The notes below the pieces were generated by a model, which made no database searches, was not told the DNA's origin, and saw only the letters and a list, made by a program, of their open reading frames with translations. Below, in pieces: positions 1-64,000 of a DNA stretch of 64,000 nucleotides (position 1 is its first letter; each line of letters starts with the position of its first letter). Both the position numbers and the translations under genes were made by a program. Source of the DNA: Bryobacter sp. (lineage in GTDB: Bacteria > Acidobacteriota > Terriglobia > Bryobacterales > Bryobacteraceae); the NCBI GenBank assembly GCA_022843625.1, contig JALHNH010000025.1:1-64000 (forward strand). Reading direction: 5' to 3'.

Positions 1-108
1 CGTGCCCAGGTGCTGATCACTATGGCTGTGAAGAGCTTCCGCGAAGGCAAGACGATGTACTTCGACGAGAAGACCTGGAAGGTTTCCGACAAGCCCTTCA
101 AGGCTTAA
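1..108 (+). CDS. C-terminal end of a probable Gfo/Idh/MocA-family oxidoreductase (5' truncated)
   Basis: Frame 1 is open from the first base and ends at a TAA, giving 35 residues with the tail 'GKTMYFDEKTWKVSDKPF'. Tails of the form 'GKTMYFDxxxxxV' are, from memory, common at the C-terminus of secreted Gfo/Idh/MocA oxidoreductases in Acidobacteria and Planctomycetes, so this is probably the end of such an NAD(P)-dependent sugar oxidoreductase. The catalytic and nucleotide-binding parts lie outside the window, so the family rests on the tail alone. A strong intrinsic terminator follows 25 bases downstream, which fits the real end of a transcription unit. Confidence 0.5.
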   Translation, partial: RAQVLITMAVKSFREGKTMYFDEKTWKVSDKPFKA

Positions 109-133
109 TGCTACTGCGCCGCAAGGTATGCAG

Positions 134-159
134 GCCCCGCCCCACAGGGCGGGGCTTTT
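134..159 (+). terminator. Rho-independent terminator after the truncated oxidoreductase
   Basis: A perfect 9-bp GC-rich stem (GCCCCGCCC / GGGCGGGGC) with loop CACA is followed directly by TTTT. It lies between the end of the upstream gene and the start of the ATPase gene, so it ends the upstream transcript. Confidence 0.85.
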
Positions 160-182
160 CCGTCTCCCCCCATGATTTACCC

Positions 183-1226
183 ATGATTTACCGCCTTGAA
201 ATCGAGAACTTCGCTTCCTTCCGGGATGCTCAGGTGCTCGACCTGCACTTCCATGCCAGCCTTCCCCCGGATCCACGTATATACGCCGAGTTGTTCCCTG
301 GTGCCGGTGCTTACATTCCCAAAGTGGTGAGCGTCTTTGGCGCGAATGCTTCGGGCAAGACAAACATCCTGCTTGCGTTGGAATTCGCACTCAAGGTGGC
401 GGCCCGCCGCGAAAATTCACCCTCCGCCTGCTTCCCCTTCAACAGCCCGGACACCTTCCACGAGCCCACCCGTCTGGCCATTGAGTTTTCTGCTCCCATC
501 CCAGACTCCAACCAGTTTGCCCTATTCCGATATCTGCTCATCGTGGAGGCGGCCACCCGGTCAGGGCTTATCATCAAGCACGAATCCCTCCGGCACAAGC
601 CCGATGGCCGAGGGCACTGGCAGCGCCTCGAAAACTTCTCCACCGATTGGGCCCAACGCGTCGCCCTGCGCAGCCCGCTGCTTGGCCACGCCCCTGACCA
701 ACTTGTCCACCAGATCCTGTCGAGTGAGCCCGATTCCCTGCTCCAGCTCAATCGCCAGCTTCCCCGCTTTTGCCTGGGCGTTGAGAGGATGTCTTACCAA
801 TACACGCCACAGGGTCCGCAGGCTCGATTCGCGCATCAGGGGATGAAGCAGGAAATCCCCTGGAGCCTTGAAAGCGGTGGCACCCGTGCCTTTGTGCGCG
901 CCTTTCCGTTTCTCAATGCTGCGCTCCGTCAAGGTTCTCTTTGCGCCTTGGATGATCTTGATGCCACGCTTCACCCCTTGCTGGTCCCAAAACTGCTTGA
1001 CTGGTTTTATACGCCTGAATCCGGCCATCCAACAGGCTCTCAGCTTTGGTTCACCACGCACAGCACGATCCTGCTTGAAGAGCTGACCCGGGATCAGGTG
1101 ATCCTTTGCAACAAAGATTCACAAGGCTGCAGTACCATCACGCAGCTTAGAAACACGAAGGCCCGCCAGCGCGACAACCTGTTTCGCAAGTACCTCGCTG
1201 GCGATTACGGGGGAGTACCGGATTGA
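183..1226 (+). CDS. AAA-family ATPase of the COG1106/AAA_15 type (RloA/OLD-like)
   Basis: This is a soluble ATPase of about 347 residues. The family has an ABC-like ATPase core and is often linked to phage defence or DNA metabolism. The track ORF opens at 108, inside the upstream terminator; the start 'MIYRLEIENF' at 183 matches the usual family N-terminus and clears the hairpin. Visible motifs are Walker A 'GANASGKT' (residues 53-60), a signature-like 'LESGGTR' (229-235), a Walker B region 'LDDLDATLHP' near 256-264, the switch 'FTTHS', and the family C-terminus 'YLAGDYGGVPD'. The acidic residue after the Walker B aspartate is Asp rather than the usual Glu. Members are frequently paired with an RloB-like nuclease gene, but none follows here. 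A role in defence is therefore possible but unsupported by context. Confidence 0.8.
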   Translation: MIYRLEIENFASFRDAQVLDLHFHASLPPDPRIYAELFPGAGAYIPKVVSVFGANASGKTNILLALEFALKVAARRENSPSACFPFNSPDTFHEPTRLAIEFSAPIPDSNQFALFRYLLIVEAATRSGLIIKHESLRHKPDGRGHWQRLENFSTDWAQRVALRSPLLGHAPDQLVHQILSSEPDSLLQLNRQLPRFCLGVERMSYQYTPQGPQARFAHQGMKQEIPWSLESGGTRAFVRAFPFLNAALRQGSLCALDDLDATLHPLLVPKLLDWFYTPESGHPTGSQLWFTTHSTILLEELTRDQVILCNKDSQGCSTITQLRNTKARQRDNLFRKYLAGDYGGVPD

Positions 1227-1240
1227 GTTCCAGCCAGGAT

Positions 1241-1276
1241 AGAAAACGCCCCGCCGGCCTTAAGCCTTCGGGGCGT
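1241..1276 (-). terminator. Hairpin terminator, mainly for the leftward PEP-CTERM genes
   Basis: ACGCCCCG and CGGGGCGT form an 8-bp stem around a 15-nt loop. On the minus strand the stem is followed by a short T run (TTTTCT), so it best fits termination of leftward transcription. It may also slow rightward transcription from the ATPase gene. Confidence 0.6.
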
Positions 1277-1365
1277 CTCACTAGTCGATCTTTATTCTCC
1301 GTCCTGGAGTTCAAGCCACAAGGGAGGACCGATTCCAAATTGGACCAAGTGTCCTTGGATTGCGC

Positions 1366-1605
1366 TCAGGGGCGGCCACGAATCCAGGCAATGCCACCGA
1401 GCCCAGTGATTAGCAGCGCCATGGAAGACGGCTCCGGAATACTGTCGCCCGAGCTATCGGCTACACCCAATGCACCAATGGTGAAGGCGCGGTAACCTTC
1501 CAAGGCGTCATCCTGAAAGGTCAGTGATAACCAGTAGGGCGCTGGCGACAGCGGTGCAGCATCAACTTTGGTCCAAACTATCAGGGAAAGAGACCGTTCA
1601 CACAT
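1366..1605 (-). pseudogene. Remnant of a PEP-CTERM-anchored secreted protein (C-terminal part only)
   Basis: The 79-residue ORF ends with a textbook PEP-CTERM sorting tail: 'IPEPSS', a hydrophobic stretch 'MALLITGLGGIAWI', then 'RGRP'. The segment before it resembles the end of a beta-sandwich domain. There is no signal peptide and no domain body. The frame stays open only to about 1660, where it runs into the end of the neighbouring gene in another frame. This looks like the 3' end of a tandem paralogue whose 5' part was lost. It is not in frame with the upstream gene, so a single frameshift within one gene would need its real tail to lie here; that alternative cannot be excluded. Confidence 0.6.
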
Positions 1606-1624
1606 TGCGGAACAGTAGTCATTT

Positions 1625-2269
1625 TCAGCGTGTCGAGTGCAGCTTTTGCACTTTCCTTGCAGTTAATAAACAAGACAGACCACCTGCCAATAACCACACG
1701 CTATTGCCCTCTGGCACGCTCGTATCGACTGCTACAACCGAAACGCTATCGATCACCGGGCCCCAGAACCCAGCTCCATTGAGTGAAGAAAATGAAACAG
1801 TGCTGGTTGCGCTCACCGCATTGAATAGCAATGAGTATTCAGTCCATACCATTGCGAACTGTGGCGAACTGGTCAAGATGATGTCAAGATCAAGTCCGCT
1901 TCCTAAGCTCGCTCGCATCGATCTTGTACCCAGCCCGGAAACCGTCGGGGCTGCGGCGAAAAACCTCAGTAAATAAGTCGACCCGATGACGCTGCTAAAC
2001 GATTGTTGCAACACGCCTGTGCCCGACGTTCCACCATTGAGGTTCAGATCCACCGCACGGGTCCCATCGTGCATCGGGCCAAACTCGACGTTGTTGTGCC
2101 AGTCTACGGCGACTCCCAGCACGCTCCAACCCGTCAAATTCGTCTGTCCCGCCGCTACTCGAGTAAAACTACTACCCGTAAAGGTTCCGGTTTCAAAACT
2201 CCCATTTGTGATTAGATTTGCCGCAGCGACTGAGGAGCAAAGCAGAAGCAAACCAAGAAATCTGTTCAT
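1625..2269 (-). CDS. Secreted DUF642/choice-of-anchor-C-like protein with a degenerate PEP-CTERM tail
   Basis: The product has 214 residues. It starts with a signal peptide ('MNRFLGLLLLCSSVAAA') directly followed by 'NLITNGSFETG', the opening of DUF642/choice-of-anchor-C carbohydrate-binding-like beta-sandwich proteins. The C-terminus has the layout of a PEP-CTERM signal: 'VPEG', hydrophobic 'VWLLAGGLSCLLT', basic 'ARKVQK'. The motif is PEG instead of PEP and extra residues follow the basic cluster, so exosortase processing is uncertain. It is probably exported and attached to the surface or extracellular matrix. The PEP-CTERM remnant lies directly downstream, suggesting a former tandem pair. 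No exosortase gene is in the window. Confidence 0.7.
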   Translation of the reverse strand: MNRFLGLLLLCSSVAAANLITNGSFETGTFTGSSFTRVAAGQTNLTGWSVLGVAVDWHNNVEFGPMHDGTRAVDLNLNGGTSGTGVLQQSFSSVIGSTYLLRFFAAAPTVSGLGTRSMRASLGSGLDLDIILTSSPQFAMVWTEYSLLFNAVSATSTVSFSSLNGAGFWGPVIDSVSVVAVDTSVPEGNSVWLLAGGLSCLLTARKVQKLHSTR

Positions 2270-2549
2270 ATCATTTCACCTTAAAAGTATTCTGATCGGC
2301 CAGAGCAGACCCCGAAAGAGGGGACGGAAGCCGCCGACACCAACCGGAGGCACAGAGAAAAGCAGCACCCACAAAAAGAGAAGCGAAGCCGCTTACCAAA
2401 TGAGGACAGAGTTTTTTACGAAATCTGATTAAAAACTCCGAGCGCGGTGCACTCCGGCTGGCTAAGATGTTTCGACCTTGAAGTGTTTACGCGAAGGCTC
2501 GCAAATAGAGCTCGGTTACAGGGAAATAGTCGCTTGATAATCTGTATCC

Positions 2550-3536
2550 ATGCACTCATTTTTAGCGGTAACTCTGCTTCTGTTTGCCTGTGTTTGCCAC
2601 GCCGCAGGTGCGAACAGTCAGGAGGAGACAATGCAGCGCATTCGGGACCTGGAAGATCGACTGGCCAGGGCGGAAGCGCTGATCCAGCAGTTGATGACAC
2701 GCGCGGGAGCGCCGCCGGTCGTTGAGAGTGCGGCAAATATCGTGGCACCGGTGGCAGCGCCGGAAGTGAGCCGATCAGAACGTCAAACGATGACCGGTGA
2801 GCGTGGCATGCCGCAGGAGTTGCTCCCCAACCTCGGATTGATCGGAGCGTCCAGCAGTTTCTCAGCCGGAATTCATAGCGGGCCTTATTCGAGTGGCCGG
2901 GGTACTTACTTGAGCGGAGGGGTATCTTTGCCTTTGATGAAGGCGCCTGGGGGGCAGTTACTTTACGATTTTTCCGCCGGACTCAGCAGAAGCGATAGTC
3001 CACTAACGATTACATCGAATGTAGCCCAAGTGGCCAACCTGGCTGTACTGGGCCCGGGGCAACTCACCGATGCATTGCAGGGCACCGGTGCTGCGCCTTT
3101 CCCGGTGCAGGTTTCCAGCCGCTCCAAAGTCGATGTTTTGCAGGTGATTCCTTTTGGATTGAAGTACCAAAACGCAAGCCTGAGCCGCTGGCGATTGCGG
3201 CCTTATGTCGTAATGGGCTTTGGTCTTTTTGTGACCATCAGCAATCAAACCACGCTTACCGGTCTGCGCAATGCCCCCGCGCTGAATGCGCTCTTCGGAA
3301 ACGGTGCGCCTTTTGGCGGAGCGCTGATTGGAGGACAGATCGCAGCAGCCAAAGAGTTGACAGCGCTTGGATTGCCCTCGGGGCAAGGGGGCATCTCGCC
3401 GGGCTTCCAGACTGGCGGTGGCATTGAGTGGCGCGTCAAGCCCCGGTTGTCCTGGGGACTGGACATGCGCTGGAACAAGCTTGGCAATGGCGCCAACTTT
3501 TTCACGATTGCCCCCAGAGGATCATTCCATTTCTAA
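2550..3536 (+). CDS. Predicted outer-membrane beta-barrel protein with N-terminal coiled coil
   Basis: The product has 328 residues. It begins with a signal peptide (about residues 1-19), then a heptad-like stretch 'RIRDLEDRLARAEALIQQL' typical of a short periplasmic coiled coil, then a glycine- and serine-rich region of alternating hydrophobic strands. It ends with 'APRGSFHF', the terminal-phenylalanine beta-signal of outer-membrane proteins. The substrate or role cannot be read from sequence. The 280-bp gap upstream is shared with the leftward DUF642 gene and should hold both promoters; a GATAAT lies about 17 bp before the ATG but no convincing -35 was found. The gene is convergent with the anti-sigma gene, 3 bp away. 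Confidence 0.7.
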   Translation: MHSFLAVTLLLFACVCHAAGANSQEETMQRIRDLEDRLARAEALIQQLMTRAGAPPVVESAANIVAPVAAPEVSRSERQTMTGERGMPQELLPNLGLIGASSSFSAGIHSGPYSSGRGTYLSGGVSLPLMKAPGGQLLYDFSAGLSRSDSPLTITSNVAQVANLAVLGPGQLTDALQGTGAAPFPVQVSSRSKVDVLQVIPFGLKYQNASLSRWRLRPYVVMGFGLFVTISNQTTLTGLRNAPALNALFGNGAPFGGALIGGQIAAAKELTALGLPSGQGGISPGFQTGGGIEWRVKPRLSWGLDMRWNKLGNGANFFTIAPRGSFHF

Positions 3537-3539
3537 AAG

Positions 3540-4622
3540 CTAGATGGCACCAAAGAGCAATTTGTGTCCACGGGCAACCACACTCCCACCTGGGGGCTCG
3601 TCGGTAATAGCAAAACCAGTGGCGTCGATGAGTGCCGGTGTTGGCGGAGACTGCAAGAAGCCACGCCCCTGAGCATCTATTTTCATCAAGCCACCACTGA
3701 CGATCGAAGGTGAGCCCTTACGCAGGATCCAGAGCTGATAACATTTTTGATCTGGCAGTTTGGGTAGATCGTGTGCCAACACAAGGAGCCCCCCCTGCCG
3801 GGAATACAGGGCGCGGGCCGAAGAATTTTGAGAGGCGCGGTCTACACTGGCCAACTCGACTTGCTTCATTCCGTTCGATTCTATGGTGCGAAAGGCGTTG
3901 CGATAGTCTTCGAGCACTTTCTTTTGGACAGCAGCGTCTATCTCAAGACCTGCGACGCGGGCATTCACCTGCTCCAGCCTCTTGTCTCTAGCCTGTTGAA
4001 GCTCAGCCAATTGCTTCTGTTGAGCTTGATTGAGAGCCTCGAGTTGTTGAAGCCGTTCCCGATAAAGGTTCAGTTGCCTGTCTTTCTCCGGGTCTTCTAC
4101 TTTCACCACGATTGGTTCAGGTTGTGGAACAGGAACGAGAGGCTTGACAGAAACGGCAACTTCTACTGGCTTAGGTTTGGCCAGGTTTTGTTCCAGCTCA
4201 TGAATGCGCTTCTGCAGATTTGGATTGGGGTCGACAACGCGGGTTGTCTCGATTCGCTCGGGAATGGGAACGGAAACCGTTATCGGGGCAGGCCGATTGA
4301 AGCCCATCCATGCGGCAAAAGCAAAGCTTGCGGCTGCAAGCAGCCAGGGAGCAAAAGAAGTGCGACGGGGTACAGGCATTGCCACTACTTTGGTCTTGCC
4401 TACATAGCTGGCAAGTTTGTCTTCTACCAATTGGCTGGGGGCTTGCCCAGGCAGGCTGGCGCCCAGGGCCAATGCGGCGGATTGTGATTTTGCAAACAAG
4501 GTCTCACACTCGGGGCAACCTGTGCGCAAGTGAGTTACGAGGGGTGCGGCAGCCTGGGGCGTTAAAGCACCAAGCGCCAGGCCATCCCAATCCGAATTCT
4601 GCATCTGGCAATTCAAATTCAT
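3540..4622 (-). CDS. Membrane-anchored anti-sigma factor (anti-sigma-K/RskA type)
   Basis: The product has 360 residues and should bind and hold the ECF sigma factor encoded just upstream. The N-terminal part has a zinc-finger-like H31-x4-C36-x2-C39, one residue longer than the classic HxxxCxxC spacing. One membrane segment follows at about 90-108 ('APWLLAAASFAFAAWMGF'). A long charged coiled coil (about 130-245) precedes a C-terminal RskA domain ('YQLWILRKGSPSIVSGGLM'), which should be periplasmic. Its start overlaps the sigma gene stop by 4 bp (ATGA), the standard translational coupling of sigma/anti-sigma pairs. Confidence 0.88.
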   Translation of the reverse strand: MNLNCQMQNSDWDGLALGALTPQAAAPLVTHLRTGCPECETLFAKSQSAALALGASLPGQAPSQLVEDKLASYVGKTKVVAMPVPRRTSFAPWLLAAASFAFAAWMGFNRPAPITVSVPIPERIETTRVVDPNPNLQKRIHELEQNLAKPKPVEVAVSVKPLVPVPQPEPIVVKVEDPEKDRQLNLYRERLQQLEALNQAQQKQLAELQQARDKRLEQVNARVAGLEIDAAVQKKVLEDYRNAFRTIESNGMKQVELASVDRASQNSSARALYSRQGGLLVLAHDLPKLPDQKCYQLWILRKGSPSIVSGGLMKIDAQGRGFLQSPPTPALIDATGFAITDEPPGGSVVARGHKLLFGAI

Positions 4623-5191
4623 TTCGACTGCAACAATCCGAGACTCATTGCATGCTTGAGTTTTTGCATGCCGAGGCGGATTCGAGTCTTAACAGTACCG
4701 AGAGATTCTCCCAGAGCTTCAGCCAATTCAGGATGAGTTAGCCCTTCGAAATAGGAAAGTTCCAAAACCCGTTTTTGTTCTTCGGGCAAGGTTTCCAGTA
4801 TCTGGCGCACCGAATGGATGGTTTCTGCGTCCAAACGGTGTTCTGTCAGTGACGCAAGTTCAACCTGAGTCTCTACATCAGGGTATACGTAGAAACTGGC
4901 CCTCCGGGATTCTTTTCGCTTATGATCAAGCGAAATATTTCTTGCGACCGTTAATAGCCAAGGCAAAAGTTCGCCCTTGGAGGAGTCGAATTTTTCAGGA
5001 TGATCCCAAAGTTTCTGGAACAGATCCTGCAAGACCTCTTCTGCAGCGGGGCGGTCCTGAAGGATTCGCAGGACCAAAGCAAAGACGCGCAAGCGGTAGC
5101 GGCGGTAGAGAGCCATCAAGGCATCCCCTTCCCGGGCCCTGACCCGGAGGAGAAGTTCGTTGTCGCTCAATTCATTGAGGTCTTCGCTCAT
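4619..5191 (-). CDS. ECF-family RNA polymerase sigma factor
   Basis: The product has 190 residues, the usual ECF size. Region 2 is seen in 'AAEEVLQDLFQKLWDHPEKFD' and region 4 in 'LTHPELAEALGESLGTVKTRI', a helix-turn-helix recognising the -35 element. It lacks other sigma-70 regions. It is co-oriented and coupled with the anti-sigma gene and lies 47 bp downstream of a TonB-receptor gene. That receptor-sigma-antisigma order resembles surface-signalling loci, but the anti-sigma factor is RskA type rather than FecR type, so regulation of the receptor by this sigma factor is only a possibility. Confidence 0.92.
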   Translation of the reverse strand: MSEDLNELSDNELLLRVRAREGDALMALYRRYRLRVFALVLRILQDRPAAEEVLQDLFQKLWDHPEKFDSSKGELLPWLLTVARNISLDHKRKESRRASFYVYPDVETQVELASLTEHRLDAETIHSVRQILETLPEEQKRVLELSYFEGLTHPELAEALGESLGTVKTRIRLGMQKLKHAMSLGLLQSK

Positions 5192-5238
5192 TGAACAAAA
5201 GATGCCAGGGATTCGCTTTTAGATCTATGATTTTTAAT

Positions 5239-7605
5239 CTAGAACCAGAAGCGGTAACGAAGAGAGACGGTTCTCGGCTGGACCACTCGTGTTCCGACAA
5301 AAGCGCTCTGGAAATTATAAAGTGCCGTTTGATTGGTGAGGTTGGTGGCTTGAGCGGCAATTTCCCATCGCGTTCGTTCGGCGGCTCTGTGCCGGTAGCC
5401 TGCAACCAGATCCGTAATGGTGCGAGGCCGAACTCGAGCAGGAGTCCCGCTTAGATCTACATAAGGAAGCAAGTCGAAGTAGTCAGGATCGGCGGCTACT
5501 TCTGCCGGGTCGGACGGATTGGCGACCAGGCCGGAATCGTAACGTGAAGAGAGAGTACCAAACCAGCCGCGCGAATTGGTGTAGGCAAGTAGTGCGCTGA
5601 CGCCCAATTTCTGGTCGTGGTCAATCACGAAGGGCCCTTGGGAGAGTGCCTCGACAGCTTCGTTGCCAAGGAAGAGGCCACCAGTAAAGGGAGGAGTAGA
5701 GATCGCACGTGCATGGGTGAGGCTGAGGTTGGTGGAGAATCCGCGCCACTGACGGAATTCGATTCGCCCTTCGGCTCCATTGACCCGGATACTGGCAAGG
5801 GTGATCGGGAAGATGATTCCGGTATTGAAGAAGTTGTTGTTGTCCTGCTGGTCGCGAGCATCTTTGTGATAGTAGGTGCCGGAGATGCTGACCCACTTCC
5901 CGGCACCTTGCTGAAAGCCTAATTCATAGAAATTTTGCCGTTCAGGCTGCAATACAACTGCCGCGCGGCCGAGGGTCTGGCGCACGATGGGAGGAGCGAG
6001 GACTGCGGCCGATTCTGAGCTGGAAAGTAGAAGATTCTCATTGGGAGGAGTCTGGTAGAGCCGGTTGTAGGCCGCCCGAAAGACGGTGTTGGTTTCTTTC
6101 AGGTGATATGCGAAGCCGAGGCGGGGCTGCCACTGGCCACCGTTGGCCAGAAACCGATACGAGTCATAGCGCAAGCCGAGAGTCGCGGTGAAGCGTCCGA
6201 GGCGGAAATGATCCTGAAAAAAGCCGCTGCGCATGCTGCCTCTGGCCTGAGCTGCAAACTGAAACGTGCGGCCACCGAGGGGAAGAGTAAAGGCAGCGAG
6301 GTCTGGATCGAAAGCGGGATTGGTGACCGCAAAGCGGAACTCTTCGCGCAGGGGGTAAGTTTGGTAGTCAAGCCCCATGCGGAGTTGATGCCGGCCTTTG
6401 ATTTTGGAGTAGCGGGCGTTGGCGTTGAAAGTGGCGGCTCGCCTGTCCTGCCATGCGGTAACCGGCGTATCGCCATCGCTTGGCAAGAGTTGAGCCCTGG
6501 AAGGCCGCCAACTCAGGTTCAGTTCTGTAGTACTTGTGGGATCGAGAACATGCAACCAGGAACCGGCAATGCTCGAATCGGTCAAGGTTTGGCGCTGTCG
6601 CATCCCGTTTTGATGCTGGCTGCGAAGGTTGGCACTTTCAAAGCCAGCCCTTCCGCCCATTGAGAAGAGACGAACGGTATCACGAGGAGAGGCTTGATAG
6701 TCGAGGCGTGTGAAGAAGCGTTGCGAGTTGCCGCCGTTGTGAAGGTTGTCGAGCGAAACACTGTCAAGATAACGATTACTTTTGACGCCCAGAATCATCG
6801 CTGTCCAGGACAGCTTGCCGCTTTCTCCGGCCAGTTGCACTGTTTGACTCAGAGCATCGAATTGACCGGCTTGTCCACTTAAGCTTCCTGTAAATTTACG
6901 CCCGAGACCGAAGCCGGACCGGGTGGTGATCTGCGCTACTGCGCTGACCTTGTTGCCATATTCGGCAGGAATGTTGCCTGTGTAGAGTTCCAGTGTTTCG
7001 ACGAGGGCAGGGTCAATAGCATTGGCAAAGGCACCACCCAATTGGTCGCTGATTGGCATACCGTCAACGACGAAGGTCATCTGATTGTGAGCCCCTCTGG
7101 GGTGGATTGCGCCGTTGGCATTCTGGGCAAAACCGGGGAAGGTGGCGAGCACTTGTTCGATGCCCCGGGAGCCTCCGCCTTTGGCCAACTGCTCAATCGA
7201 CTCCCGCGATATCAAAGTTCTGCTGCCTGTTTGCTCTGGATCGACGGCTACATCCGTCTTCTCAAGTACGATCAGGCTTTCGCTGGCACCGGCGATGGAA
7301 AGGACAAAATCGAGATTTTCCGGGATATTGGAACGCAGAGAAACTACCCGCTGCTGCGGTTCGAAATTCGGCGCTTTCACCGTAATACGGAAGCGTTGCC
7401 AGGGCAAGTTGGAAAAACGCAAACGCCCGTCTGCGTTGGTAGAGCGCTCTTGCTGAGCACCACCGGCTTCAAGACTAAGGGTCACTTGCGCAGCAGGAAT
7501 CGGGCCGCCAGATGCGTCTCTTACCGTTAAATCGAGAACTGCGCCGCTTTGAGCACTTAAGCACAGCACGCACACAAATGTAGCAACAGGTAAGCGAAAG
7601 AGCAT
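5239..7605 (-). CDS. TonB-dependent outer-membrane receptor with carboxypeptidase-regulatory-like domain
   Basis: The product has 788 residues from the ATG at 7605. The track start at 7647 is a TTG that falls on a candidate -35 box. A signal peptide ('MLFRLPVATFVCVLCLSAQ') is followed by a carboxypeptidase-D regulatory-like beta-sandwich (about 20-100), a plug domain ('IEQVLATFPGFAQN', 'VVDGMPISDQ') and a 22-strand-type barrel ending in 'RYRFWF' with terminal Phe. Such receptors import siderophores, oligosaccharides or peptides; the substrate cannot be told. It sits between a sulfatase gene and an ECF sigma/anti-sigma pair, all leftward. Sulfated-glycan uptake is a reasonable but untested guess. 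Confidence 0.88.
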   Translation of the reverse strand: MLFRLPVATFVCVLCLSAQSGAVLDLTVRDASGGPIPAAQVTLSLEAGGAQQERSTNADGRLRFSNLPWQRFRITVKAPNFEPQQRVVSLRSNIPENLDFVLSIAGASESLIVLEKTDVAVDPEQTGSRTLISRESIEQLAKGGGSRGIEQVLATFPGFAQNANGAIHPRGAHNQMTFVVDGMPISDQLGGAFANAIDPALVETLELYTGNIPAEYGNKVSAVAQITTRSGFGLGRKFTGSLSGQAGQFDALSQTVQLAGESGKLSWTAMILGVKSNRYLDSVSLDNLHNGGNSQRFFTRLDYQASPRDTVRLFSMGGRAGFESANLRSQHQNGMRQRQTLTDSSIAGSWLHVLDPTSTTELNLSWRPSRAQLLPSDGDTPVTAWQDRRAATFNANARYSKIKGRHQLRMGLDYQTYPLREEFRFAVTNPAFDPDLAAFTLPLGGRTFQFAAQARGSMRSGFFQDHFRLGRFTATLGLRYDSYRFLANGGQWQPRLGFAYHLKETNTVFRAAYNRLYQTPPNENLLLSSSESAAVLAPPIVRQTLGRAAVVLQPERQNFYELGFQQGAGKWVSISGTYYHKDARDQQDNNNFFNTGIIFPITLASIRVNGAEGRIEFRQWRGFSTNLSLTHARAISTPPFTGGLFLGNEAVEALSQGPFVIDHDQKLGVSALLAYTNSRGWFGTLSSRYDSGLVANPSDPAEVAADPDYFDLLPYVDLSGTPARVRPRTITDLVAGYRHRAAERTRWEIAAQATNLTNQTALYNFQSAFVGTRVVQPRTVSLRYRFWF

Positions 7606-7618
7606 AACGCCTACTTCG

Positions 7619-7647
7619 ACATTACACTTAACTGTAGTTAACGTCAA
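7619..7647 (-). promoter_or_regulatory. Candidate promoter with palindromic operator in the spacer, upstream of the TonB receptor
   Basis: On the minus strand TTGACG (7647-7642) and TAATGT (7624-7619) are separated by exactly 17 nt. The spacer contains the perfect inverted repeat TTAACT-AC-AGTTAA (7641-7628). Predicted transcription would start only a few bases before the ATG at 7605, giving a very short leader. The boxes match sigma-70 promoters well, but this is read by eye. Confidence 0.45.
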
Positions 7648-7654
7648 CGGAAAT

Positions 7655-8953
7655 CTATGGTTTTTTCATTCGATCCAGCACGGGCTGGAGTGTGCGGCGA
7701 GCCGCCGTTGCGGCGGGATCGAGTCCTGGTTGGAGGGGACGCTGTTCGAGAGGATCGGCGGGAATATCGAAGAGACGGCCATCCCGGTACAGCTTGAAGC
7801 GTTTGTTGCGGACCCATTCTTCGAGCTGGAACTGGTCTTTGTCCCAGCCTGGACGAGGATCGTGCCAGCAATAGATCCAGTCGCGAGGATTGCTCTTTTC
7901 GCCCTTGATCTGAGGAAGAAAACTTCGACCATCCAGCGAAAGGGTCTTTGGTGGATTGATTCCGGCGGCATCGAGCATGGTGGGCAGGAAGTCAGTTGTG
8001 TCAATCAGGTCGTCGCAGACTCTGCCCTTGGGAGAAGTACCCCGCCAATAACCGAGAAGCGGAACGTGTGTACCGGCATCCGTAGGAAGGCCCTTGCCAC
8101 CGCGAATGGCTCGATCTCCCATCTGAGAAGTAATCTCCTGAGGAGTACCGTTATCGCCGAGAAAAAGAACGATTGTATTGTCGAGCGAGCCTTGCTTATC
8201 CAGGCCATCCAGGAGCCTGCCCATAATGTCGTCCATGTACTCCACCATGTCTTTAAAGTAAGCTCGATCCTTCTTCAGCCTCTGGGTTTTCCACCCGTCG
8301 CTCTTTGGCGTGGGATTAAAAGGGTCGTGAGTGAGAGCCATCGGGTAGTAAGCAAAGACCGGCTCTCGACGGTGGGAATCAAAGAACGAAAGCAGATGCT
8401 GCGACCAGTGATCGTCGCCGTACTCATCCTTAACTGACTTGAAGAGTTTGCCGTTCTCCTCATAGGTTGGGTCGCCGTATCGTGAACCTTTGTCTTCGGT
8501 GTGGCCGGCATGCCAAACCGAATAGCTCTCGAAGCCTGCATCTTTGATGAGTTGGCCCTTGCCGCGCTGCTCTGGTTGATAGTCAGGCGGATTGTAGCTC
8601 CAGAACTGCCATTTGCCGGCTATCGCGGTTCTGTATCCGGCGCTCAGCATACGGTGGCCAAAGGTGGTGGTTTGGGGATCCATGATGCCGAATCCCTTCC
8701 AGTTGCGATTGTTGTAGAGTCCCGTCATCAATTGAACACGAGTTGGGGTGCACAGGGGCTGAGAGTAGCCGTTGGTGAAGCGAACGCCATTTGCGGCCAT
8801 GCGGTCCAGATTTGGAGTTCGATAAGAAGTACCACCATTGCAACCCAGGCACTCGTAGCCCAGGTCATCGGCAAGGACAAGAAGAATGTTCGGCCTTCGT
8901 CGCTGTTGCGCAGCGGCGCTGCCTAAAGCGGAAAGAAAGCCTCGGCGGTTCAT
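7655..8953 (-). CDS. Secreted formylglycine-type sulfatase (arylsulfatase family)
   Basis: The product has 432 residues from the ATG at 8953. The longer track start runs into the upstream gene, whereas this ATG lies 4 bp after its stop and begins a Tat-like signal ('MNRRGFLSALG'). Alkaline-phosphatase-fold sulfatases hydrolyse sulfate esters. The metal-binding 'LVLADDLGY' follows the signal, and the CxPxR motif 'CTPTR' marks the cysteine converted to formylglycine; 'GKWQFW' and 'LFLGDNGTP' supply further conserved active-site blocks. Activation needs a maturation enzyme that is not in this window. Its place next to a TonB receptor suggests use of sulfated polysaccharides, as in marine and soil glycan-degrading loci. 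Confidence 0.9.
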   Translation of the reverse strand: MNRRGFLSALGSAAAQQRRRPNILLVLADDLGYECLGCNGGTSYRTPNLDRMAANGVRFTNGYSQPLCTPTRVQLMTGLYNNRNWKGFGIMDPQTTTFGHRMLSAGYRTAIAGKWQFWSYNPPDYQPEQRGKGQLIKDAGFESYSVWHAGHTEDKGSRYGDPTYEENGKLFKSVKDEYGDDHWSQHLLSFFDSHRREPVFAYYPMALTHDPFNPTPKSDGWKTQRLKKDRAYFKDMVEYMDDIMGRLLDGLDKQGSLDNTIVLFLGDNGTPQEITSQMGDRAIRGGKGLPTDAGTHVPLLGYWRGTSPKGRVCDDLIDTTDFLPTMLDAAGINPPKTLSLDGRSFLPQIKGEKSNPRDWIYCWHDPRPGWDKDQFQLEEWVRNKRFKLYRDGRLFDIPADPLEQRPLQPGLDPAATAARRTLQPVLDRMKKP

Positions 8954-8957
8954 TGAG

Positions 8958-11900
8958 TTAATTTGCGGTTGCAGCGGCAGAGGCGCCTTCACCATTTGTG
9001 ATGACGACGCTGACTCCCGTGATACTACTTGCCTGCCCGCTGACGGTAAATGGCAGGCTTAGGGCGAATCTTCCGCCGAACGGCTGACTTGCCGCGCTGG
9101 CAAACCAACTCTGAATAGCAGCGCTTACATTGACCGTAAGCTGACTGGCCGTTGTAAGATCTACATCGCCGGCGGCGGTGAAGGTGACCCTGGCCTCGCT
9201 CAACTGACGAGTGTTGGTTGCGCCTTCGATTCTGACCTCAAGTCCGCTTCCGGACCGCGTCAGAGTGAGAGATGTGATGGTTGGAGCAGCCCGGCGAATT
9301 ACGATCGAGCGGGAAGGGCCGGGAACCGATGCACCGGCAAAGTTGAGCACGCTGTCGATGCGAATTGTGCCAGCCAGAGTTCCTGTTGCGATCGAACCGC
9401 TTCCTGTGACGGTAACTGCGGTTGAGCCAGCGGGAATGGTGAAGTCGAGGGTTCTTGATGCGCTTGCGAAACGAATCGAGGGGTCATCTGCGCCATGACT
9501 GGGATCCGGGAGAAAGTTGAGAGTAAGGCGACCGGAAATAGGTACACCGAAAGCGCTGGCCATTCGAAGAGTCAGGGGCAGCGTTTGATTTGCTGTGGTG
9601 GCGTCAGGTAGTGATTCGATTGACAGAGCAGGTGTAGTTGCGGTGCCAATGGTCAAGCTGAAAACACGAGAGGCTCTTAGGCCGAGGGAATCCGTTGCAG
9701 TGATTTGGAAATTGGAAGTGCCGATCACTTGTGGGGTGCCACTGATGGCACCATCTGGACTGAAGGAAAGTCCTGCAGGCAAATCGCCGCTGATCACCCA
9801 GCCATAGGGGGATCGTCCGCCTGTGGCACCAATGTTGGCGGAGTAAGGCAGCCCGGCATTGCCGTTCGGCAGCGAATCGGTTGTGATGGAAAGACGGTCC
9901 ACACCAGCGGGCCGGACTTCGAAGGAGTAAGTGCGTCGAGCAGTGGTCCCTGTGGCATCGGTAACTACCACAGACATCGAATACTGACCGCTTCGGGAGG
10001 GGCTTCCTTCAAAGTTACCGGTGGCTGGATTGAATTCCACTCCGGGAGGAATTGCGCCGCTGACAATGGACCAGCTAAACGGACCGTGGCCACCTTCTCG
10101 GATTACGCCGATTCCGTAGGGCTCCCCTTCGACACCATCTGGCAGTGAGTCTGTAAGGATGAACAAGCCATCCGCCTTGACCCGAAGCAGGAAAGCTTTC
10201 GATGCGGTGGCACCACTGGCATCGCGAGCGGAAACAGTGATGGTGAATTGGCCTGCTTCAGAAGGTGTTCCAGAAACGCCTTCGCCCACGGTTGACAGGC
10301 CGGCCGGCACTCCTGCGAAGGAAAATGCGTAAGGCGCTTTGCCACCTTCAGCGGCAAAGCCTTGTGAATAGCTGCGGCCAACAAGGGCATCAGACAGAGG
10401 TGAAGCGGTGGTGATTCGAAATGGAAGCGAACCGGGCTCGATGCTCACAGACAATGTCTTTGACGCGCGCCGCTGCACTTCATCGGTGGCACTTAAGCCG
10501 ACGGCAAACGTGCCTTCCTGCTCTGGACTGCCCGTGATGGAGCCGGTGCTGGAATCGAAGTCGAGACCTGTTGGAAGGCCGCCGCTGGTCAAGCTGTAAC
10601 GCACCGCTCCAACGCCACCACGTGAGCTGATACCAGCTGAATAAGCATTACCAACCTGTCCGGCTGGCAGAGCATCGGTGGTGATCGTGAAAGGTTCACC
10701 CGTAATCTCAAAGTTGCAGCGGACATTTGCTGCGGTATTGGTTTCATCCACAGCCTGAAACTGGGCCGGGAATGATCCCGCCTGCAATGCTGTGACGGCG
10801 AAAGAGCCAGAGCTGTTCAGGACAAAGCCTTGTGGCAAGGAGCCGGAGAAGAGGGAGAGACGGTAAGGGGCCTGGCCACCAGTCATTACGAATTGCCCCG
10901 TTGCGCCGACACCCAATTGAAAGCTTGTGATTGCGGGACAGGACAGTGTCAAAGTGGAATCATCAGATTGAACGGAAAGCACCTTTGTCGCCGTTGCGCC
11001 GATAGCGTCGCGAGCCTGAACGGTAACTGCAAAAATACCTTTCCTGGTTGCTCGGCCAGTGAATGAGCCATTGGCTGCAAGGACCAGGCCGGCCTCTGGG
11101 GCTGCGTTGAGAAGAGTCCATTGGTAAGGGGGCTGACCGCCGGCAGCATCCATTTGCCCCTGGTAGGGCTCAGCTGCCTTTGTCGAGATTGGACCTTCTG
11201 AAATGATGCGTAAGGCACCACCAAGCACACCGATAGAGCATAACGACTGTGTTTGAGCTTGTCTTGCGTCCCTGACGCCGAATACAAATACAAACGCACC
11301 TGCCGCCGTGGCGCGGCCACTGATATTTCCCGTCGCACTATCCAGAATCAAACCGGGAGGGAGTTGACCGCTGGCGAGATAAAAGCTGTAGGGCTGCGAG
11401 CCACCGATGACGTTGGCAGGGTAGCTGTAAGGAACTCCGAGTTCGGTCTGCAGGTTCGGACAACCGAGTCGGAAATTCCCCTGGAATACTGGGAGAGAAA
11501 GAGAGCGCCCTTCCCGGTTGCCCAAAGAATCGATGACTTCAAGGTCAAACCGGTAGGTTCCGGCGGTTGTGGGCTGACCAAGAAGAATTCCAGCGGCAGA
11601 CAGAGCAATACCAGGCGGGAGTGCACCGCTAACGATTGAAAACCGATATGGAGGGGCACCGCCAGTGGCGTCGAGACCACTGGAGTAATTGACTCCGACA
11701 GTTGCTCCGTTTAATACGGTCGTCAAAAGCTGTAGCGGCTCGGAGGGTGCAGCCACATTGATCGTGTAGTTGCGAAAAGCCTGCTGTAGAACGCTGTCCC
11801 GCACGGTCAACCGGAACGAAGTTGTGCCGGCTTGAGATGGATTTCCAGTGATTCTGACCTGGCTACCTACAACTGAAAAAGACAGACCGGGCGGCAAAGA

Positions 11901-13679
11901 AGTGAGGATGCTGGCGGTGAAGGGAGAACTCCCTCCGCCAATTTGAATGTCGGCACTGTAGTTGGCTCCGACACTGCCATTCGGCAGGGCGCTGGTCAGA
12001 ATTGTGAGAGGACTGCTGTTGATGACGGTAGTGGCACAAGGCGGACTTAAAACCGTAAACGATTCTGTAGCATCAACAGCTCTCAAAACATAAGTGAAAT
12101 TGGGAATTGCGGCAGTCAGTAAACCTGAAACCAAGCCGGTGTTTGGGTTCAAACTGAGTCCGGCGGGCAATGAGGACTCAGACAAGGAGAACTGGTATGG
12201 CCTTCTGCCTCCCGAGGCGATCGCAGGCGAAGCATAGGCTTCGCCAACCATGATGTCGCTCTGGTCAGGGCAGGCCAAGTTCAGGTCGGGAATAGACGAT
12301 TCTGGAATAGAAATCGAGCAGGAGGCTGTGACCGTGCCCACGCCCGGAATCGATGCAGAGGCAGTAAAGGAATACAATCCAATTCCCGTAGGGGAACCCG
12401 AGATCTGCCCTGTCAAGGTATTCAGACTCAAACCAGGGGGCAGACTCCCCGTTATGGAATAGACCGGATTCGCGGCTGAATTGAGGCTCAGCCCCGAACT
12501 ATAAAACCTGCCGGGGACAACGGGAGGTAAGGGGCAGCGAAGGATCGGTTGAAAGTCGCGCGCCAAGACATAAATGGTGAGATCGAGATCATTGGCGGTT
12601 CCAATTGAGTCCTGGGTTCGAATGCGGGCGGTATTGGTTCCGGCTGTCGTTGGAGTACCGCTGATGAAGCCCGTGGATGCATCCAACGTCAACCCCGGCG
12701 GCAGCGAACCGGTTAGGATCGAATGGGAATAGGCGCTAACGCCACCGATCGCGCCAACAAAGGAGCGGTACTGGGAGCCTACGCGTGCAGTTGTGCGGGA
12801 ACTGGTAAGTTGCATCTCAGTTTGGGGAGTAATGCTGCAGCTTCGACTTACCTGTTGAGCCATAGAATTCGTCGCCCGCACAATAAAAGTGAATGTGCCA
12901 GGGGAAGTTGTAGTGCCCGTAACCAGACCATTGGTCGTATTTAGCGAGAGACCGGGCGGGAGTACCCCACTGGTGATGGCGAAGCTGGTTGCATTAAACG
13001 GGCTCGTGAAGACACTCGCAGAATAGGGCGAACCAAGGATTGTGTAGCCTAAAGGGCAATAAAATTCTGTGACTGAAATCATGTAATTCCGGTATCCCAG
13101 GACACCACTACTGTCCCTAACCTCGATGGAGACTGGATAGTCGCCAGGCGATAGAGGAGTTCCACTGAGGACCCCTGCACTGCTGAGGACCAGGCCAGGA
13201 GGGGAAGGATCTCCACTCATCGTAAATGTATAACCGGTGCCAGTGCCCCCCGTTGCAGTGATATTCGTAGCAGGGTAGGGAGAGCCAACGACACCGATCG
13301 GAAAACTACTCGTGCTGATTACAGGAAGATTGACTGGATTCGTTACGACAAGCGCCGTGGTGACGGTAGCGGTTCTGAACAACCTATCGGTGACTCTGAC
13401 AGTAAAATTGTAAGTGCCTGGAAATTCGGGGGTGCCGCCGAGTGAGGCCGTAACGGAATTCAAAAAGATGCCGGGCGGCAGTGAACCTGCTGACAGGTCA
13501 AAGGTGAATGGCCCTGCTCCTCCAATGAGTGCGCTGCCGATGGCGGTTGAAGTATAAAAAACCGCAACTTGCCCGCCGGGCAAAGTGACCGGGCTGAAGG
13601 CAGGCGCAGTAGTCTGAGACCAGACGGGTAGAAGCCCGGCCACGAGCGTTGTGAGAAGTAGTCGTTTTGCCGTTGTCAT
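8958..13679 (-). CDS. Large secreted protein with 15 putative-Ig (He_PIG-like) repeats
   Basis: The product has 1573 residues: a signal peptide ('MTTAKRLLLTTLVAGLLPVWSQ'), then 15 tandem beta-sandwich repeats of about 80-90 residues that share the pattern 'G..YS ... GSLPPGL.L...G.ISGTP...G...F.V...D'. The repeats are diverged, not near-identical. The last 226 residues are different: a Calx-beta-like stretch with 'LDFTIPAGSTAVTV' and a terminal module rich in Thr/Val. There is no anchor or sorting signal at the C-terminus ('SAAATAN'). Such proteins are extracellular adhesion or scaffold proteins. It overlaps the upstream Ig-like gene by 1 bp (TAATG) and lies 4 bp before the sulfatase, so the three are likely one operon. 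Confidence 0.82.
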   Translation of the reverse strand: MTTAKRLLLTTLVAGLLPVWSQTTAPAFSPVTLPGGQVAVFYTSTAIGSALIGGAGPFTFDLSAGSLPPGIFLNSVTASLGGTPEFPGTYNFTVRVTDRLFRTATVTTALVVTNPVNLPVISTSSFPIGVVGSPYPATNITATGGTGTGYTFTMSGDPSPPGLVLSSAGVLSGTPLSPGDYPVSIEVRDSSGVLGYRNYMISVTEFYCPLGYTILGSPYSASVFTSPFNATSFAITSGVLPPGLSLNTTNGLVTGTTTSPGTFTFIVRATNSMAQQVSRSCSITPQTEMQLTSSRTTARVGSQYRSFVGAIGGVSAYSHSILTGSLPPGLTLDASTGFISGTPTTAGTNTARIRTQDSIGTANDLDLTIYVLARDFQPILRCPLPPVVPGRFYSSGLSLNSAANPVYSITGSLPPGLSLNTLTGQISGSPTGIGLYSFTASASIPGVGTVTASCSISIPESSIPDLNLACPDQSDIMVGEAYASPAIASGGRRPYQFSLSESSLPAGLSLNPNTGLVSGLLTAAIPNFTYVLRAVDATESFTVLSPPCATTVINSSPLTILTSALPNGSVGANYSADIQIGGGSSPFTASILTSLPPGLSFSVVGSQVRITGNPSQAGTTSFRLTVRDSVLQQAFRNYTINVAAPSEPLQLLTTVLNGATVGVNYSSGLDATGGAPPYRFSIVSGALPPGIALSAAGILLGQPTTAGTYRFDLEVIDSLGNREGRSLSLPVFQGNFRLGCPNLQTELGVPYSYPANVIGGSQPYSFYLASGQLPPGLILDSATGNISGRATAAGAFVFVFGVRDARQAQTQSLCSIGVLGGALRIISEGPISTKAAEPYQGQMDAAGGQPPYQWTLLNAAPEAGLVLAANGSFTGRATRKGIFAVTVQARDAIGATATKVLSVQSDDSTLTLSCPAITSFQLGVGATGQFVMTGGQAPYRLSLFSGSLPQGFVLNSSGSFAVTALQAGSFPAQFQAVDETNTAANVRCNFEITGEPFTITTDALPAGQVGNAYSAGISSRGGVGAVRYSLTSGGLPTGLDFDSSTGSITGSPEQEGTFAVGLSATDEVQRRASKTLSVSIEPGSLPFRITTASPLSDALVGRSYSQGFAAEGGKAPYAFSFAGVPAGLSTVGEGVSGTPSEAGQFTITVSARDASGATASKAFLLRVKADGLFILTDSLPDGVEGEPYGIGVIREGGHGPFSWSIVSGAIPPGVEFNPATGNFEGSPSRSGQYSMSVVVTDATGTTARRTYSFEVRPAGVDRLSITTDSLPNGNAGLPYSANIGATGGRSPYGWVISGDLPAGLSFSPDGAISGTPQVIGTSNFQITATDSLGLRASRVFSLTIGTATTPALSIESLPDATTANQTLPLTLRMASAFGVPISGRLTLNFLPDPSHGADDPSIRFASASRTLDFTIPAGSTAVTVTGSGSIATGTLAGTIRIDSVLNFAGASVPGPSRSIVIRRAAPTITSLTLTRSGSGLEVRIEGATNTRQLSEARVTFTAAGDVDLTTASQLTVNVSAAIQSWFASAASQPFGGRFALSLPFTVSGQASSITGVSVVITNGEGASAAATAN
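9645..13598 (-). repeat. Array of 15 diverged putative-Ig protein repeats
   Basis: Counting the recurring block 'LPPGL...G.ISG.P' gives 15 units in the translated protein. DNA identity between units is low, so this is old protein-domain amplification rather than a recent DNA tandem repeat. Cysteine-containing units (those starting near 'LxCP') and cysteine-free units are interspersed irregularly. Boundaries are approximate. Confidence 0.7.
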
Positions 13680-14257
13680 TAGCGTGGTGCTCCTGCGGAA
13701 GGCGTTCCCGGATTGACTCCTACAGTACCCCGGCCTGGACCTTTATCGCGGGTCACGGCATATGCCGTTCCGGCGGCCGCAGCGACGCCAACAGCAATTA
13801 ATGCAGCAGTAAGACCTGAAATGGCGGCTCCTGCCGCTACTATATTTGACTGGCTGACTACAATCTGTCCGAAGGACTGTTGGAAGTTGGCGCGCACCTG
13901 GATGTTGTATTGTCCAGTCTGGCCATTGGGTTTTAATCCTCTGGCTGCGGCACGGCCTTTGGCGTCAGTCACGGTAGAGATCATGCGAGAACCATTCGAA
14001 CTGACAAGTCCAGGACCAGAATCCGGCAATAGAAAAACAACCGCAGCGCCGGCAATGGGCTTGTTATTCTCGTCTCGAACTTCCACAATCGTTTCGCGGG
14101 CTACTCGGCTCCTAATGTTGTTAATTGCAGTGTCACCGCTGATCAGAACGATGTTCAACTTCGGTGCCGCAGGCGGAATTTGGGCAGGCAAGCTCGTTTC
14201 AAGCAGCAACAGAATCAGGATTTGAGCAAGGAAGTGGCCAATGGATAACCTTTGCAT
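13679..14257 (-). CDS. Secreted Ig-like (Big-1/carboxypeptidase-regulatory-like) protein with C-terminal hydrophobic segment
   Basis: The product has 192 residues. A signal peptide (about 1-25) is followed by one beta-sandwich with 'VEVRDENNKPIAGAAVVF' and 'STVTDAKGRAAARGLKP', the signature of bacterial Ig-like/invasin or carboxypeptidase-regulatory domains. A hydrophobic alanine-rich segment ('ISGLTAALIAVGVAAAAGTAYAV') near residues 145-167 looks like a membrane anchor, followed by a short Gly/Pro tail. It is the first gene of a leftward unit with the 15-repeat protein and sulfatase, and it is divergent from the DUF4384-caspase operon across only 46 bp. Function unknown; an anchored surface protein is likely. 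Confidence 0.65.
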   Translation of the reverse strand: MQRLSIGHFLAQILILLLLETSLPAQIPPAAPKLNIVLISGDTAINNIRSRVARETIVEVRDENNKPIAGAAVVFLLPDSGPGLVSSNGSRMISTVTDAKGRAAARGLKPNGQTGQYNIQVRANFQQSFGQIVVSQSNIVAAGAAISGLTAALIAVGVAAAAGTAYAVTRDKGPGRGTVGVNPGTPSAGAPR

Positions 14258-14303
14258 ATCGTTCTACAAGAATATACTGAAGAAGAATCGGGAGACTTGA
14301 AAA

Positions 14304-15209
14304 ATGTTTCAGAGAACTAGTTTGATGGCGTTGTTTGGAAGCGCACTGCTTTGGTCGCAGGACGCAGCCACGGATAGTGGGCCGCGAATGACTGCGCGTG
14401 AAATCTTTTACGGCGCGAAACCGGCTCCACAGGCAGTTCCGGCGGCGCCCACAGCCACAAAGAAGGCACCTGCGTCTCCGAAGCAGAAGGACCCCCTAGA
14501 GACTGCCAGGAACCAACCGGCAAGACCACCCGCAGTACCGGGGGAACAACCGTTACCCGTAAGATTGGCCTCCGACACAGTTTCTCAAAGTGGTGGCTTG
14601 GCCATGCGCTGGACGATCACCCAATTGATGCCGGATGGAAACAAGAAGGAAGTCCCAACGACGAAGGCCTTCAAGAGTGGCGACAGAATTAACGTTCGCG
14701 TCGAAGTGAATGATTTCGGTTACCTGTACATCCTGGCGCGGGGAAGCTCAGGAAAGTGGAGCCCCCTCTTTCCTTCTCCGCAGATTTCAGGCGGCGACAA
14801 TCGCGTGGGCCCGAATCAGGCTTACACGATTCCTGCCGGCTTTGTGTTCAAGTTTGACGAACAGCCTGGCGAAGAACGCATCTTTATCGTTTTCAGCCGC
14901 AAGCCTGAACCAGATTTTGATGGGCTTATATATAAGGTTGCGCCAGACCGCAACCAGGTACCCGCCGCTTCGCCATCGGCACCGATCCGGCCGGCACCGG
15001 GAATCATTCTCGCAAGTAATACCAACTTCGGCGATCCATTTGTAGATCGCGTCCGCACCATGTATGCTCGCGACCTGATCGTTGAAAAAGTGGAAGGCGA
15101 ACAGAAGAGCTCTAGTCTTGGCCCGCGCTTTGAACATGCAGCTTATGTTGCCAGTAAACGGGGAGATGATCCTCGCGTAACGGCGGAAGTGACTTTGACC
15201 CACAAATGA
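14304..15209 (+). CDS. Secreted DUF4384-domain protein
   Basis: The product has 301 residues. A signal peptide (about 1-20) leads into a Pro/Ala-rich low-complexity linker (about 40-80), then a DUF4384 domain with 'FKSGDRINVRVEVNDFGYLY' and 'GEERIFIVFSRKPE'. DUF4384 domains often accompany or are fused to bacterial caspase-like and kinase-like signalling proteins; the domain's biochemical role is unknown. A GGGAG lies 11 bp before the ATG. The stop overlaps the next gene by 4 bp (ATGA), so it is translated together with the caspase protein, and the two likely act together outside the cytoplasm. Confidence 0.8.
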   Translation: MFQRTSLMALFGSALLWSQDAATDSGPRMTAREIFYGAKPAPQAVPAAPTATKKAPASPKQKDPLETARNQPARPPAVPGEQPLPVRLASDTVSQSGGLAMRWTITQLMPDGNKKEVPTTKAFKSGDRINVRVEVNDFGYLYILARGSSGKWSPLFPSPQISGGDNRVGPNQAYTIPAGFVFKFDEQPGEERIFIVFSRKPEPDFDGLIYKVAPDRNQVPAASPSAPIRPAPGIILASNTNFGDPFVDRVRTMYARDLIVEKVEGEQKSSSLGPRFEHAAYVASKRGDDPRVTAEVTLTHK

Positions 15210-17281
15210 AGCTACTCGTCTCGATTCTGATCTCAGCCGCTTTGCTTGTTGCGCAGAGAGCCGACCCCAAAAAGGCGCGCGATCTGAAGGTGGAAGCCGA
15301 CCCCTTCCCTGATGGTGAGAGTCAACTGATGACCAAGAAGGTGGAGATTCCTCGCAGTTACGCCATTGTGATGGGCGTGGGCGCCTACCAGAACTTGCCC
15401 AAAGACCTGCACCTGGCTTACTCTGAGCGCGATGCTGACTCGCTCTATTCGATTCTGATCAGTCTCGAAGGCGGCAACTTCCGGTCTGAAAATGTAAAGA
15501 AGTTGCTGGGGGCCAAGGCCACGCTTGCCAACCTGAAACAAGAACTCGAGGTCTGGCTTCCGAGTGTTGCCAATGAAAACGACCGCGTTTTCATTTATTT
15601 TGCCGGCCACGGATTTGTGCATCAAGGCAAGGGGTATCTTGCACCTTACGACTTTGACCTCAACAATATCGCTGGCAGCGGCTACCCGATGGAGGCATTG
15701 GCCAAAACCGTCGGCCAGAAGGTGAAAGCCAAGTGGAAGGTGCTGCTGACCGATAGTTGCCACTCGGGATTCGTCACCTCGGAAACCCGGGCTGACAATT
15801 TGAATAATCTGTGGCAGAACCTGGACAAGAATATGTTCAGCCTTACCGCCTCACGCGACCAGGAACGAAGCTTTGAATCGCCCGATTTTGGTGGCGGCCA
15901 CGGAGTCTTCACCTACTATGTCGTGAAAGGCATGGAGGGCGAGGCTGACGATGACCGCGATGGGCAGGTGACTGCCGTGGAGATGACAGAGTACGTCCGA
16001 AAGAACGTGCGCGAAGCGACCAAAGGCAAGCAGACTCCGCGGTCTGACCGGGGAAGCTTTGATCCTGAAATGCTGATTGCGTATGTGCCATCTTATGCAA
16101 CTGCGGCTCCCCCGCCGGCACCGAAGTTTGGCACCCTGATCTTTGAGACTAACCGCGAAGAGGTAGAGGTGTTTGTCGACGGCAAAAGTGCTGGTTTAGC
16201 CAGTAAAGGAACTCCGTTGCGGCTGCCTGGCTTGCGGCCGGGCACGCACCAGGTTCAGGGCGTGAAGATGGGCTATGAGCCAGACGGGCCTCGCGAAGAG
16301 ATGGTTTATCCCGGTCAGGAATCGACGGTCAAGATTCAAATCCTGATTCCTCGTAAACGCCCTAAGGCGGCAGTGGATCAGTTTGAGAAGGGCCTCGACT
16401 TCTACAACAAAGGTTTCGAGCAGAATTACAAAAAGGCAGTGGAGCACTTTACACAAGCTCTCGCCGCAGATTCCACTTACAGCCAGGCTGCGCTCTATCT
16501 GGGGCGCAGCTACAATGCTCTGGAAGATCAGACGAAGGCCCAACAATACTTCGTAGCTGCTATCAAAATCGACCCCGATTTTGCAGAAGCCCGAATGAGC
16601 TACGGTGGCATGTTGTTGGATATCGGTAATGTAGATGAAAGCATTCGACAATTTGATGTCGTACTCAAGCGCAACTCCAAAGATCGACAAACTCTGGCAT
16701 TGAGGGCTCAGGCTTACCGGATCAAGGAGCGTTACGACGACGCTATTGAGAGCGCCCGCGATGCAATCTCAATTGCGCCAAATATAGCTGAGCCCCATTT
16801 CTGGCTGGCCGAGAGCTTGCGATTGAAGGGTAACTACAAGGAATCGCGCAAGGAATACGTCGACTACCTGCGCTTCAGCAACTTCGATTCCGGCTTGTCT
16901 GGCAATCTCAACTACTATGTTGTCGGTTTTCTGGTTGGGCAAGGAAAGCGCAGACGCGCAGCGCAAAAAGATATCTGGCAAGACCTTCGCAGCATGGCTT
17001 ATTTTGGGCTTTGCGATTGCGCCTTTCGCGACAAGAAGCTTGCGGATGCAACTCTCTTTTGTCAGAAGAGTCTTCAGTACGACCCTGACTATGCTTACTC
17101 GCACTATTTGAGCGGCCTGGTTTATGCAACCCAGGCGCAGGCCACCGGCTCGCTTGAAACTCTCGCAGTTGCCCGCAAACACTTTCAACGCATGCTCACC
17201 CTCAACCCGGACATGGACGAAGCAAAAAGCGTAAAAACCATGCTGGGAAGCTTTGACCAGGCCCTCTCCGCCAGCCGCTAA
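15206..17281 (+). CDS. Secreted caspase-like (C14) protein with EF-hand loop, PEGA domain and TPR repeats
   Basis: The product has 691 residues. After a short signal peptide ('MKLLVSILISAALLVAQ') a caspase-fold domain spans about 50-290 with an intact catalytic dyad: His135 in 'FAGHGF' and Cys185 in 'TDSCHSGF'. Within its C-terminal part is a canonical 12-residue EF-hand calcium loop, 'DDDRDGQVTAVE' (248-259). A PEGA domain follows ('VEVFVDGKSAG', about 305-370), then a run of TPR repeats (about 390-680). The domain order suggests a calcium-controlled peptidase held in a periplasmic or surface assembly by its TPRs. It is coupled by ATGA to the DUF4384 gene. Substrate and trigger are unknown. 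Confidence 0.88.
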   Translation: MKLLVSILISAALLVAQRADPKKARDLKVEADPFPDGESQLMTKKVEIPRSYAIVMGVGAYQNLPKDLHLAYSERDADSLYSILISLEGGNFRSENVKKLLGAKATLANLKQELEVWLPSVANENDRVFIYFAGHGFVHQGKGYLAPYDFDLNNIAGSGYPMEALAKTVGQKVKAKWKVLLTDSCHSGFVTSETRADNLNNLWQNLDKNMFSLTASRDQERSFESPDFGGGHGVFTYYVVKGMEGEADDDRDGQVTAVEMTEYVRKNVREATKGKQTPRSDRGSFDPEMLIAYVPSYATAAPPPAPKFGTLIFETNREEVEVFVDGKSAGLASKGTPLRLPGLRPGTHQVQGVKMGYEPDGPREEMVYPGQESTVKIQILIPRKRPKAAVDQFEKGLDFYNKGFEQNYKKAVEHFTQALAADSTYSQAALYLGRSYNALEDQTKAQQYFVAAIKIDPDFAEARMSYGGMLLDIGNVDESIRQFDVVLKRNSKDRQTLALRAQAYRIKERYDDAIESARDAISIAPNIAEPHFWLAESLRLKGNYKESRKEYVDYLRFSNFDSGLSGNLNYYVVGFLVGQGKRRRAAQKDIWQDLRSMAYFGLCDCAFRDKKLADATLFCQKSLQYDPDYAYSHYLSGLVYATQAQATGSLETLAVARKHFQRMLTLNPDMDEAKSVKTMLGSFDQALSASR

Positions 17282-17313
17282 AAACACACTCCTTGTGATA
17301 CCAATAGAAGGAT

Positions 17314-19716
17314 ATGAAACGGCTCAGTATTGCGCTGCTGATTGGCATATCCACTCTTTGGACACAGACATCCAACAACAAGCGTGAGTTCTGGTCTTTC
17401 CGCTCTCCAGTGAAGAGCGAGGGCAAATCGATCGATGAGTTTCTGCAGGCGAAGCTCAAAGCAAAAGGTCTCACCCCAAACCCGAGAGCCGATCAACGCA
17501 CCTTGATCCGCCGTCTGCACTTTGACCTCACCGGATTACCCCCGCAGCCAGAAGACTATAAGCGAAGCTATGAAGACACAATCGAGCACCTGCTAGCGTC
17601 GCCGCATTATGCGGAGCGGTGGGCGCGCCACTGGCTGGATGTGGTTCGCTTTGGTGAGACCGACGGCGGGGAACACAATTATGAGAGGCTGCATGCCTGG
17701 CCCTATCGTGACTACGTGATCGATGCCTTCCGCACCGACAAACCCTACACACAGTTCATCCGCGAGCAGATTGCCGGTGACTTGATCGCACCGGACAACC
17801 CCAAGATGATCGCAGCTACGGGCTTTCTGGTGGCCGGCCCCTGGGATCAGGTAAGTGCCGAACTGAACAAAGACAAACTGCTTGCTGCCGCCGCGCGGGT
17901 GGACGAACTCGACGATATGGCGACGACCACCTTTCACACCTTTCAGGCCTTGACTGTGAATTGCGCCCGCTGCCATGATCACAAGTTTGACCCCATTCCG
18001 AGCAAAGACTTCTACCGCCTCACGGCTGTCTTCGGTGGCGTGACCTTTGGCACTCGGCGCGTGGCGAAGGACCATGAGATTCAGGCTTACGACGCGCAAA
18101 CGAAGCCAATCCGCAATCGTCTGAACGCAGCCAGCCAGAAGCTGGCGGATATCGAGGACCCTGTGCGGAGCGCTATGCTGCTCGATCGGTACCGGGCATT
18201 CGATCAGAAACGCATCGCGGCAGCACGTCGAATGCCGCTGAACCCAATTTGGAATCGAAATTCTTTTGCCGTCGATAATTCGACGCGCTTACGACTGGTG
18301 ATTACGAACCACCAAAGTGAACGGCCTCAACTGGAGCATCTGGAGTTGCAGCCGGCAGGTTTGGTGATGGATGGATGGACCGGCAGCAAAAAGGCGAGTG
18401 AAGACGAGCCGGTATACATTGAAATCGCCAACCCTGGGGCCAAGGCGATCGACACGGTCTTCTGGTGGACCGATCAAAAGAATGGACGTAATACCGGGAT
18501 GCCCAGGGTCTTCCGGCTGGAGGCATCGCGCGACGGACAAACCTGGCGTACCCTTTGCTCATCACTCGATCACATCCGGGATCTTGAGCTCGATTTGCCG
18601 CGTGTCAGCGAAGCAGAACTGGTGGCCAGGCTTGGGCAGGAAAAAGCAAATCAGAGAGCGGCCCTGCAGCAGGAGCGTAAACTAATTGAAGCAGAACTAT
18701 CCGCGATAAGCGAGCCCATGCGCCTGTACGCAGCAAAGCCTCATGCGATGGATAAGGCGTTTCTGCTGGACCGTGGCAGCGTAGCAAAACCAATCGAAGA
18801 GGTGAGCCCGGGAGCACTCAGCGCGGTGCGGCAGATCGATCCCAACCTTGGTTTGCCAGCCTCTGCCAGCGACAGCGAGCGTCGCCTGGCGCTTGCCAAC
18901 TGGATTGCAAGTGACAAGAATCCGCTTACTGCCCGCGTGCTGGTAAATCGCATCTGGTACAACCATTTCGGCAACGGCATCGTAAATACTCCCAGTGATT
19001 TTGGACTCAATGGGGATCGCCCATCCCACCCGGAACTGCTCGACTGGCTGGCAGTGTCTTTCATGGAAAACGGGTGGAGCATCAAGTGGCTGCACAGGCA
19101 GATTTTGCTTTCTGAAGCCTATCGTCAAAGCTCGGCGATGAACGAAACCGCCTTTGCCGCGGATGGTGATAACAGGATGCTGTGGCGCATGCCGCTGAAG
19201 CGGATGGATGCTGAGATGCTGCGGGACTCGATTCTGCATGCAAGCGGTCAGCTGCGTCTGGATTCTGTTGGCGGCCCGAGTTTTTTCCTCCAAAAGAAGA
19301 AAGAACGCGGAGCATTCATTTACGAAACGCTCGACAACGATGGGCCGGAAGTTTGGCGGCGCGCTATCTATCGATTCGTTGTACGTGGTGGCGAGCGAAT
19401 CATGATGGATAGCTTCGATTGTCCCGACCCATCGGTCGCAACACCGCAGCGTAGCGTCTCAAACACACCCGTACAAGCGCTTACGCTGCTGAACAACGAA
19501 TTTGTTCTGCGCCAGGCTGGCCTTTTCGCCGAACGCCTGAAGAAAGAGGCTGGGAGCAACACGAGCAGTCAGATCCGGCGGGCTTACGGATTGCTCTACG
19601 GACGCGAACCGAATTCTGCGGAGCTGAAGCTGGGGAATCAATTTCTGTCCAGCCAGCCACTGCACATCTACACCAGAGCTTTGTTTAACGCAAATGAGTT
19701 TGTCTATGTCCCATAA
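17314..19716 (+). CDS. DUF1549/DUF1553-domain secreted protein with a CxxCH heme motif
   Basis: The product has 800 residues with a signal peptide ('MKRLSIALLIGISTLW'). The DUF1549 part (about 38-240) includes 'HFDLTGLPP', 'YAERWARHWLDVVRF' and a c-type heme motif CARCH (C217, C220, H221). The DUF1553 part is near 510-770 ('LTARVLVNRIWYNHFG', 'NTPVQALTLLNN'). These proteins are abundant in Planctomycetes and Acidobacteria, usually with a fused planctomycete-type cytochrome domain at the N-terminus; that domain is missing here. The role is thought to be periplasmic redox chemistry in glycan use but is not established. It heads a three-gene run with a DUF1501 protein and a sulfatase. Confidence 0.88.
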   Translation: MKRLSIALLIGISTLWTQTSNNKREFWSFRSPVKSEGKSIDEFLQAKLKAKGLTPNPRADQRTLIRRLHFDLTGLPPQPEDYKRSYEDTIEHLLASPHYAERWARHWLDVVRFGETDGGEHNYERLHAWPYRDYVIDAFRTDKPYTQFIREQIAGDLIAPDNPKMIAATGFLVAGPWDQVSAELNKDKLLAAAARVDELDDMATTTFHTFQALTVNCARCHDHKFDPIPSKDFYRLTAVFGGVTFGTRRVAKDHEIQAYDAQTKPIRNRLNAASQKLADIEDPVRSAMLLDRYRAFDQKRIAAARRMPLNPIWNRNSFAVDNSTRLRLVITNHQSERPQLEHLELQPAGLVMDGWTGSKKASEDEPVYIEIANPGAKAIDTVFWWTDQKNGRNTGMPRVFRLEASRDGQTWRTLCSSLDHIRDLELDLPRVSEAELVARLGQEKANQRAALQQERKLIEAELSAISEPMRLYAAKPHAMDKAFLLDRGSVAKPIEEVSPGALSAVRQIDPNLGLPASASDSERRLALANWIASDKNPLTARVLVNRIWYNHFGNGIVNTPSDFGLNGDRPSHPELLDWLAVSFMENGWSIKWLHRQILLSEAYRQSSAMNETAFAADGDNRMLWRMPLKRMDAEMLRDSILHASGQLRLDSVGGPSFFLQKKKERGAFIYETLDNDGPEVWRRAIYRFVVRGGERIMMDSFDCPDPSVATPQRSVSNTPVQALTLLNNEFVLRQAGLFAERLKKEAGSNTSSQIRRAYGLLYGREPNSAELKLGNQFLSSQPLHIYTRALFNANEFVYVP

Positions 19717-21148
19717 GAATTGCCAATTCCAGACTTCGCCCCTCACGCGCCGTCAGGCACTGTGGGAGATGGGCGGTGGCCTGGCGGGCATTGCCCTTGC
19801 GCAACTGCTTTCGCAAGACACTGCATCTGCGGCTCCAGCAAGGCTGCGAGTGCCAAAGCCTGATTTTGCCCCCAAGGCCAAGAACATCATCATGATCTTT
19901 CTGCCGGGAGGATTGAGTTCGATCGACACCTTCGACTACAAGCCGGAGCTGGTCAAACACCACGGCAAAGAGACTCAGGGTGCCAACGCGATCACGCCGT
20001 TTTTTGGCAAGCGTGGAACGGTGATGAAATCGCCGTGGCAATTCCGGCCCAAAGGCAAAAGTGGCAAGTATGTGTCTGACTTGCTACCGCAGATGGGCGA
20101 GCTTGCAGACGATATGACTTTCTTCCATTCGATGGTCTCGCGCAGCAACGCTCACGGCCCTGCCCTGTTTCAGATGTCAACGGGCTTTATCTTCCAGGGC
20201 TTTCCTTCGATCGGATCGTGGGTGAGCTATGGTCTGGGATCAGAGAACAAGAATCTGCCCTCGTTTGTTGTACTGCCGGATCGACGTGGCTTTCCGCCCT
20301 GCGGTGTCGCCAATTGGGGCAACGGCTTCCTGCCTGCCTCACATCAGGGAGTGATCTTCGGAGACCAGCGTAACCCGATCGCCGACCTGCAACCCAAGGC
20401 AGGAGTGAATACGAAGGCGCAAGCCGCTTCATACGATCTTCTGAGTGCGCTCAACGAAGAGCACCTCAAACTCAACCCGGGCGAAGACGCGCTGGTATCG
20501 CGAATCAAGGCCTACGAGCTTGCCGCAAAGATGCAGATCAGCGCTCCAGATGTGACAGACATCTCGGGTGAATCGGAAGCCACAAAGGAGAGCTACGGCC
20601 TCAACGATCCTGTCACCCGCGATTACGGCTACAACTGCCTGCTTTCCAGGAGGCTGATAGAGAAAGGCGTCCGCTGTATTCAGCTTTACAACGGCGGCCA
20701 CTTCGGCGAACCGCGCGTCAATTGGGATGCGCACGAAGACCTGGTGGCCAATCACAATAACAACGCCGCGATTCTCGACAAGCCGACAGCGGCACTCTTG
20801 CGTGACCTCAAGCAGCGTGGATTGTTGGACGAAACGCTTGTAGTTTTCACAACGGAATTCGGCCGTCTCCCGATCAGTCAGGGTTTAGGCGAGGGAGGCC
20901 GCGATCACAACCCCGAAGGCTTCACATCTTTCATGGCCGGTCCAGGCCTCAAGAAAGGTTTCAGCTACGGCGAGACCGACGAGATGGGCTACAAGGCAGT
21001 AAAAGATCCGGTGACGATCTATGACTTCCACGCCACCATTCTTCATCTGCTCGGCCTCGACCACAAGGGCCTCAGCTGGTATCACAATGGCCTGCAGCGC
21101 CGCCTCACCGATGTGCACGGCCATGTTCTGATGAGTGCGTTGAGTTAG
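19694..21148 (+). CDS. DUF1501-domain protein, Tat-exported sulfatase-fold partner
   Basis: The product has about 484 residues. A twin-arginine signal ('TRRQALWEMGGGLAGIALAQ') is followed by a DUF1501 domain, which has an alkaline-phosphatase/sulfatase-like fold ('NIIMIFLPGGLSSIDTFD', 'VVFTTEFGRLP', 'GRDHNPEGFTSF'). Proteins of this family nearly always lie beside DUF1549/DUF1553 genes, and that order is kept here. The ATG at 19694 overlaps the previous gene by 23 bp; an ATG at 19706 is an equally likely start. Enzymatic activity has not been assigned to the family as far as I know. Confidence 0.88.
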   Translation: MSLSMSHKNCQFQTSPLTRRQALWEMGGGLAGIALAQLLSQDTASAAPARLRVPKPDFAPKAKNIIMIFLPGGLSSIDTFDYKPELVKHHGKETQGANAITPFFGKRGTVMKSPWQFRPKGKSGKYVSDLLPQMGELADDMTFFHSMVSRSNAHGPALFQMSTGFIFQGFPSIGSWVSYGLGSENKNLPSFVVLPDRRGFPPCGVANWGNGFLPASHQGVIFGDQRNPIADLQPKAGVNTKAQAASYDLLSALNEEHLKLNPGEDALVSRIKAYELAAKMQISAPDVTDISGESEATKESYGLNDPVTRDYGYNCLLSRRLIEKGVRCIQLYNGGHFGEPRVNWDAHEDLVANHNNNAAILDKPTAALLRDLKQRGLLDETLVVFTTEFGRLPISQGLGEGGRDHNPEGFTSFMAGPGLKKGFSYGETDEMGYKAVKDPVTIYDFHATILHLLGLDHKGLSWYHNGLQRRLTDVHGHVLMSALS

Positions 21149-21151
21149 TCC

Positions 21152-22603
21152 ATGCAACGTAGAGACTTCATCGCAAGCCTGCTGGCAGTTGCCCCTGCAA
21201 TGCCAAATATCGTTTTCATTCTTATGGATGACATGGGCTATGGCGCGCTGAGCAGTCAGGGGAATCGATACGTTTCCACCCCGAATCTGGATCGCCTGGC
21301 CACTGAGGGCATGCGCTTCACCAATGCCTATGTCACGCCTCAGTGCACTCCGACACGGTCCACTTTGATGACTGGCCAGTATACGGCCCGTAACAAGATG
21401 TTCCATGTCATCCCGCCCTATCAATACCCTTATGCGCGTGTGAGAGAAGTTCCTCATCGCGACAACCTGTCGCGTGACACCTTTACCTTACCCAAGGGTC
21501 TAAAGGCTGCGGGCTACCAGACGGCTGCCATAGGCAAGTGGCATCTCACCACAGGTCAGGATGGCAACTATAATGGCCTCAATCCGCAGGCAAGCCATCA
21601 CTACGGCTTCGATGTCGTGGCAAAGCCGTCAGTGATCCAGGGTGAGTTTGGCAAAGGCGATAAGGCCGTCAATCGCTTCACGGATGAATCGATTGACTTC
21701 ATCCGGCAGAATCAGAAGCAGCCATTTTTTCTCTATCTCGCCCATCACTCGATCCACAACATTGTGGCCGCCCCCGAAGAGTTGGTGAAAAAGTATCGTG
21801 ACAAAGGCTTCCCGGAAGTAAATCTGAACAACGCAACTTACCTCGCGGCCCTGGAGCACATGGACACGGCGATTGGGCGCCTGCTCAAAGCTCTCGATGA
21901 AACCAATCTTCGCGAAAATACCATCGTCATATTCCTCACCGACAACGGAGGCATTCACCGGCAATTGAGGCCTTCAGCGGAGAGCACCGACCAGCTCAAA
22001 TTGTTTGAGAGACTTTTCGACAATGCTCCCTTGCGCGAAGGTAAGGGCTTTGCTTACGAGGGCGGAATTCGTGTGCCTATGCTCGTGCGTTGGCCCGGAA
22101 CGATAAAGCCGAATTCCACGTGCCATACGCCGGTACACATCGTAGATATGCTGCCGACGCTACTTGAGGCAACGGCGGCGATAGCGTCGATTCCCAAGGA
22201 CCACAGTCTGGATGGGATCTCCCTGATGCCTCTCTTCAAAGACAAGAAGACAGCGCCTCGCCCGCTCTACTGGTACATGCCTTTTTACGACCTCAACTGG
22301 GCAGCAACACCCAGCGCCATAATGCGGGACGGAGACTATAAACTGATCGACTATTTCGGTGACTTCTTCAACGCTGAAGACGGAGACCGCTACGTTACCA
22401 GCGCTCGACTGGAACTCTTCAATCTGAGAACAGATCCCAGTGAGAAGCGCAACCTTGCTGCACGGGAACCCAAACGGACTGCACGGATGCAAAAGCAGCT
22501 TCGGGCCTGGATTGAAAGTTGTGGTGCGAGCATACCTGTCTCGAATTCAAACTTTGACCCTAAGCGAGCTTTCGAGAAGATCAGCGGCATGCCACGGCCC
22601 TGA
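21152..22603 (+). CDS. Formylglycine-type sulfatase (arylsulfatase family)
   Basis: The product has 483 residues. It should hydrolyse sulfate esters in the periplasm or outside the cell. A short Tat-like or Sec signal ('[16 protein letters not shown]') leads straight into '[12 protein letters not shown]', the metal-binding start of the sulfatase fold. The formylglycine motif is CTPTR in '[12 protein letters not shown]'; 'GKWHLT' and 'FLTDNGG' complete the active-site set. It starts 3 bp after the DUF1501 gene and is the last gene of the unit. It differs clearly from the sulfatase at 7655-8953, so the two probably act on different sulfate esters. Confidence 0.9.
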
Positions 22604-22620
22604 CTCGCGATAATGAAAAG

Positions 22621-23655
22621 GTGACTGATCTTATCGGGATGGAGCTTGCTGACCTTGAAGCAGCCTTTGCCCCGAACCACTCCAAATTCCACGCGCGCCG
22701 GGTCTATGATTCGGTCTACGCCCAACGCAGCTTCGACCCGACGCTGATCCCGGAGCCAATCCGTGATCAATACAAGACGGGTGCTCTAACCGAAGCCGAA
22801 AAATACGTTAGCGCAGACGGCACCGTCCGCTACCTGATGCAGCTCCACGACGGCAAGACCGTCGAGACTGTCTTCATGACGGAAGGCAGCCGCGACACGA
22901 TTTGCATCTCTTCGCAGGTAGGGTGCCCGGTGGATTGTAAATTCTGCCTCACCGCATTGATGGGTCTGGAGCGCAATCTCACTGCGGGCGAGATCGTAGG
23001 TCAGGTGTTGCACGTGATGCAGCGGCACAACCTCGCACCCAAGAGCCGCACGATGAACATTGTCATGATGGGGCAGGGCGAGCCGCTCATGAACCTGGAC
23101 AACGTTCTAAAGGCCACCCGCATTCTGATTGACCAGCGCGGGATTGGGATGGGTGAGCGCCGCATCTGCCTGTCTACCTCAGGCCTCATCCCCAAGATCG
23201 AAGAGTTGGCTCAGGCCACAATTCGCCCCAGACTCGCCATCAGCCTCAATGCCTCCAGCGAGGAGCAGCGCCAGGAGATCATGCCGATCACAAAGAAGTG
23301 GCATCTCGCAGACCTTCTCGAAACCTGCCGCAAGTTTCCACTGAAGCCGAAAGAGCACATCTTTTTCGAGTACGTCCTGCTGGGCGGGGTGAATGACAGC
23401 GATGCCGATGCCGAGCGTGTCGTTGCCTTGCTTCAAGGTCTTAGCTGCAAAGTGAATCTGATCCCGCTCAACCCGGGGCCCGGCATTCCCTATCAAACGC
23501 CGACGGACGAGCGCGTAGATCGATTCCAGCGCATCATCATGAAGGCTTTCCACTGCTATGTGCGCAAGCCGCGTGGCCGCGATATTTATGCAGCCTGCGG
23601 ACAGTTGAAGCTGGTGCAGCTCAGTTCCCCGACAGCTCTTTCACCAACTGCGTGA
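22621..23655 (+). CDS. rlmN: 23S rRNA/tRNA adenine-C2 methyltransferase RlmN (radical SAM)
   Basis: The product has 344 residues. RlmN methylates A2503 of 23S rRNA and A37 of some tRNAs at C2. The radical-SAM cluster motif CxxxCxxC is C102-PVD-C106-KF-C109; '[14 protein letters not shown]' and '[12 protein letters not shown]' are typical family blocks; the C-terminal cysteine in 'YAACGQL' is the methyl-carrying residue. The track start is a GTG at 22621; an ATG six codons later ('[10 protein letters not shown]') is possible. Although it sits next to a sulfatase, it is not the anaerobic sulfatase-maturing radical SAM enzyme. Its 3' end overlaps the convergent DUF2911 gene by 35 bp. Confidence 0.93.
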
Positions 23656-24715
23656 GGGATTTTTTGTTGATGTCGTCAGGAGCCTGTTCCAGCGCCTTCT
23701 TTGCGTGAGTCAAGGCTGTTACCTTGTCCCCATTGGCCGAGTAACCCCTGGCCAGTCCGACGTTCACCGGCCAGACATCACCATTGCGTTTTTGATTTAG
23801 CTGGAAGACCTCAAGAGCTGCTTTGGGCTGCTTCATACCAAGAAGCTGCCGACACACCTGATGAATTTCGAGAGGGCCGCTGGTTGGCAAATTGGCTGCG
23901 GCCTTCATCGTTGCCAGCGCTTCCTCGGTTCTTCCCATCTCGGCCAGAACACGAGATTTCATGGAAAGCGTCTCAATGTTCTTTTGGCCTATTCCAGGCA
24001 GACTCACAGCAGCATCGGCCCAAACCAAAGCCTGGTCGAGATGTACCTTTTGCTGCAAGCAGAAATTTACCGCTGCAAGGTAGCCCTGCCAACTGAAGCC
24101 AGCCTCCCGTTGCAGGTCCTTCTTGAGCGAACTGAGGATGATGTCGTTTAGACCGGAGACGCTCACGGTGAAACCAACTGCCAGATCCTCCCATTGCATC
24201 TCGACAATTGCTTCGTTGTATTTCCGGCATACGAAGTCGAAGGTAAGCCACTCACGATATTCGTGCTTTTTCGGTTTGACCACAACTCTCAGTGCGTCAT
24301 CCTTCACTTCATAAAAATAGTGGCCCCAGGACTCTGAGTTTTTAGAGAAAATGACCGTCCACTCTTCCGGCCCGGCAATCATGAAAAGGCCATAGCGACC
24401 TGCTGGCAGTGGCTTGCCCTCAATCAAAACATCATGTGAAACGGCGAACACTGTATTCTCGTTGGCACCAGCTCGCCACGGCAAAGGCTGGCCATTGCCG
24501 AAGTCGTCCTTCACCAATCCGTAGGGCACCAATCCGCCCCAAATCGTCCCTCTCCTGTCTTTTACTGCCGGGCTGGAATAATCGACCGTTACTCTTACCG
24601 GGCCGATTCCCTGCACCACTGTAGCCTTCTGGTTTCCTCCGCTGGGCGGGAGCGTCAATCCAGGGAACTGCGCAATTGCAGATCCGGCAAGCAACATTAA
24701 GGAAAGAAGTCTCAT
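23621..24715 (-). CDS. Secreted DUF2911-domain protein with TPR-like C-terminus
   Basis: The product has about 364 residues from the ATG at 24715. The longer track ORF starts inside the divergent heme A synthase gene, while this ATG begins a clear signal peptide ('[16 protein letters not shown]') behind GGGAA. The DUF2911 domain spans about 35-200 ('[17 protein letters not shown]', '[11 protein letters not shown]', 'EWTVIFSKN'), followed by helical TPR-type repeats to the end. DUF2911 proteins are exported proteins of unknown function, common in Bacteroidetes and Acidobacteria. The last 35 bp overlap the convergent rlmN gene. Confidence 0.82.
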
Positions 24716-24736
24716 TTCCCTAGTCGACCATAAACG

Positions 24737-25648
24737 ATGGCTGAAGAAAAAGTGAATTGGGACAAGACGGCAACCTATCCTATAGGTATGCAGAAGCTGG
24801 CTTGGGCTTTCGTCGGATACCTGATCTTCGTCATCCTCTTTGGGGCCTGGGTGCGCATTTCCGGCTCTGGTGCGGGCTGCGGGAATCATTGGCCGACGTG
24901 TCAGGGCGTGGTGCTCCCCGTAGAACCAAGCGTCAAAACGATCATCGAATTCACACATCGCATCACCAGTGCCTTGTCGGGACTAATGGGGCTTGCCTTG
25001 CTGATTTGGACCTGGAGGAAGAAGTCTCCCGCCTTGTCCTGGGCGGCCGGTATGTTCTTCTTTCTTCTCGTCGAAGGCTTTATCGGCGCGGTGCTGGTAA
25101 AGAAGGAGCTGGTTGAAAACGACGCCTCGATGAGCCGGGCGGTAGTGATCTCCCTGCACCTGGTAAACACGATGCTGCTCATGCTCTGTGCTGTTGCAAT
25201 GGCTGTGAGGGTTGGAGCAGAGCGATATCGCAATGGCTATGCCGGGGCATTGATTTGGCTTGTCATGGCATTGCTGGTGATCACCAATGCGACAGGCGCA
25301 GTAACGGCTCTGGGCGATACGATCTTTCCGATCAAGCCGTCGATGGGGCCTGAACTGATCGCCAAGATCCGCGAAGACGTCTCACCCGGCCAGCACTTTT
25401 TGATTCGCTTGCGAGTGGTGCATCCAGTGATTGCTGCAATCACGGCGGCGATTGTATTTGGAGTTCTGGCTTATTTCCATCGCCGCAGTCAGAGCCGTTG
25501 GGCTTTGGCTGCTATGGGGTTAGTTGTGATTCAGGTCGCGTTAGGCGTAGGCAACATCTGGCTCGCCGCACCGGGATGGATGCAGATCTCGCATTTGCTG
25601 ACTGCGCAACTTTTGTGGGTGACGATCGTTGCCGTGTGGCTGGACTGA
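24737..25648 (+). CDS. ctaA: Heme A synthase (COX15/CtaA)
   Basis: The product has 303 residues and about eight membrane helices. It converts heme O to heme A for aa3-type cytochrome oxidases in the inner membrane. Conserved histidine sites are seen in 'IEFTHRITS', 'ISLHLVNT', 'RVVHPVIA' and 'QISHLLTAQLLW', and the signature 'GAWVRISGSGAGCGNHWPTC' carries the paired cysteines of the first extracytoplasmic loop. Cytochrome oxidase structural genes are not nearby. It is divergent from the DUF2911 gene across 21 bp. Confidence 0.92.
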   Translation: MAEEKVNWDKTATYPIGMQKLAWAFVGYLIFVILFGAWVRISGSGAGCGNHWPTCQGVVLPVEPSVKTIIEFTHRITSALSGLMGLALLIWTWRKKSPALSWAAGMFFFLLVEGFIGAVLVKKELVENDASMSRAVVISLHLVNTMLLMLCAVAMAVRVGAERYRNGYAGALIWLVMALLVITNATGAVTALGDTIFPIKPSMGPELIAKIREDVSPGQHFLIRLRVVHPVIAAITAAIVFGVLAYFHRRSQSRWALAAMGLVVIQVALGVGNIWLAAPGWMQISHLLTAQLLWVTIVAVWLD

Positions 25649-25651
25649 GAC

Positions 25652-26263
25652 TTATTTCACCTTCTCGACGGCCAGCAAATTCTTCACACCGAAGACACCT
25701 GAAACCCCGTTGGCGAGAATATTCGCACGGTCAGAATCTCCCTTGTTGGCAACAATTCCAACGAGGATCACATTTCCTTCTTTGACGATAATGTGAATGG
25801 GAAAGGAGCCCAGCGGCTCAAGGGTGCCGGCTGGCATGTTCCAACGTTCAAAGGGTCCGCCGAAGAAGGCTCCGCCCCGTCTTCGACTCATCGGTCCGCC
25901 GTACAAACCGCCACCGGGCGCATATCGGGACAATGCCGGATCGCGATAGATCGCCCGAAAGACAGCCCAGCGAATCTGGTCGTCGTTGGGGGAAAGCGGC
26001 AGGACCTCAATTTCGTTTTCGACCTTCGAGATGCGCTCGATCGACTTCAAGGTGCGCTCGGCGTCATCCTTGAGAGTGGGCCGCATTGCGTATCCACCAA
26101 GGGTGACTTTGGTGTCTTCCAGCTTGAAGGTGAGAAAGTCGAAGCACCCGTAATAAGGCAGCATCAGAAGTTCTTTGCGGATCTTCTGAATCAATTCTGT
26201 CTCGGTCTTCTGCGCAAGCAGTGGGGTTGCCGCGCCAGCTAAAAGTAAATGTCTGCGTGTCAT
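25652..26263 (-). CDS. Exported BON-domain protein
   Basis: The product has 203 residues with a Tat-like signal peptide ('MTRRHLLLAGAATPLLAQ'). Two BON-type modules are visible: an N-terminal one with 'VTLGGYAMRPTLKDDAERTL' and 'ISKVENEIEVLP', and a C-terminal one with 'VILVGIVANKGDSDRANILA' and 'VSGVFGVKNLLAVE'. A Gly/Arg-rich linker ('GGPMSRRRGGAFFGGP') separates them. BON domains bind phospholipid or other hydrophobic ligands, and paired-BON proteins help maintain the envelope under stress. It is convergent with the heme A synthase gene, 3 bp apart. Confidence 0.85.
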   Translation of the reverse strand: MTRRHLLLAGAATPLLAQKTETELIQKIRKELLMLPYYGCFDFLTFKLEDTKVTLGGYAMRPTLKDDAERTLKSIERISKVENEIEVLPLSPNDDQIRWAVFRAIYRDPALSRYAPGGGLYGGPMSRRRGGAFFGGPFERWNMPAGTLEPLGSFPIHIIVKEGNVILVGIVANKGDSDRANILANGVSGVFGVKNLLAVEKVK

Positions 26264-26285
26264 GGCAACCCCATTTTATCGAGTT

Positions 26286-26708
26286 CTATGGAAGGCGTGT
26301 GGTCTGGCGTGCGGTCAACTGCCAAACGCCCTTGTCTTTTACCCAAACCATCAGAACGCTCAGCGGAGTGGTCTTGGGAACACCCTTTTGCGCATTGTTC
26401 ACCATCATCTTGGTTTGCACGATGCCGACATTGCCGAACATTCGGTAGGTAGTTTCGCTCATGTCCATGGACTTGTAGACCATATCTGGTGCCAGGAATG
26501 CCGCCATCATCTGATCGCGATTTTCCATCAGCGCGTTAGAGTGCGAATAGGTCACGTTGGGTGAGGTGTGCTTTTCGATCGTTGCCTTGTCCTTCTTGAC
26601 AACGGCCGTCTTCCACTTCTCGATAGTCGCCTTGAGGTCCTCTTCAGGCGTAGCGGCGAACATATGGCATCCCGCCACAATCGCCAGCAGTAGTAATCTG
26701 GTTTTCAT
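26286..26708 (-). CDS. Secreted NTF2-like (DUF4440-type) protein, copy 1
   Basis: The product has 140 residues from the ATG at 26708, which begins a signal peptide ('MKTRLLLLAIVAGCHMFA'); the longer track ORF is an artefact. The rest is a small alpha+beta barrel of the nuclear-transport-factor-2/DUF4440 type with 'VTYSHSNALMENRDQM' and C-terminal 'VWVKDKGVWQLTARQTTRLP'. These folds are used as small-molecule-binding or enzyme scaffolds, so no function can be assigned. It is clearly paralogous to the gene at 54122-54505, which shares the 'YSHSNA' block and the C-terminal pattern but lacks the signal peptide. Confidence 0.78.
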   Translation of the reverse strand: MKTRLLLLAIVAGCHMFAATPEEDLKATIEKWKTAVVKKDKATIEKHTSPNVTYSHSNALMENRDQMMAAFLAPDMVYKSMDMSETTYRMFGNVGIVQTKMMVNNAQKGVPKTTPLSVLMVWVKDKGVWQLTARQTTRLP

Positions 26709-26733
26709 GCCGTTAATCGTATCGCAGTGCAGC

Positions 26734-28455
26734 TTGCCTTGGACCAGGCGCTCAATTCTTACACTGCTTGCGACTGCAACAGCCGTAGCCGAGCGCCCCA
26801 AGCGTGCTCCGTACGTTTTGGAGACGATGCCTGCGGCGTTGCCAGAATTGATAGATCGCTACCGGGCCGACTTGCGGGCGATCGATGCCTTCTATCCGCT
26901 GACCTATGCCAGCACCCGCTTCGAAGTGCTTCGCGAGTTCCATCAGGTTTGGCTCAAGAACATTGAGCAGTTGCCTTTCGATAGCTTTGACGTGGAAAGC
27001 CGTATCGACTGGCTGATGCTCCGCAACACCAACCAGCGCGCGTTGGCTTTGCTCGATCTGGATGAATCCCGATGGCGGGAAATGCAGGCACTCTTGTCAT
27101 TTGCTCCGAGCCTTTGGAGGCTGGAGGAAATCCGCCAGCGCGTTGACCCGATTGAAGGCCGCGACGCGGCGGGCGTTCTGGTAACTGTAAACAAACAGAT
27201 TCAGGAACTCGACACCTGGCTCAAGAAGCCGGATACACCAAAACAAAGCCAGACCGTCGCCTTACGCGCACACCGGCTCGCACTCGAGTTGGCAGCCAGC
27301 CTCAAGCGATGGTTCGCTTTCTACCAGGGCTACGATCCGGTATTTGAGTGGTGGGTGAAAGACCCGGTAACAAAACTCTCAAAGGCTCTGACCGATTATG
27401 CGACCACTCTGCGCGAGCGCGGTGCGGGCCTGAAGAAGGACGACCGTGACACCATCGTCGGTGACCCGATTGGCCGTGAAGCTCTGATGAGCGACCTGCG
27501 TGCCGATATGATCGCTTACACGCCTGACGAGTTGATCGAGATCGCCAATCGTGAATTCGCCTGGTGTGAGACGGAACTCCGGAAGGCCGCTAAAGAGATG
27601 GGCCTCGGTGACGACACCAAGGCCGCCGTTGAACGCGTAAAAAATCTTCATCCCAACCCGGGTGGGCAGCCGAAGATGATCTTGGATATGGTCACCGAGG
27701 CCATTGAATTCGTCACGAGCCGCAACCTGGTCACCGTCCCGCAACTGGCTCGCGATTCCTGGCGCGTGTTGATGATGTCGCCTGAGCGGCAGCGGATCAA
27801 TCCGTTCTTTCTTGGTGGCGAGAGCATCATCATCAGCTACCCGACAGACACGATGACTCATGAAGAGAAGCTGATGAGCATGCGTGGCAACAACGAGCAT
27901 TTCTCGCGAGCGGTGGTGCATCACGAGTTGATCCCCGGCCATAACCTGCAGCGCTTCTACAACCAACGCCACCGGTCCTATCGAGCCGTTTTTGAAACGC
28001 CGTTCTGGCGTGAAGGCTGGGCGCTGTGGTGGGAAATGCTGCTCTGGGATCTCAACTTTCCCCGCAATGCAGAGGACAAAGTTGGGATGCTTTTCTGGCG
28101 TATGCACCGCTGCGCCCGCATCATTTTCTCGCTCAAGTTTCACCTGGGCCAGATGAAGGCACCAGAGTGCGTCGACTTTCTTGTCGACCGCGTTGGCCAC
28201 GAGCGTGACAACGCCGCAGCCGAAGTACGCCGCAGCTTTGAGGGTACCTATCCGCCGCTCTATCAAGCTGCATACATGCTTGGAGGGCTTCAGATTCGAA
28301 GCCTCTATCGTGACCTTGTCGCGAGTGGCAAGATGACGCCCAGGGCATTCCACGACCACATTCTTAAAGGCAACGCGCTCCCGATCGAGATGGTGCGCGC
28401 CAGCCTGACACAGACAAAACTCGACAAAAACTTTGTCGCCAAATGGAGATTCTAA
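26734..28455 (+). CDS. DUF885-family zinc metallopeptidase, exported
   Basis: The product has about 573 residues. DUF885 proteins are predicted M32/M3-like metallopeptidases; the zinc motif is HELIPGH in 'VVHHELIPGHNLQRF', with a downstream Glu in 'WREGWALWWE'. The track start at 26557 runs antisense through the NTF2-like gene and is wrong. A TTG at 26734 gives a compact signal peptide ('PWTRRSILTLLATATAVA'); an ATG at 26707 is the alternative but would overlap the divergent gene's start codon. The stop overlaps the next gene as TAATG, so it is coupled to the hydroxyproline catabolic genes. It may release small peptides that feed that pathway; this is inference. Confidence 0.82.
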   Translation: MPWTRRSILTLLATATAVAERPKRAPYVLETMPAALPELIDRYRADLRAIDAFYPLTYASTRFEVLREFHQVWLKNIEQLPFDSFDVESRIDWLMLRNTNQRALALLDLDESRWREMQALLSFAPSLWRLEEIRQRVDPIEGRDAAGVLVTVNKQIQELDTWLKKPDTPKQSQTVALRAHRLALELAASLKRWFAFYQGYDPVFEWWVKDPVTKLSKALTDYATTLRERGAGLKKDDRDTIVGDPIGREALMSDLRADMIAYTPDELIEIANREFAWCETELRKAAKEMGLGDDTKAAVERVKNLHPNPGGQPKMILDMVTEAIEFVTSRNLVTVPQLARDSWRVLMMSPERQRINPFFLGGESIIISYPTDTMTHEEKLMSMRGNNEHFSRAVVHHELIPGHNLQRFYNQRHRSYRAVFETPFWREGWALWWEMLLWDLNFPRNAEDKVGMLFWRMHRCARIIFSLKFHLGQMKAPECVDFLVDRVGHERDNAAAEVRRSFEGTYPPLYQAAYMLGGLQIRSLYRDLVASGKMTPRAFHDHILKGNALPIEMVRASLTQTKLDKNFVAKWRF

Positions 28456-29351
28456 TGAACGTGAACTGGCAGGGGGTTTACCCCGCACTGACGACGCAAT
28501 TTCGAGAAGACGAAAGCATCGATATCGAGGCAACAGCCGCGCATCTGGAGAAGATGATCGCCGGCGGAATCCATGGAGTGATCCTCCTCGGAAGCGTTGG
28601 TGAAAACACAGCGCTCAGCTATGAAGAGAAGCTTCTTGTCTTGCGCGAATTGCTGCCCGTGGTGAAGGGTCGCATCCCCGTATTGTCGGGTGTCGCCGAG
28701 AATACGACGCGCACGGCATGCGCCTACGCGCGTGATTGCGAGAAGATCGGCATCGACGGCATGATGGTTTTGCCGGCCATGATTTACAAGGCAGACAAGC
28801 GAGAGGCGATGGCGCACTTCCGTTCTGTCGCGCGTGCCAGCGGCCTACCCATCATGGTCTACAACAATCCACCCAGCTACTTTGTCGACTTGACGCCACA
28901 GTGTTTTGTGGAACTCGCCGATGAGCCGACGCTGGTTGCGATCAAGGAATCTGCCGGCGACCCGCGCCGCATCACCCACCTCAAAAACACCGTTGGGGAC
29001 CGGTATATCCTCTTCAGCGGTGTCGATGATCTGGTGGTGGAAAGTGCGATGCTGGGCGCGGTTGGCTGGGTATCCGGCCTTGTAAATGCCTTCCCGGATG
29101 AGAACCGCGTGCTTTGGGAACACTGCGTCGCCGGCCGCTGGAAAGAAGCAATCGAGCTCTACCGCTGGTACACCCCGCTGCTGGAACTCGACACGCGCAT
29201 CAAGCTCGTACAGTACATCAAGATGTGTATGGCCGAAGTGGGGATGGGCAGTGAAGTCACCCGCGCACCGCGTCTGCGCGTAGAAGGCGCTGAGCGCGAG
29301 GAGGTTCTCAAAGTCATTCGTCAGGCACTCGCCACCAGGCCCAAGCTGTGA
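28455..29351 (+). CDS. DHDPS-family lyase, probable 1-pyrroline-4-hydroxy-2-carboxylate deaminase
   Basis: The product has 298 residues and a TIM-barrel of the dihydrodipicolinate-synthase/N-acetylneuraminate-lyase family. The Schiff-base lysine is Lys164 in 'LVAIKESAGD' and the catalytic tyrosine is Tyr136 in 'MVYNNPPSYF'; 'LGSVGENTAL' is the carboxylate-binding loop. The start at 28455 overlaps the peptidase stop (TAATG) and fits the family N-terminus better than 28443. Next to a 4-hydroxyproline epimerase and a D-amino-acid-type dehydrogenase, the likely reaction is deamination of pyrroline-4-hydroxy-2-carboxylate to alpha-ketoglutarate semialdehyde. The family alone would also allow true DapA or a sugar-acid lyase. 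Confidence 0.8.
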   Translation: MNVNWQGVYPALTTQFREDESIDIEATAAHLEKMIAGGIHGVILLGSVGENTALSYEEKLLVLRELLPVVKGRIPVLSGVAENTTRTACAYARDCEKIGIDGMMVLPAMIYKADKREAMAHFRSVARASGLPIMVYNNPPSYFVDLTPQCFVELADEPTLVAIKESAGDPRRITHLKNTVGDRYILFSGVDDLVVESAMLGAVGWVSGLVNAFPDENRVLWEHCVAGRWKEAIELYRWYTPLLELDTRIKLVQYIKMCMAEVGMGSEVTRAPRLRVEGAEREEVLKVIRQALATRPKL

Positions 29352-30283
29352 AGCGTGTTCGAGTAATCGATTCCCACACCGGTGGGGAACCAACCAGGGT
29401 CGTCATCGAAGGCGGCCCTGATCTTGGCTCGGGAAGCATGGCTGAGCGGCTGGAGAAGTTTCGCAGCCACCATGATGATTTTCGCAGCGCTGTAGTAAAC
29501 GAGCCACGCGGCAGCGACGTAATGGTGGGTGCACTGCTGCTTCCTCCGGTGGACAATGCGGCCAGCACAGGCGTGATCTTTTTCAACAATGTCGGCTATC
29601 TTGGCATGTGCGGACATGGCGCAATCGGCGTGATGGCAGTACTGGATTACCTCAAGCGGATCAAGCCCGGTGCACATCAGATCGAGACACCGGTGGGCAC
29701 GGTTACGGCAACGCTCACCGCAACAAACGAAGTCACGATCACGAACGTCGCCAGCTACCGCTACCGGAAAGCAGTGCCACTCGAAGTAGCAGATCTTGGA
29801 ACCATTCACGGAGACATCGCCTGGGGCGGCAATTGGTTCTTTCTGGTGGATGGCTTAGCCGAAAAGCTTCTGGTGCAGGATGCAGAACATTGGACCAGCG
29901 TAACCTCGCAGATCCGCGCTGCGCTGGAGCGGGATGGGATCTCAGGGGAGAACGGCGCCGAGATCGACCATATCGAAATCTTTGGCCCTGGTCTCAATGG
30001 AGGAGACAGCCGCAACTTCGTGCTTTGCCCTGGCAAGGCTTATGACCGCTCACCTTGCGGCACAGGCACTAGCGCGAAACTCGCCTGTCTTGCCGCCGAT
30101 GGCAAGTTGAAACCCCGCGAGGTATGGAAGCAGGAGAGCATCGTGGGCAGCCAGTTTGAAGGCCGTTTCGAATGGGAAGGCGAAGGGGTGCGCCCTTCGA
30201 TTACAGGGCGGGCCTATGTCAACGCTGAGTGCGTTTTGGTGCTGGATCCCGAAGATCCTTTCTGCTGGGGGATTCGCCGTTGA
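29348..30283 (+). CDS. 4-hydroxyproline 2-epimerase (proline racemase family)
   Basis: The product has 311 residues. It should interconvert trans-4-hydroxy-L-proline and cis-4-hydroxy-D-proline, the first step of hydroxyproline breakdown. Both catalytic cysteines are present: Cys88 in 'GMCGHGAIG' and Cys237 in 'SPCGTGTSAK', which separates it from hydroxyproline dehydratases with a Thr at the second site. 'IDSHTGGEPTRVV' is the family N-terminus. The start is a GTG overlapping the upstream stop (GTGA). Proline racemase itself is the main alternative; the neighbouring deaminase and FAD dehydrogenase favour hydroxyproline. Confidence 0.88.
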   Translation: MKRVRVIDSHTGGEPTRVVIEGGPDLGSGSMAERLEKFRSHHDDFRSAVVNEPRGSDVMVGALLLPPVDNAASTGVIFFNNVGYLGMCGHGAIGVMAVLDYLKRIKPGAHQIETPVGTVTATLTATNEVTITNVASYRYRKAVPLEVADLGTIHGDIAWGGNWFFLVDGLAEKLLVQDAEHWTSVTSQIRAALERDGISGENGAEIDHIEIFGPGLNGGDSRNFVLCPGKAYDRSPCGTGTSAKLACLAADGKLKPREVWKQESIVGSQFEGRFEWEGEGVRPSITGRAYVNAECVLVLDPEDPFCWGIRR

Positions 30284-31377
30284 ACCCTGATGTACTGATC
30301 GTGGGTGGAGGCATCGTAGGAGCAGCTTGCGCCAAGGCTTTTCTTGGTCAGGGCATGAGCGTGACGATCGTAGAACGAGCGCTGATTGGTGGCGGTGCGA
30401 CTGCTTCCGGCATGGGCCATGTCGTGGTGATGGACGACAGCGAATCGCAATTTGCGCTGACGCACAGATCGCGGGACCTGTGGGATGCCCTTGTGCCGGT
30501 GATGCCTGCAGAGGTGGAGTTTGAACGGCGCGGGACGCTTTGGGTGGCGGCAGATGAAGAAGAACTGGCAGCGGTTTCTAGCAAGAAGTCTTATTACCTT
30601 GAGCGCGGGGTCGAGACCGAATTGCTGGACGCCAAGGCACTGTACCAGGCCGAACCGGGATTGCGTGCGGGGATGGCCGGAGGTTTTTTGGTGCCGGGCG
30701 ATAGTGTGATCTATGCGCCTTGTGCGGCCAACTGGTTGAGCGAGGGAGCTACGCGTGTCTTTGACGAAGTTGCGGAGATAGGCGACGGCTGGGTGAAGCT
30801 TCGCAATGGAGACCGGCTTAGCGCGCAGATTCTGATCTGCGCGACAGGGGCTTTTGCTACCGAGCTCTTCCCTGCTCTGCCGGTGAAACCTCGCAAGGGC
30901 CACCTGGCGATTACCGATCGATACCCTGGGGCGGTGCAGCATCAATTGATCGAACTGGGTTATCTCAAGAGTGCTCATGGGCACTCCACCGAAAGCGTTG
31001 CGTTTAATGTGCAGCCGCGCAAGACTGGCCAGTTGCTGATTGGCAGCTCGCGGCAATACGGGGTGGAAGATAAGGCGGTAGAGCAACATATGGTTTCGAA
31101 GATGCTGACTCGCGCGGTAGAGTACCTGCCGTCGATTCAGAACATGAGCGTGATCCGGCTGTGGACCGGCTTCCGCGCCGCCACACCCGATAAGCTCCCC
31201 ATAGTTGGCCTTTGCCCGGGGCTGAAGCAGACGTACCTCGCGACAGGTCATGAGGGGCTGGGGATCACAACCTCTCTTGGAACAGCAGAACTGCTTCTGA
31301 ATCTGGTTCGCGGACAGACGGGAATTTTGCGCGCGGCCGATTATGGAGCAGAAAGGTTCGCAGAATGCCGCGCATAA
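30280..31377 (+). CDS. FAD-dependent D-amino-acid-type oxidoreductase, probable D-hydroxyproline dehydrogenase catalytic subunit
   Basis: The product has about 365 residues with a DAO-type FAD fold. The dinucleotide motif 'VLIVGGGIVGAACAKAF' begins almost at the N-terminus, which supports a TTG start at 30280 overlapping the previous stop as TTGA; the track start at 30229 overlaps the epimerase by 55 bp. Other family blocks are 'GHLAITDRYPG' and 'WTGFRAATPDKLPIVG'. It should oxidise cis-4-hydroxy-D-proline to pyrroline-4-hydroxy-2-carboxylate, passing electrons to the [2Fe-2S] and second FAD subunits encoded next. The substrate is inferred from the operon. Confidence 0.82.
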   Translation: MNPDVLIVGGGIVGAACAKAFLGQGMSVTIVERALIGGGATASGMGHVVVMDDSESQFALTHRSRDLWDALVPVMPAEVEFERRGTLWVAADEEELAAVSSKKSYYLERGVETELLDAKALYQAEPGLRAGMAGGFLVPGDSVIYAPCAANWLSEGATRVFDEVAEIGDGWVKLRNGDRLSAQILICATGAFATELFPALPVKPRKGHLAITDRYPGAVQHQLIELGYLKSAHGHSTESVAFNVQPRKTGQLLIGSSRQYGVEDKAVEQHMVSKMLTRAVEYLPSIQNMSVIRLWTGFRAATPDKLPIVGLCPGLKQTYLATGHEGLGITTSLGTAELLLNLVRGQTGILRAADYGAERFAECRA

Positions 31378-31604
31378 GACTCAACGGCACACTCTACGAT
31401 GTGCCTGCACAAACAAGCGTAGCGGCTGCGCTGATGAATGCTGGCCTCACAGCACGTCAGAGCATCGAAGGAGAAGCCAGAGGCCCTCTCTGCGGCATGG
31501 GGATCTGTTTTGAATGCCGGGTGACTGTCGATGGAATCGCTCACGAACGCGGCTGCCAGATGCTGGTGCATGACGGCATGGAGGTAACGACGGATGCGCC
31601 ATGA
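31365..31604 (+). CDS. Small [2Fe-2S] ferredoxin-like subunit of the dehydrogenase
   Basis: The product has 79 residues and a plant-type ferredoxin fold. Four cysteines, C43-x4-C48-x2-C51-x12-C64 ('CGMGICFECRVTVDG', 'ERGCQ'), match the cluster spacing of small [2Fe-2S] subunits found with opine, octopine and heteromeric D-hydroxyproline dehydrogenases. It overlaps the flanking genes by 13 and 11 bp, so it is made together with them and most likely carries electrons between the two FAD subunits. Confidence 0.88.
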   Translation: MPRIRLNGTLYDVPAQTSVAAALMNAGLTARQSIEGEARGPLCGMGICFECRVTVDGIAHERGCQMLVHDGMEVTTDAP

Positions 31605-32712
31605 CACCATCATCATTGGAGCTGGCCCCGGAGGCCTTGCTGCCGCCCGGGCAGCCAAGCGTATAGGCAAGAGTGTCTTGCTGATCGACGATAACTGGGG
31701 GCCCGGAGGCCAGATCTGGCGTGGCTACTCAGGACTTGATATCGACGGGATCGACAAGCGCTACAGCACGCAGGTTTCGGATCTCGATCTCGATTGCGAG
31801 CAACTGATTCTGGCCTGTGGGGCGAGAGAGCTCTTTCTTCCCTTCCCGGGCTGGACGCTGCCGAATGTGGTTGGTGCGGGCGGCTTGCAGGCGCTGGTGA
31901 AGGCGGGTTTGAAGATCAGCGGCAAGCGCATTGTTGTCGCCGGTAGCGGACCGTTACTGCTGGCGGTTGCAGCTAACTTGTCGAAGGCAGGGGCAGAGGT
32001 TGTGCTAGTTGCGGAACAGGCGAGTTGGAGCAGTCTGATCAGTTTTGGCTTGAGCCTCTGGCGCTGGCCCGGGAAGATCATGCAGGCGGCGGGGCTGGGG
32101 ACTTCCCGCTTTCGCGCCTCTGTCTGGCCCGTTGCGGCAGAGCCTGGCCGTGTCGTGATGTCAGACGGCCAAACGTTGCAATGTGACTACCTCGCGTGTG
32201 GCTTTGGGCTGGTGCCGAATCTGGAGCTTGCCATGCTGGCTGGCTGCAAGATTGAAAGCGGGTTTGTCGGTGTTGATGCAATGCAAGAGACTAGCGTGCG
32301 CGGGATCTATGCGGTTGGGGAACTGACAGGGATTGGTGGTGTGGAAAAAGCAGAGGCCGAAGGCGAGGCGGCCGGAAGCAGAACTGCTTTGAGAGGCAAT
32401 CATGGGACATTTGTCGAACTACTGCGCCGGTGCTTTGCCTTGCGGGAAGAGCTCAAATCGCTGGCGAAGCCCGATACGATTGTGTGCCGTTGTGAGGACG
32501 TAAGCCTTGGCAAGATTGTAGCTTGCAGCAACAAGCGTGAAGCGAAGCTGCAGACTCGCTGCGGCATGGGCGCATGTCAGGGTCGCATTTGTGGTTCGGC
32601 CCTCGAGTTTCTGCGTGGATGGCCGCCAGACACGGTGCGCCAACCGGTTCACCCTATGCCGGTGCGAGAACTGCAAAAATGCCCCCCGCCCGGTTGGGCG
32701 AGAGGCATTTGA
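31594..32712 (+). CDS. FAD/NAD(P)-binding oxidoreductase subunit with C-terminal BFD-like [2Fe-2S] domain
   Basis: The product has 372 residues. The N-terminal 'IIIGAGPGGLAAARAAKR' is an FAD Rossmann motif and 'RIVVAGSGPLLLAVAANL' the second nucleotide-binding motif of a two-dinucleotide flavoprotein. The C-terminus has a BFD-type four-cysteine set ('VCRCEDVSLG', 'RCGMGACQGRIC'). This layout matches the alpha subunit of heteromeric amino-acid dehydrogenases such as opine or D-hydroxyproline dehydrogenases. It is the last gene of the hydroxyproline unit. The final pathway enzyme, alpha-ketoglutarate semialdehyde dehydrogenase, is not in the window. Confidence 0.85.
   Translation: MRHDTIIIGAGPGGLAAARAAKRIGKSVLLIDDNWGPGGQIWRGYSGLDIDGIDKRYSTQVSDLDLDCEQLILACGARELFLPFPGWTLPNVVGAGGLQALVKAGLKISGKRIVVAGSGPLLLAVAANLSKAGAEVVLVAEQASWSSLISFGLSLWRWPGKIMQAAGLGTSRFRASVWPVAAEPGRVVMSDGQTLQCDYLACGFGLVPNLELAMLAGCKIESGFVGVDAMQETSVRGIYAVGELTGIGGVEKAEAEGEAAGSRTALRGNHGTFVELLRRCFALREELKSLAKPDTIVCRCEDVSLGKIVACSNKREAKLQTRCGMGACQGRICGSALEFLRGWPPDTVRQPVHPMPVRELQKCPPPGWARGI
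32675..32711 (-). terminator. Convergent terminator between hydroxyproline operon and TonB receptor
   Basis: The outer stem AAATGCC/GGCATTT and inner stem CGCCC/GGGCG surround a GGTT loop, with a small internal mismatch. On the minus strand it is followed by ATTTTT, so it should end the leftward TonB-receptor transcript. It lies inside the last codons of the rightward gene and has only a weak T run on that side. Confidence 0.65.
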
Positions 32713-32734
32713 AAGAGCCGAGGAAGAAAACCGG

Positions 32735-35700
32735 TTAGAAGGCGACTCGCAGACCGAAGCGGAAAACTCGCTCGTCGATGCCTTCCCGTCCTGTACCGCG
32801 AACGCCGGTGATTTCCATGAAACGGGAGTTTGCCACGTCGGAAACAGGCGCGGCAAAGTGGGGAGTATTGCTCAGGTTGAAGGCTTCAGCGCGAAACTGA
32901 AGGTTCACACGCTCCGTGACGCGGAATGACCGGAAAATACTGGCATCCACGTTGATTACGCCTGGGCTCTGGAGGATATTCCAGCCGGCTGTACCGAACC
33001 GGGCCTCACGCACCTGACCGAAGGCCGTAGGGTCAAACCACTTCTGGCCTGGTCCGGCACCACCGATTTTGTTGACTACGGGATTGAGAAGATCGGCACG
33101 CTGCGCGTTACCGGGTGCGTTCAAATCGGTGCCTGGGGCAGTCACCGAAAAGGGTGGACCGGAATAAGCCGACATGAGTCCATTCATCTGCCAGCCGCCG
33201 AGGAGCCAATTGCCTACACCGCTGGTGAGGTACTTCTTGCCTTTGCCGAAAGGCATTTCATAAATGCCGGTGAACTGGAAGTTATGAGGGGAATTCAAAT
33301 CGCTCACCGCGCGGTTCAGATGGAAATGCGAGGGGAGGTGGATGCGCGGGCCACCGTCGGAGTTGACGTTACCTGCCGTGCCCATGTTCTTGGAGAACGT
33401 GTAGGCGAAGAGGGCCTGCCAACCGGAGGCGAAGCGGCGCTCGAGTTTTGTCTGGAGGGAGTCGTAGGTGTAGGTGCCCAAGCCGGTGACCTGAATCGTG
33501 TTGGCAAAGCGGCCGAAACGCTGTGCAAGGGGTCGCCCTGCGTTTCCTCCGCCGATGGGGCCAGCGTTGCGGTTGAGGTTGCCCAACTGATTTACAGCAC
33601 GCGTCGCGACATAGGCGGCCTCGGCCACCCATCCGCCAGCGACCTTCTTTTGGATCGCTACGTTCCAGCTCTGGATATAACCGCGGGTCCACTGGTTCGG
33701 AATGAGCGTGTTTGCTTCCACAAAGGGACCGATATCAATAATGCCGTTGCCGAGGTTAGGCGCGACAATAGCGGGAATGCCCGCGTCAAACTGACTGGCT
33801 GGCGTCCAGGCATCGGCTGAGGTCTGGTTGAAGGGAATCAGCAGGGGATGATTCGTCCGGAACGGACGTCCGAGGTTGAAAGGATCGTTGGTGATGCCGT
33901 AACCGGCTCGAATCACCATATCGTCCTTCACGCGGTAGGCGAGGCCGAAACGGGGCGTAAAGCGGCGCTTGCTTTCGTTGACACCGCATCTGAGCGGAAC
34001 AACGCCCACACCACAAACAAGCATCTTGTTGGTGGCAAAGTCATACTGTTCCAATCCGCGATCGCCACGAGTCGGGAAAGGGAAGTACTCCCATCGTACG
34101 CCGAGGTTGAGTGTGAGTTTGTTGGTCACCTGCCACTGGTCGCGCAGGAAGGCCGAATAAAGATTGGTGCGGGTGGTAAATTCATCGGGCACCATCAGCA
34201 GTCGGCCCAGGGAGTTGGTGCGGCCCAGCATAAAGGAAGCCCACGCGTTGTATTCCGATGCGTTGGGGGCGGCTGGGCCGCCGGGAGACGCGCGGAAACT
34301 GGTTTGCCCATTAGCAAAACCGAAGCCGCCAGAAGCACCCCAGGGCGCGCCGACAAATTCAGGCTGAGTCTGGTTCAACTGCTGCTGGTAGAAATCGGTT
34401 CCGAAGCGGATCTGGTGTTTGCCGCGGGACCAATTCGCGTTTGCGACGTATTGGAACTGCGGATCCCGGTTGATATAGGGCATGAAGTTGTTTGGATGCC
34501 CGAAGTTTGAGAAACCGGCTACCTGAAACTGAGGCATGCCTCCCTCGAAGAAGCGAGGACCGTTAGTACCCGGCAGCCTGAGAACATCAAGGCCTACCTT
34601 TTCATCCAGGCGTGGCTGGCGAGAATCTCCCTTCATTAGTGTGTAGCCGAAGTAGGCGTCAATGATGAAGGTGGGTTTGACCACATAAGTAGCGGCGAAG
34701 GTTGTTGAATAGGAGTTGCCCAGGGCGCGGCCGACCTGACCGCCGGCAACCGGGTCGCCGCCCAGTTGCTCACCCAGCCTGCCGGGATTCGCTACCCGGT
34801 AATCCAGGAACGACAAGCGGCCATACATGGTCAACTTTTCGCTCGCATTCCAGTTCACTTTGGTGTCGAGGGTGTCGCGGTCAAAAGCGTAACCGTTGCC
34901 GGCGAAGAAATTGTTTACGGTTCCGGCGGCAGTGGGTGTTGGGAAGAGAGCCGCCAGGCGCACCGCTGCCGGGCTGAATCGCGAGGCAGGAATCTGCTGA
35001 TTGGGGAATGGCTGCCGTCCGAAGTTGGAAGCGTCTCCGGTCATGGGATCGAATACGGGGCGGGCAGCCGGTGCGCCGGACAGGTCGCCGTTGCGCATTG
35101 CAGGGGTAGGAATCGAAATCAACGACGAGGCGTACTGGCGGTCTCGAGACCCTTCGTAGCTGGCGAAGTAAAACAGCTTGTTCTTGATGATCGGCCCGCC
35201 GACAGTGCCGCCAAACTGGTTGTAGACCAGTTTCGGCATCTTACTTCCCGCGGGCAGAAAAAAGGGCTTGGCTTTGGTTGCATTTGAGTTGTGATATTCG
35301 AATGCAGATCCGTGCAGGCCATTTGTGCCGGTCTTGATCTGTACGTTAATCGCCGCTCCGCCTGCCAGACCCTGTTCGGCGTCGAAGGAGTTGGTTACAA
35401 CGTTTACAGTTTCGATGGATTCCAGCGCGGGCACATAAGCCACAATATGGGGGAGCCAGACGTTGGTGGAAGAGGCACCGTCAATGCGTGTGTTGTTGGA
35501 GCTGGAACTGGTGCCATTCACGTTGAACTGGAGGGCGCGAGACGGATTTGCCGGCACAGAGTGGGCATTGCGCGGCGGGGAAAACCCAGGGATGGTCACA
35601 AAGAGCCCCTGGTAGTTGCGGCCAGGAGGGACCGGTACATTGAGTAACTCCTTGCTGGTTACTTCTGCGCGAACCTCGGCGCGATCCGTCTGCAGGGTTG

Positions 35701-36064
35701 CAGCGCTGGCTTCGATGGTCACCGACTCGCCTACCGCGCCTACTTGCAAGGCGGCATCGGCACGCGTCACAGTGTTGATTGCGACGTTGAGACCCTGCTC
35801 TTTCTGTACCTTGAATCCATCTTTGGTTAGCGTGATGTCATAGCTGCCAGGCAATAGGGTTGAGAAGGAATAGGCACCAGTCTCGTTGGTGGTGGTGTCG
35901 CGGGTCTGTCCCGTTTCTGAGTTTCGCAACGCAACACGGACACCGGGAATGCTGGCTCCCGATTGGTCACGAACATTTCCGATTAAAGAACCGTGCAAGA
36001 TTTGCGCGTAGCTGATAGAAGCAAGCGCAATGAGGTACAAAAAGGCGATAGATAGTCGGCGCAT
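32735..36064 (-). CDS. Oar-like TonB-dependent receptor with carboxypeptidase-regulatory-like domain, copy 1
   Basis: The product has 1109 residues. Signal peptide ('MRRLSIAFLYLIALASISYAQ'), regulatory-like beta-sandwich ('IGNVRDQSGASIPGVRVAL', about 28-110), plug ('VPVPPGRNYQGLFVTIPG', 'ALESIETVNVVTNSFDAEQG') and a large barrel ending in 'RFGLRVAF'. This is the OmpA-related/Oar class that is strongly expanded in Acidobacteria. It probably imports oligosaccharides or peptides, or handles large substrates. It is preceded by GGGAG nine bases before the ATG and by a good sigma-70-like promoter. It lies next to a second receptor of the same class; the two are diverged, not recent duplicates. Confidence 0.9.
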   Translation of the reverse strand: MRRLSIAFLYLIALASISYAQILHGSLIGNVRDQSGASIPGVRVALRNSETGQTRDTTTNETGAYSFSTLLPGSYDITLTKDGFKVQKEQGLNVAINTVTRADAALQVGAVGESVTIEASAATLQTDRAEVRAEVTSKELLNVPVPPGRNYQGLFVTIPGFSPPRNAHSVPANPSRALQFNVNGTSSSSNNTRIDGASSTNVWLPHIVAYVPALESIETVNVVTNSFDAEQGLAGGAAINVQIKTGTNGLHGSAFEYHNSNATKAKPFFLPAGSKMPKLVYNQFGGTVGGPIIKNKLFYFASYEGSRDRQYASSLISIPTPAMRNGDLSGAPAARPVFDPMTGDASNFGRQPFPNQQIPASRFSPAAVRLAALFPTPTAAGTVNNFFAGNGYAFDRDTLDTKVNWNASEKLTMYGRLSFLDYRVANPGRLGEQLGGDPVAGGQVGRALGNSYSTTFAATYVVKPTFIIDAYFGYTLMKGDSRQPRLDEKVGLDVLRLPGTNGPRFFEGGMPQFQVAGFSNFGHPNNFMPYINRDPQFQYVANANWSRGKHQIRFGTDFYQQQLNQTQPEFVGAPWGASGGFGFANGQTSFRASPGGPAAPNASEYNAWASFMLGRTNSLGRLLMVPDEFTTRTNLYSAFLRDQWQVTNKLTLNLGVRWEYFPFPTRGDRGLEQYDFATNKMLVCGVGVVPLRCGVNESKRRFTPRFGLAYRVKDDMVIRAGYGITNDPFNLGRPFRTNHPLLIPFNQTSADAWTPASQFDAGIPAIVAPNLGNGIIDIGPFVEANTLIPNQWTRGYIQSWNVAIQKKVAGGWVAEAAYVATRAVNQLGNLNRNAGPIGGGNAGRPLAQRFGRFANTIQVTGLGTYTYDSLQTKLERRFASGWQALFAYTFSKNMGTAGNVNSDGGPRIHLPSHFHLNRAVSDLNSPHNFQFTGIYEMPFGKGKKYLTSGVGNWLLGGWQMNGLMSAYSGPPFSVTAPGTDLNAPGNAQRADLLNPVVNKIGGAGPGQKWFDPTAFGQVREARFGTAGWNILQSPGVINVDASIFRSFRVTERVNLQFRAEAFNLSNTPHFAAPVSDVANSRFMEITGVRGTGREGIDERVFRFGLRVAF

Positions 36065-36102
36065 GGAAAAACTCCCTGAGAACTGTTACAACGAATAGGG
36101 AA

Positions 36103-36131
36103 ATAATAATTCATCTGACGGACCAGCGCAA
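36103..36131 (-). promoter_or_regulatory. Candidate sigma-70-type promoter of TonB receptor copy 1
   Basis: On the minus strand TTGCGC (36131-36126) and TATTAT (36108-36103) are 17 nt apart, about 40 bp before the ATG at 36064. The spacing and -10 box fit a housekeeping promoter; the -35 is imperfect. Confidence 0.45.
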
Positions 36132-36334
36132 CACTCTTCTTCCGGTGAAGCAGAGTGAATCCACACCTGGTTTGAAGTTGCCCACCACCCCCGCAGCAGT
36201 GCGACAGTTTCTGGGATCGAGCGCCTGCATCAAGATCGAAGGGTGAAGCCGGACTCGCTGCCCGTGGCGTTTAAGCTTGCCGCGGACACACAGCCTGTCG
36301 GCTGCCGCAACGAGGCCGGGACCATCAATCTAAC

Positions 36335-36381
36335 AAAAAAGAAACCGCCAACCCCTGAGGGATTGGCGGTTTCTTTTTTTT
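36335..36381 (-). terminator. Strong bidirectional terminator after TonB receptor copy 2
   Basis: GAAACCGCCAA and TTGGCGGTTTC form an 11-bp stem, flanked by A6 on the left and T8 on the right. On the minus strand the stem is followed by a T run just after the stop of the receptor gene at 36394, so that is its main job. It can also work rightward. Confidence 0.9.
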
Positions 36382-36393
36382 ACTAACTGAGTT

Positions 36394-39300
36394 CTAGAAC
36401 GTGTAGCGAAGAGCAACCTGCAGGTTGCGCATGTTGCCACGCGTCCCGCGGATCTTGCCAAAGTTACCACTCTGGATGTTGGCGTCGGGGTTTCCCCAAT
36501 TTGGGTGGTTCGCGAAATTGAAGGCTTCAAAGCGGAACTGCAACTGGTGGTTTTCCGCGTAAGGCATTTTGAAGTTCTTCAAGCTCGAGAAATCCAGGTT
36601 AACAAAGCTGGGGCCGATGAGGGTGTTGCGACCGACGTTGCCGTACGTCCCGGCAGCCTGCTCGATGAAAGCGGCGGTGTTAAAGCCGTTTTCGGTTGAG
36701 ACAGAGCTCACTTGCGGATTCAGGCCGGTCGCGTTCGGACGGTCAAAGAAAGCACCGGTGTTCGAACGGTCACGTCCGTTGGTTACGGTGAGGGGGAAGC
36801 CCGACTGGACCGTGAAGATCCCGCCTAACTGCCAGCCACCGGCGATGGCATTGGCGAAGCCGTTTGAGATGTTGAACTTCTTGCCCTTACCGAACGGGAG
36901 GTCATAAAGGATGCTCGAGGCGAAGCGGTGTTCGTTGTTAAAGCTCGACAAACCACGCTCGCACTGGCGGCAGCCGCTGTTCTGTGGGAACAAGGTGTCG
37001 CCACCCTGGTTACGGATCGCGCTTGCTGTGTCGATCGACTTTGCGTATGTGTAGCTAAACAGGGCGGTAAGGCCACCCGAATAGCGCTTGGTCAACTTGG
37101 TGCCAAGGGAGTTGTAGTTGCCCTTGCCGCCGTTATCGACCAACTGGATGCGACCAAATTCCGGGAAGGGGGAACGGGCGGCCAGCGAAAGATTGGAAAC
37201 ACTCGGGTCAACCGGGATGGATTCGTTTACTGCACGAAGGCCTTCCAGGCGACGGCTTACAGAGCCAAGATAGCCAACTTCAAGAACCAGGTTGTTTGAC
37301 AATTCACGCTGGATATTGAAAAGGTACGTGATGGTGTAGGGAGTGCGGCGATCATAAGGATTCGCAAACGAGTATGGACGATTCACATTGGCAACGCCAC
37401 CGGCAATCGAGGCCAAACCGTTATTCCAATTGAGCTGCGGGGTAACCTGGCTGGAGTTGTCACGAAGACGGCCAGCAAGATTACGCGACATGTCGAAACG
37501 GGGATTGCCCGTATCCTGCGAGTAGAAAGCGCCGGTGCCAACACGAATCACAGTCTTGTCATTCAACTGGTAGCTGGCACCGAGACGCGGTGCCCAGTCG
37601 TTGTTATCGCGACCCACCAGGCTGTTGCCAAGGGAACCATCGCAACGCACTTGAATCGGGAAATTCGGGAAGAGCGGACCTGCGGTCCAGCGAAGATTGA
37701 TTCCTTCATAGCAATTCTGGCGGGAAGCGCCTTGACGCAGGAAGTAGGGATGTTGGGTTTGATCCTGAACGATTGCCGCCAATGGGTTGGTGGGGCGAAT
37801 GTCGTTGGGAACGATTGCATTGAACAAGGTTCCCGTCTGATCGGTCCAGGGAGGGGTGTTTTCATACCGCAGACCGAGGTTGAGAGTGAGACGCTTGCTC
37901 AGGCGCCACGTATCGTCTATATAAAACGCAAAGCCGGTTGCACGGAACTCCGCTTTAGCAATTGAGACTGCGGCTTCAGCCTGGAATACTTCTCCCAGGA
38001 GGAAGTCGGCAAAGGCGTTGCCAGAACCATTCACCAGGGGGCTACGAGTTGCATTGCGATCAAAGGTGAACTGACCACGAGCAAACTGATTTCCGACCTG
38101 ATTGTACTCATCGCGACGGAACTCGCCACCAACTTTGAGGGTGTGCTTACCCTTGACCCAGCTCAGGTTATTGATGAACTGCATCGCGCGGTTGTTGTTC
38201 TCATAAGGACCCTCAGAGCTATTTCCGAAGCCACTATAGGCAGTGATTCCGACACTCGGGATGCCCCACTGAACGGGAGGACCGGAGGACAGCCCCGGGA
38301 TACCCAAAGTACCCACAACGTCCGTGCCAAAAGCGAGCTCGGGGCCAGTTGTGTTGTAGAACTTCGTGAGACCGAAACGGAACTCATTCACCAGGGTATT
38401 GGTGAGTACTCGAGTGTTGGTGACCGTCCACTGGCTGGCGTTGGTCACAATCTTTTCGCCGTTGTTGAGCAGGCTCGCTACGAGCTGATTTTCTTCCGAT
38501 TTTGAGTAGCGGCCAAACCAGTTTGATTTGTCGCTTTCCACGTAGTCAAAACGCTGGATAAATTGGTCCTTGTTGATGGGCCGACCAAGCGAGATGAAGT
38601 GATTGTTGTTGAGTCCCGCAGCGGGGGTATTCGCCTGAGGGTAAAAGGCCAACAGCCTTTGCGAGATGGGATGCAACCGACTTGCGGGGACGGTGTTATT
38701 GGGGAACATCGAAGCACCCGAAACAGCGCCATTCGTGATCACGCGCGTACGGGGATCAAAAATCCCATTCGTTTGAATCGCAGTGTTGAAGTCGCCAGCA
38801 AAGTTGGATGCAGTAGGCAGGGTAAAGTTGCCGATGACATCGCGACGCTGTCGGAACCATTCATAGTTCGACATGAAGAAGAGCTTGTTGCGGCCATTGA
38901 AGAGTTTCGGAATCACAACAGGGCCAGAGAGGACGAAACCAAACTGGTTCCACTTGAAGGGATCCTTTTTACGCTCGACGGCACCAGCACCACCAAAGAG
39001 GTAGTTCTTGGCATCCATCTTTTCGTTACGCAGGAACTCATACATCGAGCCGTGGAATTGATTGCCACCGCTCTTGGTGGACACGTTGATCTGGGTTGCG
39101 CCACGGCCAAATTCTGCCGGATAAACACCTGTCTGCACCTTAAATTCCTGCAGCGCTTCAGCTGACGGGAAGATCACGTAGGTGTTGAAGTTGGGGTCGG
39201 TGTTTTCGACGCCATCAAGGGTGAAGCGGTTGAAGTTGTTGCGCATACCGGCGACAGAGATGTTCTGATTCGCGCGGTCGCCACCCTGACGGCCATCAGC

Positions 39301-39810
39301 CTGTCCAGCCGAGGGAAAACCAAAGCTTACGTTGGGGGCAAGAGCAGTCAACTGCAAGTAGTTGCGGCCATTGAGCGGCAGCTCGACGATTCGCTTCTGC
39401 TCGACAACGGTTCCCACCGTTGCGTTTTCGGTCTGAAGTGCAGCGGCGGAAGAAGAAACTTCGATGGTCTCGCTTACCTGACCGAGTTGCATAGCAACGT
39501 CAACTCGCACACTCGCTTGAACCTGCACTTCTATGTTGGATTGGTTAAAGGTTTTGAAGCCCGCTTTGTCCACTTTCACCGAATAGCTGCCGGGGACGAG
39601 TGCAGGAAAACTGTACACGCCTTCGCTATTGGTCGTCGTGGAACGCGAGGCGTTCGTTGAAGCATTCTTGATTGTGACGTTAGCGCCAGCAACGGGAGAA
39701 CCCTGAGGATCAGTTACCGCACCGGAAACGTCACCAAGGGTTTGGCCAAAGACTGAGGCCGAGAAAAGAAGTAGCAACAGGCTTACCTGTGCAAACAACC
39801 TAGTTCGCAT
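36394..39810 (-). CDS. Oar-like TonB-dependent receptor with carboxypeptidase-regulatory-like domain, copy 2
   Basis: The product has 1138 residues. Signal peptide (about 1-22), regulatory-like domain ('VSGAVTDPQGSPVAGANV'), the class hallmark 'LPLNGRNYLQL' at the start of the plug, 'FTLDGVENTDPN', 'EFKVQTGVYPAEFGRG', and a barrel ending in 'LQVALRYTF'. A very strong ribosome site, AGGAGG, lies 7 bases before the ATG, suggesting high expression. It has its own terminator and a 150-bp upstream region with a palindrome, so it is probably a single-gene unit. The substrate is unknown. Confidence 0.92.
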   Translation of the reverse strand: MRTRLFAQVSLLLLLFSASVFGQTLGDVSGAVTDPQGSPVAGANVTIKNASTNASRSTTTNSEGVYSFPALVPGSYSVKVDKAGFKTFNQSNIEVQVQASVRVDVAMQLGQVSETIEVSSSAAALQTENATVGTVVEQKRIVELPLNGRNYLQLTALAPNVSFGFPSAGQADGRQGGDRANQNISVAGMRNNFNRFTLDGVENTDPNFNTYVIFPSAEALQEFKVQTGVYPAEFGRGATQINVSTKSGGNQFHGSMYEFLRNEKMDAKNYLFGGAGAVERKKDPFKWNQFGFVLSGPVVIPKLFNGRNKLFFMSNYEWFRQRRDVIGNFTLPTASNFAGDFNTAIQTNGIFDPRTRVITNGAVSGASMFPNNTVPASRLHPISQRLLAFYPQANTPAAGLNNNHFISLGRPINKDQFIQRFDYVESDKSNWFGRYSKSEENQLVASLLNNGEKIVTNASQWTVTNTRVLTNTLVNEFRFGLTKFYNTTGPELAFGTDVVGTLGIPGLSSGPPVQWGIPSVGITAYSGFGNSSEGPYENNNRAMQFINNLSWVKGKHTLKVGGEFRRDEYNQVGNQFARGQFTFDRNATRSPLVNGSGNAFADFLLGEVFQAEAAVSIAKAEFRATGFAFYIDDTWRLSKRLTLNLGLRYENTPPWTDQTGTLFNAIVPNDIRPTNPLAAIVQDQTQHPYFLRQGASRQNCYEGINLRWTAGPLFPNFPIQVRCDGSLGNSLVGRDNNDWAPRLGASYQLNDKTVIRVGTGAFYSQDTGNPRFDMSRNLAGRLRDNSSQVTPQLNWNNGLASIAGGVANVNRPYSFANPYDRRTPYTITYLFNIQRELSNNLVLEVGYLGSVSRRLEGLRAVNESIPVDPSVSNLSLAARSPFPEFGRIQLVDNGGKGNYNSLGTKLTKRYSGGLTALFSYTYAKSIDTASAIRNQGGDTLFPQNSGCRQCERGLSSFNNEHRFASSILYDLPFGKGKKFNISNGFANAIAGGWQLGGIFTVQSGFPLTVTNGRDRSNTGAFFDRPNATGLNPQVSSVSTENGFNTAAFIEQAAGTYGNVGRNTLIGPSFVNLDFSSLKNFKMPYAENHQLQFRFEAFNFANHPNWGNPDANIQSGNFGKIRGTRGNMRNLQVALRYTF

Positions 39811-39882
39811 ATTTTTCCTCCTGAAGGAAAGGGTTTTGTAACATTAACCTATCACAAATCTTGATCGGCTACATGAACGAAA

Positions 39883-39930
39883 CTTTAGTTCTAAAGCAGG
39901 ATCGTCATAAATGTTTTGGATCTTTAGTTC
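39883..39930. promoter_or_regulatory. Palindrome plus repeated half-site between a TonB-receptor gene and an IlvD/Edd gene
   Basis: CTTTAG-TT-CTAAAG (39883-39896) is a perfect inverted repeat with a 2-nt spacer, and the half CTTTAGTTC occurs again at 39922-39930. Both lie in the 150-bp gap between divergent genes, a likely place for an operator. No known regulator is assigned. Confidence 0.35.
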
Positions 39931-39960
39931 AACAGTTTTGAGAGAGAATGGCTGAAACAC

Positions 39961-41739
39961 ATGAATCGCGACCGCAAGTTCCCCCTCCGTAGCCAGAACT
40001 GGTTCCAGAATCCCGACAATCTCGGCATGACCGCGGTGTACCTCGAGCGTTACGCCAACTATGGCCTCACCCGTGAAGAGCTGCAATCCGGTAAGCCGAT
40101 CATCGGGATCGCCCAGACGGGTTCAGACCTCTCACCCTGCAATCGCATCCACCTCGATCTGGCCGACCGCATCCGCGACGGGATTCGCGATGCAGGCGGA
40201 GTTCCTTTTATCTTCCCCGTTCACCCGATCTTCGAGAATTGCCGCAGGCCTACTGCGGCGCTGGACCGCAACCTCGCCTACATGGGCCTGGTGGAAATCC
40301 TCCATGGCTACTTCTTCGATGGCGTCGTACTCACCACCGGCTGCGACAAAACCACGCCCGCCTGCCTGATGGCGGCAGCAACCGTCAACCTCCCGTCGAT
40401 CGTTCTCAGCGGCGGCCCGATGCTCAATAGCTACTACAAGGGCAAGCTGGCCGGAAGTGGAATGACAGTTTGGGAAGCACGCCGCATGCACGCAGCGGGC
40501 GAGATCGACTACGACCAGTTCATGGACATGGTGATGGCCTCCGCGCCCAGCCCCGGCCATTGCAACACGATGGGTACGGCGAGTTCGATGAACTCGCTGG
40601 CCGAAGCACTTGGCATGAGCCTTCCCGGTTGCGCGGTAATCCCAGCTCCCTATCGCGAACGAACTCAGATGGCTTTCCGCACCGGCAGGCGCATTGTCGA
40701 GATGGTGCGCGAAGACTTGCGGCCGTCGGCCATCATGACCCGGCAGGCATTTGAGAATGCGATCGTCGTCTGCAGCGCCATCGGCGGCTCCACCAACTGT
40801 CCTCCACATCTGATTGCAATCGCCCGCCACATGGGCGTCGAACTCAAAACGAAAGATTGGGAGACCGTTGGCCACGAGATCCCGCTACTGGCTAACGTCC
40901 AGCCCGCCGGCGAATATCTCACGGAAAGCTTCCACCTGGCGGGTGGCATCCCGGCAGTAATCGGCGAGCTGATCTGCGCGGGAAAGATCCATGAATCGGC
41001 CATGAACGTTTGTGGCGCAACCGTTGGCGATTGTTATCGGCACACTCGCTCCACCGATCACAAGGTGATCCGCGGCATTGAGAACCCTGTCTCAGAAAAT
41101 GCCGGCTTCCTGGTGATGGACGGCAATCTCTTCTCAAGCGCTCTTGTGAAGAGTTCCGTCATCGGCAAAGAATTCCGCAAACTCTTCCTCGAAAACCCCG
41201 GTGATGAAAATGCTTTCACCGCCCGCGCCATCGTCTTTGAAGGCCCGGAAGATTACCACGAGAGAATCAACGACGAATCGCTGAACATCGACGAGCGTTG
41301 CATTCTCGTGATCCGTGGCTGTGGCCCTGTTGGCTATCCCGGTGCGGCCGAGGTAGTAAACATGTTGCCGCCAGACCGGCTGATCAAGATCGGCGTCAAC
41401 CAGTTACCAACACTTGGGGACGGACGCCAGAGCGGCACCAGCGCCAGTGCTTCCATCCTCAACGTGTCCCCGGAAGCAGCAGTAGGTGGCAATCTGGCGA
41501 TCCTCGAAACCGGCGACACCATTCGTGTGGATTTCAACACTCGCCGTGTCGACGTTGTATTAAGCGATGAAGAGATCGAGGAGCGCAAGAAAAACGTCAA
41601 GCTGCAAATTGCGCAGACACAGACCCCCTGGCAGGAGTTCTATCGCGCTCATGTCGGGCAACTCGAATTTGGTGGCGTTCTTGAATTCGCCGTCAAGTAC
41701 CGCAACCTGGGCGAGATCATTCCCCGGCACAATCACTAA
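39961..41739 (+). CDS. IlvD/Edd-family sugar-acid or dihydroxy-acid dehydratase
   Basis: The product has 592 residues. These enzymes remove water from sugar acids or branched-chain dihydroxy acids with an Fe-S cluster and Mg2+. Family blocks are 'GIAQTGSDLSPCNR', 'TTGCDKTTPACLMAAA', 'GHCNTMGTASSMNSLAEALG', and 'TLGDGRQSGTSASASI'; cluster cysteines are in the first, second and third blocks. The length and details such as 'CDKTTPA' are closer to aldonate dehydratases (arabonate/xylonate type) than to IlvD. A uronate isomerase gene lies 3.3 kb away on the other strand, so a role in sugar-acid breakdown is plausible. Confidence 0.85.
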   Translation: MNRDRKFPLRSQNWFQNPDNLGMTAVYLERYANYGLTREELQSGKPIIGIAQTGSDLSPCNRIHLDLADRIRDGIRDAGGVPFIFPVHPIFENCRRPTAALDRNLAYMGLVEILHGYFFDGVVLTTGCDKTTPACLMAAATVNLPSIVLSGGPMLNSYYKGKLAGSGMTVWEARRMHAAGEIDYDQFMDMVMASAPSPGHCNTMGTASSMNSLAEALGMSLPGCAVIPAPYRERTQMAFRTGRRIVEMVREDLRPSAIMTRQAFENAIVVCSAIGGSTNCPPHLIAIARHMGVELKTKDWETVGHEIPLLANVQPAGEYLTESFHLAGGIPAVIGELICAGKIHESAMNVCGATVGDCYRHTRSTDHKVIRGIENPVSENAGFLVMDGNLFSSALVKSSVIGKEFRKLFLENPGDENAFTARAIVFEGPEDYHERINDESLNIDERCILVIRGCGPVGYPGAAEVVNMLPPDRLIKIGVNQLPTLGDGRQSGTSASASILNVSPEAAVGGNLAILETGDTIRVDFNTRRVDVVLSDEEIEERKKNVKLQIAQTQTPWQEFYRAHVGQLEFGGVLEFAVKYRNLGEIIPRHNH

Positions 41740-41753
41740 GCGACGAATGGAAG

Positions 41754-42857
41754 ATGAATCCAGAGCGTGCATACAGTCTCGATGCCGTCCGCTTCGTTGC
41801 CAGCATCGTGATGATGTGTGGACACTACGGTGTTGGTTCATTCGTAAGTCCGGTTCTCAACGATCTCTTCCTGAGCGGCGCCATGACAGTAACGTTCTTC
41901 AGCATGTCAGGCTTTCTCATCGCCTCCTCAGATTCCTTTTATTCCGGGTCGGCATTGCTCTTAGCCAAAAAGCGTACGCTCCGTTTGTTGCTCCCCCACT
42001 GGGTCGGTTTGGTGCTCGTACTGATCCCAGCCCTTATAGGAGTGGATCGAATCTCTTTCGCGGAACTGGGGAAGATCCTGCTCTATTGGGTCCCGGGTCT
42101 GCAAAATTTAGCCGCGATCGGAGTTTTTACGTACAAGTGGAATTTCCCCGCCTGGTTTCTAACACCACTTTTGTTAGGCGGTCTCATGCTGCCATGCCTC
42201 AAATGGTTACAAATACGGTCTTGGCCAACCCCAGTTGCCGCGGCAGTTTGCGTTGCTTTGATGTCCTTGCGCGTTGTGCTGGATTTCTTTTATGCCATAC
42301 CAGGCGCAACCGAAAATCAATTCTTCGCCAATTTCCCAAGATTTCTCGAAATCTTTGCCGGTGCTGTCTTAGGTGCTGCATTGATGGGGAAAGAAAACAG
42401 ACTGATTGAATTCCTCCGGAGGGACATCCCCTTGCTCTCCGCCGTATGCGTCGCAGGCACCTTGCTACTTACGATTCGGCTGGAGTTTGGCTCCGAGGCC
42501 ATGCACAACTTTACTCGCATTCTGTTCTTGCCTTTTGCCCTCTGGATCGTAACCGCCGGCTACTTCAACCGGGGCTGGTGCTACCGCATCGCCAGCCACT
42601 CGATCATAGTTTTCTTTGCTCGCATCTCAATCCTGATTTGGCTTTTGCACGTCCCCATCCGCAATCTAATAGTCCGCCTTGGCGCAATGGCAGGTCTCAG
42701 CCAGGGCCCGCTTCTGGTTGCGGCCAGTGTGGGAGTGCTCTTCGTCACGGCTGCAATTCTTGAACCGATGCTAGCTGCCGTCTACCGGGCCTTTACTCGA
42801 TCCCCAAGGTCATTTGTACTGCCGAATCTGGAAAACCGGGCTCCATCTGCGCGGTAG
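41754..42857 (+). CDS. Acyltransferase 3 (OafA/YrhL-type) membrane protein
   Basis: The product has 367 residues and about ten membrane helices. Family-3 acyltransferases transfer acetyl or other acyl groups to surface or periplasmic glycans. The N-terminal 'YSLDAVRFVASIVMMCGHYG' holds the catalytic-type arginine and histidine, and 'VTFFSMSGFLIASS' is the second conserved helix. No SGNH domain is fused. It starts 14 bp after the dehydratase gene. Its last 65 bp overlap the convergent DUF488 gene, an unusually long overlap for two conserved genes. Confidence 0.85.
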   Translation: MNPERAYSLDAVRFVASIVMMCGHYGVGSFVSPVLNDLFLSGAMTVTFFSMSGFLIASSDSFYSGSALLLAKKRTLRLLLPHWVGLVLVLIPALIGVDRISFAELGKILLYWVPGLQNLAAIGVFTYKWNFPAWFLTPLLLGGLMLPCLKWLQIRSWPTPVAAAVCVALMSLRVVLDFFYAIPGATENQFFANFPRFLEIFAGAVLGAALMGKENRLIEFLRRDIPLLSAVCVAGTLLLTIRLEFGSEAMHNFTRILFLPFALWIVTAGYFNRGWCYRIASHSIIVFFARISILIWLLHVPIRNLIVRLGAMAGLSQGPLLVAASVGVLFVTAAILEPMLAAVYRAFTRSPRSFVLPNLENRAPSAR

Positions 42858-43269
42858 AGTCCTTCCGGATGTGTTCGATCTCCAGAAACGAAAAATCCTC
42901 CATCAACGCTCGCGACAACAGGTAGCGGCGATGGCACTGGTAGGGATCCTCTTCGGCGCACATCATCACAGTGGGACGATCCTGCGACTGGCGGATCAAA
43001 TCGCGAAGGGCCAGCTTAAAACCTTGAGTTTGCCGCAACTCGGTGTTGTTCTGGCTTCGACGCCCGCCGAGGTGTTTTCCGGCATAGACATAATCGATCC
43101 CCGCAGCAGCCAGAGACTCTTTGAGCGCATCCTGGTTGAAGTGCGGCGAAAATCGTGACGACGGAAATGTGCGGACATCCACAACTTGTGCGATGTTGTG
43201 AGCAAGCAACAATTTCACAAATACTTCGATCGAATGATTCGAATGTCCAATTGTAAAGAGCGTTTCCAT
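42793..43269 (-). CDS. DUF488-domain protein
   Basis: The product has 158 residues from the ATG at 43269; the track ORF adds 67 residues that run through the divergent small gene. DUF488 proteins start with 'TIGHSNHSIEVFV' as here, followed by 'VVDVRTFPSSRFSPHFN' and 'VMMCAEEDPYQCHR', the cysteine-containing core. The family's function is not established. The 3' end overlaps the acyltransferase gene by 65 bp. Confidence 0.85.
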   Translation of the reverse strand: METLFTIGHSNHSIEVFVKLLLAHNIAQVVDVRTFPSSRFSPHFNQDALKESLAAAGIDYVYAGKHLGGRRSQNNTELRQTQGFKLALRDLIRQSQDRPTVMMCAEEDPYQCHRRYLLSRALMEDFSFLEIEHIRKDSTAQMEPGFPDSAVQMTLGIE

Positions 43270-43291
43270 TCCCAATAAGAAAGAGTAGCGA

Positions 43292-43600
43292 ATGATCAGT
43301 CTGGCTCGAAAGAGCTTTCTTGCCAATCTTTGCACCGCATTGCTGGCGCAGGTGTTGCCACCGACCGAAAAAGAGGAGAAAGCCAAACGCCTCCCCGATG
43401 GAACATTGCAGAGCGAAGCCATCCTCAAGGATGAACAAAAAAAGATGCTCGCCGATGCGGCAAGGCTCATTCAGTTCAGTCAGGAAGTGGAGGTGGAGCT
43501 TAAAAAGAACGACCACAACATCCTCAGCATCGGCATGCTCAAGAAGTTGGAAGAGATCGAAAAGCTAGCCCGGCGGATGCGCGGCAGGCACAATCGCTAG
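43292..43600 (+). CDS. Small exported helical protein, unknown function
   Basis: The product has 102 residues: a possible signal peptide ('MISLARKSFLANLCTALLAQ') followed by a highly charged helical region ('DEQKKMLADAARLIQF', 'MLKKLEEIEKLARRMR'). I do not recognise a family. The frame is supported by its position between the divergent DUF488 gene (22 bp) and the convergent uronate isomerase gene (4-bp overlap), which leaves no space for anything else. Confidence 0.6.
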   Translation: MISLARKSFLANLCTALLAQVLPPTEKEEKAKRLPDGTLQSEAILKDEQKKMLADAARLIQFSQEVEVELKKNDHNILSIGMLKKLEEIEKLARRMRGRHNR

Positions 43601-45000
43601 AGCGGCAGCCGCAGGAAATCGCGCGCATTGCCAAAACAAATGTTGCGAACCATGTTTCCGATCATGGCCTCGTCATTAGGCAACAAACCTTTGGCCATGT
43701 CGTTTCCAACCAGATTGCAAAGCGTACGGCGGAAGTATTCATGTCGCGGAAAACTCATGAAGGATCTCGAGTCGGTGAGCATGCCAATGAAGCGTGAGAA
43801 CAAGCCGCAGTTGGACAAGGCGTTCATCTGCCACTCCATCGCTTCCTTCTGATCGAGGAACCACCAGCCGGAGCCAAACTGGATTTTGCCCGCGATCTTT
43901 CCGTCCTGGAAGTTGCCTGCCATTGTGGCAAACGTGTAATTCTCATTCGGATTCAAGTTGTAGAGCACCATGCGCGGCAACTGGTCTCCCTGATCCAGGC
44001 GATCGAGATACGCGGCCAGCGCGTCTCCCTGCGGAGCGTCCCCAATGGAATCAAAACCCTTGTCGGTGCCCAGTTCACGATAGGCCCTGGAATTCGCGTT
44101 GCGACGCGCACCCAGGTGAATCTGCTTGGTCCAGCCCTTGGCCGCATCGAGCTTGCCAAAAAAGAGCATCATGAAACTGGCATACCGGTCGAACTCATCG
44201 GCCGAGACTTCCCCGCCCTCGCGCGCCTTGTCAAAAATCCCAGCCGCTTCCTCCTCATCACAGAAGTTGGCAAAGCATCGGTTGAGGCCGTGGTCGGACA
44301 GGCGGCAACCAATCGCATGAAAAGCATCATGGCGCAACTCGATCGCTTTGAGAAAGTCAGCAAACGAATCGATGCTCACGCCTGAGGTCTCGTAAAGCTT
44401 TTCGATCCAGGGCAGAAACAGGTCCGGCCGCTGCACATGCATCGCACCATCCGGCCTGAAGGTTGGGAAGACCTTGGCCGGGCAGTCGCTTTTGGCAATG
44501 GCTGCGTGCCAGCGAAGGTCATCAGCCGGGTCGTCCGTTGTACAGATGGCCTTCACTCCAAACTTCTTGAGGATGCCCCAGATACGCATATCTTCAGAAG
44601 CAAGCTGAGCATTGGTCTGATCCCAAATCCGGCGAGCGTTGCTTTCGTTGAGCAAATCGTCAATCCCGAAATAGCGTTTTAGTTCGAGATGCGTCCAGTG
44701 GTACAGAGGGTTGCGCAAGGTGTGCGGTACGGTTGCCGCAAAGGCCTCAAACTTCTCAAACGGCGACGCATCACCAGTGCAATGCGACTCTGGGATCCCG
44801 TTCGCCCGCATCGCCCTCCACTTGTAGTGATCGCCTTCCAGCCAGATCTCGAAGAGGTTGGCAAAGCGTCGATTCTCCGCAATGTCCTTTGGAGGCAAAT
44901 GGGAGTGGTAGTCGAGGATCGGCTCTGCTGCCGCATATTGATGGTAGAGGTGCTGAGCCTGTTCTGTCTCAAGCAGGAAGTTGTCGTTGATGAAGGACAT
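43597..45000 (-). CDS. uxaC: Uronate isomerase
   Basis: The product has 467 residues, the normal length. It isomerises D-glucuronate to D-fructuronate and D-galacturonate to D-tagaturonate at the head of uronate catabolism. The amidohydrolase-like metal site is in 'ILDYHSHLPPKDIAENR'; other family blocks are 'RYFGIDDLLNESNARRIWD', 'ICTTDDPADDLRWH' and 'GMLTDSRSFMSFPRHEYFRR'. It is the last gene of a leftward unit with an SDR, a NicO transporter and an aminotransferase, none of which is an obvious uronate-pathway gene. Confidence 0.95.
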   Translation of the reverse strand: MSFINDNFLLETEQAQHLYHQYAAAEPILDYHSHLPPKDIAENRRFANLFEIWLEGDHYKWRAMRANGIPESHCTGDASPFEKFEAFAATVPHTLRNPLYHWTHLELKRYFGIDDLLNESNARRIWDQTNAQLASEDMRIWGILKKFGVKAICTTDDPADDLRWHAAIAKSDCPAKVFPTFRPDGAMHVQRPDLFLPWIEKLYETSGVSIDSFADFLKAIELRHDAFHAIGCRLSDHGLNRCFANFCDEEEAAGIFDKAREGGEVSADEFDRYASFMMLFFGKLDAAKGWTKQIHLGARRNANSRAYRELGTDKGFDSIGDAPQGDALAAYLDRLDQGDQLPRMVLYNLNPNENYTFATMAGNFQDGKIAGKIQFGSGWWFLDQKEAMEWQMNALSNCGLFSRFIGMLTDSRSFMSFPRHEYFRRTLCNLVGNDMAKGLLPNDEAMIGNMVRNICFGNARDFLRLPL

Positions 45001-45019
45001 GAAACCTATATCCTAACCC

Positions 45020-45862
45020 TCAGCGCGGCCTGAGGCCAAGACGTTTTGCCATGATCCGGTCAATCCATCGGGCGGGCAAGATCCGGGGGATCCACCAATT
45101 CAGGAGGGGCTTCGGCACCAACGCATACCGGGTCTTGGGATGCGGAGTCAAGAGAATCTTCACCAGCAACTCCGCACAACGCTCTACGTCTAAACCTTGC
45201 TTCGCTGTTTTCAGCATAGAAGCATAGGCCAGCTTCAGCGAATCCGCATAGGGAGTCTGGAGGTAGGGTTCAAACTCCGCTTTACCCCAAATAGGAGTTC
45301 GTATTGCCCCAGGTCCAACCACAATTACATCAATATCGAAAAGCAGGAGTTCGCGGCGCAGGCTCTCCGACAAGCCTTCTAACGCGTGCTTTGAAGCGAC
45401 ATAAGCCCCAACGAAAGGCGACGCAAACTTACCCGCTACCGAACTGATATTGATGATACGGCCCGACTTGCCCTTCCGCGCGCTGTCAGTGCCCAGAAGA
45501 GGTGCAAAAGCCTGCGTTACGGCCATCACACCAAAAAGATTGACATCAAACTGATGCCGCAATTTTTCTGCCGGCAGATAAAGCAAAGGTCCGCTGATGG
45601 CGACGCCCGCATTGTTGATCAAGCCATCGAGACGGCGGTCTCCCAGTGCCCGCTCGACAAGCCTGGCGGCAGCTTCGATTGCCTCCTCATCGGTTACATC
45701 AAAAACCAGTGGCACAAATCGTTTTGGGAATTGCTCGCTGAGTTTGACAGCGTCTTCTTTGGTTCTGACCGAACCAAACACTTCAAAGCCCGCACGAAGA
45801 GCCGATTCTACTGTCGCCAGTCCAATCCCGGTGGACACGCCGGTAATGACAAGCGACCTCAT
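45020..45862 (-). CDS. Short-chain dehydrogenase/reductase
   Basis: The product has 280 residues, a classical SDR: cofactor motif 'TGVSTGIG' (TGxxxGIG), 'NNAG', catalytic 'YVASKHA' (YxxxK) with a serine in 'NISSVAGKF'. 'GSVRTKEDA' after the second strand carries an arginine that suggests NADP(H) preference. The substrate is not readable. The start overlaps the transporter stop by 4 bp, and the isomerase gene follows 19 bp downstream. Confidence 0.88.
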   Translation of the reverse strand: MRSLVITGVSTGIGLATVESALRAGFEVFGSVRTKEDAVKLSEQFPKRFVPLVFDVTDEEAIEAAARLVERALGDRRLDGLINNAGVAISGPLLYLPAEKLRHQFDVNLFGVMAVTQAFAPLLGTDSARKGKSGRIINISSVAGKFASPFVGAYVASKHALEGLSESLRRELLLFDIDVIVVGPGAIRTPIWGKAEFEPYLQTPYADSLKLAYASMLKTAKQGLDVERCAELLVKILLTPHPKTRYALVPKPLLNWWIPRILPARWIDRIMAKRLGLRPR

Positions 45863-46518
45863 AGCAACAGCGCAATACCCAAGGCAATCAGGACGAGCGC
45901 ACTCATGATTGGAATCGTGACTGAGAGAGACTTCATCCGATTCATGGAAGGTGCAACAAGTACAGCAGCCAGACCCAACCCGATCAGGACCACTGCCAGC
46001 CCAATCGAAAAGCTCAATAGCAAAACCAGACCGTAAAGGCTCTGCCCGCGCGACATCGACAGAAGCAATAAAGATAAAGCTTCAGGGCAAGGAACGATGC
46101 CACCCGAAACGCCCAGGGCCTTGAGAGACATGCCATGCGGATGATCGCTGCCGCCACTGAATGAGACGGCCTCTGTTGTCTGCACTGGCCGCAGGCGCTG
46201 ATAGAGCAGCCAACAACCAATGCCGGCAATCAAGAGGCCACTGGCCTTGTTTAGCAAAGGATGCAGCGCCTGAAGGTCAACCGACTCGGTCAGGTAATAG
46301 GCAAGAACTCCAAGAACAAAAACGCTGGCCGTGTGAGTGAAGGTAACGATCGTGCCCAGCCGCAAGGCATCAAAAGCCGAGCCACGCGTACCGGCAAGAT
46401 AGGCGGCGACGACAGTCTTGCCATGGCCCGGAGTCAGGGCATGCGCAGCTCCAAGAACAGCCGCAGAGCCTAACGAGAAGACTCCGGGAGCCAGCAGCAA
46501 TTCAGAAAGTGTACTCAT
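45859..46518 (-). CDS. NicO-family nickel/cobalt transporter (RcnA-like)
   Basis: The product has 219 residues and six or so membrane helices. The family exports or imports Ni2+/Co2+; its signature blocks are 'HALTPGHGKTVVAAYLAG' in helix 1-2, 'FTHTASVFVLGV' and 'SGGIVPCPEALSLLL'. A histidine-containing loop ('GGSDHPHG') lies in the middle. Direction of transport cannot be settled; the RcnA branch consists of exporters. It overlaps both neighbours by 4 bp. Confidence 0.82.
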   Translation of the reverse strand: MSTLSELLLAPGVFSLGSAAVLGAAHALTPGHGKTVVAAYLAGTRGSAFDALRLGTIVTFTHTASVFVLGVLAYYLTESVDLQALHPLLNKASGLLIAGIGCWLLYQRLRPVQTTEAVSFSGGSDHPHGMSLKALGVSGGIVPCPEALSLLLLSMSRGQSLYGLVLLLSFSIGLAVVLIGLGLAAVLVAPSMNRMKSLSVTIPIMSALVLIALGIALLL

Positions 46519-47744
46519 GCCTTGCGGAATGCTTCTGCCACCTGATCCATCTGCTCCAGCGAATTATAAATATGCGGAGAGACGCGGATGCCACGCAGTG
46601 GCCCGGCCGGGGTGACGCTAAAGGCCATGCCCTGCTCCTTGTAGAGTTTCGCGTCGAGCACCTGCAAATTCGGCACCGCAGGCAGATCTACCTTCACCAC
46701 GCCACAGTACAATCCTTCTTTGCGGTTGGTTCGCAATTGGGCATTGGGGTTCTTGGACAGTTGATCCATCAGGCGGGTCGTCAACTGGCGGATGCGCGCC
46801 TCCACTGCGGGCATGCCCACCATCATCAGGAAGTCGAAGGTAGCGTCGAGTGCGGCAAGACGCGCATCATCACGCTGGCCATAGGCTTCCAGAAAGCGCG
46901 CGCCGCCCTTGCCGTCTTCGCTATAGCCGACGCTGACAATCGACGGCCAGACATTCTTCTGCTGGGGGCTGGTAACAAAAAGCACACCGGCCTCCAGTGG
47001 CCCCATTAACCACTTATGCGAACTGGTGGCGTAAGAATCGCAACCAATCTGCCGAAGATCCACCGGCAGCATGCCTCCACTTTGAGCCCCATCGACATGG
47101 CTCCAGATGCCTTTTTCGCGGGCTGCGCGACACAGCCTGGACACAGGATAAATCAGTCCGCTGCTGCTGGTGACATGTGTCACGGCCAGGACTTTTGTCT
47201 TTGGTCCCAAAGCGCCTTCCACTTTTTCTGCCAGGGCATCGCTTGAGTCGATCAACTGTGTTGCCGGAACGATCTTGAGAACAAGGCCCAGTCGCTTGGC
47301 ATGATTCTTCCAGGAATCGAGATTCGAAGGGTGGTTGTCTTCCACCAGCACAACCTCATCACCAGCCTTGAGATTGAGCCCATGAACGATCGTGTTGGAA
47401 GCCTCCGAAGTGTTGCGAGTAAATGCAATCTCATCGGCAGTAACTCCAAAGAACTGCGCAGCGCGGGCACGCACCTTCTCACGCAGGGGTCCGAACTTCG
47501 CACGATTCTGGAAGCTCGGGTCTGCTTCAAAGTCACGCAGGAAGTGCTGGTGCCGGTCGAGCACCGGCAAGGATGCAGGACACACATTCGCTGCGTTCAA
47601 ATAAACAAGTCCTTCACGCAAAGGGAACTGCTTGCGCAGCATTGTCCAGAACTGCTCATCGCGAGGCGTAGCAGCGTTCACTGACTGCGCAAATGCGGCC
47701 CAAAGCGGGCTCAAACCGAGAGGAAGTAAATTGCGTCGCAACAT
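46515..47744 (-). CDS. PLP-dependent class V aminotransferase (cysteine desulfurase/isopenicillin-N-epimerase-like), possibly exported
   Basis: The product has 409 residues. The PLP lysine is in 'YATSSHKWLMGP', the PLP-binding aspartate in 'SHVDGAQSGGML' and the phosphate loop in 'TRNTSEASNTI'. The N-terminus ('MLRRNLLPLGLSPLWAAFAQ') reads like a Tat or Sec signal, as seen in several acidobacterial class V aminotransferases. There is no cysteine loop typical of true NifS/IscS desulfurases, so an epimerase-like or unknown activity is more likely. It heads the leftward unit aminotransferase-NicO-SDR-uxaC. Confidence 0.83.
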   Translation of the reverse strand: MLRRNLLPLGLSPLWAAFAQSVNAATPRDEQFWTMLRKQFPLREGLVYLNAANVCPASLPVLDRHQHFLRDFEADPSFQNRAKFGPLREKVRARAAQFFGVTADEIAFTRNTSEASNTIVHGLNLKAGDEVVLVEDNHPSNLDSWKNHAKRLGLVLKIVPATQLIDSSDALAEKVEGALGPKTKVLAVTHVTSSSGLIYPVSRLCRAAREKGIWSHVDGAQSGGMLPVDLRQIGCDSYATSSHKWLMGPLEAGVLFVTSPQQKNVWPSIVSVGYSEDGKGGARFLEAYGQRDDARLAALDATFDFLMMVGMPAVEARIRQLTTRLMDQLSKNPNAQLRTNRKEGLYCGVVKVDLPAVPNLQVLDAKLYKEQGMAFSVTPAGPLRGIRVSPHIYNSLEQMDQVAEAFRKA

Positions 47745-47787
47745 ATCGTGAGAGTATAGCGGAGCAGAGGCCTGAAATTGAAGCCCC

Positions 47788-47817
47788 TTGACTTGAATGG
47801 GGCTGAAAGTCTATAGT
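47788..47817 (+). promoter_or_regulatory. Sigma-70-type promoter of the HU gene
   Basis: TTGACT (47788-47793) and TATAGT (47812-47817) are 18 nt apart, in an AT-rich region about 60 bp before the HU start codon. Both boxes are near consensus. The AGGA before the ATG serves as ribosome site. Confidence 0.65.
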
Positions 47818-47875
47818 AAAGTTCTTGTTTTTAATAATTTAGCTAGTAGTTCTCGTTTCCCAAGGAATTCAGTCC

Positions 47876-48142
47876 ATGATCAAGCTCGACATCATCAACG
47901 AAGTGGTTTCGAAAACCGGAATTACCAAAACCAAGGCTGAAATGGCCGTCGAAACAGTGTTTGAAAGTATGAAGCGCGCACTGGGCCAGGGCGAGCGTAT
48001 TGAACTTCGTGGCTTCGGAATCTTTAACGTCCGCCCCCGCAAGACCGGTATCGGCCGCAACCCGCGCACAGGCGATGAAGTGGCAATTCCCCCAGGCAAG
48101 GCAGTACGCTTCAAGCCCGGCAAAGAACTGCAGACGCTCTAA
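47876..48142 (+). CDS. HU/IHF-family DNA-binding protein
   Basis: The product has 88 residues. It bends and packs DNA as a dimer. The N-terminal helices ('KTKAEMAVETVFESMKRAL') are followed by 'GERIELRGFGIFNVRPRK' and the DNA-contacting arm 'RNPRTGDEVAIPPGKAVRFKPG', with the intercalating proline in 'RNPRTG'. The length matches HU/IHF proteins. It has its own promoter. The downstream site-2 protease gene starts 9 bp later and may be co-transcribed. Confidence 0.95.
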   Translation: MIKLDIINEVVSKTGITKTKAEMAVETVFESMKRALGQGERIELRGFGIFNVRPRKTGIGRNPRTGDEVAIPPGKAVRFKPGKELQTL

Positions 48143-48151
48143 CCCAAACGA

Positions 48152-49042
48152 GTGATTATCGAAGAGCAGCAGAGGCCAAGATACTTTCTTGCCGCCACAC
48201 TGTTACTGATTACCCTTTGGACGACTTGTGCGGCAGGATCACGCATGGTCTACAATTTTGAGAACAATCTCCCGGCATTTCGTTTTGAGCCGGATGCTCT
48301 TGCTCTCTTCGATGCCTTCCTCAACCCTGCCGCTCTTTTTGCCGGCTTATCTTTTGCCCTCCCGCTGATTGTGATCCTGCTGGCCCACGAACTCGGCCAT
48401 TACTTTGCCTGTCTCTACTACCAACTGGACGCCACCCTTCCTTACTTTCTGCCTGTCCCAACTTTCATCGGAACCTTTGGAGCCTTCATTCGCATTCGCT
48501 CGATCATCTACTCCCGCACGGTGCTCTTCGATGTTGGAATCGCCGGGCCGCTGGCAGGCATGGTGGTGTTGCTGCCATTCCTGTTTTTCGGAGTCTGGAT
48601 GAGTCATGTTTCCCCGGCAGCAATAGAGGGCGATCTTGTTTTTGGCACACCCCTCATCATTCGACTTTTCGAGGCTTTTTTCTTTCCAGGTATTTCTCCC
48701 GATTCGATTTACCTCCACCCCATGGCACGAGCTGCTTGGGTAGGAGTCTTTGCGACAGCGCTCAATCTGCTTCCTATCGGACAGCTCGATGGCGGCCATA
48801 TTGTTTATTCGCTAGCCGGCAGGTGGTCCAGGCAGATCTCACTGGCGGCGATTGCTGCTCTCGTTCCGCTCGGCTACTTTTACCCGCCCTGGTTGGGTTG
48901 GGCAGTGGCATTGTATTTTTTTGGCAGAAGACACCCGCATATCTACGATGAATCGCCTCTGAACGGGCAACGCCGGGGCTTTGCCGCCCTCGCGGCCCTG
49001 ATTTTTATTCTCTGCTTCATGGTTGCTCCGCTACGCTATTAA
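48152..49042 (+). CDS. Site-2-protease-family intramembrane metalloprotease (M50)
   Basis: The product has 296 residues with about seven membrane helices. The zinc motif HExxH is 'LLAHELGHYFA' and the third ligand is in 'NLLPIGQLDGGHIVYSL', both in membrane segments as in S2P enzymes. There is no PDZ domain, so it differs from RseP and resembles the plant/cyanobacterial EGY-like group. The start is a GTG. These proteases cleave membrane-bound regulators; the target is unknown, although the RskA-type anti-sigma factor at the other end of the window is the kind of protein S2P enzymes cut. Confidence 0.88.
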   Translation: MIIEEQQRPRYFLAATLLLITLWTTCAAGSRMVYNFENNLPAFRFEPDALALFDAFLNPAALFAGLSFALPLIVILLAHELGHYFACLYYQLDATLPYFLPVPTFIGTFGAFIRIRSIIYSRTVLFDVGIAGPLAGMVVLLPFLFFGVWMSHVSPAAIEGDLVFGTPLIIRLFEAFFFPGISPDSIYLHPMARAAWVGVFATALNLLPIGQLDGGHIVYSLAGRWSRQISLAAIAALVPLGYFYPPWLGWAVALYFFGRRHPHIYDESPLNGQRRGFAALAALIFILCFMVAPLRY

Positions 49043-49794
49043 TGTCGATGAAGATTTCGGCCGCCATCATCACGCATAACGAAGAACTCAAGATCGCGCG
49101 AGCTATCGAGAGCCTGCGTTGTTGTGACGAAATCGTGGTGATCGATAGTGGCTCAAACGACCGCACAGTAGAGCTGGCCCAAAACCATGGGGCGCGGGTA
49201 ATTGAAACCCACTGGCGTGGCTATGCTGCCCAGAAAAACTTCGCTTCCGAGTGTTGCGAAAACGACTGGATACTTAGCATCGACGCGGACGAAGCGCTCA
49301 GCGAAGCACTCGAAGGTGAGATCTGGCACCTTAAAAAACACGGTGCCCAATTCGACGGCTACACCATGCCCCGGCTGGCTCAATACCTGGGCCGCTGGAT
49401 CCTCCATTCTGGTTGGTATCCAGACCGCAAGGTGAGATTATTTGATCGTCGAAAGGCCAAATGGGAGGGCGATTACGTCCATGAAAGCGTGGCCGTGCAT
49501 GGATCCGTCGGGCATCTCGACACAAACCTCCTCCACTACACTTGCGATTCCCTGAGCGAACATCTGCGCACGATGGACCGCTATACAACACTCGCCGCAG
49601 AGCAACTCATCGATGACAAGCGATCCATCACCTGGCGGCACATGGCCATCGATCCAGCATGGACTTTCTTCAAAAGCTACTTCCTCCAACGGGGTTTTCT
49701 GGATGGGCCGGAAGGTCTTGCGATTGCTTATATGGCCGGCATCTACACTTTCCTCAAGTACGCAAAAGCAAGGAACATGGCACCTCAGCGATGA
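49042..49794 (+). CDS. Family 2 glycosyltransferase (WaaE/KdtX-like)
   Basis: The product has 250 residues and a GT-A fold. The nucleotide-sugar site is seen in 'AAIITHNEE', 'EIVVIDSGSNDRTVELA' and the DxD-like 'SIDADEAL'. 'YPDRKVRLFDRRKAKWEGDYVHE' and the C-terminal 'FLDGPEGLAIA' are characteristic of WaaE-type lipopolysaccharide-core transferases. It probably adds a hexose to the lipid A core in the cytoplasm. It overlaps the protease stop by 1 bp (TAATG) and the next transferase by 4 bp. Confidence 0.88.
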   Translation: MSMKISAAIITHNEELKIARAIESLRCCDEIVVIDSGSNDRTVELAQNHGARVIETHWRGYAAQKNFASECCENDWILSIDADEALSEALEGEIWHLKKHGAQFDGYTMPRLAQYLGRWILHSGWYPDRKVRLFDRRKAKWEGDYVHESVAVHGSVGHLDTNLLHYTCDSLSEHLRTMDRYTTLAAEQLIDDKRSITWRHMAIDPAWTFFKSYFLQRGFLDGPEGLAIAYMAGIYTFLKYAKARNMAPQR

Positions 49795-50687
49795 AGATCC
49801 TGCTTGCCGATTCCGGGTGGAAAATGCGGGGCGGACAATGGCAGACGCTCTACCTCGCAGAAGGTTTGCGCGAGCACGGCCATCAGGTGACGCTGTTGGT
49901 AAGACATGGCTCGCTGCTGTGGGATCTTTGTAGGCAATCGGGCTTCGAAACAAGAGAGGTTGGCCTTACAAGCGTGCTCGCCGCGAGTCGAAATCAGGAC
50001 GTCGTGCATGTGCAGGATTCTCACTCACACACTCTGGCTGCACTTGCCAGCTTGCGCCCTTTCTTTGTATCCCGTCGAGTCGCATTTCCGGTGAAGCAGA
50101 CGTGGGCCTCTCAGAAGAAATACGCACGCGCTGCGGGCTATCTTGCTGTGTCGCAAGCTGCCGTCCGTGAACTCAAGCGTGCCAATGTTCCCGCTGAACG
50201 CATTCGCGTTGTGTATGACGGAGTGCCAGACATCCAGCCCGCTGCTTTGTTACCCCACATTGCCGGGCTGAAAAGCGAAGACCCAGGCAAGCTGAATGCA
50301 CTGATGCAGTTGTGTTGCAAGGAAGCTTCTGCCGAACTCAGGCTCAGCGAGAATCTCTCGGATGCGCTCAAGAGCGGCCTGCTCTTTCTGTATCTAAGCG
50401 AGAGCGAAGGGCTCGGTTCTGCGGTGCTCCTGGCTATGGCTGCCGGCATGCCGATCGTGGCCAGCCGCGTCGGTGGCCTGCCCGAAGCAGTAGACGAGGG
50501 CTTCTCTGGCCTACTGGTTCAAAACAACAAAACGGCAGTATCGAAGGCCATACAGGCCATTCGAGAGGATCGTAACCTCGCCCTTCGCTTCAGCGAGAAT
50601 GCCCGCCGCCGCTATCTGCAACTTTTCACTTTGGAACATATGGTGACAAACACACTCGCGGCCTACAAGGAGCTTCAAAATGTCTGA
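49791..50687 (+). CDS. Family 4 glycosyltransferase, shortened
   Basis: The product has 298 residues from the ATG at 49791, which overlaps the previous stop as ATGA; the track start at 49659 lies inside the upstream gene. The acceptor domain begins 'ILLADSGWKMRGGQWQTLYL' and the donor domain shows 'LYLSESEGLGSAVLLAMAAG', with the EGxGxxxLEAMAAG-like signature. Between 'VYDGVPDI' and this motif there are only about 60 residues, roughly half the usual length, so the first strands of the donor domain are reduced. It may act in the same glycan pathway as the GT2 gene, or be an impaired enzyme. Confidence 0.78.
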   Translation: MKILLADSGWKMRGGQWQTLYLAEGLREHGHQVTLLVRHGSLLWDLCRQSGFETREVGLTSVLAASRNQDVVHVQDSHSHTLAALASLRPFFVSRRVAFPVKQTWASQKKYARAAGYLAVSQAAVRELKRANVPAERIRVVYDGVPDIQPAALLPHIAGLKSEDPGKLNALMQLCCKEASAELRLSENLSDALKSGLLFLYLSESEGLGSAVLLAMAAGMPIVASRVGGLPEAVDEGFSGLLVQNNKTAVSKAIQAIREDRNLALRFSENARRRYLQLFTLEHMVTNTLAAYKELQNV

Positions 50688-51507
50688 GACAGTCCTGGTA
50701 GCTGCAATTGCCGCCCTCTTCGGGCTCCTGATAGGTAGCTTTCTCAATGTCTGTATCTTCCGTCTGCCGCGCGACCTCAGCGTGGTTCACCCGCGGTCTT
50801 TCTGCACCGGGTGTGAGAAGCAAATCGCCTGGTACGACAACATCCCGGTCTTGAGCTATTTGATCCTGGGTGCCAAATGCCGAAATTGCGGGGAGCCTTT
50901 TTCGTGGCGATATCCGGTGGTTGAACTGCTCACCGGTTTGCTCTTCTTCGCCTCGGTTATGCGCTTTGGAGCCAGCGCCGACTCAATCAAGCTCTGCATC
51001 TTTTGTGCCCTGATTGTTGGCCTTACCTTTATGGATTTTGAAGAGCGTATTCTGGCTGACGAATTCACAGTGGGCGGCATGATCTTTGGTTTACTGCTTA
51101 GCTTTTTTGTTCCGTTACCCGTATTTGTTGGACATTTCATTCTTCCTTCAGACTGGAAAGAATCTTTTCTCAGCTTGGGAGAAGCATTGCTCGGAGGTCT
51201 CTTGCCAGCCTTAGTTCTTTGGGGAATCGGCGAGCTCTACTTTCGCATTCGGGGCCGCGAAGGTTTGGGTTTTGGCGACGTTAAAATGATCGCCATGATT
51301 GGAGCTTTTTATGGTTTGCAAGGCTCGCTGGTGACTCTGATATTCGGCAGCCTGGCCGGGTCGGTCCTTGGCCTGCTCTTCATCGCAGTCAGTAAGAAGG
51401 ACGCTGCATCCTATGAACTTCCGTTCGGATCTTTCCTCGGTGTAGCAGCGCTTGTCCCCCCATTCTTCTACGTGGAAGCATCAAGCGGCATCGTTGTACC
51501 ATGGTGA
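50680..51507 (+). CDS. Type IV prepilin peptidase / N-methyltransferase (A24)
   Basis: The product has 275 residues and about seven membrane helices. It removes the leader of type IV pilins and type II secretion pseudopilins and methylates the new N-terminus. The two aspartates of the active site are in 'FMDFEERILADE' and 'GLGFGDVKMIAM'. The zinc-type CxxC pairs of the methylase loop are present ('FCTGCEKQ', 'KCRNCGEP'), with 'GSFLNVCIFRLP' at the N-terminus, so both activities should be intact. It overlaps the glycosyltransferase by 8 bp. No pilin gene is in the window. Confidence 0.93.
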   Translation: MSETVLVAAIAALFGLLIGSFLNVCIFRLPRDLSVVHPRSFCTGCEKQIAWYDNIPVLSYLILGAKCRNCGEPFSWRYPVVELLTGLLFFASVMRFGASADSIKLCIFCALIVGLTFMDFEERILADEFTVGGMIFGLLLSFFVPLPVFVGHFILPSDWKESFLSLGEALLGGLLPALVLWGIGELYFRIRGREGLGFGDVKMIAMIGAFYGLQGSLVTLIFGSLAGSVLGLLFIAVSKKDAASYELPFGSFLGVAALVPPFFYVEASSGIVVPW

Positions 51508-51513
51508 GTTGCA

Positions 51514-52329
51514 ATGAATGATTTCTTCGAGACACTGAAACCCGGGTCTGAGGAATGGATCCTGGCAAAGAACCTCGATCCTGCGCGCCTTCCGCGTCAT
51601 ATTGCCGTCATTATGGACGGGAATGGCCGATGGGCCAAGCAGCGCCACATGCCCCGTATCGCCGGTCACAAGGCTGGCGTGAACAGCGTTCGCGACATCG
51701 TTGAATCCTCGGCTCGGCTCGGCATCGAAGCGCTTACCCTTTACGCCTTCTCTACGGAGAACTGGAAGCGGCCCACCCTCGAAGTTCAGGCACTTTGGCA
51801 GTTGCTCAGGCTCTATCTTCGTTCTGAACTTTCCACCCTTCGCGAAAACAATGTTCGTCTCACCGCCATCGGCCGTATCGAAGATCTCCCTGCTTATGTG
51901 CAAACCGAACTTGCACACGTTACTAGCCTTACGGCCGCAAACACGGGCCTGCAACTGAATCTGGCGCTAAATTACAGCGGTCGTACCGAACTGGTAGACG
52001 CAATCCGGGGCATCATCGCTTCTGGTGTCCCCGCCGACGCGGTCGACGAAGAATTGATTGAGCGTCATCTCTACACAAACGGACTGCCCGAACCCGACCT
52101 GCTGATCCGCACCTCGGGTGAAATGCGTGTCAGCAATTTTCTGCTCTGGCAGATTGCCTACAGCGAACTCGTGGTTTCGACAACGCTGTGGCCAGACTTT
52201 CGCTGCCGCCATTTGCTCGAAGCTCTTCTCGATTACCAGCGAAGAGAACGCCGATTCGGCGGAGTGGGTGAACCGGTAACGGCTCAGAAGGAAATCGACT
52301 CCATTCCTGTCGGCGTAGCTTCGCGATGA
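51514..52329 (+). CDS. uppS: Undecaprenyl diphosphate synthase (cis-isoprenyl transferase)
   Basis: The product has 271 residues. It builds the C55 lipid carrier for peptidoglycan and glycan synthesis. The substrate-binding 'VIMDGNGRWAKQR' holds the catalytic aspartate, followed by 'GHKAGVNSVRDIVE', 'LTLYAFSTENWKRP' and 'LLIRTSGEMRVSNFLLWQ'. It is followed by cdsA with an ATGA overlap, the common uppS-cdsA order of bacteria. Confidence 0.96.
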   Translation: MNDFFETLKPGSEEWILAKNLDPARLPRHIAVIMDGNGRWAKQRHMPRIAGHKAGVNSVRDIVESSARLGIEALTLYAFSTENWKRPTLEVQALWQLLRLYLRSELSTLRENNVRLTAIGRIEDLPAYVQTELAHVTSLTAANTGLQLNLALNYSGRTELVDAIRGIIASGVPADAVDEELIERHLYTNGLPEPDLLIRTSGEMRVSNFLLWQIAYSELVVSTTLWPDFRCRHLLEALLDYQRRERRFGGVGEPVTAQKEIDSIPVGVASR

Positions 52330-53102
52330 AACGGATCATCACCGCTGCCTGGCTGGTTCCTTTCGGCATCTACAGTATCTTCTTAGCACCGGCATGGTTC
52401 TTTGTTTTGGCTGTCTGCCTGCTTTCGGTCCTGTGCTTCCGGGAATTTGCCCGCATGGTAGAGAATCAGGGCCTAGTCAGCTTCAGCCTTACCGGATATG
52501 TTGCCGGTCTTGCACTGCTAACACTTCCGGACATTGGCTGGACGTCCGTAGCACTGCTTCCCTTGCTGGCACTTGGGCTAAGCCTGCGCGTCGCAGACTT
52601 CAAGACGGGCTTCGCCAGCGCCGGTGCCCTGATCCTGGGTATCCTCTACATTTTTGGAGCTTGGCGTTGCGGTATCGCCCTCCATGAGAAAAGTCATCAC
52701 TGGCTCTTCTTCGCGGCGGCCCTCAACTGGACCGGCGACGTAGCGGCCTACTACACGGGCCGCAGCTTTGGCAAAAACAAACTGGCACCTTCAATTAGCC
52801 CCGGCAAGACGATAGAAGGAGCGCTCGGTGGCATCCTCGCCAGCGTCCTCTTTGGTTGTCTCTACCTGCCCAAGGTGCTCCCTGAGGTAGGCCTGGTGGA
52901 AGCAGCTGTGCTCTCCATCATCGGGAATGTAGCGGGACAAATTGGGGACTTATCCGAGAGCGCCCTCAAGCGCGGTGCCAACATGAAAGATTCAGGCACC
53001 ATGCTCGCGGGCCACGGTGGCTGGCTTGATCGTCTGGACTCCAGCCTCTTCTCCATGCCCGCCATCTACTGGACCCTGATATCCTACTCGCGCTGGCATT
53101 AA
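52326..53102 (+). CDS. cdsA: Phosphatidate cytidylyltransferase
   Basis: The product has 258 residues and about seven membrane helices. It makes CDP-diacylglycerol, the precursor of membrane phospholipids. The family signature is complete: 'SPGKTIEGALGG' and the C-terminal 'KRGANMKDSGTMLAGHGGWLDRLDS'. It is coupled by ATGA to uppS. In many genomes dxr and rseP follow; here an O-methyltransferase does. Confidence 0.95.
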   Translation: MKRIITAAWLVPFGIYSIFLAPAWFFVLAVCLLSVLCFREFARMVENQGLVSFSLTGYVAGLALLTLPDIGWTSVALLPLLALGLSLRVADFKTGFASAGALILGILYIFGAWRCGIALHEKSHHWLFFAAALNWTGDVAAYYTGRSFGKNKLAPSISPGKTIEGALGGILASVLFGCLYLPKVLPEVGLVEAAVLSIIGNVAGQIGDLSESALKRGANMKDSGTMLAGHGGWLDRLDSSLFSMPAIYWTLISYSRWH

Positions 53103-53106
53103 TCTC

Positions 53107-54120
53107 ATGTCCTTACCCAACCCCGAGCCAATTCTCTTCCTGATCGAAGCTTTCCGCCGCTCTCAGGCGATGTTTACAGCAGTCGAGTTGCGAATCTTCG
53201 ACCACCTCCAGCATGCCCCCCTCGGCGCACATCAACTGGCCTCGCTCATCCAGGCAAACCCGGATGCCTTGGAGCGACTGCTCAACACTTGCGTCCATCT
53301 CGAACTCCTCACGCTCGATAATGGCGCTTATTCCAACCCAGCCCTGTCCTCTACCTATCTCACACGGAGCTCGCCGGACTCGCTGATTGGCTACATCGAA
53401 TACTCACAAAAAGCTCTCTGGCATCTCTGGGCCAGGCTGCCCGATGCAGTGCGTGAAGGCACTCACCGCTGGGAGCAGGTCTTCGGTGGCCAGGGCGAAC
53501 TCTTCTCGCATTACTACAAGACCGAAGAGGACAAGCGCAGATTTGTCATGGGCATGCACGCATTTGGGCAAATCAGTTCACCCAAAGTAGTGACAGCCTT
53601 TGACCTTTCTGGATTCAAACACCTGGTGGATCTGGGCGGTGCCACCGGCCATTTACCGATTGCCGCTTGCCAGGCCTACCCTGGTCTCAAGGCCAGCGTC
53701 TTTGATCTGCCTGCAGTGCTCAATGTCACCCGGGAAGTGATCGACGGTGCAAGCCTGGGCGATCGCATCGACACGATCGGTGGAGACTTCTTTGCCGACC
53801 CCTTCCCGCAAGCCGACCTCTTCGCGCTAGGCCGCATCCTGCACGACTGGACCCGCGCCAAGATAGACTTGCTGCTCAAAAAGATTTACGAAACGCTGCC
53901 CGAAGGTGGCGCAATTCTGATTGCCGAAAAGCTGCTCGACGAATCAGGCGTAAAGCCGCTGTGGACTCTGCTTCAGTCCCTCAACATGCTTGTCGTTACC
54001 GAAGGCAAAGAGCGCCGGCTGAGCGAGTATAAAGAGATCCTTGAGACAGCCGGTTTCCGGGATGTTCAGGGCATTGTCCTTGAGCATTCACCCCTCGATG
54101 CCATCCTCGCTCGCAAGTAG
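53107..54120 (+). CDS. SAM-dependent O-methyltransferase (plant-type/hydroxyindole family)
   Basis: The product has 337 residues. The N-terminal dimerisation winged helix is seen in 'SQAMFTAVELRIFDHL' and 'LNTCVHLELLT'. The methyltransferase fold has motif I 'LVDLGGATGHLPIA', 'IGGDFFADPFPQADLFALG' and 'LPEGGAILIAEKLLD'. A catalytic histidine is likely in 'RILHDW'. It methylates a hydroxyl of a small molecule, probably of secondary metabolism or a quinone-like compound; the substrate is unknown. It starts 4 bp after cdsA but has no clear link to lipid synthesis. Confidence 0.88.
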   Translation: MSLPNPEPILFLIEAFRRSQAMFTAVELRIFDHLQHAPLGAHQLASLIQANPDALERLLNTCVHLELLTLDNGAYSNPALSSTYLTRSSPDSLIGYIEYSQKALWHLWARLPDAVREGTHRWEQVFGGQGELFSHYYKTEEDKRRFVMGMHAFGQISSPKVVTAFDLSGFKHLVDLGGATGHLPIAACQAYPGLKASVFDLPAVLNVTREVIDGASLGDRIDTIGGDFFADPFPQADLFALGRILHDWTRAKIDLLLKKIYETLPEGGAILIAEKLLDESGVKPLWTLLQSLNMLVVTEGKERRLSEYKEILETAGFRDVQGIVLEHSPLDAILARK

Positions 54121-54121
54121 G

Positions 54122-54505
54122 TCAGCTCGGAAGCTTCGTAGTGTGACGGCCCAGCAGCAGCCAGCCTTCGGCCGACTTCACCCACATCATCATGAAGTGC
54201 AACGGCACAATCACGCCACCTACGTTATGGGCATCCATCTTTCCATGAAGCATAGCTGAGCTTCCATCACCGCTTACAACGATGGTGGCGGGTTCGCGTT
54301 CCTGAAAGTCAATATTCTTGTGCACCAGCGCGGAAATACACTCGGCCTTATTCTCGACTTTGGCGTTGGAGTGGCTGTACATCAGGTCAGAAGCGAGAAG
54401 CGCGTCGAGCGCTGCACCATCACCCACCTTGGCGGCGGCATTGAAACTCGCAAACGCGGAGCGGACGGCCTCTTCGGCGTTGGCAATCAGAGAAGAATCG
54501 TTCAT
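54122..54505 (-). CDS. NTF2-like (DUF4440-type) protein, copy 2, cytoplasmic
   Basis: The product has 127 residues from the ATG at 54505 ('MNDSSLIANAEE'). It shares with copy 1 at 26286-26708 the blocks 'LMYSHSNAKVENK' and the C-terminal 'MWVKSAEGWLLLGRHTTKLP', but it lacks a signal peptide. Such proteins are scaffolds for many activities, so none is assigned. It is convergent with the O-methyltransferase gene, 1 bp apart. Confidence 0.78.
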   Translation of the reverse strand: MNDSSLIANAEEAVRSAFASFNAAAKVGDGAALDALLASDLMYSHSNAKVENKAECISALVHKNIDFQEREPATIVVSGDGSSAMLHGKMDAHNVGGVIVPLHFMMMWVKSAEGWLLLGRHTTKLPS

Positions 54506-54547
54506 CGTCGGGTAGTGTACCGCACTCAACGCGACAACAGCATCAGA

Positions 54548-55759
54548 TCACCAATCAGAACTCGCGCCGCCTCCACCTGAATCGCCCCCACCAAATTGGG
54601 CACCAGTATTGTTCGCTTGCGGGCCCGGTGTGATTGCTTGCGGGGCGGCGAGCCCGATTGCCGTAGTCGCTGCGTTGATCCACTCTTTGTCCTTACCCGA
54701 AAGTCGCCGCACCGTGAAACCCAGGCGGGTTTCGTTAGGCCCCTGGGCCAGCCAGCGCCGGATCACGAGCACGACAACAATGAAGAAGGCCCCAAGCAGC
54801 ATCGGGTCCCAACTGTGCTGCTGGCCGCCGAAATAGGGCTTGTTTGTAACGAGAGTGAGGATCGCAACGATGAGGCCCACCGCAATGACGAAGCGGTCTC
54901 TCAGTCGAAGGCCACGAGCGAGCACGACAGGCGGCAGGCACCAGATCAAAGCCCAAGTAGTCCAATAAAACGCCGTTGAGAACTCGCTATTGGAAGGAGC
55001 CGCAAACCATCCCCGGCCATGTACTTTAAGGTCCGAAAGCTGAAGGTTAGTCGCAACATAGATTCCAAACCAAAGCAAAGCTTCGGCAATAGAAAATCGC
55101 TGGTTGAGATAGCTCAGATGATAACGAGGACGCAGACGAAGCACTGCCGCCAATGCGACGGCGAAAAGCGCAATTACCGAGAGGTGACGCACTACTGCGG
55201 GCACGGCCCACAAAAAGGGAAGCCATAGCGGACATATCATCCCGGCAAAGAAAAAGTACGGTAGCCCAAAACGATGCCATATCCACAGGGAGACAATCGA
55301 TCCAGCTATAGGGGCCAGAACTTCGGCACCACTCAATTGCGAGAAATAGATCCCCGTGCAGAGAAACCCGACTGTGCTAGCGAGCAAGGCTTCCTCGATC
55401 CCGTAGCGATAGAGCCGAAACCGGGACACAGCCTGCTCGGCAGCAGCATAGGCGCCAGCCGCAGAAATCACCAGAAACAATCCAATGGTTTGCTGCGACG
55501 CTCGCCCAAGGAAAAGCAAAAAAAACAGCGCCACCGCAGCACCGAGGATGATCAGACTAAACAAAAACAGGACGAGCCTGAGAAAGATATTGGTGCGGCG
55601 GAGTTCGCACACCGTTTCCTGCTGCATCTGCTGATGCTGCGATTCAGTCACAAAACCTTCGCCCGCCCAATCCTGAAGCAATCCGCTGGCGCGCAGCGAT
55701 TCCTCATTGGCGGCGCTGTAGGCTCTCACTGCTCCCTCCCGAATCGACGGCTGATCCAT
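54548..55759 (-). CDS. Polytopic membrane protein with Gly-rich tail, unknown function
   Basis: The product has 403 residues. After a cytoplasmic-looking start of about 55 residues come roughly ten hydrophobic helices ('FLRLVLFLFSLIILGAAVAL' onward), a soluble part near 345-380, and a tail 'GGGDSGGGGASSDW'. Similar glycine-serine tails ending in Trp occur on some TPM/YgcG-type and DUF2207-type envelope proteins. The gene overlaps the upstream DUF2157-like gene by 34 bp, and the two probably form a membrane complex. Confidence 0.7.
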   Translation of the reverse strand: MDQPSIREGAVRAYSAANEESLRASGLLQDWAGEGFVTESQHQQMQQETVCELRRTNIFLRLVLFLFSLIILGAAVALFFLLFLGRASQQTIGLFLVISAAGAYAAAEQAVSRFRLYRYGIEEALLASTVGFLCTGIYFSQLSGAEVLAPIAGSIVSLWIWHRFGLPYFFFAGMICPLWLPFLWAVPAVVRHLSVIALFAVALAAVLRLRPRYHLSYLNQRFSIAEALLWFGIYVATNLQLSDLKVHGRGWFAAPSNSEFSTAFYWTTWALIWCLPPVVLARGLRLRDRFVIAVGLIVAILTLVTNKPYFGGQQHSWDPMLLGAFFIVVVLVIRRWLAQGPNETRLGFTVRRLSGKDKEWINAATTAIGLAAPQAITPGPQANNTGAQFGGGDSGGGGASSDW

Positions 55760-56643
55760 ACCAGAAGAACCAGCATGGCGACTCCAGTTACCAGGAAATA
55801 CGCGACGATAGCCATAAAATCATGCAAGTTGTGCAGAAGAATTGAGTTGATACCAATGTAGCCATACACTGCGGCATAGGCGATAAAAAGTGCCTGCCGT
55901 CGTTTCAGTCCCCATGCCAAAGACGCGGCACAAAGAGCAATGAGGCATAGCAACCAGAAGGAGTTATCTTGCCGCTCGAAAACTCCAGCCAGTATGGCCC
56001 AGAACAGCACATTGGCAGCAATGTTCAGATACGTGTCAAAGAAATGAGGCTTCAAACCTCGTCGCTCAAGCAGTGTTCCAGCACCACCAACCATCAGGCC
56101 ATAAAGCACTGCATAGTTCCTGTAGTCCGTGTCCTGACGGCCACCCCAATGGGCGATGCTGAGTCCGAAATATCCTGCCAGCGAAGTTAGGGCTAGCGTC
56201 AGGACAAAGCGATTGTCAAAACGATAGGCCAGAAAGAAATAAAGCCCGGCAGTAGCAAGAAGATAGAGATCCCACTGGCCGGAAAGCATTTGAAAACGAT
56301 TCTCGATGTACGCAAGTTCCACTGTCCAGATAAGACATCCGAAGTAAAGAACATAATCGAAAATCAGGCTGGCCGTCGCGCGAGAAAAGCAGTACCAAAG
56401 AGAAGTCCCAAACAGAACACTCAGAACAGCCAGGACGAGAACATCACCAAGTTGTTGCGACCATGTGCTAACCGTCCAGCCAAGGCCGCCCACAAAAAGA
56501 AGAACTCCTGCATAGAGCAGGAGATTCAACTCAAGAAAGAGCGAGAACGGTTCCCCTCGCGAGAGGCCCGTCAGCAGCGTGTGCTGTTCTGGCGAAATCG
56601 TTCCGCGCTCTTTCCATTGATCCAGACGGGTAAAGAGAGTCAT
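55726..56643 (-). CDS. DUF2157-like polytopic membrane protein
   Basis: The product has about 305 residues from the ATG at 56643, which has GAGG five bases upstream; the track start is a GTG at 56658. A short soluble N-terminus ('WKERGTISPEQHTLLTGL') that resembles the opening of DUF2157 proteins is followed by about nine membrane helices. It ends in a basic cytoplasmic tail ('ISRRFGREQ'). Function unknown. It is paired with the downstream Gly-tailed membrane protein. Confidence 0.7.
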   Translation of the reverse strand: MTLFTRLDQWKERGTISPEQHTLLTGLSRGEPFSLFLELNLLLYAGVLLFVGGLGWTVSTWSQQLGDVLVLAVLSVLFGTSLWYCFSRATASLIFDYVLYFGCLIWTVELAYIENRFQMLSGQWDLYLLATAGLYFFLAYRFDNRFVLTLALTSLAGYFGLSIAHWGGRQDTDYRNYAVLYGLMVGGAGTLLERRGLKPHFFDTYLNIAANVLFWAILAGVFERQDNSFWLLCLIALCAASLAWGLKRRQALFIAYAAVYGYIGINSILLHNLHDFMAIVAYFLVTGVAMLVLLVWISRRFGREQ

Positions 56644-56678
56644 AGCGTCCTCGTGCACCGCACGCAGGACGTTTACTA

Positions 56679-56999
56679 CTATACCTGTGGCTTACGGCGA
56701 TGCTTCATCTTCTTCGCTCCAGCCTCAAACTTCTGCAACTGCTCGGAATTAAGCACGCCGGCCAGCTTGTCGTGGGTCTTCTGGTGGATCGCCTTCATCT
56801 CGTCCTTCGAAGCATTGTTCTTGCGAGCGGCCTGCATCTCTTCCCGCTGCTCCTTTAGGATCGACTGTACCTGAGGCTTCTGATCTTCGCTCAACCCAAG
56901 CTGTTCAGCCACGCGACCGCCCCGCTTGCCACCTTGAGCAAAGCTCAAACCAGCCACCAGAGTCACCATCATCATCATTTTGAGAATTTTGTTTTTCAT
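56679..56999 (-). CDS. Small Spy/CpxP-like periplasmic protein
   Basis: The product has 106 residues from the ATG at 56999, which begins a signal peptide ('MKNKILKMMMMVTLVAGLSFA'). The mature part is helical and strongly basic/acidic: 'LGLSEDQKPQVQSILKEQ' and 'LAGVLNSEQLQKFEA' are the two LTxxQ-like blocks of the Spy/CpxP family. Such proteins are periplasmic chaperones or metal-stress sensors. The C-terminus is lysine/arginine-rich. It lies 95 bp downstream of the Gfo/Idh/MocA gene and may be a separate unit. Confidence 0.75.
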   Translation of the reverse strand: MKNKILKMMMMVTLVAGLSFAQGGKRGGRVAEQLGLSEDQKPQVQSILKEQREEMQAARKNNASKDEMKAIHQKTHDKLAGVLNSEQLQKFEAGAKKMKHRRKPQV

Positions 57000-57094
57000 T
57001 AGGTCTTTCGCTCCTGATGAATAAAACACCATCTGCAGAGGGGAGTTTCGGCCCTCTGGCTCTAGCGATGTAAAAGTCGTGTAAAGCCGCCCAA

Positions 57095-58282
57095 TCAGGC
57101 CGAACGCATCATTTCATCCCAAGTCACTTCGCGCTTGGTCTCAATCGCCATGCGTCCCAGAATCGCCGTCAGCGTACTCTCCACCGCCGTCCTGGTCATG
57201 TCATAGGGCTTGCCGGCAAGGATGCCTGCAAAGAAGGCCTGCGTCGCCTCGCCGGTGATGTCAGCATTCGATTCTTCGCGCTCCATCAGGCTGGTATCCC
57301 GCAGGTCGTCAGCGCTCTTGTATCGCACATCGGGAGTCATGCCGTGCAACTTCATGTACTTGCGCGAAGTCTCCAGCATGCCCTTGGAACCGTAGAATTG
57401 CTCCTTCACATCGCGATACCCGGCAGTGTGCTTGATCGAGATCAGCCACCCTTCAATCCCACCCGGATACTGGTAGATCACATCGTGATGATCTGTTCCC
57501 CAATCCCCATATGGCAGGGGATAGCGCAAACCTCCACGGCCCACCGCGCTTACCGGATGAACGTCGCGAGCAAACCAGTTCATCACGTCGATGCCGTGGC
57601 AATCCTGCTCTACAATTGGCCCGCCCGATAGCTTGTCCCACGACGCCCAACGACGCAGTTTTTGCTCTTCCAGCGGAAGGTCTTTATAGAGCCCCATGTC
57701 ACCCGTCGGAGGCAAATAACCCAGAACCCAGTAGCTCATCATCAGCTTCACTTCACCAATCCTGCCGCTGGTGAAATAGCCATGAGCCTTCAGATACTGG
57801 GCACTGAATCGCTGCTGGAAGCCGAACTGAATCCGCTTGGTCTTGTCGCGCTTCTCCCAAGCGGCAAGCAGCCGCTTACAACCCGCTACATCAGCACCGG
57901 CAGGCTTCTCACAATAGATGTGCTTCTTCGCGGCAATCGCCGCCTCAAAGTGCTCCGGGTGCATAAACACGGGCGTGGCAATCAATACAGCATCAACATT
58001 GGAATCGGCCAACAGTTGCTGGGCATCCCGATAAGTCTTGGCCTTATCAGCCCCCGGAATCTTTGTCTTCGCTGCGTCAATGCGGTCCGCGTAGCGGTCG
58101 CAAATCGCGGCGATCCTCGCATTGGGGTCGTTGGCCATCAGCGTTCCAACATATTGCCCACGCCCACCCGTGCCAATAATTCCGAAGCTTACCTTCGAAT
58201 TCGCCTGATAGCTGAATGCCGTCGTCGCACTTACAATCAGTGGTGCAGACTTCACTATGGATCTTCGCTCAATTGTCTTCAT
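57095..58282 (-). CDS. Secreted Gfo/Idh/MocA-family oxidoreductase
   Basis: The product has 395 residues. The N-terminus ('MKTIERRSIVKSAPLIVSATTAFS') reads like a Tat signal, as is common for this family in Acidobacteria and Planctomycetes. The Rossmann motif is 'FGIIGTGGRGQYVG' and the catalytic lysine lies in 'YCEKPAGADV'. The enzyme should oxidise or rearrange a sugar with NAD(P); family members include glycosidases that use NAD as a cofactor. It lies 36 bp downstream of a sialidase-like gene in the same direction, so sugar processing is the shared theme. Confidence 0.88.
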   Translation of the reverse strand: MKTIERRSIVKSAPLIVSATTAFSYQANSKVSFGIIGTGGRGQYVGTLMANDPNARIAAICDRYADRIDAAKTKIPGADKAKTYRDAQQLLADSNVDAVLIATPVFMHPEHFEAAIAAKKHIYCEKPAGADVAGCKRLLAAWEKRDKTKRIQFGFQQRFSAQYLKAHGYFTSGRIGEVKLMMSYWVLGYLPPTGDMGLYKDLPLEEQKLRRWASWDKLSGGPIVEQDCHGIDVMNWFARDVHPVSAVGRGGLRYPLPYGDWGTDHHDVIYQYPGGIEGWLISIKHTAGYRDVKEQFYGSKGMLETSRKYMKLHGMTPDVRYKSADDLRDTSLMEREESNADITGEATQAFFAGILAGKPYDMTRTAVESTLTAILGRMAIETKREVTWDEMMRSA

Positions 58283-58318
58283 GGCTGAAATATTTCACAG
58301 CCGTTGAGAGAACTCAAG

Positions 58319-59392
58319 CTATTTAACAGGTGCCTGAATCTTCACCAGTCGCAGCGCTTCGGTGAAGTACATATTTCCCTTGCGCCCACCCTTCTCGTAG
58401 AGCACCAGAACCTCACCCTGAGTATTAACCGCCAGATCGGAATACGCAGAAATTTCGGGATCAATCACCTCGAGCACTTTCCAGCTGCGCCCTTCATCCC
58501 AGCTCCCTTGCAGGGTCAAATTCCGACGCATCGAATTGCGACCCTTCTTCGTCCCGGCTTCAGCGTCAACATGATCGGGATTCACAAAGAGCAGTGGCTT
58601 CTTGCCACCCGGGTACCGAAGCAAACTTGCCATACAAACCGGCTCTTTCAACTCAGACACAAACTCAGGCAAAGACCAGCCGCTAGCCCCGTCCTTGCCG
58701 TAAACAACAGCCCGCCGCATTGCGTCGCTCTCGCTGCGCAGGTTCATCATCACGCGGCCATCTTTCAATTCAACCGCCACTGTCTCGCTCGGGTTGCGCA
58801 GTGGTCCCAACACGATCTCACCCGTCTTCCAGGATTTGCCCTCATCGTCACTGTAGAGACTCGACACCACACTAGGGCGGTGCGCCTTCCCGCCGGTAGA
58901 CATCCACACCGGAATCAACAACCTCCCGGTTCGCAAGCGAATTCCGTGCCCCGGTCCGGTGGCAATCACGTTCCAGTCGTACTGCTTTTTCAAAGGCTCA
59001 AAAGCGCTGGTAATCTCAACCGGCTCGGTGAAGCTCTTGCCTGAATCGACACTATGCCGGTAGAAAGCCCGCGCATAGCTCACACAGTAAATCAGGTGCA
59101 CCTCGTGTTTGCCACGCCCGGCAATCGCAACAACATTGTTTACCGTTTCAGTACCAACGTCGGCCAGCACAACGCGGTCGCTCCAGTGCTGCCCTCCGTC
59201 CACACTGCGCCGCATCACGACATCGATATCAGCCCAGTCCCCTGCCCCGTCCTTGCGCGCCTCTGCATAAGCAAGTAGAGTCCCATCGCCAAGCCTCACC
59301 ATGCCCGGAATGCGATAGGTCATGTAGCCACCCTGCCCTGCTTCAAACAGGTCCATCCCGGCCACCAGCAGTGCCGCACTAAACCAGAGCAT
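58319..59392 (-). CDS. Exported sialidase-like (exo-alpha-sialidase family) protein
   Basis: The product has about 357 residues from the ATG at 59392, which begins a hydrophobic signal ('MLWFSAALLVAGMDLF'); the track start adds 13 residues inside the ABC gene. The six-bladed propeller of sialidases is shown by 'YRIPGMVRL' near the N-terminus and four Asp-box motifs ('SVDGGQHW', 'SVDSGKSF', 'SDDEGKSW', 'SWDEGRSW'). The YRIP arginine is present; other active-site residues were not checked one by one. It would release terminal sialic acid or related sugars. It overlaps the upstream ABC ATPase gene by 14 bp. Confidence 0.82.
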   Translation of the reverse strand: MLWFSAALLVAGMDLFEAGQGGYMTYRIPGMVRLGDGTLLAYAEARKDGAGDWADIDVVMRRSVDGGQHWSDRVVLADVGTETVNNVVAIAGRGKHEVHLIYCVSYARAFYRHSVDSGKSFTEPVEITSAFEPLKKQYDWNVIATGPGHGIRLRTGRLLIPVWMSTGGKAHRPSVVSSLYSDDEGKSWKTGEIVLGPLRNPSETVAVELKDGRVMMNLRSESDAMRRAVVYGKDGASGWSLPEFVSELKEPVCMASLLRYPGGKKPLLFVNPDHVDAEAGTKKGRNSMRRNLTLQGSWDEGRSWKVLEVIDPEISAYSDLAVNTQGEVLVLYEKGGRKGNMYFTEALRLVKIQAPVK

Positions 59393-60158
59393 ACCTGCCC
59401 TCGCGCTCCACCACTTCCAGCTTTGCGCCAAACAACTCGCTCATCTTGGCACTGGTCAACATCTTGTCCTTGGGCCCGTCACCGACAATCTGCCCGCCCT
59501 TAAGAAAAGCTACGCGCTCCATCTCGGGAATGATGTCGCTCAAATGATGCGTCACCAATACGATCGTCTTGCCAGAGCGTGCCTGTGCACTCACCAGCTC
59601 ATTCAGATGCAGCTGTGCCGCGAAGTCAAGACTCGTCCCAGGCTCATCGAGCAGCAACGCCTTGGGGGTATGCACAAGCGCGCGCGCCAGCAACACTCTT
59701 CGCCCCTCGCCACTGGACAACTCATCGGTCCAGCGATCGGCCAGGTGCATCACACCCATATCGATCAGAGCGGCATCGGCAAGCTCGCGCATCTCTGCGG
59801 TTACCTCGTGATAAGGCTCGATCACGACGCTATTGAAGAAACCACCCAGCACCAGTTCACGCGCCTTGACGTCGCGCGTGCCCTTGGCCTGCCAGTCGTT
59901 CGAGATGATGCCCAGCCACTTGCGCAGGTCATCGAGATGCCAGCGCTCCTGCCCGTAGATACGAACAAAACTATCCGGGCGCAGCAACGGATACTCTTCG
60001 CGAGTGATCACTTTAAGCAGTGTCGACTTGCCGCAGCCATTCGGCCCCAGAATCGCAACATGCTCACCATCCTCAATACGCAAAGAGAGGCCGTTCAGGG
60101 CCGGCCTCTCTCCGCGAATTACTGTGATGTTTTGAACTTCGAGTAACGGCGCCGCCAC
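59379..60158 (-). CDS. ABC transporter ATP-binding protein (ModF-like single-domain ATPase)
   Basis: The product has about 259 residues. Walker A is 'GPNGCGKSTLL', the signature 'ELSSGEGRRVLLARAL', Walker B 'ALLLDEPGTSLD', and the switch histidine is in 'VTHHLSDI'. A GTG start at 60158 overlaps the peroxiredoxin stop as TAGTG; the track start is a TTG further upstream inside that gene. No permease or binding protein gene is adjacent, so the partner is elsewhere or the protein has a non-transport role, as for ModF-like ATPases. Translation appears coupled to the upstream selenoprotein frame. Confidence 0.85.
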   Translation of the reverse strand: MAAPLLEVQNITVIRGERPALNGLSLRIEDGEHVAILGPNGCGKSTLLKVITREEYPLLRPDSFVRIYGQERWHLDDLRKWLGIISNDWQAKGTRDVKARELVLGGFFNSVVIEPYHEVTAEMRELADAALIDMGVMHLADRWTDELSSGEGRRVLLARALVHTPKALLLDEPGTSLDFAAQLHLNELVSAQARSGKTIVLVTHHLSDIIPEMERVAFLKGGQIVGDGPKDKMLTSAKMSELFGAKLEVVEREGRYALV

Positions 60159-60706
60159 TAAAGCTTGCCCTTGCTCCGTGAACAAGCCGTCACCGCTCCG
60201 GTTACGTCGACTGCCGTGTTTCCCTCTTCGATGCTCGTGATCTTTCCATCGATATCCACCACAAAGGTGGCCCGGTTGGAGATCCCACGATCCTTCATCA
60301 ACGTGCCGTAGGCTTCTGCCGTCTTGCGCGTTGCAAAGTCACTCCCAAGAGCAAATTCTGGCTTGATCACATTGTCAGCCCAATACTTCAAACTGGGTAC
60401 GTTGTCAGTGGACAAGCCAATGACTTCAAATCCCATGTCTTTAAACTTTTGGATACCAGCCTGGTACCCGGTCATTTCCTTTGTTCAACCACCGGTGAAC
60501 GCAGCGGGGAAAAATGCAACCACCACTCCGTTCTTGCCCTTGTAGTCAGAAAGTTTGAATGGCTTGCCCGCTGTTGTAGGCACGCTAAAATCCGGGGCCA
60601 TATCGCCAACCTTCAGATGCGTCTTGGGCGGGGCCGTAGCCTGCCCCTGCATCATCATGGCTGAAGATAAGGTCGCGGTCGTGAGGAAAAACGATCGACG
60701 TTCCAT
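60158..60706 (-). CDS. Exported peroxiredoxin, predicted selenoprotein with UGA-encoded selenocysteine
   Basis: Two track ORFs (60485-60706 and 60158-60475) are the same reading frame split by one TGA at 60487-60485. Read through, the protein has 182 residues: a Tat/Sec-like signal ('[17 protein letters not shown]'), then an AhpC/TSA thioredoxin fold with '[18 protein letters not shown]' and '[18 protein letters not shown]'. The UGA is residue 74, exactly the peroxidatic cysteine in PxxxTxxC. The conserved active-site arginine is in '[11 protein letters not shown]'. A later cysteine (Cys175) could serve as resolving residue. A stem-loop fitting a bacterial SECIS follows the UGA. A nonsense mutation is the main alternative; the exact position, the hairpin and the well-kept downstream frame argue against it. 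Confidence 0.82.
60451..60469 (-). promoter_or_regulatory. SECIS-like stem-loop for selenocysteine insertion
   Basis: In the mRNA, GGGUACCA and UGGUAUCC form an 8-bp stem with one G-U pair and a GGC loop. The loop starts about 23 nt after the UGA. Bacterial SECIS elements have the apical loop roughly 16-37 nt after UGA with a G in the first two loop positions, and both conditions hold. The elbow of an extended lower stem is not evident. Confidence 0.65.
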
Positions 60707-60715
60707 AATGAGATT

Positions 60716-61225
60716 ATGTCAGACCCGCGCTACCCAGTTGGGACATTTTCCTTCACGCCATTCACCCAGGAATCCGAACGTCAGGCCTCAATCGCCGAGA
60801 TCCGCGATCTGCCTCGCAACGTCCGCGCTGCACTGGCATCCTTAGGCGAGAGCAAGATCGACACCCCTTATCGCGAAGGCGGCTGGACCGTTCGCCAGCT
60901 GATCCACCACATCGCCGATTCCCACATGAACGCGTTCATCCGTTTTCGGCTTGGGCTCACAGAAGACAAACCCACCATCAAGCCCTACGATGAGAACGCC
61001 TGGTCGCAACTTCCTGACTCCGCACTCCCCATCGAACACTCGCTCGCAATCATCGAAAACGTCCACCATCGCATGACTGTCATGCTTGAGCTCACCCCGG
61101 CCGACCAATTCGCCCGTGAGATCGTCCATCCGGACAACGGCGTCATGACCCTCGACAAACTGCTACAGCTCTACGCCTGGCACGGCCGTCACCACACCGC
61201 TCACATCACAAATACGCCGCGCTGA
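60716..61225 (+). CDS. DinB-superfamily protein (YfiT-like)
   Basis: The product has 169 residues and a four-helix bundle. The metal-binding histidines are in '[13 protein letters not shown]' and '[10 protein letters not shown]', and the opening '[18 protein letters not shown]' is typical of YfiT-type proteins. YfiT-like DinB proteins act as metal-dependent thiol S-transferases or hydrolases; no specific substrate can be given. It is divergent from the peroxiredoxin gene with only 9 bp between start codons, and its last 25 bp overlap the next convergent gene. Confidence 0.85.
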
Positions 61226-64000
61226 GATGCGCGGCCGCCTTGGCGCACCACAATCGATCCCCGTCGCGCTGGGAAGGTGACGAATTCCAACTGGAATACT
61301 CCGGCCCCTACTGGCCTGATTGGAACTACTCCGAGCTCCAAGCCCCCTACCTCAACCCAAACCGGCAGAGCCGGGTCCACCCCGGTAACAAAAACCTGGC
61401 CATCGCGAACCGAAACAATACCGGGCGCACTCCGCTCTACAAGCAACGGAATCCCGCTGGCCAAGTCCGCTATACCCAACTTCACGTCATCCGGCACCTG
61501 AATCACGGCATAACCCGGATTGAAGTACAGAGTGGTAGCGGCAAGTCCTCCAACGCGGATCGGTCTCGTCAACCCCGATCCCAAAACCAACGCCTGCGAC
61601 CCCGGGCTCACCACCGTTTCGAGCGTTCCCGCATTCAACCCAGTCCAAATCACCGGCGAGTCCGTCGCCCTTCCTGGCTGAACATAATCCACCGCGATAC
61701 CACCCACCCGAAGACCAACAATCCTCTCAGCCCCCAAATTCTGCGGCACCTGCAACCAAAGTACCCCCGGCCCAAAACCCAAATGCCCCACCACCACTTC
61801 TCCCAATCCTCTGGCTACCGTCGCCTCCCAGGGGCAAAGTGCAGGGCTGCCCACCCGCACGGGGAAAAGCCCTCCGGCCGCACTCAGATTTTCGCCGAGT
61901 GCAACCTGGTAGCCACATCCGGCTGCAAGCGTACCCGTCCCCCGATATTCAATCGCCTGCGGGAAAACCCCGTCCACCCCGATCGCGTAATCGAGCGTCA
62001 TGGAGTCAAAAACTCCCGCTCGCTGCGTGATACGCCCTCTCACCTGAGCGGTAGTCACACGCAATCCCGCCACCCCAATACCACTTCCTATGAAGCTGCA
62101 GTCTACGGACAGCGCACCACCCATCGAGAAAAACTGCCCCTCTGGCGCACCGCTGCTTCTGATTTCAAAGCGGTCTGCCCCTAGCCGGCGAAAAACAAGC
62201 GTAATCCCGTTACCCCACCACGCACCTCCAAACGGTTCAAAGAGCGATTGGTCCCCACCCACTACATTAAATGTACTTCGATAAGTTGCTGCATCTGGGC
62301 AACTTGCAGGCGCAACTCCGGAGATCGTCGCACCCGCTTCAGCCACCTGAACCGGAATATCCCCCACCACTTTTCCATCATGGCTGCGAACCTTCAACCG
62401 CGTTCGTCCAGACTTCAAACCTCTGACCTGGATCGGAATATTCCTCTCGCCACGATTATAAGTATATATTTTAGAATTGATTGCAGCTATAGTCTCATCT
62501 TGCACTTCAAGAAAGCTATGCCCGCCTACCTCATCCTCAGCCACTGGAATACTTCGCTGCATTTGCCCCAGGCACTGTGCCTGTCCAGCCACAATTAGAC
62601 AGGTGCGAATACTGGACTCACCAAGCCCGACACGAACAGTGGCAATCCCCTGATATCCGCCGCCCACCACAACCAGATCGGCCTTTCCGAAGGCTAAACC
62701 CTGCACCAGCAATCCTTTACCAGTCACAATTGCAATTGCTACCTTTGAATCACTCACACTGACTGAAGCCTCTCCAAACCGGGGATCCAGACCCAACCAG
62801 CGCACCCCACCCACATTGGAAAACTCAACATCCTCAAGAGCCACCCGCTGAATCCCGGAAGCAATCAGCCGCTGAAATTGAGGACGAGCGCTTCCCACCG
62901 CCAGCTCCCCTCGTTGAGTTTCAGCTACAGCCTGCTCAAAGCTCCCATTCAGCCTTTCGAGCGCAGGCAATAACCCGCGGGCCACATAGCCCCCGCGCAA
63001 TGGCTGCATGTACCCAATCCGCAAATCATCCGTTGAACTGACGACAATCCCTGATAAACCCGTTCCATTCCAGAATTTTGCAGCTAAACCACTCTGATTT
63101 GTTTCTACTACAACAGTTACCTCACCTAGATTCTTCAATCTCTGACCCAGATCCTCCCAGGACCACCAATGGTCCAACCACACGCCCGTTGCATCCCCCA
63201 TTCCACTCACCAAGACGAGACTCCGCCTGCACCCCACGGCCAAAGCAGGGTCAGAATAAACACGCGCAATCCCGGTCTTGCGCAAGAAAGCCATAAATGC
63301 AGAGCTGCTCACAGAGTTGGTCGACAGCAAAACCCCGCAACTCTCCCCGGGCACAGGAGCAAGTTCGACCACAGGAATCAGCCCCCCGGCAAGACTGGTG
63401 CTGCGGCCAACGCTCTGCCAGTTTCCACCCGGAGTCTGCACCAGCGGCCACCACATTTCACCCGAAATCCGAGCCTGGCCTAAGTCGTTCCCCGGTACAA
63501 GGTAGAAGCGAGTGGGCTTGGCCCAACTCTTCGCTGGCCCATCGTCCACCCACAGCAACCAACTCCCTACCTCAGCCCTCCAAAGGCCGCCCACTTCTTT
63601 ATCTTTGCCCCAGCGGGCCGGACGCACTAGACTCCCTGCCGGCAACCAGTATGGCCCTACAAGCTGCAAGTTGCCGCCATCAGCCGCATTCCGTAACAGC
63701 ACCCGGCGCACCTCAGCCTTGATTGCACTCGCAGTCCCGGATGGCGTCGGCGTCCCCACCGAAAAAGCAAAACTCACCACGGCCCCATCCCCCAATTCAG
63801 CCACAGCATCCACGTTGAAGTATCCAGCGGCGTCCGGGCTCGTGTACATGGTGGACGCCTTTCCGCTAGCGTCCGTCCGAACGGTCACACTGGCCTGCCC
63901 GGCTGGAGGCACAAAACGAACATTCACCCCTGCAACATTCCCACCCAGGCTAGCCCCCGAGAGCACCACCTTCAACTCAACACTCGTTCGAGGTGGCACA
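61201..64000 (-). CDS. Very large secreted beta-rich protein with TIGR03437-like C-terminal modules (5' truncated)
   Basis: The frame is open to the window edge, giving more than 930 residues without a start. The N-terminal visible part is Ig-like ('VRTDASGKASTMYTSPDAAG'). A middle region of mixed beta structure ('VAEAGATISGVAPASCPDAA') follows. Near the end lie two related modules ending in 'VLWLQVPQNLG' and 'TLYFNPGYAVIQVPDDV'. The second one, with 'VSPGSQALVLGSGL' before it, resembles the TIGR03437 C-terminal domain known from Solibacter proteins. It is probably an extracellular protein. It ends '[10 protein letters not shown]' without an anchor. The start and signal peptide lie beyond the right edge. 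Confidence 0.75.
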   Translation of the reverse strand, partial: VPPRTSVELKVVLSGASLGGNVAGVNVRFVPPAGQASVTVRTDASGKASTMYTSPDAAGYFNVDAVAELGDGAVVSFAFSVGTPTPSGTASAIKAEVRRVLLRNAADGGNLQLVGPYWLPAGSLVRPARWGKDKEVGGLWRAEVGSWLLWVDDGPAKSWAKPTRFYLVPGNDLGQARISGEMWWPLVQTPGGNWQSVGRSTSLAGGLIPVVELAPVPGESCGVLLSTNSVSSSAFMAFLRKTGIARVYSDPALAVGCRRSLVLVSGMGDATGVWLDHWWSWEDLGQRLKNLGEVTVVVETNQSGLAAKFWNGTGLSGIVVSSTDDLRIGYMQPLRGGYVARGLLPALERLNGSFEQAVAETQRGELAVGSARPQFQRLIASGIQRVALEDVEFSNVGGVRWLGLDPRFGEASVSVSDSKVAIAIVTGKGLLVQGLAFGKADLVVVGGGYQGIATVRVGLGESSIRTCLIVAGQAQCLGQMQRSIPVAEDEVGGHSFLEVQDETIAAINSKIYTYNRGERNIPIQVRGLKSGRTRLKVRSHDGKVVGDIPVQVAEAGATISGVAPASCPDAATYRSTFNVVGGDQSLFEPFGGAWWGNGITLVFRRLGADRFEIRSSGAPEGQFFSMGGALSVDCSFIGSGIGVAGLRVTTAQVRGRITQRAGVFDSMTLDYAIGVDGVFPQAIEYRGTGTLAAGCGYQVALGENLSAAGGLFPVRVGSPALCPWEATVARGLGEVVVGHLGFGPGVLWLQVPQNLGAERIVGLRVGGIAVDYVQPGRATDSPVIWTGLNAGTLETVVSPGSQALVLGSGLTRPIRVGGLAATTLYFNPGYAVIQVPDDVKLGIADLASGIPLLVERSAPGIVSVRDGQVFVTGVDPALPVWVEVGGLELGVVPIRPVGAGVFQLEFVTFPARRGSIVVRQGGRASQRGVFVM

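Follow-up and report, generated by a model that had tools for sequence, protein, structure and literature searches.

A single selenoprotein gene, read through an in-frame TGA codon, most probably occupies positions 60158 to 60706 on the minus strand of the window, the 64-kb stretch of DNA analyzed here. Judging from sequence comparisons, we hold it to be very likely that this gene is functional and that codon 74, a TGA, encodes the peroxidatic selenocysteine (Sec74) of a peroxiredoxin. Sec insertion at this codon is supported by the anatomy of the gene, by the content of the genome, and by the evolution of the family. The window was taken from a draft genome of 7.78 Mb (contig C25), with an estimated completeness of 97.85 and an estimated contamination of 5.12%.

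Reading frame, fold, and second cysteine

The two minus-strand open reading frames (ORFs), at 60485 to 60706 and 60158 to 60475, share one frame. Between them lies a single TGA (60487 to 60485), and three codons (ACA AAG GAA) separate it from the ATG of the downstream ORF. This arrangement, and the splitting of the gene into two ORFs by standard-code annotation, were found as the original prediction had described them. When TGA is translated as Sec, the gene runs from an ATG start to a TAG stop and encodes an AhpE/BCP-like member of the AhpC-TSA family with 182 aa. The Pfam AhpC-TSA match of this product (5.7e-32) covers residues 33 to 158 and spans the TGA. The active site reads PAAFTGG-U-T, that is, P67-AAF-T71-GG-U74, with codon 74 (60485 to 60487, minus strand) at the peroxidatic position of the P67-x3-T71-xx-U74 motif. 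The fold is of the thioredoxin type with a PxxxTxxC/U active site, and the peroxiredoxin hallmarks P67, T71, U74, and R145 are all present. Upstream, the start codons of the peroxiredoxin gene (minus strand) and of a DinB-like gene (plus strand) are 9 bp apart (60706 to 60716), a spacing kept in the genus. CATAAT directly precedes the peroxiredoxin ATG, and the mRNA is possibly leaderless.

The predicted structure of the protein had a mean pLDDT of 89.9 and matched AhpE and BCP with TM-scores of 0.84 to 0.90 on target length. AhpE, BCP, and the peroxiredoxin-like entry 2ywn gave similar scores against the window protein, in which a second conserved cysteine is present. This residue, Cys175, is encoded at 60182 to 60184 on the minus strand. 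Homologues were collected in two scans, one over genome contigs and the other over 237 genomes of the same family, which yielded 110 loci; 98 non-redundant copies were compared. Position 175 was a Cys in 93 of the 98, among Sec and Cys forms. It lies within a predicted C-terminal helix (residues 169 to 181) and is the only other Cys of the window protein. We lean toward Cys175 as the resolving residue, and a U74-C175 selenenylsulfide would give the most economical catalytic cycle. A less favored but serious alternative is that Sec is inserted, yet the enzyme works in the one-Sec (1-Cys-type) manner of mycobacterial AhpE, with an external thiol as its direct reductant, and C175 is structural or forms an intersubunit bond. 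The nearest solved relatives do include the 1-Cys AhpE, and C175 falls outside the part aligned to them; against this alternative stand the retention of C175 in Sec and Cys forms alike and the lack of any further Cys in the window protein.

The N terminus of the protein (60635 to 60706, minus strand) has a low pLDDT and carries a predicted, twin-arginine-like export signal. The corresponding region was hydrophobic or signal-like in 69 of 78 relatives, with RR in 16 of the 78. In the window copy, it is weakly hydrophobic with an RR motif, a pattern compatible with the Tat pathway that does not prove its use. The peroxiredoxin is quite probably exported, presumably to the cell envelope.

Codon 74 among the homologues

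At codon 74, the 98 non-redundant homologues had TGA (80 sequences), TGC (15 sequences), or TGT (3 sequences) and no other codon. The recurrence of TGA at this position is far beyond chance. The original prediction proposed a check for Cys codons at this site in relatives; such codons were found, in support of the reading of the TGA as Sec at a peroxidatic site. The frame 3' of the TGA was intact, and its dN/dS of 0.03 to 0.05 against genus relatives indicates strong purifying selection, which acts on both sides of the TGA. A pseudogene or a sequencing error, with a Cys codon mutated or misread to TGA, would also appear as two ORFs under the standard code, but this explanation is already refuted by the TGA shared at the same codon across many families, by the selection on both sides of it, and by a conserved hairpin (see below).

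In a sample of the phylum, whose members live in soil and water, 69 of 396 Acidobacteriota genomes had a match at 1e-22, mostly with one TGA. The original prediction described Sec peroxiredoxins as known in a few bacteria; the kind is indeed known, but its rarity was overstated, as the clade spans many Acidobacteriota families. On a quick tree, the distribution of Sec and Cys forms required 11 changes, at least 6 of them on well-supported branches, and the Cys forms were nested within the Sec forms.

Several loci had unusual arrangements. At two of them (L023:4298-5522 and L108), a Sec copy and a Cys copy of the gene lie in tandem, and genome G122 has two neighboring copies, one with the TGA and the other without. 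Some homologues from outside Bryobacteraceae (L064, L066, L069, L073, and others) do not have the near-universal Pro of PxxxTxxC, reading FYVLAFTGGU or FYIFAFTGGU instead. In two further homologues (G438:C20:120818-121282 and G564:C435:14906-15430), the matched region contains one TAG in addition to one TGA.

SECIS hairpin and Sec machinery

By the bSECIS rule for bacterial SECIS elements, the apical loop lies 16 to 37 nt from the UGA and has a G within its first two bases. The putative SECIS hairpin of the window gene, GGGUACCA-GGC-UGGUAUCC (60451 to 60469, minus strand), is located 15 to 33 nt after the UGA; its GGC loop begins at 23 nt, so that a hairpin of the expected geometry, with covariation, is present at the locus. 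Among 45 distinct Sec sequences, 95.6% of the cells at the six inner pairs were paired, and three pairs had changed on both sides, including an A-U to U-A exchange. None of 500 shuffles reached the covariation score, which was destroyed by sliding the partner. The hairpin was missing from the Cys forms: the innermost six pairs were 20 to 87% paired there, compared with 85 to 100% in TGA forms, at similar relatedness. Codon usage was biased as well. In the TGA forms, Ala at codon +9 was encoded by GCT in 46 of 46 cases, against about 14% elsewhere in these genes, and Gly at codon +10 was encoded by GGT in 53 of 58, against about 20% elsewhere. Taken alone, the folding energy of the window region was unremarkable (z of -1.9, or -1.1 against synonymous recodings), and plain minimum free energy, with z values of about -1 to -2, was insufficient as SECIS evidence. 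The assignment is therefore based on position, covariation, codon bias, and the contrast in conservation with the Cys forms, not on folding energy.

Related apices were found in other genes of the source genome. Its selD gene has CCAGGGGUCCUGG, and a gene for a ResA-like WAxxUGC selenoprotein has CUGCCA-GGC-UGGCAG, each similarly spaced from the UGA of its own gene. The latter and the window gene have an identical apex (CCA-GGC-UGG). An apex common to unrelated genes suggests recognition by the SelB of this lineage. The ResA-like selenoprotein (G000:C50; L137:985-2256) scored 290 bits with NF041054, for which the cutoff is 300, and has an RR-type N terminus. Elsewhere in the window, at 19490 on the plus strand, CCAGGCTGG again follows a TGA, but this was rejected as a chance occurrence; that TGA is out of frame (ATG AAC AAC).

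The source genome was searched for selA, selB, selC, and selD, and all four were present. The tRNA-Sec scored 71.5 bits, above the cutoff, with the anticodon tca according to ARAGORN. The scores of selB (362 bits), selA (464 bits), and selD (362 bits) were all above curated cutoffs, and selD has an in-frame TGA of its own (HAKAAG-U-ASKL). Within the 64-kb window, the Rfam scan gave no match, and there was no tRNA. This TGA gene and a tRNA-Sec were both present in three genus relatives, two of them at 1% contamination. Eight TGA-form genomes had no detected tRNA-Sec, and selB was above the cutoff in all eight; tRNA-Sec was not detected in another 11 TGA-form genomes, mostly incomplete. Over the whole family, the association between the TGA form and tRNA-Sec was weak (102/19 versus 15/8; Fisher P = 0.04) because the machinery is retained where other selenoproteins need it, and because many of the genomes are incomplete. 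A reassigned TGA, or its near-cognate reading as, for example, Trp or Cys, is extremely improbable: TGA terminates 19 of the 39 long non-overlapping ORFs called mechanically in the window, the homologues have Cys codons alone at the site and never Trp or Gly, and a true tRNA-Sec is present with SelA, SelB, and SelD, the SECIS being lost together with the TGA.

In one member of the genus, G046 (98% complete, in 4 contigs), codon 74 is TGC. In this genome, we found no selA and no tRNA-Sec over the cutoff; the selB search matched EF-Tu-like proteins only, with no SelB over the cutoff. The hairpin was absent from its conserved place in the G046 peroxiredoxin gene. The source genome has a second Sec peroxiredoxin, of the PrxQ/BCP type (DDTPG-U-TKQVCDIRDNW; G000:C23:92792-93238, L134, and L138). 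Of eight genus members, seven carry a TGA in this gene, whereas the G046 form is stop-free. The hairpin of this second gene is less clear and does not have the CCA-GGC-UGG apex.

Proposed cycle, genomic neighbor, and related families

In the mechanism we propose, SelB and Sec-tRNA-Sec would bind the hairpin so that Sec is inserted instead of termination. The Sec selenolate would reduce peroxide in the cell envelope and be converted to a selenenic acid. Cys175 would then probably form a selenenylsulfide with Sec74, to be reopened, presumably, by a periplasmic thioredoxin-like reductase. The ResA-like selenoprotein is a candidate for this reductant by its family alone.

The TAG stop of the peroxiredoxin gene overlaps, as TAGTG, the GTG start of a gene for an ABC ATPase of 259 aa (59379 to 60158, minus strand; Pfam ABC_tran, 6e-24). 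The overlap was found at seven of seven genus loci, including that of a Cys form. When the neighborhoods of the homologue loci were compared, no ABC ATPase adjoining the peroxiredoxin was found outside the genus, and a fixed functional link is therefore unsupported beyond it. As for the predicted coupling of an exported Sec peroxiredoxin to an ABC ATPase, the overlap exists, but this genus is the only one in which it was seen. Translation of the ATPase might depend on ribosomes passing the UGA, making the pair a selenium-responsive operon in which selenium supply sets ABC ATPase output too. We consider this improbable; 9 nt upstream of the GTG is an AAGGG stretch resembling a Shine-Dalgarno sequence, and the Cys-form relative keeps the overlap.

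Sec peroxiredoxins as such are established. PrxU, the selenocysteine peroxiredoxin of Eubacterium acidaminophilum (Sohling 2001, cited in PMC13188914; NCBIfam NF040737), also belongs to the AhpC-TSA family, and the Sec of its TxxU motif is the peroxidatic residue. However, the window protein scored 69 bits against the NF040737 cutoff of 270, and the acidobacterial clade, unlike PrxU, has a predicted export signal and a conserved C-terminal Cys. AhpE of Mycobacterium tuberculosis (Rv2238c), a 1-Cys peroxiredoxin, resembles the window protein in fold (TM-score of up to 0.90 on target length) and in the FFPxAFTGxC block but has Cys in place of Sec, no signal peptide, and nothing that matches the C-terminal helix containing C175. 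The Prx-SUH thiol peroxidase selenoprotein (NF045827) shares the thiol-peroxidase fold but has a CxxU motif (PMC13188914), and the window protein scored 42 bits against its cutoff of 298. No NCBIfam model matched the window protein above its cutoff. Zhang et al. (2006; PMC1794560) described a peroxiredoxin family with 12 Sec members and counted 4 selenoproteins from 3 families for Acidobacteria. Their family, like the present clade, comprises T/SxxU peroxiredoxins in Sec-decoding bacteria. They counted five Cys-to-Sec and zero Sec-to-Cys changes in peroxiredoxins, whereas the present tree calls for 11 changes and places Cys forms inside groups of Sec forms. A 2026 review (PMC13188914) lists Sec peroxiredoxins with no mention of Acidobacteria or of a periplasmic form. 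We found no description of an exported, phylum-wide acidobacterial Sec/Cys clade in the searchable literature, of which coverage is partial, and an earlier description is possible. What appears distinctive here, from the sequences compared, is the predicted export, the conserved C175, and the repeated exchange between Sec and Cys.

Annotation with the standard code would break a peroxidase that occurs through much of Acidobacteriota. The clade forms a natural series of Sec/Cys exchanges, including G046, in which both Sec peroxiredoxins were given up along with the Sec machinery. Such a series allows the costs and benefits of selenium at the peroxidatic site to be compared in near-identical enzymes. 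If the Sec peroxidase is indeed exported, it would bring selenium chemistry into the cell envelope of these bacteria.
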